DNA of 37,745 bases from Myxococcota bacterium. GTDB lineage: Bacteria; Myxococcota_A; Polyangia; Polyangiales; Houyiibacteriaceae. The stretch spans positions 1 through 37,745 of the forward strand of contig JANQQS010000205.1 of the NCBI GenBank assembly GCA_028284955.1. Reading direction: 5' to 3'. The notes under the pieces are model-generated. The model did not search any database. It was not told the origin of the DNA and saw only the letters and a program-made list of their open reading frames with translations. The position numbers and the translations under genes are program-made. This document shows, piece after piece, positions 1-37,745 of this stretch; the first letter of the stretch is position 1, and every line of letters begins with the position of its first letter.

Positions 1-27
1 GCGAGCGCCCCCACAGCGAACGACTGA

Positions 28-45
28 GAGGTACAAACGTACCTC
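28..45. other. Short hairpin downstream of the first lipoprotein gene
   Basis: GAGGTAC (28-34) and GTACCTC (39-45) form a perfect 7-bp inverted repeat with a 4-nt loop, just past the minus-strand stop at 97. There is no T run on either side, so it is not a classical intrinsic terminator. It could still be an mRNA 3' stem. Confidence 0.3.
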
Positions 46-96
46 GCAGGGAGAGAGCGAGGAGGTAAGCCGCAATCAGGCCAAAAGATCAGCGCT

Positions 97-891
97 CTAG
101 ATGCAGACGCCGTATTCGACGGCTCCGATCACTAATCCCGCTCCTACGCCAGTGCAGGTGCCCTCGGCGCATACCGGAGAGGATGCGCTGAGTTCGCAGA
201 TTTGTCGGCATGTCGAATCCCCCGCTCCCGAGGATGCGCACAGAGCGCCGACCATGCAGTCATTGTCCAAGGTGCATGCGGACCCAATCGGGGTGTCTCC
301 TTGGACCAAGCATTGCGTGAAGGGCATCGCACCATTCACCCCTACCGAGCATCCCTGGCCGTGTTCACAGGTGTTCTCGCTGTCCAGGGGGTCGCACACG
401 TCAGTGCAATAGAACGCGCCCGTGTCGGTCGAGCCGCCATCCGAAGCGAACTGAAGCGAGATGCACGCCGACCCGTCCCCGGAGCAGCCTGTGCTCTGAT
501 CGCAGTAGGGCCGGCACGTTCCGCCAGCGGAGTTGATAAAGCAGAACAGCCCGCCTGCGCATTCGGTGTCGGAACGGCACACCGCGCCTGCTGCACCTTC
601 CACGCGAATCACTCGGCACTGCGTTTCGAGCGCGCCCTGTGGGCTACGCAGAAGCGTGCAGGCGCGCCCATCTGGACAACCGGTCTGGTTTACGAGGTCC
701 GCTTGGGTGCAGTCGGGTCCGCTGTTTTCCGTGGTCGACCCGTCCATCGTGGTCGACCCATCCGAAGAAGAAGCGACGGCCGAGTCGGCAGCCGCGTCGG
801 ACGAGTCATCTGACCCGGATTTGCATGAAGCCATCACACATGAAACCACCATGAGCCCAACGGGCGCTCTCAAACTACGCAAGAAAGTCAT
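97..891 (-). CDS. Cysteine-rich lipoprotein of unknown function
   Basis: Predicted 264-residue exported lipoprotein. The chosen ATG at 891 puts a short charged N-region and a hydrophobic stretch directly before a lipobox (V-M-A-S-C, lipidated Cys23). The frame is open upstream to an ATG at 954, but that start would add about 21 residues before the signal peptide. After the lipobox comes a Ser/Asp/Gly-rich linker of about 40 residues, then roughly 200 residues with about 20 cysteines in loosely repeated C-x(5-8)-C units. Such Cys-rich lipoproteins are common in large myxobacterial genomes, and the cysteines are probably disulfide-bonded outside the cytoplasm. No enzymatic motif was recognised. 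It is divergent from phoH, with a perfect palindrome between the two genes. Confidence 0.75.
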   Translation of the reverse strand: MTFLRSLRAPVGLMVVSCVMASCKSGSDDSSDAAADSAVASSSDGSTTMDGSTTENSGPDCTQADLVNQTGCPDGRACTLLRSPQGALETQCRVIRVEGAAGAVCRSDTECAGGLFCFINSAGGTCRPYCDQSTGCSGDGSACISLQFASDGGSTDTGAFYCTDVCDPLDSENTCEHGQGCSVGVNGAMPFTQCLVQGDTPIGSACTLDNDCMVGALCASSGAGDSTCRQICELSASSPVCAEGTCTGVGAGLVIGAVEYGVCI

Positions 892-967
892 ATCTGGAGG
901 GTGGCGCGGGGGAGGGTCGCCCCGCAACCCGAAATTCGCTATCCTTTGAGGCAACGAAGTTGCGTGA

Positions 968-985
968 CTTGGTTTTCAAACCAAG
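968..985. promoter_or_regulatory. Perfect 18-bp palindrome between divergent genes
   Basis: CTTGGTTT (968-975) and AAACCAAG (978-985) are perfect inverted arms separated by TC. The palindrome lies in the 116-bp gap between the lipoprotein start (891) and the phoH start (1008). Position and symmetry suit a dimeric regulator site, or a 5' leader stem for phoH 22 bp downstream. No regulator can be named from sequence. Confidence 0.35.
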
Positions 986-1007
986 GTAGCGTCGCCTTTA
1001 GACATAC

Positions 1008-2015
1008 ATGGGTCGAACCGCTCATTCTGTTTCTCCGGAGCATGCGGCACACACCACCGCCGACGTTGAAGTGACCGATCCGGCGCTTTTGCTACGGCTC
1101 ACGGGGCCCAACAGCAGCTGCTTGCGAGCGCTCGAAGCAGAGTTCGACGTCACCATGGGCCTCCGCGGGCATACCATCCGCATTCAGGGAAGCCCCAAAT
1201 CGGTCGCTGGCGTCGAGCGCGTGCTCGCGGAGCTGCTCGATGTGCTCTCGGACCGAAAACTGAGCCCTTCTGAGATTGCCCGCGCCGCGCGGACATTGCG
1301 GGACCATCCGGAGCTTCGGCTGCGCGATCTGTTCGACGACGTGGTGCTGATCACGTCATCTCGGCGCACGGTCACCCCGAAGGGCATCGCGCAGCAAAAC
1401 TATGTGCAAGCGATTCGCAACTCGGATGTGGTGTTTGGCATTGGGCCCGCGGGTACCGGGAAGACCTATCTGGCGATGGCGATGGCGGTACATGCGCTAC
1501 AACAAAAACGGGTTAAACGAATCATCCTGACTCGGCCCGCCGTCGAAGCAGGGGAGCGGCTCGGGTTTTTGCCGGGCGACCTCGCCGACAAAGTCAATCC
1601 CTACCTGCGGCCGCTCTACGATGCGCTCCACGACATGATGGATTACGAGCGGGTCGGCGTGCTGATGCAAAAGGGCACCATCGAGGTGGCTCCGCTCGCG
1701 TTCATGCGCGGCCGAACGCTCAATGATGCGTTCGTGATACTCGACGAAGCCCAGAATACAACCCCGGAGCAGATGAAGATGTTTCTGACGCGGCTGGGGT
1801 TTCATTCGAAGGCAGTGGTGACTGGAGACATCACACAGATCGACTTGCCGGAAGGTCGACCGAGCGGATTGCAGGATGCAGAGGGGCTGCTGTCCTCGGT
1901 CGAAGAGATCGAGTTCTGTCGCTTCACCGATGTCGACGTCGTTCGGCATCCCTTGGTGCAGCGGATCGTGCGCGCGTACGACGAGCGAGACGCGCGAAAA
2001 AAAGCCCAAGGCTGA
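1008..2015 (+). CDS. phoH: PhoH family ATPase
   Basis: 335 residues, the usual length for the PhoH/PhoL group. A KH-like RNA-binding region lies at about residues 25-75 (LLRLTGPNS to VLAELL). It is followed by the P-loop ATPase domain with Walker A GPAGTGKT near residues 146-153, a T-R-P-A-V-E-A-G-E motif soon after, and Walker B VILDEAQN near 243-250 followed by TTPEQMKMFLTRLG. PhoH proteins are NTPases linked to RNA metabolism and often to ybeY; here ybeY and the HD-GYP membrane protein are not adjacent. The ATG at 1008 has no strong Shine-Dalgarno sequence. The gene seems to be monocistronic. Confidence 0.95.
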   Translation: MGRTAHSVSPEHAAHTTADVEVTDPALLLRLTGPNSSCLRALEAEFDVTMGLRGHTIRIQGSPKSVAGVERVLAELLDVLSDRKLSPSEIARAARTLRDHPELRLRDLFDDVVLITSSRRTVTPKGIAQQNYVQAIRNSDVVFGIGPAGTGKTYLAMAMAVHALQQKRVKRIILTRPAVEAGERLGFLPGDLADKVNPYLRPLYDALHDMMDYERVGVLMQKGTIEVAPLAFMRGRTLNDAFVILDEAQNTTPEQMKMFLTRLGFHSKAVVTGDITQIDLPEGRPSGLQDAEGLLSSVEEIEFCRFTDVDVVRHPLVQRIVRAYDERDARKKAQG

Positions 2016-2170
2016 CCGAGCAACAGCTTCAGCAACAAACCCCGGCGCGTCTGAGTTGCTTTGATGTGGCGAGGGGTTTTGGACTCAGCACGCGGCGACG
2101 TCGCTGGTCCGTTACTTGCTTACGCGCGGGCGTACTGTCCCCGAGGGGAGACTTAAGAAGGAGCTGAACT

Positions 2171-2935
2171 GTGACAGCGCGAGAACGAAGGAATCGTTCG
2201 GTCAACACTCTATCCGCCCTGTGGGTTCTCTTTGCAGGGGCCTGCGTCGCGCAAACCGCGGACACCACCGAAGAACTCAAGCAGACGGAAAAGCAAGCGT
2301 GGGTTCCTTCGACGACCATTCTGTACGAGAAGGCCGGGGGACGATTGCCGCTGTTTGAAGAGTTCCATCGCGATATCCAAAAGGAACCGGCGAAAAGTGA
2401 AGAGGGTATCGTTCTACGAAAACGCGTGCGCGTGGAGGGAACGGATACGCCGACATTCTTCGCAGAGCGTGTTCCGAATGGGGGAAAGCCGTTTCAGAGG
2501 CTGAAAGTCTATCTCGCGAATAGCTACACTATCCACGCAACGACCCACGTGTACTGGGGGCGAGCGCTCAACTCAAAAACTCCGAGTTTGAACAACAAGG
2601 ATGTGTTCATTGCTCCGCTCAACGATATGCACGTCCGGCCTGTACACAACCGCAAGTTCTACCCGCAGCGCGGCCAGGTTCTCCATGGGAGCTGTCCTCG
2701 GAACGAATTTGCCGTCTGGGCAGGCGAGGCTCAGGCGGGTTGCGTGCCGTTTGGTGCGCGACTTGCGCTCACGAACCGCGACTGCGCACAAAACTCTCCC
2801 GCCGGCACGTGCGTTCGGTCGTGTGTCGTCATCACCGCGCCACGGAGTCCAAGAATGAACGAACTGGTCGGCATGAGAGACGGTTACTCTGGGGGCAAGC
2901 TACACTATCTTTCGGTGCGGCTCAAAAACCAGTAG
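2171..2935 (+). CDS. Exported protein of unknown function
   Basis: 254 residues from a GTG at 2171, which is chosen because AAGGAG lies about 8 nt upstream. The N-terminus is basic and then hydrophobic (SALWVLFAGACVAQ), a signal peptide ending in a weak lipobox (A-G-A-C). The mature part has no recognised domain. Its C-terminal third contains four or five cysteines (SCPRNEF, AGCVPFG, RDCAQ, TCVRSCVV), suggesting disulfides. The protein ends 25 bp before the convergent Gly-rich lipoprotein gene. The 155-bp gap from phoH holds only weak inverted repeats, so it may have its own promoter there. Confidence 0.65.
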   Translation: MTARERRNRSVNTLSALWVLFAGACVAQTADTTEELKQTEKQAWVPSTTILYEKAGGRLPLFEEFHRDIQKEPAKSEEGIVLRKRVRVEGTDTPTFFAERVPNGGKPFQRLKVYLANSYTIHATTHVYWGRALNSKTPSLNNKDVFIAPLNDMHVRPVHNRKFYPQRGQVLHGSCPRNEFAVWAGEAQAGCVPFGARLALTNRDCAQNSPAGTCVRSCVVITAPRSPRMNELVGMRDGYSGGKLHYLSVRLKNQ

Positions 2936-2960
2936 CCAAAAGCCGTCGCGCCGCGTTCGG

Positions 2961-5516
2961 TCACGGCTCGGAAGAAATCTCTGCTTGCGAGCCGTCGGTG
3001 CCGGCCGCGCCGGAGTTGCCGGGGGAGAATCCGCCGCGGCCGCCTTGGCCGGCGACGCCAACCGTTTCTACGGTGATCGTTTCAGCGAGGGCGGCTCGGT
3101 AGGCTTCGCTGGCTACGCCTTGCAGCAAGACGCCGTGGCTACCGCCTCCGCAGCCGCCACCGCCACCACCGCCCGAGCCTCCGGCGCCGCCATCGCCGCC
3201 GCGGCCTCCGGTTCGGGCGCAGAAGAACTGTCCTTCGCCGCCGGACGCTCCGTTGCCAGGGGCGCCTCCGGATGCGCCGACGCCGCCGTCCCCACCGCTG
3301 CCTCCGCTCGCCGTGACGACGCGGACATTGCCAAACGTAGGCCCGGTAGACCCAGAGGATCGGTCGAGCGCGATCAAGATACCGATCGAGGCGCCGCCTC
3401 CGGTTCCTCCGTCGGCTTGGGGCGCGCCGCAGCCACCGCTTCCGCCGCCCCCGCCGCTTCCGCCAGCCCGGTCATTGCAGGTTCCGGTGGTGCCACCGAT
3501 GCGCGCAAACCCTGCGCCAGCGCTGCCGCCTCCGCCGCCAGATCCGTTTTGGCCGGAAGTTCCAGAGCCGCCGGGTCCGCCGCGCACCCGTCCGGCGCCC
3601 AGATCAACTAGTGGAGCCGCTTCGCAGCCCAATCCGCCGCGACCATTTTGGCCGGGCGCGCCGTCTGAACCGTCTCCGCCGTCGCGCGGCAGCGATGGGT
3701 TGTCGTCACAGAAGTTGCAGATAATCCGATTGGTGGGTGCGTTGTACGTTACTTCGCCGGCCGCGCCTCCGGCCCCGCCGCGGCCGCGTTCCGGCGCGGG
3801 GTTGGACACCGCCACGCGGAGCGCAGCGTCCAAGTCGCAAACGCCGCCGAACGTGAAATCGGTACAGCCGGCGTTTCCGCAAGGCCGTCCATTGGTGCAC
3901 CCGAGGTTGGGACACGCGCCGGGTCCGCCGTTTCCTCCGCTCACATTGGCCAAGGCGCAGCTCTTTGCGCCGCCGGCTCCTGGGGGAATATTGAAACATA
4001 CGGTGCCGGTGGTGCCCCGATTGCCGCGCCCGCCAGGGACGCCATCGAGGTCGGCAAGACGAGAAAAACCCAAGTCGGGCAGATTCTCGCTGGAATCGCG
4101 ACCACGGACGCCATCCGCGCCTCGGCCCGCGATCACTTCGAACGAGTCGAACACCACCGTTTCGGTGCATTCGTCGACAAACAGCGCAGTGCTTCCTTCG
4201 CCCGGGGCGGCAGCATCGGTGGCTTGGATCGAGAAGCCTTCGATACGGGTGGGTTCGGTGATCCCCCGGCAGGTCACCACGGGCGCGCCGGGGGCGGCAT
4301 TGCGTTGTTCGATCATCACCGGAAACAAGGTCAGGTCTCGGTCGCGAAAGTCGGGGCGATAGCCGCCAAACACAGAAACCCCGCCAACTACATCGAGGCC
4401 CCCGGTGTATACCCCGCGCGCCACGAGCACGTCCCGCCCAGTGGCTCGGCCGCGTTCGATGCCCGCTTGAATCGTGCGCAAGGGGGCGACCAAGGTGCCC
4501 GGGTTCCGATCGTTTCCGCTTGTTGTGACGTGGATAAACTCGTCGCTATCGTCCACTACCCCGTCGCAATCTGCGTCGCCTCCGATGGCTGGGGGGGGGC
4601 CTTCGCCATCAAAGATTTCGCATTCGCAGCCGTTGGCTCCGATTCCGTCTACGTCGACAAAGCCGTCGACGCAGGAGACTTCGCATCGAGGTTCGCCTGC
4701 GCTCGGCACACACTCGGCGACGGTATTGGGCCCCGGCTGCGGACACGCTTCGCCGCAGCGCCCGCAGTGCAGCGGGTCTACGTAGCGCCCTTCGTCGTCC
4801 CGAAAGTTTTCGTCTACGCGACCATCGCAGTCGTCGTCCTCTTCGTTGCAGACTTCGTCGAGCGCGGCGGCGCATGCGCTGAGACCGTCGTCAGAGCAGA
4901 GCTGCTGTCCTGCGCAGATCCGGCCCTCGTCTGACTCGACGAGGCAACCAAATTCTGCGCCGAGAGTTTCGTCCGAGCAGGCGCAGACGCCGTTTGCGGG
5001 GGCGCACAATCGCGCGCCATCTATCTCTGTACATGAGAAACCGGTTGGACACTCGTCTTCGCAGGGAATGAGGCATCGACGGTCGTCTGCGTCCACCGCG
5101 ATGCAGCGCGTGCCCTCAGCTCCCGCCGCGCAATCATCGTCGTCTTGGCACGGCAAACATGCGACCGGCGCATCCTCGAGGCAGGCCCCGTCGTCGCCTC
5201 GATGGGTTCTGCTCGGGCAGCGCACGATGCGACAGCTCGCCGTTCCCGCTTCTCGATCGACCGCGCACTCAGTTTCTTCCGCAGTGGGAAATACGTCGGC
5301 GCAGCGCACGCCGCACCCGCCGCAATGTTCTTCGGATGCGTAGATGCCGTCTTCGACAAAGTCTTCGTCGACCCGCTGGTCGCAATCGTTGTCCGCGAAA
5401 TCGCAGGTTTCTTCTTCGCCGCAGATACGTTGCTCGTAGCAACCGGTCGAGACCGCAGCGGCGAGCGCCCATCCACACGCCATCCATGCCTGGGATGCAC
5501 TATCGCGCCAGGACAT
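2961..5516 (-). CDS. MopE-motif / DUF1565-like / Gly-rich lipoprotein, second of a tandem pair
   Basis: 851 residues. The signal peptide ends in lipobox V-S-T-G-C (Cys26). Two MopE-type motifs follow: CDFADNDCDQRVDEDF near residues 38-53 and CNEEDDDCDGRVDENF near 220-235, each with a downstream C-G-x-C-G. Between them is a region with many paired cysteines. A segment reading VTTSGNDRNPGT...PLRTIQAGI...VLVARGVYTG resembles the DUF1565/right-handed beta-helix start seen in surface proteins. The C-terminal half is a long Gly-rich region (GGxGG units) broken by Cys-containing loops. It starts 17 bp inside the end of its upstream paralogue, so the two are co-translated. Likely surface-exposed; MopE-type motifs are associated with metal binding, but no ligand can be assigned. 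Confidence 0.85.
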   Translation of the reverse strand: MSWRDSASQAWMACGWALAAAVSTGCYEQRICGEEETCDFADNDCDQRVDEDFVEDGIYASEEHCGGCGVRCADVFPTAEETECAVDREAGTASCRIVRCPSRTHRGDDGACLEDAPVACLPCQDDDDCAAGAEGTRCIAVDADDRRCLIPCEDECPTGFSCTEIDGARLCAPANGVCACSDETLGAEFGCLVESDEGRICAGQQLCSDDGLSACAAALDEVCNEEDDDCDGRVDENFRDDEGRYVDPLHCGRCGEACPQPGPNTVAECVPSAGEPRCEVSCVDGFVDVDGIGANGCECEIFDGEGPPPAIGGDADCDGVVDDSDEFIHVTTSGNDRNPGTLVAPLRTIQAGIERGRATGRDVLVARGVYTGGLDVVGGVSVFGGYRPDFRDRDLTLFPVMIEQRNAAPGAPVVTCRGITEPTRIEGFSIQATDAAAPGEGSTALFVDECTETVVFDSFEVIAGRGADGVRGRDSSENLPDLGFSRLADLDGVPGGRGNRGTTGTVCFNIPPGAGGAKSCALANVSGGNGGPGACPNLGCTNGRPCGNAGCTDFTFGGVCDLDAALRVAVSNPAPERGRGGAGGAAGEVTYNAPTNRIICNFCDDNPSLPRDGGDGSDGAPGQNGRGGLGCEAAPLVDLGAGRVRGGPGGSGTSGQNGSGGGGGSAGAGFARIGGTTGTCNDRAGGSGGGGGSGGCGAPQADGGTGGGASIGILIALDRSSGSTGPTFGNVRVVTASGGSGGDGGVGASGGAPGNGASGGEGQFFCARTGGRGGDGGAGGSGGGGGGGCGGGSHGVLLQGVASEAYRAALAETITVETVGVAGQGGRGGFSPGNSGAAGTDGSQAEISSEP

Positions 5517-8139
5517 CGATCGCTCCTCCGGACGCTCCGTTTCCGCCGGGGGCGGCTCCTCCTCCGCCTTGGCCCGCGCCGCCTGCTCGGCTCGTGGTAA
5601 TTTCGTTGTCTCGCCGAATTTCCTCCGCGCTTAGCGATCCGCCTTGGACCCAGACGCCAATGGACGCGCCGCCGCATCCGCCGCCGCCGCCGCCGCCGCT
5701 GCCGCCCTGGCCGCCGCGCCCGCCACGGCTTCCCGGAAACGGTCCGGCGAGGGTCGGCGTCGAGCGGGCGTCTCGGGAAATCGACCCTCCAAAGCCGCCT
5801 GGCCCACCGGGGCCTCCGTCGCCGCCAGCGCCGCCGCGTCCGCCGCGTCCGCCGTCACCTGGAAAAATGCGCAGATTCTCAAGCGTGGGGGTCGCGCGCG
5901 GCTCGATGATGAGCATGCCCACCGACGGCCCACCACTCGTTCCGGCGGTTCCGGCGGTGCCTCCGCACCCGCCTGCGCCGCCGCCGCCGCCGCCCCCGCC
6001 GAGGCCGTCGACGAATTCGCATAGGTCATCGACCCAGGTCATTTCTGCGCCGCCCCCGGCGCCTCCTCCTCCTCCTCCGCTTCCGGGCGCGCCATCGGTT
6101 CCATCTTCTGCGGTTCCCGGAATCCAAGCGTCTGCGTCTAGAGTTCCGAGCGGTCGCCCGCATCCGCGGCCGGAATCACCCGCGGTCCCGTTGCGTCCTG
6201 GGCTGCCGGGGAGCGAACTACGAAAATCGGAGGGCACGGTGAAATCGGCGAGGCCGCAACACACCCGCTCCGAGCACGCTCGCCCGGTGATGGGGCCTTG
6301 GGAATCCTGCCCGCCCCGGCCCCCGGCTCCGCCCGCCAGGGCGCCCGCGTTGCCCCCATTGCCTCCGGCGTTTTGGACCGCGGCAAAATCAGGGCAGCCG
6401 GCAGCGCCTCCTACTCCCCCGCGGACTCGGACGTCGCCACATTGGCTTTCGCCGCCAGTTCCTCCGGTCACCACGTTGCGGCTATCGGCGATGCACTGAT
6501 GGCCGGCGGTTTCGATCGCGCCTCGGGGTGCGGCGCCATGGCCTGCGCCTCGGTCTGGGCCGATACCGGCGGAACCATCGGTGCCGTCTTCACCTGTGCC
6601 GCCTACGCCCGCGCGAATATCGCAGTCGCGCAGTGTCAAACCCGCGCCGGTGCGCTGAAGCAGCACCCCGTATGCGGGTTCAGATGCTCCGCTGGCGTCT
6701 GCTCCTCGAAAGGAAACCCATTCGACCAGTGTCGTCTGCGTGCCAACATCGACGGCGCGAAGTGCAGGGGCGCCGGGAGCGAGGGAATCTGCGGGGGCGC
6801 GCACTTCCACGCGAAAGCCGCTGGGGTCGAGCGCGAGATAATCTCGGCGATAACCGCCGTGCACCGACACACCGTCCGGCAGCTGAATGGATTCGGTGTA
6901 GTTGCCAGAGGCGATGTACACGTGGGGTCTGGGCGCATCGGTGTCGAGGGATTCGGCGGAGCGGCGCATGGCTTCGCGAAGAGTACGAAGCGGCCGAGTA
7001 GGCGAGCCCGGCGCCTCGTCGTCGCCATCGGGTGCGACGTAGAAGCTTTCCACCACCACCCCGTCGGCCCCGTCGCAGTTTGCATCGAGCGCCGCGCCTT
7101 GCGCGCCTACCGGGCCGGGGACGTCGCTCAGATCGCTGACGAGGCATTCGCAACCGGTCGCGATGGTGCGATCGCCGTCCACTCGGTCGCCAACCTGCAC
7201 ACCATCGTCGGCGTCGGTACAGCGGAGAACACAGGACGGTGCGAACGGGTCTCCGCCGCAAACGAGCTCGACCCCCGGCGCCGCACCTTCGCGGCAATCG
7301 ACCCCGCATTGGCCGCAGTGGGCGATATCGATACTGTAGGCTTCTCGTTCGTCGCGAAAGCCTTCGTCGAGCAGCCCATCGCAGTCATTGTCGACTTCGT
7401 CGCAGACTTCCTCGGGCACCGCGCATTCGGATAGCGTCCCGTCGTCGCACGATGCGGTGCCCGCGCATCGATTGCCTTCGGGGTCAGCCAGCGCGCACGC
7501 CAGGTCAAACGTATCGCCGGGATCGCAACGACAACTTCCTCCGGCGGGAATACAGATGTTTCCATCGTCTTGGCAACGATATCCATCAGGACAACCAAGG
7601 TCGCAGGCCACCACGCAACGCGGCTCGCCGCCTACGTCGACGCATCGAGCTTCCGCGAGATCACCGCAGTCGCCGTCGTCCTGGCACGGTAAGCACAGCC
7701 GTTCGAGCCGCGGCACACAGCGTCCGCTTCGGGACGGACCAAAACCCGTCTCGCATTGTGTTGCCGCGCAAGTGGGGGTTTTGTCTATCAATGCACACTG
7801 GGCGGTGACCACTCGGGAGCCATCGGCGATGCATGCCTGATTGCATCCGCCGCAGTGCTCGCCACTGATGTAGCGGCCTTGGTCGTCGCGGAAGTCCTCA
7901 TCGACGCGGCCGTCGAGGTCGTTGTCCTGGCCGTCGCACGATTCGTCCTCGGCGTTCGGGGCGGGCAATACTTCGGCATCGATGTCTCGCAGCGTGGCCG
8001 AACGACCGCAACCCGCGATTGCAATGACCACGGTGCACCACCACCAGCCGAGCCAGGGTGATACGTGATTTCGAGCTATGACGTACGTATTTTGCGCAAT
8101 TCCAGCATTGCCGATCGCGAACGTCTGGTTCGAATACAT
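5500..8139 (-). CDS. MopE-motif / DUF1565-like / Gly-rich lipoprotein, first of a tandem pair
   Basis: 879 residues, collinear with the downstream 851-residue protein and clearly a diverged duplicate. The start at 8139 is the only ATG. It gives an unusually long N-region before the hydrophobic stretch and lipobox A-I-A-G-C (Cys44). MopE-type motifs are CDGQDNDLDGRVDEDF (near residues 70-85; the usual internal Cys of NDCDG is Leu here) and CDEVDNDCDGLLDEGF (near 235-250). The DUF1565-like segment (FYVAPDGDDEAPGSPTRPLR...YIASGNYTESI) is followed by a Gly-rich half with GGAGG/GGxG repeats. It ends with a conserved G-V-W-V-Q-G-G patch whose counterpart in the paralogue is G-V-L-L-Q-G. Transcribed divergently from a LuxR-HTH regulator. 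Confidence 0.85.
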   Translation of the reverse strand: MYSNQTFAIGNAGIAQNTYVIARNHVSPWLGWWWCTVVIAIAGCGRSATLRDIDAEVLPAPNAEDESCDGQDNDLDGRVDEDFRDDQGRYISGEHCGGCNQACIADGSRVVTAQCALIDKTPTCAATQCETGFGPSRSGRCVPRLERLCLPCQDDGDCGDLAEARCVDVGGEPRCVVACDLGCPDGYRCQDDGNICIPAGGSCRCDPGDTFDLACALADPEGNRCAGTASCDDGTLSECAVPEEVCDEVDNDCDGLLDEGFRDEREAYSIDIAHCGQCGVDCREGAAPGVELVCGGDPFAPSCVLRCTDADDGVQVGDRVDGDRTIATGCECLVSDLSDVPGPVGAQGAALDANCDGADGVVVESFYVAPDGDDEAPGSPTRPLRTLREAMRRSAESLDTDAPRPHVYIASGNYTESIQLPDGVSVHGGYRRDYLALDPSGFRVEVRAPADSLAPGAPALRAVDVGTQTTLVEWVSFRGADASGASEPAYGVLLQRTGAGLTLRDCDIRAGVGGTGEDGTDGSAGIGPDRGAGHGAAPRGAIETAGHQCIADSRNVVTGGTGGESQCGDVRVRGGVGGAAGCPDFAAVQNAGGNGGNAGALAGGAGGRGGQDSQGPITGRACSERVCCGLADFTVPSDFRSSLPGSPGRNGTAGDSGRGCGRPLGTLDADAWIPGTAEDGTDGAPGSGGGGGGAGGGAEMTWVDDLCEFVDGLGGGGGGGGAGGCGGTAGTAGTSGGPSVGMLIIEPRATPTLENLRIFPGDGGRGGRGGAGGDGGPGGPGGFGGSISRDARSTPTLAGPFPGSRGGRGGQGGSGGGGGGGCGGASIGVWVQGGSLSAEEIRRDNEITTSRAGGAGQGGGGAAPGGNGASGGAIDVLAR

Positions 8140-8344
8140 CGCCGGACATCATAGCGCTCCACGTCGCCCCTGGCTGATTACGCGCACAAACCTTCAAAAA
8201 TCCCTACGAAATTGGATTCTTTCATTAAATGACCGCCGTTACTGGAATTTACTCCAAATTTAAGCCAATAAGACTATCACGTCACACCGTAGGGTGGCAT
8301 TTCGTATCCATGTAGATACGTAATATTGAAGTTGGAGTGTATTC
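8140..8344. promoter_or_regulatory. AT-rich divergent promoter region
   Basis: The 205 bp between the Gly-rich lipoprotein operon (minus) and the LuxR-HTH gene (plus) is far richer in A and T than its surroundings, especially about 8200-8345. It contains the short inverted repeat CGTATC/GATACG at 8303-8320, 24 bp before the regulator's start. It must carry both divergent promoters, but no confident -35/-10 pair was assigned. Confidence 0.5.
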
Positions 8345-9082
8345 ATGGCGAAACGAAGCGCCGCCCCCGCATTTTTGGTTTTGGCCCCGGACGGGCGGGC
8401 ACGCGCGAGCTGGAAAGAACGCCTGCAGCGACATGGGCAGGTGCGCATGTGTGCCGACATCGATGCGGTCTCCAAAGAGCTGCAATCGCTGCGTCGCCGC
8501 TGGCTTTGCTTCGTGGTCGACGTCGAGGTCGATCGAGTGTCGATTCATCGCGCCTTGAAGTCGATGCGGCGCGCAGAGCCAATGGCTCCCGGCGTCGTCA
8601 TCGTACGTGAAAAAGCGCGGGCTCCGAAAGCGCTCGCGGGTTTGGGGTTTCGCGTAGTGGTCGCGCCAGTGGCGCCCAAAGATGTTCGTTCGTTCATCGG
8701 CTACAGCCTCGCGCTCGAGGTATCCCAGAATCCTCATATTGCCGCGGCCGTGGAAGCTATTGGCGCACAAAAAGCGCTTACCGTGAAACAGATGGAACTT
8801 ACTGCGCTCGCCGCCACCGACCTGACGCGCGAAGAGCTCGTGGCGGGGCTTGGCGTATCGCACAATACGGTGAAAACGCGCGTCCGCCAGCTATTGCGCA
8901 TTCACGAAGAAGACTCGATGGATAGCTTGGGTAAAACTGTGCTGCGGTTGGCGCTTGCCCACGCGACACACCCCTCCTGGACTGCGCCCAGCCGCGGCAT
9001 CGTCCCGCCTCCGAAAGGGCCGGGCGCGATGCCCGCGCAACGTAAAGCGCAGAAGCGAGCACGCCCACCTCGCGCGACCTAA
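8345..9082 (+). CDS. Response-regulator-like protein with C-terminal LuxR-type HTH
   Basis: 245 residues, ATG at 8345 with GGAG about 9 nt upstream. Residues 1-120 have the alternating strand/helix pattern of a receiver domain (FLVLAPDG, CFVVDVEVD, PGVVIVREK, VVVAPVAPKD). The N-terminal acidic pair is missing and the phospho-acceptor site is uncertain, so it is a degenerate or pseudo-receiver. Residues about 143-190 (LTVKQMELTALAATDLTREE, then LVAGLGVSHNTVKTRVRQLL) match the GerE/LuxR four-helix DNA-binding domain. A basic Pro/Lys/Arg tail ends the protein. It lies divergent to the two large Gly-rich lipoproteins and is a reasonable candidate regulator of them. It overlaps the end of the convergent GGDEF gene by 4 bp. 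Confidence 0.8.
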   Translation: MAKRSAAPAFLVLAPDGRARASWKERLQRHGQVRMCADIDAVSKELQSLRRRWLCFVVDVEVDRVSIHRALKSMRRAEPMAPGVVIVREKARAPKALAGLGFRVVVAPVAPKDVRSFIGYSLALEVSQNPHIAAAVEAIGAQKALTVKQMELTALAATDLTREELVAGLGVSHNTVKTRVRQLLRIHEEDSMDSLGKTVLRLALAHATHPSWTAPSRGIVPPPKGPGAMPAQRKAQKRARPPRAT

Positions 9083-10014
9083 CCCGAAATGACTCGATTG
9101 CGCCCTTCGCGTTTGGCTGCGTACAAGGCTGCGTCAGCCGCGGCGAGCAGTTCTTCGACCCGGTCGTAGTTCGAGCCTACGAGCGTCGCGACGCCGATGC
9201 TTGCGGTCACTTTTAGATCTTGATCGTCAAATCGAATGGTGAGTCGCTCGATGGTAATGCGGAGACGCTCCGCGAGCACGAGCGCTTGGTTCTTCTGAAT
9301 GCCGCGCGCCACGACGCAGAACTCTTCGCCTCCGTAGCGGGCGGCGAGGTCCTCGGTGCGGACGACTTTGCCCACCGTTGCCCCAACCACACGAAGCACC
9401 GCATCGCCTACGGGGTGCCCGAAGTTATCGTTCACGCGCTTGAAGTGATCGACGTCGAGGAGAAGCACCACAAGTGGGGTTTGATGGCGGCAGGCATAGG
9501 CAAACTCTGCGGTCAGCCGTTCGTCGAGATACCGTCGGTTAAACAGATCAGTGAGCGGGTCGCGAACTGCGGATCGATAGAGCTGTTGCGCATGTTCGAG
9601 CTCTTCTTCATCTTGCAAGCGAAACCGCAGCAAGACTTGTTTGCCGATGCGAATGCGATCTCCGTCGCAGAGAGGAGTGCGAAACGTAACGCGTCGATCA
9701 TTGAGAAACGTGCCGTTGGTGCTGTCGAGATCTTCGAGCGAGTAGTGATCGCCGTGTCGCGTGATGCGTGCATGCTCGCGAGATAGACCTTGGTCGTCGA
9801 TGCGGGTTTGTGCTTCGGCGCCTCGGCCAAGAATGGTTTCATCTTCGAGCACGAAGAGCGCGCCGGGCTCCGGCCCTGTCACCATGGTGATACAGCCTTT
9901 GCTGCGACGCTTTTTCGGAGCGGGGGCCGCGTCTTCCAGCGGAAATACCTCCGTCGTTTCGTCCTCGCGACGAAACCCTGGCGGCCGGATATTGGTTCGA
10001 TCGTTTCCCATCAT
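9079..10014 (-). CDS. FHA-domain diguanylate cyclase
   Basis: 311 residues. An FHA domain covers about residues 40-130 with the phosphothreonine-binding signature residues visible: GRG 63-65, SREH 79-82, STNGT 98-102. The GGDEF domain spans about 150-311, starting RDPLTDLFNRRYL and carrying the active-site motif GGEEF (228-232). The inhibitory I-site R-T-E-D (219-222) lies exactly five residues before GGEEF, so feedback inhibition by cyclic-di-GMP is expected. The protein has no membrane segment and should be cytosolic, making c-di-GMP from GTP in response to a phosphorylated partner bound by FHA. Ser/Thr-kinase/FHA signalling is typical of myxobacteria. A 138-bp gap separates it from the upstream TPR/hpt operon. 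Confidence 0.93.
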   Translation of the reverse strand: MMGNDRTNIRPPGFRREDETTEVFPLEDAAPAPKKRRSKGCITMVTGPEPGALFVLEDETILGRGAEAQTRIDDQGLSREHARITRHGDHYSLEDLDSTNGTFLNDRRVTFRTPLCDGDRIRIGKQVLLRFRLQDEEELEHAQQLYRSAVRDPLTDLFNRRYLDERLTAEFAYACRHQTPLVVLLLDVDHFKRVNDNFGHPVGDAVLRVVGATVGKVVRTEDLAARYGGEEFCVVARGIQKNQALVLAERLRITIERLTIRFDDQDLKVTASIGVATLVGSNYDRVEELLAAADAALYAAKREGRNRVISG

Positions 10015-10152
10015 CGCGAAAGGCGTTCGCGAGGCGCCCCGCCCTCCATTGCGGCGGCAGCACCTGCTAATTCAGCCAAACGGACACCGGAAGACTCTCT
10101 GAAGCCCTGCTTTGGCCGCGGATGGTCTTGATGCCCCACTCTGGGGACGCGT

Positions 10153-10470
10153 TTACTCTTCGGAAAGCGAAGCGAGCGCGCTCTGAAGCTCGGACCGCGC
10201 GTGGGTGTCGTTTTCTGCTTGAGCGGCTGCAATACCCCGTTCGTACCAACTCCTGGCCTCTTCGATGCGAGACAGAGTTTCGGCGGTTTGTCCGGCCATC
10301 AAGTAGGTGGGGACATACGCGGGGTATCGTTTCGCCACGAGCGTATACGACGCCAGCGCGGACTCCATGTCGCCCAAAGAACGATGCTCCATTGCGCGGG
10401 CGTACCAGACGAAGGGGTCGTCGCTGCCCCGTTCGATCATCGATTCGAGAAGTTCGAGCCGCTTGGACAC
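10153..10470 (-). CDS. Small TPR protein
   Basis: 105 residues from a GTG at 10470, only 2 nt after the hpt stop, so co-translated with hpt. Residues about 17-90 form two or three TPR-like helical hairpins: DPFVWYARAMEHRSLGDMES with ALASYTLVAKRYP, then YVPTYLMAGQTAETLSRIEE with ARSWYERGI. No signal peptide. It is probably a cytosolic protein-interaction module; the partner is unknown. Confidence 0.75.
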   Translation of the reverse strand: MSKRLELLESMIERGSDDPFVWYARAMEHRSLGDMESALASYTLVAKRYPAYVPTYLMAGQTAETLSRIEEARSWYERGIAAAQAENDTHARSELQSALASLSEE

Positions 10471-10472
10471 GG

Positions 10473-11012
10473 CTAACCTTTCGCCGCAGCTGGGTCTACG
10501 TGACCGATGTAGGGAAGATTGCGATAGCGCTGCGCGTGGTCCAGGCCGTAGCCCACCACAAACACATCTTCGATGGTGAAACCAAGGTAGTCGATCGAAA
10601 CGGAGACCCGGGCCCGGGACGGTTTGTGGAGCAGCGACGCCACGCGTACCGATCGTGGCCGACGCGTCTTGAGATTCTCGAGCAAGTACGACATGGTGAG
10701 CCCGGTGTCGACGATGTCTTCCACGACCAACACATCGCGATCTTCGATCGAATGGGTGAGGTCGCTGGTGATTTGCACGACGCCGCTCGATTTGGTGTCA
10801 TCGCCGTAGCTGCGAAGCCCGAGGAAGTCTACTGCGAGCGGGAGATCGATGGCCCGCATCAGATCTGCGGCGAACACGAAGCTGCCTTTGAGCACGGGGA
10901 TGAGCACCAGCTCTTTGTCGGCGTAGTCCTTTGTGATGGTTTGGCCGAGCTCAAGAACGCGTTCCGAAATGGTCTTTTGATCGATCAATACACGCGCTTC
11001 GGACGTTCGCAT
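10473..11012 (-). CDS. hpt: Hypoxanthine phosphoribosyltransferase
   Basis: 179 residues, the standard length for bacterial HPRT. The 5-phosphoribosyl-1-pyrophosphate loop [11 protein letters not shown] is at residues 96-106. [13 protein letters not shown] near residue 40 is the family's PPi-loop, and [20 protein letters not shown] is the usual C-terminal base-binding segment. It converts hypoxanthine or guanine plus PRPP into IMP or GMP (purine salvage). The nucleoside phosphorylase elsewhere in the window (26.6 kb) would supply the bases. It sits 40 bp after sctT and 2 bp before the TPR gene. Confidence 0.95.
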
Positions 11013-11052
11013 ATCGCGCGCTTACCGGTCTCGTGCCGGGCTGTCAAGGGAC

Positions 11053-11883
11053 TCAGAGCCCGCGCATCAATCGCTGCGCGGTGTGCATCGCTTCGCGGAA
11101 CACGTTCGGAAGGTGCTCGCCAAGAAGCGATACTGTGAGCATGAGTGCGGCCAGCCCGACCGCGGCCCGGAGCGGAGTAAGCAGCACGATAGGCATTTCA
11201 GGTGTGGCTCGCGCCGCAAAACCGAGAGCAAGTTCGATGAGCACAATCGTCACCGCTGCCGGGGCGGCTACCGCGACGGCAAACGATAGGCCATGACCAA
11301 CCAATCGAGCCGCGCCGAGCGCCACCGCCCCCGTGCTCGATTGCGCCTGGGAAATCACGTTTCCGATCGGCACGTCGACGAGTCCTTGGGCAAACGCGGA
11401 TAGCGCAAACCGGTGACCTCCGAGAGCCAGAAAAATCACCACCCCGGTCATGAAGTAGAGCGATGCAAGGGGAGTGGTCTGTGCAGCGTTTGAATCTTGG
11501 AGGCTGCCCGCCGCGAGCCCGCTACCCAAAAAACCACCGCTTCCGCGCCATAGGTCGGCGAGATGGCCTCCCCATTGAAGTGCGTAGAACGGAAGCACTG
11601 CGGCGATGGCAAACACGAGGCCAACCAGCGATTCACGAATTGCGGCTAGGGCGATCATGCTGGGCTCTTGCGGAACGGATGTGGCTGACGCGAGGGCGAG
11701 CGGAGCTACGCAAGCGGTCAGCCCGAAGACGAGCGCGGCGCGGAGGATCCATGGGCTGTCACGCATCGCCAGCCAGGGGGCGAGCAATGTGAGGGGAAGG
11801 ATCCTCGCCGCAACCAAGAGCGCGGCAGACAAAATTTCCATCCGCGCCGGCTGACCCGAGAAGAGACTCGTCAATGCGCCCAT
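11053..11883 (-). CDS. sctT: Type III export apparatus inner-membrane protein SctT/FliR family
   Basis: 276 residues, mostly hydrophobic with about six to eight membrane segments. Family-like patches include RESLVGLVFAIAAVLPFYAL with GGHLADLWRG, TPLASLYFMTGVVIFLALGG, and LIELALGFAARATPEMPIVL. SctT/FliR proteins with SctR and SctS form the helical export gate of injectisomes and flagella. The upstream gene is sctS (15 bp gap), the conserved order, but no sctR, sctU, sctV, ATPase or ring gene is in this window. The neighbours are erpA-like and hpt. Flagellar fliR cannot be excluded from sequence alone. Confidence 0.85.
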   Translation of the reverse strand: MGALTSLFSGQPARMEILSAALLVAARILPLTLLAPWLAMRDSPWILRAALVFGLTACVAPLALASATSVPQEPSMIALAAIRESLVGLVFAIAAVLPFYALQWGGHLADLWRGSGGFLGSGLAAGSLQDSNAAQTTPLASLYFMTGVVIFLALGGHRFALSAFAQGLVDVPIGNVISQAQSSTGAVALGAARLVGHGLSFAVAVAAPAAVTIVLIELALGFAARATPEMPIVLLTPLRAAVGLAALMLTVSLLGEHLPNVFREAMHTAQRLMRGL

Positions 11884-11898
11884 CTACCGGCTGCCCAC

Positions 11899-12168
11899 CT
11901 ACTGGACCTTGAGCATGACGTGTCGCCACAGCGTATCCGCGAATCGGAGCAAATTGGAGCTCATGAAACCGCCGAACACGACGAGCGCAAGCGCCACCGC
12001 GACGAGCTTGGGCACGAACCCGATCGCATAGTCTTGAACTTGCGTAGCGGCTTGCAAGACCCCGACGAAGAATCCTATCGCGAGCGCCGCGAGCAACGCG
12101 GGAGCCGAGATCAGCAGTGCAAGATACATCGTCTCTGCCGCCAAACGGGCCCAATCGGCCGAGGTCAT
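11899..12168 (-). CDS. sctS: Type III export apparatus protein SctS/FliQ family
   Basis: 89 residues from the ATG at 12168, matching the fixed length of FliQ/SctS. The longer frame from 12222 is rejected because it would run through erpA. Two membrane helices are seen: YLALLISAPALLAALAIGFF at about 16-37 and VPKLVAVALALVVFGGFM at about 53-70. The family-typical GVLQAATQVQDYAIGFVPK lies between them. The start overlaps the erpA stop as ATGA, indicating translational coupling. With SctT it would form part of the export gate in the inner membrane. Confidence 0.87.
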   Translation of the reverse strand: MTSADWARLAAETMYLALLISAPALLAALAIGFFVGVLQAATQVQDYAIGFVPKLVAVALALVVFGGFMSSNLLRFADTLWRHVMLKVQ

Positions 12169-12518
12169 ACGGTGAAACTTTCGCCGCAGCCGCACCCTGC
12201 CTTGGCGTTCGGGTTGGACCACTTAAACCCATACCCCATCAAGCGGGTTTCCCAGTCGAGGGTCGATCCTTTGAGAAACTCGATACTCCGGTTGTCGACG
12301 ACTACGTTCAGGCCGTCGAAATCATAAACCGTGTCTCGTTTTCGAACCTTGGTCGCAACATCGAAGACGTAATAGTATCCGGAGCACCCGCCCCCTTTGA
12401 CGCCGATCCGAAGGCCGAGCGCGTTTTCGTCGGCCTCGGCCAGCTTTTTCTTGGCCATTTTGATGGCTTCTGCAGTGAGCTCAATGGGTCGCGTGGGGGA
12501 GGGTCGCTCTTGGGGCAT
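12165..12518 (-). CDS. erpA: Iron-sulfur cluster insertion protein, ErpA/IscA (HesB) family
   Basis: 117 residues from the ATG at 12518 (a TTG at 12554 would add 12). The three family cysteines are present: Cys45 in GGGCSGYYY and Cys109/Cys111 in GCGCGESF near the C-terminus, which bind or transfer an Fe-S cluster. LGLRIGVKGGGCSGY is the standard A-type carrier signature. Cytosolic. It is the first gene of the minus-strand erpA-sctS-sctT-hpt-TPR run, coupled to sctS by an ATGA overlap. ErpA versus IscA cannot be separated here, as no isc or suf genes are adjacent. Confidence 0.9.
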   Translation of the reverse strand: MPQERPSPTRPIELTAEAIKMAKKKLAEADENALGLRIGVKGGGCSGYYYVFDVATKVRKRDTVYDFDGLNVVVDNRSIEFLKGSTLDWETRLMGYGFKWSNPNAKAGCGCGESFTV

Positions 12519-12605
12519 TGCGTAACTCGAAGTTTCAGGAATCTGCGTACTCAAGATCTAGGGCATTTCTCTGGCGTCGGCCAGGCTCGTGTCTCGCGGG
12601 AAACC

Positions 12606-12971
12606 CTAGCGTCCGATCCACGCGGCGAGCTTTCCTGTGCCCTCGTTTTTCGCGAAGTAGGGAGGCCGTTCCTCAAGACCGACCGCGGCGAGCCGTGATT
12701 CCACTCGCTCTGCCGAAGCGGAGGTGAAAAACGCGACCGTACTCTGGCAGCCGATATGTCGCAGGCGTCTCAGCGCCTCGGCACCGTCGGGGCCGGAGCC
12801 AAGGTCCAAGTCCAAAATGATGGCTCGCGGCGGGTTGGGCGTGGTGGCGATGATGAAATCCAAATCGCGCACCGATTGAGCCACACGGATCTCTCGACCG
12901 GTGACGCGATTCAGGGTGCGCGACAAACTTCGACCGAAGGCGGGTTCATCCTCTAAAAGCAAAAGCCACAC
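12606..12971 (-). CDS. Single-domain response regulator (receiver)
   Basis: 121 residues, one receiver domain and nothing else. Acidic pair Glu7-Asp8 (LLEDEP), phospho-acceptor Asp54 (IILDLDLGSGPDG), Thr83/Ser84 (FFTSAS) and Lys108 (YFAKNEG) are all in place, so it should be phosphorylatable. No output domain is present; it would act by protein contact. Divergent from cysM (125-bp gap) and 87 bp ahead of the erpA ATG on the same strand. No histidine kinase is adjacent. Confidence 0.85.
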   Translation of the reverse strand: MWLLLLEDEPAFGRSLSRTLNRVTGREIRVAQSVRDLDFIIATTPNPPRAIILDLDLGSGPDGAEALRRLRHIGCQSTVAFFTSASAERVESRLAAVGLEERPPYFAKNEGTGKLAAWIGR

Positions 12972-13096
12972 GGCCCACTCCTGCCTGAACGCCCGAATTA
13001 GCAGGTCTCAGAATGAGGCACCACTCGTTCGGTTCCCTTGATTCGGGTGCGCGAGTTTGGGGGTAAGGGTACAATACGCTACCGTAAGCCGAGACA

Positions 13097-14005
13097 ATGA
13101 AAGAGAAAATCTACGACGGCGTGTTGGATCTGATCGGGGACACTCCGCTGATTCGATTGCGACACATCTCGCCGTCCAGTGGCGCAGAAATCTGCGGCAA
13201 GCTCGAAGGACACAACCCTGCCGGTTCGGTCAAAGACCGCCCTGCGTGGTCGATGGTCGAGGACGCGGAAAAGAATGGCGTTTTGCGCGAAGGGTCGACG
13301 TTGGTGGAAGCCACGAGCGGGAATACCGGGATCAGCTTGGCGATGATCGCAGCGGTTCGGGGGTATCGTTGTGTGATTGTCATGCCGGAGGATATGAGCC
13401 AGGCGCGTCAGTATATTCTTCGGCAATACGGCGCGGAAGTCGTGCTCACGGCGGCGGATGACGGGATGGCTGGCGCGGTAGAGCGAGCCGAGCGGATTCG
13501 ACGGGAGACGCCGGGTGCGTTTATGTGTGGACAGTTTGAGAATCCCGCGAACCCGGAAATTCATGCTCGAACCACGGCGGAGGAGATTTGGCGCGCCACT
13601 GGCGGTCGCGTAGACGCATTTGTAACGGGGGTGGGCACGGGAGGAACGATTACCGGCGTGGGGAGAGTTCTCAAGGAGCGAAATCCAGACCTGTGGCTCG
13701 TGGCCGTCGAGCCGCGCGCTTCGGCGGTCCTGTCTGGAGGGAAACCCGGGTTACACGGAATACAAGGGCTGGGCGCGGGTTTTGTGCCGGAAGTGCTGGA
13801 TACCAAGCTGGTCGACGAGGTGCTCACCGTGACCGATGTCGCGGCGGACCGAATGACTCGGCGTCTCGCGCGAGAAGAAGGCCTTTTGCTTGGCCCATCG
13901 TCAGGAGCCAACGCGCACGCGGCGCTGGACACCGCGAGAAGGCTGGAGCAAGGGAAACGTGTGGTCACGATTCTCTGCGACGGTGGCGAACGCTATCTGT
14001 GTTAA
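13097..14005 (+). CDS. cysM: Cysteine synthase B (O-acetylserine sulfhydrylase)
   Basis: 302 residues, PLP fold-type II. The PLP lysine is Lys46 in NPAGSVKDRPA, the CysM-like form of this motif. The substrate-loop motif TSGNTG is at 73-78, and the glycine-rich phosphate site TGVGTGGTITGVGR near 180. The C-terminus GERYLC is typical. It makes cysteine (or S-sulfocysteine) from O-acetylserine in the cytosol. The gene stands alone; the repeat block follows 25 bp after the stop. Confidence 0.93.
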   Translation: MKEKIYDGVLDLIGDTPLIRLRHISPSSGAEICGKLEGHNPAGSVKDRPAWSMVEDAEKNGVLREGSTLVEATSGNTGISLAMIAAVRGYRCVIVMPEDMSQARQYILRQYGAEVVLTAADDGMAGAVERAERIRRETPGAFMCGQFENPANPEIHARTTAEEIWRATGGRVDAFVTGVGTGGTITGVGRVLKERNPDLWLVAVEPRASAVLSGGKPGLHGIQGLGAGFVPEVLDTKLVDEVLTVTDVAADRMTRRLAREEGLLLGPSSGANAHAALDTARRLEQGKRVVTILCDGGERYLC

Positions 14006-14030
14006 TTTAGGATTTGGCCGTCTGTTTTCT

Positions 14031-14215
14031 GAGGGTCTGGCACCCAGACCCTCTCGCCCGGGATACGATCCCGGACGATTCACCCAAACTCCCCCGCCAA
14101 GAAACACGCGTTGTGCAGTCCTGGTGTTTGCTGCTGGGGCCCCGCCGCTACGCGGTGGGCGGACGCGAAGCGGCCGGAGTCGGGAGGGGGTCCCGCGCGG
14201 GTATGAACCGGGCAC
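14031..14215 (+). repeat. Multi-hairpin intergenic repeat, copy 1 (right end degraded)
   Basis: Left end: an outer hairpin at 14031-14053 (arms GAGGGTCTGG and CCAGACCCTC, loop CAC), then an inner hairpin at 14058-14074 (arms CCGGGAT and ATCCCGG, loop ACG). A linker box reading CACCCAAACTCCCCCGCCA follows at about 14081. Then come a variable stretch, a CCCCGCCGC/GCGGTGGG hairpin and a degraded CGGCCGC-type stem to about 14205. The same module order occurs at 14331-14542 and, on the other strand, at 37389-37726. There is no ORF of interest inside. Confidence 0.8.
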
Positions 14216-14220
14216 ATCGA

Positions 14221-14329
14221 CAGATTGGGCCAGATTGGGGACGGGGTAATTTCTTTCCCCGTCCCCGATCTGCCCCCGATCGTCCCCGATCTGCCCCCGG
14301 TCCCCGATCTGCCCCCGATCTGCCCGCCG
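14221..14329 (+). repeat. Long hairpin plus degenerate GATCTGCC tandem units
   Basis: A 16-bp stem with one G-T pair is formed by 14231-14246 and 14257-14272 around a 10-nt AT-rich loop. The right arm continues into three imperfect units starting TCCCCGATCTGCCC at 14262, 14283 and 14301. It replaces the left end expected for repeat copy 2. An overlapping open frame encodes a Pro/Asp-Leu repeat only because of this periodicity. Confidence 0.7.
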
Positions 14330-14330
14330 A

Positions 14331-14542
14331 TTCACCCAAGCTCCCCCGCCAGGATGCACGTGTTCTGGTTGTCTAATGGGTGTACTGCAGTCGTCTGTTC
14401 GCACAATCACCGCAACGAATGTGCGACGCGTAACCGGGGCCCCGTCGCGCGGCGATGGGGCGGCCGCGAAAGCGGCCGGCGTCGGGAGGGGGGCCCCGCG
14501 GAATCGTATTCCGCGGGGGGAGGGGCTGCGGCCAGCCCCTCC
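14331..14542 (+). repeat. Multi-hairpin intergenic repeat, copy 2 (complete right end)
   Basis: Begins with the box ATTCACCCAAGCTCCCCCGC, then a variable stretch. Four hairpins follow: CCCCGTCGC/GCGATGGGG (14440-14460), CGGCCGC/GCGGCCG with a GAAA loop (14461-14478), CCCCGCGGAAT/ATTCCGCGGGG with loop CGT (14494-14518), and GGAGGGGCTG/CAGCCCCTCC (14519-14542). The last two are the inverted equivalents of the inner and outer hairpins at the left end of copy 1. Element ends are therefore inverted repeats, each built of two hairpins. Confidence 0.8.
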
Positions 14543-14560
14543 AATAATACAGCGCAGCTG

Positions 14561-14589
14561 TTGACACTTGATCCTCGGTCCCGGCATGA
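14561..14589 (+). promoter_or_regulatory. Possible sigma70-type promoter of the Glt-like operon
   Basis: A perfect -35 hexamer TTGACA (14561-14566) is followed after 17 bp by CATGAT (14584-14589), a partial match to TATAAT. A transcript would begin near 14596, almost at the proposed ATG at 14598, so the mRNA would be nearly leaderless. It lies directly after the repeat block. Confidence 0.4.
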
Positions 14590-14597
14590 TCGGTCGG

Positions 14598-15290
14598 ATG
14601 GCAATCGGGCGGTGTGATCATTGGCGCCGTGCGGGGCTCGTTGTGGCGGTTTCTCTTTTGCTGCCCTCAGCGCTCGAGCCGCGAGATGCCTCCGCTCAGT
14701 GCATCGACGAGGCGATTCGGGATGAGCTCAACGCGCGGCGCCGTTATCGCGGGGTGCAAGAGCGGCTCTTTCAGAAAGCAGGGCGTCACGAGCTGAGCAT
14801 CATGGGCGGGGTATACAGTGCAGACCTGCTGTCTTCTTGGGCACTTGCGCAGGGGGCTTACACCTTTCATTTCACCGAGGCGCTGGGCCTCGAAGCGTCG
14901 TTTGCGTACACGCGCGCTCGCTCCGATTTGGTGGAGTTGATCGAACAAGATCGAGGCATCGTCCTCGTGCGGGTCAACAACCGAGTGTTTGTGTATCAGG
15001 GCCACCTCCTGTGGTCGCTGGCGTACGGCAAAGTGCGCTGGTTTGGCGGCAGCATTTCTCGTTTCGATTTCTTTCTTTCGGTCGGAGGCGGGGTTACCGA
15101 CAACCAAACCGCCCGAGGGCTCACCTTCAGCGGTGGCCTCGGGATGAAATTTTACTTCGGTTCCTGGTTTGCGTTGCGCATCGACGTTCGCGACCAAGTT
15201 CTGGAGCAAGAGATCTTGGGTGAGTCCAAGATTGTGAACAATCTGACCGCCACGCTTGGGCTATCCACCTTCTTTCCGTTCCGGTTTTGA
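14598..15290 (+). CDS. Outer-membrane beta-barrel protein, first gene of the Glt-like operon
   Basis: 230 residues from the ATG at 14598 (an ATG at 14586 and a TTG at 14568 are in frame). A signal peptide is clear: RRAGLVVAVSLLLPSAL, cut near D-A-S-A/Q. The mature protein shows alternating aromatic strands (YTFHFTEALGLEASFAYTRA, FFLSVGGGVTDN, FSGGLGMKFYF, ALRIDVRDQV) and ends in a terminal Phe (FFPFRF), as outer-membrane barrels do. It resembles the small myxobacterial OMP family that includes GltA and GltB of Myxococcus, but I cannot say which. Its position ahead of GltC-like supports a GltA/GltB role. The stop overlaps the next start as TGATG. Confidence 0.75.
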   Translation: MAIGRCDHWRRAGLVVAVSLLLPSALEPRDASAQCIDEAIRDELNARRRYRGVQERLFQKAGRHELSIMGGVYSADLLSSWALAQGAYTFHFTEALGLEASFAYTRARSDLVELIEQDRGIVLVRVNNRVFVYQGHLLWSLAYGKVRWFGGSISRFDFFLSVGGGVTDNQTARGLTFSGGLGMKFYFGSWFALRIDVRDQVLEQEILGESKIVNNLTATLGLSTFFPFRF

Positions 15291-16138
15291 TGGACAAGCA
15301 ATCACCACAGGAAGCTGAATCCAACCGTGGCCACACGTTCGGCGCGATCGTGCAGCGTCGCCGGATAGTCGGCTGGCTGGGGATGATTGCGGTGGTGTTG
15401 ATCCTCGGAGCGCTTTTCGTCGAGGTGGTAGATGCACAGCGACGGCGAAGGCGTCGACGAAGACGTCCGCGACCACAACCCACGACCCAAGTCGTCGACG
15501 CAGGCGTTCTTCCCCAATCGCTCGATGCGGGCGTAGACACGACAGGCAGTTCGGAGGGAGAATCGCTGGGACCTGAGGGAGTGCCGTCTGGTGAAGGATC
15601 TGCGTTCAACGCGAGCGATATGGAAGCTCCTGCCAGTTCCCGCGAGTCAACCACGGATTTGACGGAGGTTCGCGCCGAATATGATCAGGTGATGGACGAT
15701 TTGGTGCGGGCGCGGTCGCGCATCGCGGTGGTTGGCAATCAGCTATTTCGAACCAAGGTGCGCGTGCTGGTGCACAATCGCGCCTCGGGCGAACAAAATC
15801 TACACCGTCTAAAGTTTGAGCTCGATCGAGCGCCTATCTTTCAGGCGCGAACCCCCGGTGGGTTGAGTGACAAACGGCGTGTATTTGAAGGTTTTGCGGC
15901 GCCGGGGCCGCACACATTGACGGTCGATTTTGAGCAACACGCTCGCTCAAACGACAACTATCGCTATTCGCAACAAGACACGTATCGATTTCGCGTGATG
16001 AAGGGGAAACTCACCGAAGTCACTGTGGTCATCGATGACGACTCAGATATCGCCGAAGACTTTGATGACGACGGCGAAGGGGAATACGACGTGCGCACCC
16101 GTGTGCGGGTGGCCACGCGTGAGCTGGGCGCGAGGTAG
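15290..16138 (+). CDS. Membrane-anchored or exported protein of unknown function in the Glt-like operon
   Basis: 282 residues from the ATG at 15290 (1-nt overlap with the previous stop; an adjacent TTG is possible). A single hydrophobic segment at about 27-48 (VGWLGMIAVVLILGALFVEV) ends in V-D-A-Q, which could be cut or remain as an anchor. It is followed by a run of nine arginines and a Pro/Gln/Ser-rich linker. From about residue 125 there is a helical stretch, then a probable beta-sandwich domain (VRVLVHNRASGEQNLHRLKF, APGPHTLTVDFEQHA, YRFRVMKGKLTEVTVVID). The C-terminus is acidic and then basic. No known family is named with confidence. The operon position suggests a structural part of the same envelope complex. 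Confidence 0.7.
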   Translation: MDKQSPQEAESNRGHTFGAIVQRRRIVGWLGMIAVVLILGALFVEVVDAQRRRRRRRRRPRPQPTTQVVDAGVLPQSLDAGVDTTGSSEGESLGPEGVPSGEGSAFNASDMEAPASSRESTTDLTEVRAEYDQVMDDLVRARSRIAVVGNQLFRTKVRVLVHNRASGEQNLHRLKFELDRAPIFQARTPGGLSDKRRVFEGFAAPGPHTLTVDFEQHARSNDNYRYSQQDTYRFRVMKGKLTEVTVVIDDDSDIAEDFDDDGEGEYDVRTRVRVATRELGAR

Positions 16139-16140
16139 CG

Positions 16141-18231
16141 TTGAGGACCGCTGTCGCCGCGTGTTTGTTCTTGGGCTGCGGGTTGCCGACAGCGCTCGCG
16201 CAACAGCAGGGCGTGACCCAAAACGGATCCAGCGCGCAGAGCCAAGACACGTCTGAAGAAGTCCGGCTCGAAGGCTATTTTGCGGCGATGGACGAGCGTC
16301 GTCTGGTGAGCCGCGAGGATGGATCGATTCGTCAGCTGCAAGATCTGGTTTCCCGCGCTGAGGGACAATATTTTCAAGGTTCGATCGACGAAGCCGCACT
16401 GCTTCTCTACGAAGCGGTGGAGAGCCCTAGGTTTTCGGATTTTCAGGGTCTCGATGTGTTTGCCAATGCGGAGTTTCGACTCGCGAGCGCATTGATCGAA
16501 ACGGGAGCGCTGAACACTGCACGCCGATATCTTGGCCGGGTTCTCGCGCGAGGCCCGGGACCTTATTTTGCTCCGGCGTATCGACGGTATGTCGACGCAG
16601 TGCTCGCGAGCGGGAATCTTGCGCACGGCGCTGCGGAACTGGGATCGCTATCGACGTCGGATTCAATAGATCGTCTTCCCGAAGACGCCGCGAACGAGCT
16701 CCGATACCTCAAGGCACGAAGTTTTTATGATGAGGGCGACGCGGCGAAGGCCGCTCCGCTCTTTTCGGCAATCACCAAGAAGAGCCGATTCTACGCAAAC
16801 TCGAGGTACTTCTTGGGCGCGATTGCCGCGGACAAGGGCAACCTGAAGCGCGCGGAGGCGCGGTTTTGCTCGATCGCCAAGACCGGCGACCGCGAGCGGT
16901 ACACGTTTTACGTAGACGACCGCTATTTCGAAATCAAAGATCTTGCGTGGCTCGCTCTGGGCCGCATCGCCCACGAAGGGAAACGGAGCGACGACGCGTT
17001 CTATTACTATTTTCAGGTACCCAACGATTCCGAGCGAGTTGCCGAGGCGATGTTCGAATCTGCGTACGCCATGTACGAAGGAGGAGACAACGATACCGCG
17101 GTCGATCTGCTGGACCAGCTCGAAGCGCGGTTTCCAACATCGCCTTTCGTTCAGGAGGCGTCGTTGCTTCGCGGGTACGTGCATCTGAGTCGCTGCGAGT
17201 TTGAACAAGCGAGTCGACAGTTTCGAGCGTATCGCGCTCAGTTCCTTCCCGTGCTCCGTGAGGTTCGGCGCATCGCTCAAAGCCCGGCTCGTCAAGAGCA
17301 GCTCTACGTTGACCTCTTGCGTATCGAGCAGGCGGAGCGCGCCACGCAGGCGACCGCGCAATCCGATGGCAGCACAGCTCGAGCCATCGGAGAGGCTCGT
17401 CCCGCGGACGCACCGCGAGCCACCACCGAGGAACTCCTGTTGGGCTTGATGCGCGTTGATCCAGATTTTTACGCGTTGCACGCTCGGGTTCGAACTTTGG
17501 ATGCCGAGGCTGCGCGCGCGGGACGGCTCAGTGTCGACCTCAATCAGATTGCGTCACGTCTTCGCGGACGTGACCGTCCGCAAGCGGCATCTGCATCGGA
17601 GGACGCGTACGACGCGAGCGGCAGGCACGAGATCGAGGAGCTCCAGCGTGACCTCGCGGAAGCGCGGGCCGTCGCAAGAAGTCTGACCGACCAAATCGAC
17701 ACGCTGCGCAAAGGTGGCGCGCCCGCAAGCGAAGTACGCGCGCTGGAGAAGGACGTTCGAGCGGCAAGTCAGCGCATCGAACAGATCGAGCGGCAGTTCT
17801 CGTCGTCTGAATCCGGTGTCTCAAGCGTCGAAGAGACAGGGGAGCGCGCGTCCGGCATCGAGACGATGATCGCGAGCGATATCGAGCATGTTCAAGCGTT
17901 GCCGGGTCGTGCGCGAGCCGTTCGCATGCGTCTGGTCGCAGCGGCCAATGAGCAAGCCCAGTCCGCGATCGAAGAGCTTGAGGCGCGGCTCGCGTCGGGC
18001 ATGCGACGCGCGCGCATCGGTCGTATCGATGCGGTCATGGGGAGCAAGCGTCGTATCGAAATTCAGATTGAAAGCCTCGCTGCGGGACGCTTCCCCGCGG
18101 AGCTGAGAAACCCACTGCAGATTCAAGGATTGCTTCGGGATGACGAAGAGTATTGGCCGTTTGAGGGCGAGTATTGGTCTGACGAATTCGACGAGACGGT
18201 GCCCCTCGAAGCATTGGAAACGGACCGATGA
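16141..18231 (+). CDS. gltC: GltC-like periplasmic TPR protein
   Basis: 696 residues, close to the about 670 of Myxococcus GltC. Start TTG at 16141, two nt after the previous stop, giving a clean signal peptide (MRTAVAACLFLGCGLPTALAQ). Residues about 60-380 are TPR-type helical repeats (for example VAEAMFESAYAMYEGGDNDT and LLDQLEARFPTSPFVQEASL). The second half is a long Arg/Glu/Ala-rich coiled-coil (about 470-660). It should be periplasmic, linking inner- and outer-membrane parts of a Glt-type machine. The assignment rests on length, architecture and the following gltD-gltE-gltF-gltG order. The stop overlaps the next start as ATGA. Confidence 0.7.
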   Translation: MRTAVAACLFLGCGLPTALAQQQGVTQNGSSAQSQDTSEEVRLEGYFAAMDERRLVSREDGSIRQLQDLVSRAEGQYFQGSIDEAALLLYEAVESPRFSDFQGLDVFANAEFRLASALIETGALNTARRYLGRVLARGPGPYFAPAYRRYVDAVLASGNLAHGAAELGSLSTSDSIDRLPEDAANELRYLKARSFYDEGDAAKAAPLFSAITKKSRFYANSRYFLGAIAADKGNLKRAEARFCSIAKTGDRERYTFYVDDRYFEIKDLAWLALGRIAHEGKRSDDAFYYYFQVPNDSERVAEAMFESAYAMYEGGDNDTAVDLLDQLEARFPTSPFVQEASLLRGYVHLSRCEFEQASRQFRAYRAQFLPVLREVRRIAQSPARQEQLYVDLLRIEQAERATQATAQSDGSTARAIGEARPADAPRATTEELLLGLMRVDPDFYALHARVRTLDAEAARAGRLSVDLNQIASRLRGRDRPQAASASEDAYDASGRHEIEELQRDLAEARAVARSLTDQIDTLRKGGAPASEVRALEKDVRAASQRIEQIERQFSSSESGVSSVEETGERASGIETMIASDIEHVQALPGRARAVRMRLVAAANEQAQSAIEELEARLASGMRRARIGRIDAVMGSKRRIEIQIESLAAGRFPAELRNPLQIQGLLRDDEEYWPFEGEYWSDEFDETVPLEALETDR

Positions 18232-21200
18232 CGCAGCGGTGCGTTTGGGGAGCTATCGCAGCCTGGGTATGCGGATCGCTCTTGGGTTCAGGGGTTGTAT
18301 TGGCGCAGCCGGAGACCGACGCCTCCGGTTCGGAGACGGGGGCCGCTCGCGCGCGTTCGGTCTCGGTATCACGTTTTCAGCGACCTGCTGCGGAGCGGCG
18401 AGTAGATGCTGGTGGTCAAGGAGATAACGGACCTGCAAGGCGCCGCGCGGCCGACCTGCCCGAGAATCTGGAGGAACGTCTCTATCTTCGAGAACGCCCC
18501 GACGCGCTGGGGGCAGCGGCGCGCGAGCATCAAAGCGAATCGCTGCAGCGCCTGCTCCGTTCGCGAGAAAAGCTCGCCGTTCAACGCCGCGACGAAGCGA
18601 TTCGTTTGCTCGAGGTATTCGTTCGCCGAGAGCCGAAAACCGCTCGCGAAATGCCGGATGCTTTGCTGAGGCTGGCTGAGCTCCGCTGGGAGCAGGCCCG
18701 CAGCCAGTATCTGCGAGCCTTTGCAGCATGGCAAAAGCGGCCGGAGAGACGGCGCGGAGCGGCGCCGAAGCCTCGATACGGTCGTTCGATGCAGCTCTAC
18801 GATCGCATTCTCCGAGACCATCGCGATTTTGATCGTTACGATCTCGTGCTCTACATGAAAGCCTACGCGTTCCTCGAAGCCGGGGAGGGCGAACAGGCGC
18901 TGGCGCTCTATCGGAAAATCCTCGCCGAGTTTCCCCGCAGCCAGTTTGTTCCGGACGCGCATTTTGCTCTCGCGGAAGACGCGTTTACCAGCCGATACGA
19001 CTACGCCGGCGCGCTCGCGGAGTACGAAAAGGTATTGAAGTTTCGGGACAGTGAGCTCTACGACATCGCGCTCTTCAAAAGCGCATGGTGTATGTGGCGG
19101 TCGGGTCGAAGTCGGGCGGCGGCGCGACGTTTCCGCCAGGTTCTCGACCTCTCACGAAAAAAAGGTCGAATGACGGTTGCTCAGCGACGCCGTCTTCGTG
19201 AGCTCCAGGAAGAAGCGCTCGACTATCTCATTCAGGTCTTCATTGAAGACCCCAACAACAACGCAGCGGACGTGTTTCGATTTCTCCAAGATATCGGCGG
19301 AGAGCAGTACGCGCGCCGCGTGCTCACGCGTTTGAGCGATACCTACATGGGGCAAGCTCGCTACGAAGAAGCGGTCGATGCGTACGGGATGCTTCTGGAA
19401 ATGGACCCTACCGCGGCAGACGCTCCGCTCTATCAAGCGGAAATCGTCAGCGCGTACGCCGCTATGGGTGACCCCGCAAAGACCATTGCGGAGCTGACCA
19501 AACTTGCCAAAACGTACCGCGCTTCGGGGCAGTGGGCATCGCAGCAAAGCGATCCCGAGGTCGTCGAAGAGACGACTCGGCGCGTGGAGCGGATCGTTCG
19601 CCGACAGGGATTGAAATATCACGAAGGTGGACAAAAGGAAGACCAGCGCCCGTTGCTTGAATCAGCGGTCAAAACCTACCGCGTCTATTTGAAACATTTT
19701 CCGCGCACCGCGGCGGCGTACGAGATTCGTTTTTACCTGGGGGAGATTTTATTTCATCGCTTGAAGCGATACCCGGAAGCCGGGGAAGCGTATGTGAGGG
19801 CGGCCAAAGCTCGCCCCAAGGGTCGCTTTACGAAAGATGCCCTTTACAACGCGATCGGTGCGTTTGAGCACGTACGGGAACAGGAGGTCAAAACCTGCGC
19901 GCGGGGTGAATCTACGCGATCGGCAGATTCGAATCAGGGCCGCTCTGCCGGGCGCTGCGGCGAGACCGAAAATGATCGAAAGTTCGCCCAAGCGATCGAG
20001 CTCTATGTAGAGCTTTTTCCGAACGACCCCGATTTGCCGGAGATTCTTTTTCGCCAAGGGCGTCTGTATTACGACCGGGGAATTTACGACCCCGCCGTGC
20101 GCTTATTTGGCCAACTTCTCGAGCGCTTTCCCAATAGCCAATACGCAAACCCGGCTGGCGAGCTCATTCTCGATAGCTTTAATCGGGCTGAAGATTACGC
20201 AAATATCGAAGCGTGGGCTCGGCGCCTGAAAAGTGCGCCTGCTTTTTCATCGGCAGAGAACCAAAAGCGGCTCGACAAGTTGGTGCTGCAGTCGATTTTC
20301 AAAGTCGGAGAGCAGCTCGCCGCCCGCGGCGCGCATGCGGATGCGGCCGCTGCCTACCTCCGCGCAGCGACGGAGTTTCCCAAGGATGAGCGCGCGCCCC
20401 AAGCCTATTACAATGCCGGCGTGGAGCGGCAGCGGGCTGGAAATCTGGGCGGAGCGGCGGAGGCCTATGATTTGCTCATCGAGCGACATCCAGGCCATTC
20501 GGTAGGCGCAAAGGGCGCATGGGCGGCGGCGCAGATGTACGAGTCGATCGCGCAATTTGGCGACGCGGCGGGATACTATGAGCGTTATGGAGCCCGGTAT
20601 CCGTCGGCTCCCAAAGCCAAAGACGCGATGTACAATGCAGTGTTGTTGCGGCTGACCCAGGGCGATCATCAAAAAGCCGTTACGGCCGGCGAAGGCTACC
20701 TTCAGCGCTATGGAAAAACCGACGAAGCGGATGATGTGTTTTTCTTCATCGGTCGCGCTCACGAAGAAAACGAGGCATGGAACGACGCCGCGCAGACCTA
20801 CCGCGGATACATCCGCCGTTCCAAAAACCTCGACCGCCGTATCGAAGCCCAGACGCGCCTCGCGCTGGTGCTGATCGAGGCAGGTCGGCGCAAACAAGCG
20901 GATCGAGCGCTCAGCGACGCCGTTCGGCTTGGTCGCCGTCACCGAAGCCGACTTCAAGATGGGCTCTACTACGCGGCTCAGGCGCGCTATCTCCAAGGCG
21001 ACCAGATTCTCGCGCGCTATTCGGCCATTGAGATCGCAGGCGACCCGGACACGATTGGGGATCGGCTCCGAAAAAAGAGTGAGCTTTTGAAAGAAGCCGC
21101 GCTCGTGTACGCGGACGTCGTGTCGTTTAATGTCGCTCAATGGAATACAGCGTCGCTCTTTCAAATTGGGCGAAGCTACGAGCTATTCGCCGAGTCAATG

Positions 21201-21674
21201 CGCGAGTTTGAGGTTCCCGAGGGCTTGAACGAAGAAGAGGAAGCTGCCTATCGAGACCAGCTAGCGATGTTCATCGTGCCGATGGAGGAGCGGGCGCTGG
21301 AAGCGTACGAAGGAGGTTACGCCAAGGCGCTCGAGCTACGAATCTTCAATCGCTACACCGCGCAGCTACACGAGGCGCTGACTCGTCTCAACGATGTTCA
21401 GTATCCGCCGCTGCGCGAAGTCGGCGCGGAAACTGTGGGCGGCGCACCGCTGAAACGTCCACCGCCGCTCGCGGGGCTTCACCCAAGCCGTATGCAATCC
21501 AGCGGTAAGGATGAGGGCGCGACCAAAAAACAGAGGAAAGCCAAGGATCGAAATCAAAACCAAGGCCGCTCCCAAAATCGAGACCGCCTCCAGAGCCGGG
21601 ATGAACCCCAGAGCCGGGATGAACAACAGTCGCGCAATCGCTCGTCCGGTCGCCAAGGAAGGAGCGCTTCGTGA
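18228..21674 (+). CDS. gltD: GltD/AgmU-like large periplasmic TPR protein
   Basis: 1148 residues, near the about 1200 of Myxococcus GltD (AgmU). Signal peptide at the N-terminus (GAIAAWVCGSLLGSGVVLAQ). About 15 TPR-like repeats run from about residue 110 to 960, for example RPLLESAVKTYRVYLKHFP, AAAYLRAATEFPKDERAPQA and VERQRAGNLGGAAEAYDLLI. The segment WNTASLFQIGRSYELFAESM through RYTAQLHEALTRLN-DVQYPP is the C-terminal signature shared by this large-TPR family. The last 50 residues are a Lys/Arg/Gln-rich tail with an imperfect QSRDE repeat. Predicted soluble in the periplasm. Coupled on both sides: ATGA with gltC and GTGA with gltE. Confidence 0.75.
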   Translation: MTQRCVWGAIAAWVCGSLLGSGVVLAQPETDASGSETGAARARSVSVSRFQRPAAERRVDAGGQGDNGPARRRAADLPENLEERLYLRERPDALGAAAREHQSESLQRLLRSREKLAVQRRDEAIRLLEVFVRREPKTAREMPDALLRLAELRWEQARSQYLRAFAAWQKRPERRRGAAPKPRYGRSMQLYDRILRDHRDFDRYDLVLYMKAYAFLEAGEGEQALALYRKILAEFPRSQFVPDAHFALAEDAFTSRYDYAGALAEYEKVLKFRDSELYDIALFKSAWCMWRSGRSRAAARRFRQVLDLSRKKGRMTVAQRRRLRELQEEALDYLIQVFIEDPNNNAADVFRFLQDIGGEQYARRVLTRLSDTYMGQARYEEAVDAYGMLLEMDPTAADAPLYQAEIVSAYAAMGDPAKTIAELTKLAKTYRASGQWASQQSDPEVVEETTRRVERIVRRQGLKYHEGGQKEDQRPLLESAVKTYRVYLKHFPRTAAAYEIRFYLGEILFHRLKRYPEAGEAYVRAAKARPKGRFTKDALYNAIGAFEHVREQEVKTCARGESTRSADSNQGRSAGRCGETENDRKFAQAIELYVELFPNDPDLPEILFRQGRLYYDRGIYDPAVRLFGQLLERFPNSQYANPAGELILDSFNRAEDYANIEAWARRLKSAPAFSSAENQKRLDKLVLQSIFKVGEQLAARGAHADAAAAYLRAATEFPKDERAPQAYYNAGVERQRAGNLGGAAEAYDLLIERHPGHSVGAKGAWAAAQMYESIAQFGDAAGYYERYGARYPSAPKAKDAMYNAVLLRLTQGDHQKAVTAGEGYLQRYGKTDEADDVFFFIGRAHEENEAWNDAAQTYRGYIRRSKNLDRRIEAQTRLALVLIEAGRRKQADRALSDAVRLGRRHRSRLQDGLYYAAQARYLQGDQILARYSAIEIAGDPDTIGDRLRKKSELLKEAALVYADVVSFNVAQWNTASLFQIGRSYELFAESMREFEVPEGLNEEEEAAYRDQLAMFIVPMEERALEAYEGGYAKALELRIFNRYTAQLHEALTRLNDVQYPPLREVGAETVGGAPLKRPPPLAGLHPSRMQSSGKDEGATKKQRKAKDRNQNQGRSQNRDRLQSRDEPQSRDEQQSRNRSSGRQGRSAS

Positions 21675-22825
21675 GCTTTCCAACAATGTTCCGAGCTTTT
21701 GCGGTCACGGCGGGAGCATGGATTGCGGCGGCGAGCGTGACCGCGCCGCTCGGGGGCTGTGGCAGCGCGAACGAGACGCGATCTTCGGTGACGCTGCCTC
21801 CGGCGAACCCTGCCGCGGTCAAGGAATACGTACGTGGCGTGCGGCTGATGTCGCGAGCGGATGCAGGCAGTCAGCGGCGAGCGCGCCGTTATTTTCTTCG
21901 GGCTATCGAAGTCGATCCCAACTTGTGGGAAGCGCAGTACAATCTAGGAGTGCTGCATCGAAACCAGGGCGAGCTCGATTTGGCGGCAAAGCGCTTTGCC
22001 GCGGCCCGCGCGATCTATCCAGACGCGATCGAGCCTCGACTGGCGCTTGCAGAAGTGGAGCATTCGCGAGGCGAACGACGTAAGGCGGCTAGCCTTCTTG
22101 AAGACGTCATTGAAAAGCACGACGACGCCCGTGACGCTCGGCTGCGGTTGGCAGCGATTTATCGAGAAGACGAGCGCTATGAAAAGGCACTCGAGCAAGC
22201 TCGCGAGGTGTTGATTCGTGATCCTTCCGACGTGGCCGCGTTGCTCGAAGTGGGCCGGGTGTATCGCGCCCGAGAGCAGTATGATGTGGCGCAGCTGGTG
22301 TTTCAGAAGGCCTTTGAACTCACCAAGGACGATGCGCGCAATACGCGAGCGCAGATTCAGAATGAACAGGGCCTGCTCGAACTTGCGCGAGGAGATACCC
22401 AGGCTGCGTTTCAGGCATTCGACGCGGCGGCGGTGAGCGACCCGGAGTTCACACCTGCTCGAATGAACAAAGGCTCGGTGTTGCTCAGCGCTGGTGACTA
22501 TGACGGGGCGGCGTCGGAGTATCGCGCGGTGCTTCAAGCCGATGCGGACGAGCTCCATGCCCGCGTGGCGCTGGGAGCCGCTCTCCGCGGGCTTGGCAAG
22601 CATCGGCAAGCGAAGCGCGAGTACGAGCGGGTGCTCAAGGCGGCGCCCAATCACCTCGCGGCGTTGTTTAACCTCGCGGTGCTCCGCGCGGAGTTTCTTG
22701 ACCAGCGACCTCGAGCACTCGAGCTCTTTCGTCGTTTCGTCGAGCTCGCGCCCCGAAATCACGAAAAGCGTGCGATGGCTGAGCAATACATAGAGGAGAT
22801 CGGCTCTGCAGGAGGGGCGTCCTGA
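21671..22825 (+). CDS. gltE: GltE/AglT-like TPR lipoprotein
   Basis: 384 residues from a GTG at 21671 overlapping the gltD stop (GTGA). The signal peptide ends with P-L-G-G-C, Cys30 being the lipidated residue. Residues 60-370 contain about eight canonical TPR units (AQYNLGVLHRNQGELDLAAK, ARLRLAAIYREDERYEKALE, ARMNKGSVLLSAGDYDGAAS, LAALFNLAVLRAEFLDQRPR). In Myxococcus the equivalent is an outer-membrane TPR lipoprotein required for gliding; here it is likely outer-membrane-anchored facing the periplasm. Its stop overlaps the next start as TGATG. Confidence 0.78.
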   Translation: MSFPTMFRAFAVTAGAWIAAASVTAPLGGCGSANETRSSVTLPPANPAAVKEYVRGVRLMSRADAGSQRRARRYFLRAIEVDPNLWEAQYNLGVLHRNQGELDLAAKRFAAARAIYPDAIEPRLALAEVEHSRGERRKAASLLEDVIEKHDDARDARLRLAAIYREDERYEKALEQAREVLIRDPSDVAALLEVGRVYRAREQYDVAQLVFQKAFELTKDDARNTRAQIQNEQGLLELARGDTQAAFQAFDAAAVSDPEFTPARMNKGSVLLSAGDYDGAASEYRAVLQADADELHARVALGAALRGLGKHRQAKREYERVLKAAPNHLAALFNLAVLRAEFLDQRPRALELFRRFVELAPRNHEKRAMAEQYIEEIGSAGGAS

Positions 22826-23280
22826 TGTCCGTACCGTCGTTTCGGGCGCTGATTTTGCTCACCGTGGTGAGCGCGTTCGGAAGCGTGGGCGTATCGATGT
22901 GGGCGCCGTTTGCCGAGGCGCAGGGGCGCGTCCAGAAATCGAGAGGCAAAGCCCGAGGAAAAGCGCGGGGGCGCCGCGAAGCGAAAGCCCCGTCATCCAA
23001 AGCCAGCAAAGCTTCTCGAAGCGAAGCATCGGCGAAGAAGGGTGAGAGTCGCAGCAAACAAAACGACGCCGACGTCGAAGCGAGCGCAGAGATGCTCGAA
23101 GAAGGGGGCAACAAAGTAAAGTCGTTTCGCTTCAGCGGCCTCGACATTTCGGGGCGGCTCAAGTCGCCTCAGCTGTTGTATTTCTTGAATCGTTTGCGCA
23201 CGCAGTTTGATCGACCTCGACTCCCGCATCGTTCGTTCATGCCGGAGCTTCAAAAATCAACGAAAGGGAAGGCGTTTTGA
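22825..23280 (+). CDS. gltF: GltF/CglF-position small exported protein
   Basis: 151 residues. N-terminal signal peptide (ALILLTVVSAFGSVGVSMWA, cut near A-E-A/Q) followed by a Lys/Arg/Ser/Ala-rich linker of about 60 residues. The compact C-terminal segment contains SFRFSGLDISGRLKSPQLLY and then FLNRLRTQFDRPRLPHRSFM. It lies exactly where gltF lies in Myxococcus (gltE-gltF-gltG), and the size is similar. The name is therefore a synteny-based inference and sequence similarity was not tested. Coupled to gltE by TGATG and to gltG by TTGA. Confidence 0.6.
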   Translation: MSVPSFRALILLTVVSAFGSVGVSMWAPFAEAQGRVQKSRGKARGKARGRREAKAPSSKASKASRSEASAKKGESRSKQNDADVEASAEMLEEGGNKVKSFRFSGLDISGRLKSPQLLYFLNRLRTQFDRPRLPHRSFMPELQKSTKGKAF

Positions 23281-24638
23281 GCGCGCGTAGTACTGAGGGA
23301 GCGCTCGAGTTCCGGGTCGCTTTGATTTGGAATCAGACGATTCAGGAAGAGGTGCAGCTTGCCGAACCACAAGCGATAACGCTCGGCGCAGAAGGTCAAT
23401 TCCCGCTGCCCGAGGGTGTCGTCCATCGGCCTAGTTTGGTCGTCTTTGAGCCAACTCAAACCGGCTATTGCTTGCGCATGTCGCCGGCGTTCGGCGGCAG
23501 CGTGTGGCTTTCTGGGCAGCGCCGCGAGGTTGCTGAGCTTGGGCCTCCGGGGGCTTCGGTTCCTATCGGTCCAGAAGATTACGGGGTGATCACGCTAGGC
23601 CCGGTCGCGCTCTTTTTTCAATACGTCCGCCCTGCCAAGGCCGCGCCGAGAGCCTTTTTTCGGTTGGATGCGACTCTGGTCGCGTCGGTCGGCCTGTCGC
23701 TGTTCTTGTGGACCGCGCTGATCCTGGTGGTGTTTCTCGACTACCGTCTCAATCCGCCCGAGCTCAATCCCTACGAGCTCGATACCAACCTCATTACGCG
23801 GTTTATGGTGACGCCTCCGCCGGAAGACATTCTCGAGGAAGACGACGCGAGCGGCACGGAAACCGAAGACCCGGGGCTTCGTGGGCGCGAAGAAGAAGGG
23901 GGGAAGAAACACGAGGGTGACGAAGGGCGCGTGGGCAAAGAACAGGCCGAACAAGAAGACACCCACATTCAAGGTGAAGTCACCGATGCAGTGTCTGCGA
24001 AGGTGCGAAACATGGGGCTTTTGGGCGCGCTCTCGGGCGGCGGGGAAGGCAACGCGATTGCGGCAGCGCTCGACGTGCCCAACATAAGCGACATCGTCGG
24101 CGGCATGGGTGCTGCACCGACGGTTGTCGGTCGGGGCTCGCGGGGCGCGGGCCTGCGAGGCGTCGGCACGGGCGGGGGCGGCACCGGACCAGGGAGCCTC
24201 TTTGGTGCCGGCAAGGTCGGCACCGGCATCGGCGCGGGTCGGGGCACTGGAGTTGGCCGCGGGAGTGGCGGCGTGGGAGTGAAAGGCCGAAAGCGAAGCG
24301 AGGTGAAAGTTGGCGTGACGCGCGGCAAACCTCGAGTCAACGGCTATCTTTCTGCCGAACAGATCAACCGCGTGGTGCGCGCGAATCAGGCCGCCATCAA
24401 GTACTGTTACGAGGTGGAGGTTCAACGGCAGCCCAATCTTCGCGGGCGCGTCGAGATCAACTGGCGTATTGCGCTCAATGGTACCGTGAGCACGGCTCGG
24501 GTAGCGCGTTCTACCTTGCGCAATGCCCGCGTCGAAGGTTGTATGGTGCGCCAAATCCGGCGCTGGCGCTTTCCGCAACCGGATGGCGGGCAAGTGACGG
24601 TCACGTATCCCTTTATTTTTGGGGTCAAAGGCGGATGA
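23277..24638 (+). CDS. gltG: GltG/PglI-like TonB-type protein with FHA-like N-domain
   Basis: 453 residues from a TTG overlapping the previous stop. Residues about 10-118 look like a degenerate FHA-type beta-sandwich ([34 protein letters not shown]). One membrane helix is at about 131-154 ([20 protein letters not shown]). Then come a Pro-rich stretch, an acidic linker (180-225), and a Gly-rich spacer (about 270-340) that could span the periplasm. Residues about 352-453 form the AgmX/PglI-type C-terminal TonB-like domain ([20 protein letters not shown]...[10 protein letters not shown]...[15 protein letters not shown]) with its paired cysteines. Expected to couple an inner-membrane motor to periplasmic parts; no TolQ/TolR homologue is nearby. 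Confidence 0.8.
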
Positions 24639-25099
24639 AGAGGACCTCCGAGGACGAATGGCGGAATCGACTTCGTGCAGATCAGTTCCGGATTCTGCGG
24701 GAGAAAGGCACAGAACGCGCCTTTACTGGAGCGTTCTGGGACCACAAAGCAGCGGGCACGTATCGGTGCGCAGGGTGCGGAGCGAAGCTCTTTCGATCCG
24801 ACACAAAGTTTGATTCCGGCACTGGCTGGCCGAGTTTTTTTGATGCCATCGATCCGGAAAAAGTGAAACTCGAAGAAGACTTGAGCTACGGCATGCGTCG
24901 CGTGGAGGTGATGTGCGCGGCTTGCGATGGCCATCTCGGACACGTCTTTGATGATGGCCCAAAGCCGACCGGAAAGCGTTATTGCATCAACTCGCTCGCG
25001 CTGAGTTTTGACGGCGACGAGGATCCGGGTGGCAACGAGGGCTCTGACGACGACGCGGCGCCGGATGACGGTTCCGGCGGTTTGGGTTCTGGCCCGTAG
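24635..25099 (+). CDS. msrB: Peptide methionine-(R)-S-oxide reductase
   Basis: 154 residues from the ATG at 24635, overlapping the gltG stop as ATGA; the longer frame from 24539 runs through gltG and is rejected. Zinc-binding CxxC pairs Cys45/Cys48 (CAGCG) and Cys94/Cys97 (CAACDG), substrate motif GTGWPSF at 62-68, and catalytic Cys117 in [11 protein letters not shown]. It reduces the R-epimer of methionine sulfoxide in proteins. No signal peptide, so cytosolic. The last about 28 residues are an Asp/Gly/Pro/Ser-rich tail not typical of MsrB; its coding DNA overlaps the end of the opposing gene by 121 bp. Translational coupling to gltG is the notable context. Confidence 0.93.
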
Positions 25100-26130
25100 C
25101 CGGTCCAGACGACGCGCACCGATGTAGATCCAGACCCCGCTGGTTGAGGCTGAACCTGAACTCGGCTCAAGTCGACCCCTTCTTTCTTGAGCGTAGTGTT
25201 CCAAAGCGATTCGGCTGAGCGGGTCTTCGCGCGCGAAGAAGCTCGGATTTCGATCACCACGGGTCCATGCGGATGGGCTCGAAGCAGAGATGCCAAGCGC
25301 TGCGCCCACACACCGTGTGATGTCCGTGCGCTTCGGGGTACACACACGATTCCGTGCTCGGTGCGTGATGCCGAGAAATTTTGTTCCTGCGCCGCGGCGA
25401 TCAGCGACGCGCGCTCGTCTTCCGAAGGCGCTGCCTGGGACCGCCGTGCTTCGCCGAGAAGCGAACGCGCGGCCTGTAGCGACGCGTCCACCCGTCGCAT
25501 CCGCTCGGTGGCATCGGTGATGTCTTTCGCTTCGTCCAGCGCCTTGTAAATAGCGTCGGCCCGCGTCGCAGAAGCGCCTAGCACCACCGCGACGGCGGTC
25601 AACGAACGCGCGCGAGTCGCGAGGGCTCGCGACGCTTGGGCGTGCACGCGCCGAACCTCGGCGCCTCGAGCGCGATACCGGCGCGCTTCGTCTTCCTCGG
25701 CTGTTTCGAACGCCAGTCTAGCCTGTTCTAGCGCCACTTCCGCGGCGCGCCGTCTCTGCTGTTTTCGTATCCAAACTTCGCGCGCGCGTTCGTCGTTGCG
25801 TGCTTGCGCGGCGTACGTCCGCGCTTCGGTTTCCGCCGCAAAACGCATTTCGCGGAGCGCTGTGCGTTTTGCCTTGAGCACTGCGGCGCCAAGCAATAGG
25901 CGCGATCGCACTTGGTGGTCGCTCGACACTTCGGCGTCTTCTTCGTCCTCGGCAGCGTCGCGGGCATGGCGCGCGGCCTGGTAAAGTTCCGGCGCATCGG
26001 ACTTCGCTTGACGCGCAGCGGAAGTGTCGAAGAGCGGGTCAAGCTTTGTCCGGACGTTGCGTCCGCCGCAGGCTGGCAGCGCGATGATGAGCCCGAGGAT
26101 GGCTGGGTTTCGGAACGCGCGTGGGTTCAC
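24979..26130 (-). CDS. Ala/Arg-rich helical lipoprotein, possibly OmpA-like C-terminal region
   Basis: 383 residues from a GTG at 26130 that overlaps the upstream stop (GTGA); a longer frame to 26283 exists but would cover the upstream gene and hide the signal. Lipobox A-L-P-A-C (Cys21). Residues about 45-280 are Ala/Arg/Glu-rich helices, probably coiled-coil. Then a globular part ([20 protein letters not shown] with [20 protein letters not shown]) weakly recalls an OmpA-type peptidoglycan-binding fold. The C-terminal 40 residues are Pro/Ser/Glu-rich and overlap antisense to the msrB tail. Probably an outer-membrane lipoprotein facing the periplasm, paired with its upstream partner. Confidence 0.65.
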
Positions 26131-26585
26131 CGGGCAGGTGCCTTCCGCATGTCGGAGAGCAGTGCGCTTCGTGCCGCGCGGGCGCGTTTTTTGGCCACTT
26201 GAGCGCGTCGTTGGGCGCGGCGAAACGCGGCGGCTTCTTGAGCCCACGAAATCCGCTGAGTGGAGAGCACCAGCGCAGCCCACGCGATCTGTTTCGCGCG
26301 TTCGGCCGCAGAGTGCTTTCCTTCGGCTTCGAGCGCGCGTCCGCGCATGATCGCTCGATTGGCTTGCGCCAGCGCGCCCTGAGCTGCCTTAGAATCGGCG
26401 CGCGCGCGAAGTCGACGCAAGCGCTCTTCGATTTCGTCAAGACTCGGTGAAGAATCAGATTCAGCGCTGGCGGTTTTTCCTTGAGCTTTCGCCGTCGCGG
26501 TTTCCGCAAGAGAGTTCTCTGCGCCAACAAACAACGCGCTGGCTGCCAATGCTCCGTACACGAGCCTTCGCGCAGTGTCATTCAT
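26127..26585 (-). CDS. Small exported Ala/Arg-rich coiled-coil protein
   Basis: 152 residues from the ATG at 26585 (an ATG at 26600 adds five). Signal peptide RRLVYGALAASALFVGAENS ending near S-L-A/E. The mature part is almost wholly helical and Ala/Arg-rich (SLDEIEERLRRLRARADSKA through AKKRARAARSALLSDM), like the helical part of the downstream lipoprotein. The two overlap by 4 nt and probably work together in the periplasm. Both candidate starts lie within a 19-bp tandem repeat. Function unknown. Confidence 0.6.
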   Translation of the reverse strand: MNDTARRLVYGALAASALFVGAENSLAETATAKAQGKTASAESDSSPSLDEIEERLRRLRARADSKAAQGALAQANRAIMRGRALEAEGKHSAAERAKQIAWAALVLSTQRISWAQEAAAFRRAQRRAQVAKKRARAARSALLSDMRKAPAR

Positions 26586-26619
26586 CGTTCGCAGTGTCAT
26601 TCATCGCTCGCAGTGTCAT
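26571..26619 (-). repeat. 19-bp tandem repeat over the translation start
   Basis: Two full units (26571-26589 and 26590-26608, differing at one base) and 11 bp of a third (26609-26619); the unit begins CGCAGTGTCATTCATCG on the plus strand. Each unit carries start-codon candidates for the minus-strand gene ending at 26127. The unit length is not a multiple of three, so each added unit would shift the upstream frame. Confidence 0.75.
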
Positions 26620-26633
26620 CCTTGGAGCAGAGT

Positions 26634-27494
26634 CTACTCAATCCGGCGGAGCACCGCTCCCAAGAGTGAACAGAAACGATCGTGCGCTTTGGCCGCCGCG
26701 TGCTTGACGTCTTGATGGCTCAGTTCTTCGGTTCCTAGACCTGCCGCCTTGTTGGTGATGCAAGAAATACCCAGCACGCGCGCGCCGAGCTGCCGCGCTG
26801 CCGTTACTTCAAGCACCGTGCTCATGCCCACCGCGTGGGCTCCCAGCGACCGCAGCATACGAATTTCGGCTGGGGTTTCGTAGGCCGGGCCGCGCATCCC
26901 CGCGTAGACGCCTTCCCGGAGATTGAACCCCAGCGCATGGGCACCCTCGCGGGCAATCTCCCGCAGCTGTGGGTCATAGGCCGCCGTCATGTCGACGAAC
27001 TGCGGGGCTGGCGTCGTGCCTCCAAGGTCGGGCTCGTGGCGTCCGCCGAGACTGGTTCCGGTAAGATTCACATGGTCCTCTATGGCCATTAGATCGCCCA
27101 CCACGAAATCCTCGTTAATTCCGCCGGCGGCATTGGTCACGATCAGCACTTGGGCGCCGCACCGAATCATCAGCCGCACGCCGAACACCACATCCGCGGG
27201 GCTGTGTCCTTCGTACAGATGAACGCGCCCTTGCATAGCGACCACAGGAACGCCTTCGGCTCGCCCAAACACCAGGTTGCCGGCGTGTCCTTCAATCGCT
27301 GAGCCAGCCATATGAGGAATCTCTGGGTAGGGGACCACAACTCGGTCTTCCAATGTATCTGCGTAGCTGCCCAGGCCCGAGCCGAGCACCAATCCGCATC
27401 GCGGGGGAGCGTACGATTTCGCTGCAGATGAGTGCCTTTTCTCGAGTGCAGTCTGGGCTTCGAGGAGGCGAGAAACGATGGACTGTGGCGGCAT
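26634..27494 (-). CDS. punA: Purine nucleoside phosphorylase (trimeric type)
   Basis: 286 residues from the ATG at 27494, chosen because it fits the family length; the longer frame to 27749 runs antisense through the next gene. Motifs: GLVLGSGLGSYADTLEDR, GHAGNLVFGRAEGVPVVAMQ, RVHLYEGHS, VTNAAGGINEDF, GMRGPAYETPAEIRMLRSLG and GMSTVLEVTAARQLG. It cleaves inosine and guanosine with phosphate to free base and ribose-1-phosphate; hpt in this window can recycle the bases. Cytosolic. Two exported helical proteins follow within 50 bp, so they may share a transcript. It diverges from the PH-domain gene. Confidence 0.93.
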   Translation of the reverse strand: MPPQSIVSRLLEAQTALEKRHSSAAKSYAPPRCGLVLGSGLGSYADTLEDRVVVPYPEIPHMAGSAIEGHAGNLVFGRAEGVPVVAMQGRVHLYEGHSPADVVFGVRLMIRCGAQVLIVTNAAGGINEDFVVGDLMAIEDHVNLTGTSLGGRHEPDLGGTTPAPQFVDMTAAYDPQLREIAREGAHALGFNLREGVYAGMRGPAYETPAEIRMLRSLGAHAVGMSTVLEVTAARQLGARVLGISCITNKAAGLGTEELSHQDVKHAAAKAHDRFCSLLGAVLRRIE

Positions 27495-27552
27495 AGAAGA
27501 TGTTCTTTCGCGGCCGGGATGGCCTGGCACAATAATGCTACGATTCGTATCG

Positions 27553-28704
27553 ATGGTTGAAGAGCCAAATAGGTTGGATTGGCATCTTCTGCCATCGGAA
27601 ACGGTTCTTTGGCACGCAGGAAAGCTTCGCAACGTGCCCCGCGATCGATTTTGGATCGTCGCGCCCATCGGCGCGTTCGGGTTTGCGGTGGTGGCGGCGC
27701 TGTTCGCGGCGCTCCTTTCCGTGGTGGGGCTGGCGGGGGCGCGCGACACCGCGCTCCTTTCGACGCTGTGTTCGATCGTGGCGGTCGGGTTGCTGCTCTT
27801 GCCCCACTATCTGTTCGACGATTTTGAATATGTCGTGACCGACCGGCGGATCTTGGTGCGTCGAGGACGCCTTCGCCGGAGCATGGAACGCGACCAACTG
27901 ACCTACGGCCGCCTGCGCTGGCATCGCAGTATGCCCGGGGTGGGCACGATCGAGTTGGTCGTCGCGACCCCGTACGGCCCGTTGAGTCGACGGTTGCGTT
28001 TGACGATTCGCGATGTCCGCGATCCAGACCGGGTGCTCGCGCTGATTCGCGGCGGGAGCCCCAGCGACTACGCTGGAGATCGGGATGTCCCGCTCGCGGA
28101 AAGGCTGGATTCGGGCGAGTCGGTGGTCTGGGGCGGACATCCAGAGGGGCTCATGGTCGGGTGGCGGGAGGCGCTCTCGGGCACCTTTGGTTTGATTCTG
28201 ACTGGGCTCGGGTTCGCTTACGGCTACCGAACCGCCGCCATTCTGCTCAATCTCGAGTTGGTTGGGCTGCGGGTGCTTTCGTCCGAATGGATGTTGCTAT
28301 TTTCCGCAGTGACCATTAGCTGGGCGCTCATCGTGAGCTGCGGTCTGGGCCTGATGTGGCATGGCTGGTTTCGTACCCGCGCGCTGGGTCGAGATACCGA
28401 ATACGTGCTTACTGAGCATCGCTTGCTCGTTCGCCGCGGTTTGATCGAGCTGTCGGTGAATCGCGACCGCATTGCCGACGCGGCGATCACCCGGGTTCGC
28501 GGTGAACTGTCCCATCTGTGTCTCGTGCTCGATTCGCCGCGCTCCCGTGCACTGGCCGATAGCGGAGCGCTCCGTGTGTTGCTGCCCCCGCGAGACACCG
28601 TGCCGCCGGTGCTCTATGATCTTCGCGATGCTGCTGCGGTACGAGCCCTCATCGTAGGCGTCGAACCAGACGCGTCGCCCGCGCCCCCCACAACAATTCA
28701 CTGA
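27553..28704 (+). CDS. Membrane protein with two bacterial PH (YdbS/bPH2-like) domains
   Basis: 383 residues from the ATG at 27553 (in-frame ATGs at 27535 and 27478 are possible; the latter would overlap punA). Two similar halves: a pair of membrane helices (VAPIGAFGFAVVAALFAALL and LCSIVAVGLLLLPHYL), then a PH-like domain starting FEYVVTDRRILVRRGRLRRS. A second helix pair follows (around GTFGLILTGLGFAYGYRT and MLLFSAVTISWALIVSCGLG), then a second PH-like domain starting TEYVLTEHRLLVRRGLIELS. The Y-V-(L/V)-T-(D/E)-x-R pattern is typical of the bacterial PH family. Function is unknown. Its stop overlaps the next start (TGATG). Confidence 0.78.
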   Translation: MVEEPNRLDWHLLPSETVLWHAGKLRNVPRDRFWIVAPIGAFGFAVVAALFAALLSVVGLAGARDTALLSTLCSIVAVGLLLLPHYLFDDFEYVVTDRRILVRRGRLRRSMERDQLTYGRLRWHRSMPGVGTIELVVATPYGPLSRRLRLTIRDVRDPDRVLALIRGGSPSDYAGDRDVPLAERLDSGESVVWGGHPEGLMVGWREALSGTFGLILTGLGFAYGYRTAAILLNLELVGLRVLSSEWMLLFSAVTISWALIVSCGLGLMWHGWFRTRALGRDTEYVLTEHRLLVRRGLIELSVNRDRIADAAITRVRGELSHLCLVLDSPRSRALADSGALRVLLPPRDTVPPVLYDLRDAAAVRALIVGVEPDASPAPPTTIH

Positions 28705-29492
28705 TGGAACGACTGTTCAAGCTTCGGCTCGCCTGCCCGTCAAGCATAAGCCTGGCGAGTATCGCTCTGACGAGCATCTACCTCGGGATGGGTGGATGCG
28801 GGGGCGCCTCTCAAACACCCGCCCGTTCGGGCTCGGTCAAACCTCGCACGGGCGTTTCCTCATCCACGCTTAGAGCCCAGGTCGAACGTCTTCACGAGGA
28901 AGCCACCGACGTAAACAACGTCTGTCAGCAGACGGTTCCCAAATCCGTTGCGCCTGCCCAAGCGGCCGACTCCGAGATCTCTGCCTCATCGGACGCCGGA
29001 ACGGGTCCACTGGCAGAACGCGAAGGGGAAACTACTGAAGGAGAGCACGAAGCGGAACCGTGTGACGCGCTGGACAACGATTGCGACGGAATGATCGACG
29101 AAGGATGCGGATACGAGAGCGGCTCTCTACAGATCACCCTTCATTGGAACACCACCGCCGACGTCGATCTGTATGTGACCGACCCTGCGGGGGAAACGTT
29201 GAGCTTTCAGCGTCGGCGGTCTCAGCTTGGAGGACATCTCGACCATGATGGGCGCGGCGCCTGCAACACCGATGTCGACCACAACACCATCGAAAACCTT
29301 CATTGGGAAACCGTGGAACCGCCCAAGGGAACCTATGAGGTTGCGGTTCAGTACTTCGGCGAGTGCAACAGCAACGCGGGGCTCACGGAAGTTACATTGT
29401 CGGTTGCGGTAAAGAACAACTTGCTCGGTGCCTACCGGATGACGCTCATCCCCAACCAGCAAGCTGAACTGATTACCTTCCGCGTGGAATAA
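28704..29492 (+). CDS. Lipoprotein with MopE-type motif and YfaP (DUF2135)-like domain
   Basis: 262 residues. Signal peptide with a probable lipobox G-M-G-G-C (Cys32). A Ser/Glu-rich linker leads to a single MopE-type motif CDALDNDCDGMIDEGC at about 119-134. Residues about 140-262 form a beta-rich domain (LQITLHWNTTADVDLYVTDP, FQRRRSQLGGHLDHDGRGAC, PPKGTYEVAVQYFGEC) that matches the pattern of DUF2135/YfaP proteins, with Asp-rich possible Ca2+ sites. Outer envelope location expected. It sits between a PH-domain membrane protein (overlapping) and a GT-C glycosyltransferase (1-bp gap), so the three are one operon. Confidence 0.72.
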   Translation: MERLFKLRLACPSSISLASIALTSIYLGMGGCGGASQTPARSGSVKPRTGVSSSTLRAQVERLHEEATDVNNVCQQTVPKSVAPAQAADSEISASSDAGTGPLAEREGETTEGEHEAEPCDALDNDCDGMIDEGCGYESGSLQITLHWNTTADVDLYVTDPAGETLSFQRRRSQLGGHLDHDGRGACNTDVDHNTIENLHWETVEPPKGTYEVAVQYFGECNSNAGLTEVTLSVAVKNNLLGAYRMTLIPNQQAELITFRVE

Positions 29493-29493
29493 C

Positions 29494-31035
29494 GTGCCGC
29501 CGATGTTGGCTTGCGCGCGTCCGATGATTTCCGTGATGGCGCTCGCGGGAACCGCGTTGACGGTGGGCGCGGCGGCCATGGCGGCGCATCAGGGATCCGC
29601 GCCGAGCCACGTGACCCAACTCGTGGCGTTTGCGTTTCTGCCCTACGCCATACTCGTCGCCTGGCCTCCTCGAGAGCGAGGAACCGCGCTGATATTCGCT
29701 GGGGCAGGCGCGGCCGTGGCGGTATGCCTCTTCGCGCCCCCGATCTTCTCAGACGATCTCTTCCGATATCTTTGGGATGCGCGCGTGCTTCGTCACGGCA
29801 TCAATCCCTATCGCTATGCGCCCGCCGATCCCGCTCTGGCGCACCTCCGGGACGCGCTTTTTTTGCGTATCAACAATCCAGAAATCCCCACCATCTATCC
29901 GCCGGGCGCCCAGCTTCTTTTTCTTTCTCTCGATGTGATAGCGCATGCGCCGGTGGCGATGCAGGCTGGCGCGGGCGCCGCTCATCTCCTCGCCATGTGG
30001 CTCGTGGGGCGGGCCGTAGCGTTCGTATCTTCGGTCCGTGATCATGACCCCGAAGCTTCTCAGGGTCTTGTCATGACCCGTCAACGTGCTCTCGCGGCCT
30101 ACGGGTTGAACCCGCTTGCGCTCAGCGAGACCGCGCTCAACGGCCATGTCGATATCGCGGTGGGGATCGCGTTGCTGTGCGTTGCCTCCTGGTGGTCCGT
30201 GAAGCGACCTCTGCGCGCCGCGGGCTGGTTGTCGTTTGCCACGTCGGTCAAACTAGTTGGCCTCGTCCTTGCGCCGCTGCTGTTTGCGCGCGGGCTAGGT
30301 TCGGTTCGCAAACGGTGGGCCGCGGCCCTTGTTCTGGCCGCGGCGGCGACAGTCTCTCTCTATCCGGTGGTGACTGCGGGGGCGGGATCTGAAACTACCG
30401 GCGGGCTCGGGCAATACGCGCGTCGATGGCGAGGCAATGAAGGCGGCTACGCGCTGGTGGAGTGGAGCGCGCGCGCCGGACTTCAGCGCACCTTGGGCAT
30501 GGCGAATGACCGAGTGCGCCTCGAGTTTTTGCGGCCCTGGTTCGAGCGCGCCGAGGGAACGCCGTTCGACCCTCGCGCATCGCTGCTCGCGCAAAAGAAG
30601 TACGTGGACGACATCGCAGTGTTTCAAACGCAGGTCGTGTCCGAGTTGCTTGCGCGAGTGCTTTGCTTTGGTTTCGTGATGGCGCTTGCGTGCTTCTTCG
30701 CGGCAAGCCGCCACCTGAGTCTTCCTGACAAGCTACGCTACCTGCTTATCGCGACACTCTTGCTCGCGCCCCAGGTTCACCCTTGGTACCTGCTATGGCT
30801 GCTGCCCCTCGAAGCGGCGCTCGGTCGCTCCACGGTGATGGTGTGGTCAGCCGCGGCGTTGGTTGCCTACGCGCCGCTTGATTCCTGGCGCGCACACCGC
30901 GTGTGGGTCGAGCATTCGGGGGGGAGAATCTTCGAATATGCTGCGGTAGGGGGCATGTTGTTCGCGGAGCTCGCGTCGAGGTGGATTCAGCGGCCGAACG
31001 TGCTCGCGCGGACTTCGGCGTCGTCGAGAGGATAG
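29494..31035 (+). CDS. GT-C fold membrane glycosyltransferase (GT87/DUF2029-like)
   Basis: 513 residues from a GTG at 29494, one base after the upstream stop. About ten to twelve membrane helices. The first periplasmic loop has the acidic GT-C signature (PPIFSDDLFRYLWDARVLRH then GINPYRYAP), and YPPGAQLLF follows, as in polyprenyl-phosphate-sugar-dependent hexosyl/mannosyl transferases. Further hallmarks are LNPLALSETALNGHVD and PQVHPWYLLWLLP. It probably transfers a sugar from a lipid-linked donor on the periplasmic side; donor and acceptor are unknown. The last 49 bp overlap the convergent DUF971 gene. Confidence 0.8.
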   Translation: MPPMLACARPMISVMALAGTALTVGAAAMAAHQGSAPSHVTQLVAFAFLPYAILVAWPPRERGTALIFAGAGAAVAVCLFAPPIFSDDLFRYLWDARVLRHGINPYRYAPADPALAHLRDALFLRINNPEIPTIYPPGAQLLFLSLDVIAHAPVAMQAGAGAAHLLAMWLVGRAVAFVSSVRDHDPEASQGLVMTRQRALAAYGLNPLALSETALNGHVDIAVGIALLCVASWWSVKRPLRAAGWLSFATSVKLVGLVLAPLLFARGLGSVRKRWAAALVLAAAATVSLYPVVTAGAGSETTGGLGQYARRWRGNEGGYALVEWSARAGLQRTLGMANDRVRLEFLRPWFERAEGTPFDPRASLLAQKKYVDDIAVFQTQVVSELLARVLCFGFVMALACFFAASRHLSLPDKLRYLLIATLLLAPQVHPWYLLWLLPLEAALGRSTVMVWSAAALVAYAPLDSWRAHRVWVEHSGGRIFEYAAVGGMLFAELASRWIQRPNVLARTSASSRG

Positions 31036-31412
31036 AGCCCGCCGAGCTCGCGGAGGTATCGGAAACTATAGATCCCCGTGGAATGGTTGTCGCCCCATCG
31101 AAGCTGCAAAGCGTACTGCCCGACTTCTTTGAGTTCTTCGATTTCCAGCGCTTGGTCGGGGAGCTTATCCGCCCCGTCGGACCACTCGATCGGCCCGTCA
31201 TGCCCCTGGCAGAGCGCGCATGGGCAGAACGCCCGAAGCACTCGGTGCCGGTACAGCGTGGTGACGCCGTCGCTCCAGTCGATTTCGAGGAGCCGCGCCC
31301 CGCGGGGCGCACGAAGTTCGATGGGGTGGGCTGTGGCGTGTGGCGCGGTGGAGTTCGCTTGTGGAGCGGGTGAATCGGTCGAATTGGGCGAAATTTCGTT
31401 GTGATCGGACAC
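30987..31412 (-). CDS. DUF971 (GBBH-like N-terminal) domain protein
   Basis: 141 residues from a GTG at 31412; the longer frame to 31517 would collide with the rpsN start and lacks similarity. Residues about 30-125 contain the DUF971 pattern: [60 protein letters not shown] and LREL. The CPCALC cysteine cluster suggests a metal or Fe-S site. DUF971 proteins are often found near Fe-S assembly genes, but none is adjacent here. Divergent from rpsN and convergent with the glycosyltransferase. Cytosolic, exact role unknown. Confidence 0.8.
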
Positions 31413-31510
31413 TTTCGATGTGTGGCGCGCAACCCGCGTCACGTCAATGCGCGTTCGGCCGCTTGCCAGCGAAATCGTTTTCGGCCAGACTGCGCGCTCT
31501 TGGAGGCCTG

Positions 31511-31816
31511 ATGGCAACGACGGCGAAAGTTGCGCAGAACAACAAGCGCAAGGCTCTAGTGAAAAAGTACGCAGCGAAGCGTGCAGAGCTCAAAGCGATC
31601 ATCAACGACAGCAAAGCGTCCGACGGCGCCAAAGATGAAGCTCGCAGAAAGCTCTCCGCGCTGCCTCGGAACTCGAACCCGACCCGCATTCGCAACCGCT
31701 GCGAACTCACCGGTCGCCCGCGCGCGTATTACCGCAAGTTCGGCCTGTCACGCATCGCGCTGCGCGAGCGCGGGCTGCGGGGTGAGATTCCGGGCCTCAC
31801 CAAATCAAGTTGGTAA
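31511..31816 (+). CDS. rpsN: 30S ribosomal protein S14
   Basis: 101 residues, the long zinc-free (C-minus) form of S14. The conserved core [20 protein letters not shown] and [20 protein letters not shown] with terminal SSW is complete, and GGAGG lies just upstream of the ATG. Normally rpsN is in the spc ribosomal operon; here it stands apart with pyrC, suggesting a relocated or second copy. It overlaps the pyrC start by 7 nt. Confidence 0.97.
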
Positions 31817-33168
31817 CGAAGTTCGACGTTTTGGTGCGAGGAGGGCAGTGTGTCACGCCCTCTGGCGTGGTGCGCGCCGACATCGGAATCCGGGCCCAGC
31901 GCATCGCCGATATTGGTGACCTCGCGGGCGCACAAGCCGCCGAAGAAATCGACGCGCGGCACCTTCACGTGTTGCCCGGAGTCATCGATTCTCAGGTTCA
32001 CTTTCGCGAGCCAGGGCTCGAGCACAAAGAAGACCTGCACACCGGGTCGGCCGGAGCGGCCCTCGGTGGGGTCACGGCATTCTTTGAGATGCCCAACACC
32101 AAGCCGAGCACCGAAACGGCGAGCGACCTAGCCGACAAAGTGCAGCGTGGGCGAGAGAAATCGTATGTCGATTTTGCCTTTTTCATCGGCGCAAGCGCAG
32201 CCAACGCAGACCGATTGGGCGAACTAGAGCAGGAGCCGGGCTGCTCTGGAGTCAAGATTTTCATGGGTAGCTCGACGGGCTCATTGCTCGTCGACGATCC
32301 CGAGGTTCTGGCTCGGGTGCTCAAAAACGGTCGTCGCCGCGTGTCGGTCCACTGCGAAGACGAAGCGCGCCTTCGTGAGCGTCGCAGCCTGGTGGAAGGC
32401 GAGAACGTTCCCGTTTCTGCGCACGCCGAGTGGCGCGACGTAGACACCGCGGTGATCGCGACCAAACATCTGCTTCGCGTGGCCCGGCAGACCGGTCGAC
32501 GTGTTCACGTGTTGCACGTGACGACGGCCCCGGAAGCTGAACTTCTCGCCGACCACAAAGACATCGCGACCATGGAGGTCACCCCTCAGCATCTCACGCT
32601 CTCGGCCCCCGAATGCTACGAGCGGCTGGGTAGCTACGCCCAGATGAATCCGCCGATTCGGGGCGCGGAGCACCAGGCGGCGCTGTGGCGCGCGATCGAC
32701 CGAGGCGTCGCCGACGTGATTGGTTCAGACCACGCGCCCCACACCCAAAAGGAAAAAGCGCGGAGCTACCCTCAAAGCCCCTCGGGTATGCCCGGCGTGC
32801 AGACTTTGGTGCCGCTGATGCTCGACCACGTGAACGCGGGTCGCCTGTCGCTGATTCGCCTCGTCGATCTCGTTTGTCATGGTCCGGGTCGCCTCTGGGG
32901 GATTCCCAACAAAGGGCGGCTTGCGGTGGGGTACGACGCCGACCTGACGCTCGTCGACCTCGCCGCCGAGCGAACAATCACCAGCGACAAGATGGCCACG
33001 CGCAGCGGATGGACGCCCTTCGATGGCCGCAAAGTAACCGGCTGGCCGGTGCGTACCGTGGTTCGCGGCAACACCGTGATGGTCGACGATTCTTTGATTG
33101 GTGAGCCTGGGGGAGCCCCCGTTCGATTCGGCGAGGTCGGTCTCTCGGGCGAGACCCGTTCGGAATAG
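31810..33168 (+). CDS. pyrC: Dihydroorotase
   Basis: 452 residues from a TTG at 31810 inside the end of rpsN; no better start is present. Amidohydrolase fold: [13 protein letters not shown] at about 57-69, possible carboxylated lysine in [11 protein letters not shown], His sites in VSVHCEDE and VHVLHVTT, and the catalytic Asp in IGSDHAPHT. The first metal motif is D-x-Q-x-H rather than D-x-H-x-H; I recall this form in a subgroup of class I dihydroorotases. It converts carbamoyl-aspartate to dihydroorotate in pyrimidine synthesis. Other amidohydrolases such as allantoinase are less likely given REPG and SDHAPH. Confidence 0.88.
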
Positions 33169-33217
33169 ACCACGCGCGAAGTTGAAGCGCGCGGGCAAAC
33201 ACCATAGAACCATCGCG

Positions 33218-33742
33218 ATGGACAGCACCGACACCGGACGCCCCGCTTCTCCTCTTGGGATTGCCGTGCTCACCATTTCGGACACGCGCACCGAAGAAAC
33301 CGACACTTCGGGTCGCCTCTTGGCAGAACGAGCCGCGGAAGCCGGGCACGCGGTGGTGCGCCAGCGCATCATTCCGGACGAACAAGCCACCATTGAGGAG
33401 AATCTTCGCGAGCTCATCGCGGCGGACGACGTCGACGTCGTGATCACCACCGGCGGAACTGGGCTTACCGCGCGCGACGTGACGCCAGAGGCCTTCGATG
33501 CGGTGTGCGAAAAAAAGATTCCCGGCTTTGGCGAGCTCTTTCGCATGGTGAGCTATGAGCAGATCGGCACAGCTACCGTGCAAAGCCGCGCCACCGCGGG
33601 AATCGCGTCGGCCACGCTTTTGTTCGCGGTGCCCGGGTCCACGAACGCGTGTCGCGATGCGTGGGACAAAATACTCGGCCCCCAACTAGACATCCGCCAA
33701 CGGCCCTGCAACTTCGCGGAGCTTCTCCCTCGCTTGCGCTAG
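33218..33742 (+). CDS. moaB: Molybdenum cofactor biosynthesis protein MoaB
   Basis: 174 residues from the ATG at 33218, 49 bp after pyrC. The MoCF-binding fold is visible: IAVLTISDTRTEETDTSG at 15-32, DVVITTGGTGLTARDVTPEA at 73-92, and a C-terminal LFAVPGSTNACRDAWDKI. MoaB/Mog proteins adenylylate molybdopterin before molybdate insertion. Length and motifs fit MoaB better than MogA, but no other moa or moe gene is near. Cytosolic. Confidence 0.9.
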   Translation: MDSTDTGRPASPLGIAVLTISDTRTEETDTSGRLLAERAAEAGHAVVRQRIIPDEQATIEENLRELIAADDVDVVITTGGTGLTARDVTPEAFDAVCEKKIPGFGELFRMVSYEQIGTATVQSRATAGIASATLLFAVPGSTNACRDAWDKILGPQLDIRQRPCNFAELLPRLR

Positions 33743-33760
33743 CTGTGCAGGTGCCGACAC

Positions 33761-33902
33761 GGGTTCAGTGTCGGCGTCGGTTTCGGCATCAGCGTCAGGT
33801 TCGGGTTCAGCAACTGCATCAGGTTCGGGTTCAGCGTCTGCATCAGTATCCGGTTCGGCGTCGGTTTCGGTTTCGGTGTCTGGGTCGGCATCGGCATCGG
33901 GG
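33761..33902. repeat. Hexanucleotide-periodic tract NTCNGN between moaB and pfkA
   Basis: About 23 consecutive hexamers fit N-T-C-N-G-N on the plus strand (GTCGGC, TTCGGT, ATCAGC, ATCGGC and similar). On the minus strand this reads N-C-N-G-A-N, that is codon pairs [S/P/T/A][D/E]. That minus-strand frame is open from about 33970 but has no start codon, so no gene is called. The remaining about 100 bp to pfkA hold its ribosome-binding site (GGGAGGAG at 33996-34003). Confidence 0.75.
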
Positions 33903-34006
33903 GCACCCGCTGCTGCCGCTGCTCGAGGTTGGGAGTAAACTCGACGCAGCCCGTTTGGTCTGCGACAAACCTATTGTCGGCAGCGACATTCGGTTGGGAG
34001 GAGCGC

Positions 34007-35107
34007 ATGGGAGCGAAACGAGTCGGCATCATGACAGGAGGGGGCGATTGCCCCGGGCTCAACGCGGTGATTCGCGCGGCAGTACGCGTGGGATGCGAAC
34101 GCCACGGGTTTGAGATGCTGGGCATTGAAGACGCGACCAACGGGCTCATTGACCTCGACTATCGCAGCCCAAGCGGCAACCAATGGCTTACTCCGGCGAG
34201 TGTACGCGGCATTCTCGCTCGCGGAGGCACCATCTTGGGCACTTCCAACAAGAGCGACCCGTTTCATTTTGTCGCGACCGTAGAAGGCAAAAAAGTCGAG
34301 ACGGATGTCAGCGATCGCGTGATGGAAAACTATCGCAAGCTCGATCTCGACGGCGTCATCTCGATCGGCGGCGATGGTTCGATGCGTATCGCCAAGCAGT
34401 TCATGGACAAAGGCATGAACGTGGTCGGGGTGCCCAAAACGATCGACAACGACCTCAGCGCCACCGACCAGACCTTTGGCTTCGATACCGCGGTGCAGAT
34501 CGCGTGCGAAGCCCTCGACCGCTTGCGCGATACTGCCGAAAGCCACGATCGCGTGATGCTCGTAGAAGTCATGGGCCGTGACGCGGGCTGGATCGCGTTG
34601 CACGCGGGGATGGCCGGCGGAGCAGACGCCATCTTGATTCCCGAAATCCCCTATACACTGAGCGCAGTCGCCGATGTCATCAAAAAGCGCCGTGCGGCGG
34701 GTCAGTTCTACAGCCTCATCGTGGTCGCCGAAGGTGCGAAGCCGCGAGGCGGGCAAGTATGCGCGCTCGAGAAAAAGCTCGGCGAGATGCCGCGCCTGAT
34801 GGGTGCGGCCCACCGCGCAGCGGAAGGCCTATCGGAGGCGCTCCCGGATATCGAGATGCGCGTGACGGTGCTCGGCCACATTCAGCGAGGCGGCAGCCCC
34901 TCGAGCTACGATCGGGTACTCGCCACGCGCTACGGCGTCGCCGCCGCAAACCTCGTCGCATCCGGCCAATACGGCATGATGACCGCGCTCAAAGGCGGCA
35001 GCATCCAGTCTGTGCCGATCGCCGACGCAGTCGCCGAGCCCAAGGTCGTTGACCCGGAAGGGGAGCTGGTGCGGGCGGCGCGAGAGATTGGCGTGAGCTT
35101 CGGCTAG
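34007..35107 (+). CDS. pfkA: 6-phosphofructokinase (ATP or mixed-signature type)
   Basis: 366 residues from the ATG at 34007 with a good ribosome-binding site. Motifs: GIMTGGGDCPGLNAVIR at 7-23, GGDGS at 121-125, PKTIDNDL at 143-150, MGRDAGWIALHAG, and GHIQRGGSPSSYDR. GGDG (Gly, not Asp) is the ATP-type residue, while PKTIDND has the Lys seen in PPi-type enzymes in place of the E. coli Gly. The combination is typical of the longer mixed clade of bacterial and plant ATP-PFKs. It phosphorylates fructose-6-phosphate in glycolysis. The phosphoryl donor needs assay. Confidence 0.93.
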   Translation: MGAKRVGIMTGGGDCPGLNAVIRAAVRVGCERHGFEMLGIEDATNGLIDLDYRSPSGNQWLTPASVRGILARGGTILGTSNKSDPFHFVATVEGKKVETDVSDRVMENYRKLDLDGVISIGGDGSMRIAKQFMDKGMNVVGVPKTIDNDLSATDQTFGFDTAVQIACEALDRLRDTAESHDRVMLVEVMGRDAGWIALHAGMAGGADAILIPEIPYTLSAVADVIKKRRAAGQFYSLIVVAEGAKPRGGQVCALEKKLGEMPRLMGAAHRAAEGLSEALPDIEMRVTVLGHIQRGGSPSSYDRVLATRYGVAAANLVASGQYGMMTALKGGSIQSVPIADAVAEPKVVDPEGELVRAAREIGVSFG

Positions 35108-35223
35108 GTCGGGTCACGACGCGCGGGTTGCGTGGGAGTCGATGCAAAGTCATATCCCGGCTCAGACCTTGCGAGCTCGCGACGGCTACGAAGCACGAGC
35201 GTGTCGCCCCATGTGAGGAGGTA

Positions 35224-36006
35224 GTGAGCAGTACCCGGAGAAACGCGCCGCCATGGCTTGTGTCGGTGCTGATGTGTCTATCGTGCGCGGCAGCTGTAGA
35301 GCCAGAGCCGGTCGAGTCGAGCGAAAAGGCTATTCCCGCCCTTCTCGTGAAGATCGCGGTGACCTATGGGATTGCCGAATGTGTCGCCGACGACTGGTGC
35401 CGAGGCGTGCTCGCGGGCGCGCTGGCTCATGCGGCGGCAGCCGTGCAGGGCGGGGTGAATTTGGCTTCGCAGCTGACGAACTGGAACACGCTCGCATCCG
35501 GTCAAAAGGAAGAAACGGTTCAAGCGATTGAACGGTTAGCGCAATCCGAAGCGGCGGCGCCCAGCGGATACGATCCGGACAAAGATCTCGAAGGCGTGGT
35601 CCCGGGATCGACCAAAACTGGAGCGTGGCCGGAGAGTATGGGACCGGCGAACGGTGTTCCCGCAGCGGACGGACCGCTACATTACCTGATTTTGCACAAC
35701 GGAATATACGAGGCACTTTTCACTCTGAATGGTTGTTATGGTTCGGATGCACATATCGAGATGCACGAGCATCTACTCAAGACTTGGAAAACAGCGTGGT
35801 TTGGCAACTTGGCCGAACTGCCTCGCGAAGTATTACCGGCGCTGATGGAAGCGTTTGACCGCCTGAAGAACGACCTTGCGGAGTGCGACTTCGAAAAATC
35901 GCTGTTGCGCGAAGTGGTGTGTGGTTTTCGAGCCATCATGCTCATCGCGGTGGGGCCGACAAGCAAGACGGTCCAGGCCATCGAACATTGGACCAAGTGC
36001 GATTGA
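35224..36006 (+). CDS. Secreted protein of unknown function with six mature cysteines
   Basis: 260 residues from a GTG at 35224 immediately after GAGGAGG; the longer frame from 35128 has no such signal. N-terminal signal peptide (APPWLVSVLMCLSCAAAVEP), either cut by signal peptidase I at A-A-A/V or lipidated at the weak lipobox. The mature protein is mainly helical and has six cysteines (ECVADDWC, NGCYG, AECDF, VVCGF, TKCD), consistent with three disulfides. No recognised domain. It stands alone between pfkA and a 577-bp intergenic block. Confidence 0.65.
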   Translation: MSSTRRNAPPWLVSVLMCLSCAAAVEPEPVESSEKAIPALLVKIAVTYGIAECVADDWCRGVLAGALAHAAAAVQGGVNLASQLTNWNTLASGQKEETVQAIERLAQSEAAAPSGYDPDKDLEGVVPGSTKTGAWPESMGPANGVPAADGPLHYLILHNGIYEALFTLNGCYGSDAHIEMHEHLLKTWKTAWFGNLAELPREVLPALMEAFDRLKNDLAECDFEKSLLREVVCGFRAIMLIAVGPTSKTVQAIEHWTKCD

Positions 36007-36583
36007 CGTGCGTTCTCTTTTTCGCTGATTGATCGGCGTAACTTCCCAAAACTGATCGTAGAAACGGCGAAACTTTCGTTGCGCACCGCATGTGGTTTCG
36101 CGTCGGGTTCGGCATCGACGTCTGCGTTTGTGGGGTGGTGGCGTTTTGCGTTGGCCGTGAGCCTCTGGCTCGCTGTGAGAACGGGATCGGTATCGGGAGA
36201 GGCGTCGGGAACAGGGTCGGAATCAGGAAGGGTGGCGGGGTTGGGATCGGGAGAGGCTTTGGCTTTGGGGTCGGGATTTGTTGGTCAGGTCATCTTGGGT
36301 TCCTTTGGTTTGGGGCTTCATCGTAGAGCTCCTGATGTTTGGGTTGAGGGTCACGCCCCGTCTTGACCCTCAACCCGAATATCAGGGGCGGATGCAGAGG
36401 CTGAATCTGATACGGACACGGGCGCCGACACCGACGCCGAACCTGATGAACCGGATGCTGAACCAGACATCTGCATCGGCGTCTGCATCAGCATCTGATT
36501 CTGCGTCCGCTTCGGTATCGGCGTCAGCGTCTGATTCAGCGTCAGAGTCGGCGTCCGCCTCGGCTCATCCGCTCTGCGTTGGT
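36007..36583. repeat. 577-bp intergenic block of hexanucleotide tracts and a long hairpin
   Basis: No convincing gene. The first part (about 36095-36126 and 36183-36290) is a loose G-rich hexanucleotide tract in NTCNGN phase. A strong hairpin follows at 36331-36386. Then comes a tract of the opposite phase (36388-36468, reading [A/S/T/P][D/E] codons on the plus strand), switching at 36469 to a clean NTCNGN tract (36469-36567; the same dipeptide on the minus strand). Neither acidic frame has a usable start. The plus-strand frame that is open through here encodes Ser/Ala repeats and is not considered real. Confidence 0.7.
36331..36386. other. Long near-perfect inverted repeat (23-bp stem)
   Basis: Arms 36331-36353 and 36364-36386 pair over 23 bp with two mismatch or wobble positions; each contains GGGTTGAGGGTCA or its complement, with a 10-nt loop. 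It lies 325 bp downstream of the secreted protein's stop and about 200 bp downstream of dcd's stop on the other strand. It could terminate either transcript, but there is no T run. Confidence 0.7.
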
Positions 36584-37159
36584 CTACTTATCGCGGTCTT
36601 GCCCGATTCGACTCGCCACCGGGCCCATCTGCCCTTGGTATTTGCTGCCCCGACCGGGGCCGTAGGGCCGTTCAGCAGCGCGGGTGAGCTGGTGAAACAC
36701 GATCTGGGAAATGCGCATGCCGGGATGGAGCTTAACTGCGCATCGGCCGAGGTTGCTGAGCTCGAGGGTGATTTGGCCTTCGAACCCGGGGTCGATGAAG
36801 CCTGCGGTAGCATGTACGACGACGGCGAGCCGGCCGATACTGCTTCGTCCTTCGACGCGGGCCACCAAATCGGCGGGGACCTTGACCCGCTCGAGCGTCG
36901 CGCCGAGCACAAACTCGCCCGGCTGCAGCACAAACCCTTCGTTCGGCGCGATTTCGATCATCTCGGTGTAAGGCTCGAGGCTCTTCGGATCGCGCGCATC
37001 AATGCACGGCACGTGAGGCAGGCGATAGGCACGAAACTTGTTGGCGAGACGCAAATCGATGCTCGCGGGTTGAATCTGAGTATCGTAGTCGTCGAGCGGG
37101 TCGACCACGATGTCTCCCGCGTCGATACGGGCGCGTAAATCTACGTCGGCCAAAATCAT
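36584..37159 (-). CDS. dcd: dCTP deaminase
   Basis: 191 residues, matching the about 193 of the E. coli enzyme. Conserved trimer and active-site motifs: IQPASIDLRL at 29-38, RVEGRSSIGRLAVVVHATAG at 101-120, FIDPGFEGQITLELSN with the catalytic Glu at 133, GMRISQIVF, and the C-terminal KYQGQ lid (GRGSKYQGQMGP). It deaminates dCTP to dUTP for dTMP synthesis. The monofunctional type is likely; the bifunctional dUTPase form was not assessed. Its ATG overlaps the stop of the small upstream acidic ORF (ATGA). Confidence 0.96.
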   Translation of the reverse strand: MILADVDLRARIDAGDIVVDPLDDYDTQIQPASIDLRLANKFRAYRLPHVPCIDARDPKSLEPYTEMIEIAPNEGFVLQPGEFVLGATLERVKVPADLVARVEGRSSIGRLAVVVHATAGFIDPGFEGQITLELSNLGRCAVKLHPGMRISQIVFHQLTRAAERPYGPGRGSKYQGQMGPVASRIGQDRDK

Positions 37160-37380
37160 GCCCAGAATATGGCCGCTCGAACTGGCAAACGCAATCGCCG
37201 GGGATCTGGCGTCGGAGGGGACGCTGGATCGGATTCGGGACCAGGATCGGGATCTGGTTCAGCATCAGGATCGGCATCGGCATCGGGATCGGGGTCGTCA
37301 TCGGGATCGGGGTCGGCGTCTGGTGCGGCATCGGGTTCAGCGTCGGAATCGGCTTCGGGCTGAGGTTCGGAGTCGCTCAT
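37156..37380 (-). CDS. Small acidic dipeptide-repeat ORF coupled to dcd (tentative)
   Basis: 74 residues from the ATG at 37380 to a TGA that overlaps the dcd ATG. About 50 residues are a degenerate [P/A/S][D/E] repeat (SDSEPQPEADSD..., DPDPDADADP), followed by a basic C-terminus (RRLRLPVRAAIFWA). The DNA shows a hexanucleotide pattern with fixed C, G, A and variable codon third positions, as expected for a coding repeat. No strong Shine-Dalgarno precedes it. It might be a leader peptide for dcd, a real small protein, or the best-preserved copy of the intergenic tracts at 33.8 and 36.4 kb. Confidence 0.35.
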   Translation of the reverse strand: MSDSEPQPEADSDAEPDAAPDADPDPDDDPDPDADADPDAEPDPDPGPESDPASPPTPDPRRLRLPVRAAIFWA

Positions 37381-37388
37381 CTTACCGA

Positions 37389-37726
37389 CCACGCAACCAC
37401 CAAGCGTGCGTCCTGGCAGGGGAGCTTGGGTGGCAGTGTTGTTCAGAGGGTTTGATGCAAACCCTCCTCCCCGCGGGAACGACCCGCGCGGGGCCCCACC
37501 CGACTGTGTTTTTTGGAGGGTCTGACCCCGCAGATCCTCCCCCCGCGAAATACGATTCCGCGGGGCCCCCCTCCCAACGCCGGCCGCTGCGCGGCCGCCC
37601 CACCGCAAAGCGGCGGGGCCCCAGCAGTTCAACCCCACGCAACCATGTCACGTGCGTCCTGGCGGGGGAGCTTGGGTGAATCGGCGGGGTCGTACCCCGA
37701 CGAGAGGGTCTGGGTGCCAGACCCTC
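37389..37726 (-). repeat. Multi-hairpin intergenic repeat, copy 3 (inverted, with an extra right end)
   Basis: Read on the minus strand from 37726: outer hairpin 37704-37726 (same arms as copy 1), inner hairpin 37685-37699 (CGGGGT/ACCCCG, loop ACG), the CACCCAAGCTCCCCCGCC box (37643-37681), CCCC-x5 hairpin 37598-37618, CGGCCGC hairpin 37581-37597, CCCCGCG hairpin 37541-37565, and closing outer hairpin 37515-37540. A second right-end module follows (about 37466-37500 and GAGGGTTTG/CAAACCCTC at 37446-37466), then a second CACCCAAGC box at about 37389-37432. The last about 20 bp of the window continue past the left end and hold no gene. Confidence 0.8.
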
Positions 37727-37745
37727 AAACAACAGAGCCCAGACC

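Follow-up and report, generated by a model that had tools for sequence, protein, structure and literature searches.

A REPIN-like family of multi-hairpin repeats in Myxococcota: inverted double-hairpin ends, compensatory stem changes and probable mobility in trans

The intergenic multi-hairpin repeat carried by the 37,745-nt stretch of DNA analysed here (the window) is best explained, with a probability of roughly 0.7, as a mobile palindromic repeat of non-autonomous type that behaves in the manner of REPs and REPINs and likely moves as folded single-stranded DNA by means of a hairpin-recognising enzyme acting in trans. The element is multi-copy, has inverted double-hairpin ends and stems with compensatory changes, is inserted precisely and without duplication at the resolved sites, lies 3' of genes and forms head-to-tail clusters. 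The evidence supports REPIN-like behaviour well, but does not support a RAYT-dependent REP.

Architecture of the element and its copies in the window

Comparison of full copies indicates a canonical element of ~210 nt. Its unit is a double hairpin (P1 and P2) followed by an unpaired TTCACCC motif and a C-rich linker, for a length of 61–68 nt, and the element usually comprises two such modules, inverted to each other, around a structured centre. From left to right, it displays a T-rich flank (CTGTTTTNTTT), P1 (consensus GAGGGTYTGG-CAC-CCARACCCTC), P2 (TCG...CGA with an ACG-type loop), a left linker (consensus TTCACCCAARCTCCCCCGCC), a variable centre including P3, P4, P5 and an optional further domain, a right linker (consensus GGAGTYGGGWGGGGG), and then P6 and P7, which precede an A-rich flank mirroring the left one in inverted form. 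The left and right linkers show partial complementarity and pair with each other in the predicted folds of single copies; through this pairing, one strand can, as modelled, fold into a cloverleaf. The initial annotation had described the right end as the inverted equivalent of the left one. Two models built separately each recognise the other end on the opposite strand, the left-end model R3 matching the right end (14484–14541, – strand, E 1.4e-3) and the right-end model R2 matching both left ends (E 6e-6 and 3e-5); therefore, the right end is indeed the left end inverted. Furthermore, a 234-nt copy from the window is much more stably folded than its 200 dinucleotide-shuffled versions, both as DNA (z –5.4) and as RNA (z –4.3). 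The P2 stem shows a pyrimidine mismatch at the fourth pair in most copies of the source genome and of genus g74, and mismatches at four fixed pairs in genus g9; read on the opposite strand, they become G.A mismatches. A stem mismatch is needed for the cleavage of Escherichia coli REPs (PMC8266576) and one is likewise present in P2, a likeness that goes no further than resemblance.

The interval 14031–14542, first taken for a single copy, is a composite of a partial copy A, a foreign tandem array and a partial copy B, and the boundaries initially proposed for the repeat thus belong to two different copies. All features of this interval are on the + strand. A PALP-family (cysteine synthase-like) gene precedes copy A in the same direction, and 25 nt past its stop codon the copy starts with P1, the outer left hairpin GAGGGTCTGG-CAC-CCAGACCCTC (14031–14053). 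This is followed by P2, the inner left hairpin TCGCCCGGGAT-ACG-ATCCCGGACGA (14054–14078), with the family-typical single mismatch at the fourth pair, by the left linker TTCACCCAAACTCCCCCGCCA (14079–14099), where TTCACCC is the conserved unpaired motif, and by P4, the central hairpin CCCCGCCGC-TAC-GCGGTGGG (14140–14159). The last segment (14160–14202) includes P5, the right linker GGAGTCGGGAGGGGG and the first arm of P6, and copy A ends abruptly within the P6 hairpin, near its tip (~14202). The foreign array (14221–14331), located outside the element between the two copies, is G+C-rich, consists of units around CCCCGATCTGC and includes a hairpin GGGGACGGGG-TAATTTCTTT-CCCCGTCCCC; the other fetched loci contained no pieces of it.

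Copy B is 5'-truncated, starting at ~14326 without P1 and most of P2. It retains the final bases of P2 and the linker TTCACCCAAGCTCCCCCGCCA (14326–14351), a central region of a longer type whose optional domain is common to L003, L007 and other loci (14352–14439), P4 CCCCGTCGC-GCG-GCGATGGGG (14440–14460), which is compensated relative to copy A, P5 GGCCGC-GAAA-GCGGCC (14462–14477) and the right linker GGCGTCGGGAGGGGGG (14478–14493), partly complementary to the left linker. Its right end is made of P6, the inner hairpin CCCCGCGGAAT-CGT-ATTCCGCGGGG (14494–14518), and P7, the outer hairpin GGAGGGGCTGCGGCCAGCCCCTCC (14519–14542). The four terminal hairpins are therefore as initially described, including the ACG and CGT loops. 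The arm changes quoted between copies (GGGAT/ATCCC versus GGGGT/ACCCC; TCTG/CAGA, GCTG/CAGC and TTTG/CAAA; GTCGC/GCGAT versus GCCGC/GCGGT) are all present, and the interval harbours no transposase ORF, as claimed.

The window carries three other copies, all on the – strand. Copy C (37515–37736) is a nearly complete canonical element that includes the T-rich flank, P1 (37704–37726), P2 (37681–37703), the linker, P3 to P5, the right linker, P6 and P7. Head-to-tail behind it lies copy D (37445–37507), reduced to a right end (linker, P6 and P7), directly followed by copy E (37389–37432), a linker fragment starting from CACCCAAGCTCCCC. Long imperfect short-period repeats, probably coding, occupy positions 33750–37380 and 2990–6120 of the window.

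In the source genome, copies frequently form head-to-tail clusters that include copies cut close to a hairpin tip. The junctions of these clusters (for example in L002, L014, L027, L028 and L055) recur at few points: after ACACAG, the next copy begins at CACCCAARCTCC or CTCCCCCGCC, or at the P1 tip. Many of these recurrent junctions are at or beside hairpins, as if hairpins had been opened and rejoined. In genus g74, many copies (L181, L192, L266) display an extra hairpin AGAACATCGAGCGG..CCGCTCGATGTTCT upstream of the T-rich stretch and P1, which at one site was inserted together with the element.

Distribution and genomic placement

The source genome is a 6.07-Mb draft in 223 contigs. It yields 105 BLAST matches to the repeat stretch and at least 150 copies of the double-hairpin module (151 covariance-model matches to the left end, the weakest listed having an E value of about 1e-15), a lower bound, 150 of the 5146 first-look candidates having been scored. 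The family therefore extends well beyond the copies of the window. About forty of the copies among the matches listed start less than 600 nt from the low end of a contig; the repeat thus breaks the assembly.

Relatives were also found in other Myxococcota of the class. A search of 184 genomes from the order with the left-end model detected the element in the source genome, in two genomes of genus g9 and in six of genus g74, and units also occur singly in both genera. The general model R3 matches 23 of 318 class genomes, some of which belong to families f22 and f31; the examples inspected look genuine, the weakest matches having been only partly inspected. When 379 genomes sampled evenly across the phylum were searched at E 1e-4, no match lay outside the order. 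A genome from another family (G020; L054, L058) carries tandem arrays that resemble the right end of the window element, with different P6 stems. Carriage by plasmids or phages was considered and discarded, neither collection giving a match. An exact-pattern search returned no match in viral contigs and, in genome contigs, only two g9 MAGs, obtained with a pattern outside the variant of the source genome. In the part of the literature covered, no account of a comparable repeat in myxobacteria was found.

According to codon-usage gene calls on the draft genome, the copies are nearly all intergenic, and 74 of 78 follow the stop codon of a co-directional gene, within 40 nt in about half of the cases. 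The gaps concerned separate tandem genes (18 versus 2 by orientation), convergent genes (27) and, once, divergent genes. In g74, copies span convergent gaps from stop to stop and, unlike those of the source genome, show no strong orientation bias in tandem gaps (9 versus 7). Relatives within the class are located directly behind a tmRNA gene (L214, 1136–1560) and between tRNA-Arg and tRNA-Ser genes (L225, 1422–1757). The placement may stem from targeting or from survival, and the repeated insertion into gaps of few bases suggests some targeting. Two g9 copies lie in frame within the 3' part of an ORF, one before leuB (L060, 1501–1583) and the other at the end of an ilvB-like gene (L253); judging from their reading frames, they are apparently translated. 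Translated repeats have been reported for some REPs and for Rickettsia palindromic elements.

Compensatory stem changes and presence or absence at orthologous sites

The changes in the stems are compensatory, as had been proposed from the few copies of the window. For 64 distinct modules of the source genome, 63 two-sided cells were counted versus 3 one-sided ones (0–7 two-sided cells in slid controls), and 25 sequences from the source genome and g9 gave 44 two-sided cells and no one-sided cell (3–10 in slid structures); in each set, all 500 shuffles stayed below the covariation score. Since the 64-module alignment was fitted to the structure and the copies are related, these cell counts are not independent events, and it is safer to count the pairs altered on both sides, of which there are 6 in the 25-sequence set and 9 in the 64-module set. 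The comparison between families provides stronger evidence of compensation, as the stems share little. Indeed, three further families of the class show the same layout with wholly different stems, for example GAGGGGGACGCC..GGCGTCC in g74 and CGCCGCGGC..GCCGCGGCG in f22, and the junction CCCTC-T-[stem]-A-TTCACCC is kept across families. In P1 and P2, G.U cells represent 3 of the 66 changed cells that still pair, and the sense strand shows no excess of G.T over A.C. The use of wobble counts to find the strand of action was abandoned, P1 and P2 showing no asymmetry and the patterns for P6 and P7 matching both strands.

Orthologous sites, fetched using pieces of the flanking proteins, were compared in the relatives. 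In g74, three insertions (seg1, seg3 and seg4) are filled in one species and empty in five others; their joints can be read to within a few ambiguous bases and show no duplication (empty state, e.g. TGACGAG|ATGGCAGG). At a fourth g74 site, about 25 nt are replaced by the element. At a fifth one, two species are filled, one retains only the last hairpin, one perhaps the last few bases, and two are empty; the remnants (L274, L275) are possible footprints of excision or deletion. In g9, 11 of 14 sites of G008 are devoid of the element in G015. Viewed through these sites, the family is clearly mobile in g74 and g9, and the mobility of the copies of the source genome would follow from that of these relatives.

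Filled orthologous pairs give two different pictures. In one of them (L182 versus L210), a two-sided change of P1 was made in place, and selection acting at that locus could explain it as well; in the other (L265/L273), both P1 and P2 have undergone one-sided decay in L273. Taken together, the observations suggest a mobile element for whose movement the structure is important, idle copies being free to decay.

Target-site duplications, whose search had been recommended in the initial annotation, were found neither at 35 clusters of the source genome, where the best scores were no better than controls, nor at the resolved empty sites of g74. Four of 17 short g9 copies (L080, L083, L084 and L088) are flanked by direct duplications of 11–28 bp, which simple duplication-free insertion leaves unexplained; three of these four duplications copy the start-codon region of the downstream gene, which stays intact. 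Likewise, pure insertion combined with tolerance does not predict an orientation bias that is strong in the source genome and absent in g74.

Mode of movement, known systems and rival explanations

Movement would involve a folded single strand of DNA. A strand-transfer enzyme that recognises hairpins, provided in trans, would read the shape of the hairpins and the unpaired motif, rather than the stem sequence, and would join the element precisely into its target without duplication; copies would then survive mainly in short gaps behind stop codons. The single-stranded intermediate and the kind of enzyme are deduced from the features described above, and selection for mobility would keep the stems paired.

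Like REPs of the GTAG and CGTC superfamilies, these elements are high-copy palindromes located behind tandem or convergent genes and rarely between divergent ones. REPs are found beside the 3' ends of ORFs, either convergent or upstream ones, sometimes supply a stop codon or lie in frame in ORFs, and fall into subfamilies distinguished by complementary residues in the stem (PMC3733652). However, the unit described here associates two hairpins with TTCACCC and is therefore longer than a REP (20–40 bp), its stems are far more variable between families, it has no GTAG/CGTC foot and no RAYT adjoins it. REPINs are inverted REP doublets whose single strand adopts a clover fold, and occur as singlets, doublets and clusters (PMC3116915). 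The element shares with them this range of arrangements and the inversion of two units around a spacer, but its centre is a structured multi-hairpin region with optional domains, and no associated RAYT was found.

IS200/IS605 elements insert without target duplication. Their subterminal hairpins are recognised as folded single strands (PMC6006769). Unlike the ends of these elements and of their non-autonomous derivatives, those described here are inverted to each other instead of being both on one strand, and no tnpA parent was found. BOX elements of Streptococcus pneumoniae are modular, multi-hairpin, non-autonomous and scattered in intergenic regions, where they sometimes form the 3' ends of genes (PMC3049150); this likeness is one of description, and BOX differs by its tandem boxB modules and IS-like ends.

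The mobilising enzyme was sought by genome-wide searches for Y1 transposases (PF01797) and reverse transcriptases (PF00078). Spread driven by a reverse transcriptase, an idea arising from the 5'-truncated tandem copies, was rejected for the source genome, which has no RVT_1 match. It does encode one RAYT-like Y1 protein (C158, 302 aa, HxH motif), while G008 and G015 carry two RAYT-like genes each and the genomes of family f22 many. The element might therefore be an ordinary REPIN with an atypical tag, moved in trans by the Y1 transposase (RAYT) of its own genome. This is improbable: no element is found near this sole Y1 gene or near the other RAYT genes examined, the alignments of the source genome, g9 and g74 reveal no conserved unpaired GTAG/CGTC foot (where CGTC does occur, in some copies, it is part of the variable P2 arm), and four genomes (G151, G152, G153 and G120) harbour elements without any Y1 match at E 1e-3. 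One of them, G151 (13.3 Mb, 2 contigs), contains at least 22 modules. Therefore, the family should not be filed among RAYT-dependent REPs. It is possible that a former partner transposase was lost; for REPs, partner loss after spread has been described (PMC6006769), which would fit this alternative too. In G008, a Y1 gene (L124, 1320–2190) is flanked by long inverted repeats (...CAAAATGAAAACTGTC...) unrelated to the element. The initial suggestion of a MITE or REPIN-like element mobilised in trans thus stands for its multi-copy, non-autonomous and REPIN-like nature and for its presence or absence at orthologous sites, and does not stand for the target-site duplications and the partner transposase that were expected with it.

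A classical MITE derived from a DDE insertion sequence with terminal inverted repeats would account for the inverted ends, the lack of ORF, the high copy number and the inverted T-rich and A-rich flanks. It is nevertheless very improbable, given the lack of target duplication at the 35 clusters and the resolved empty sites, ends that are each palindromic, and units that are also found singly in g9 and g74. The initial annotation had also evoked a structured RNA family. A host RNA structure at the 3' end of the upstream gene, terminating transcription or protecting the mRNA, would explain covariation through selection on the RNA fold and agrees with the position just past stop codons, the orientation bias of the source genome (74:4), the copies beside the tmRNA and tRNA genes, the strong RNA fold and a G.T pair fixed on the sense strand of P4. 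On the other hand, the scarcity of G.U cells, by which selection on RNA is usually recognised, and the lack of G.T excess in P1 and P2 argue against it, as do the absence of a T-run after the hairpins and of any Rfam family (no match in the window, with chance-level matches only near the foreign array). Copies are, moreover, present or absent between congeners or, like L273, decayed on one side in both hairpins, which makes this alternative improbable as the main explanation; an RNA role may still contribute. Template switching in near-perfect palindromes, which copies one arm onto the other and would generate matched changes without selection, would be expected to yield two-sided changes lacking wobble intermediates, and the frequent cuts of tandem copies near hairpin tips hint that hairpins form in vivo. 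It is rather unlikely, as the P2 pyrimidine mismatches persist uncorrected at one fixed pair in the source genus and g74 and at four in g9, as L273 is also uncorrected and as the unpaired TTCACCC is conserved across families; such switching may, however, act together with the mobility in trans of a REP/REPIN-like element, which remains the preferred explanation. More tentatively, this element could represent a further REP-like superfamily, defined by a double hairpin plus the unpaired TTCACCC and by exchangeable stems, and spread by an enzyme other than Y1/RAYT or by a cellular hairpin-processing route.

The location of these repeats at many contig ends explains the practical trouble of this assembly. 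The literature ties the movement of REPs to RAYT transposases; a family that is found in several families of one class, is mobile and is kept in genomes without detectable Y1 separates REP-like spread from RAYTs. It also offers a test case of what a mobile hairpin must keep, namely its shape and an unpaired heptamer, versus what it may change, namely the letters of its stems.
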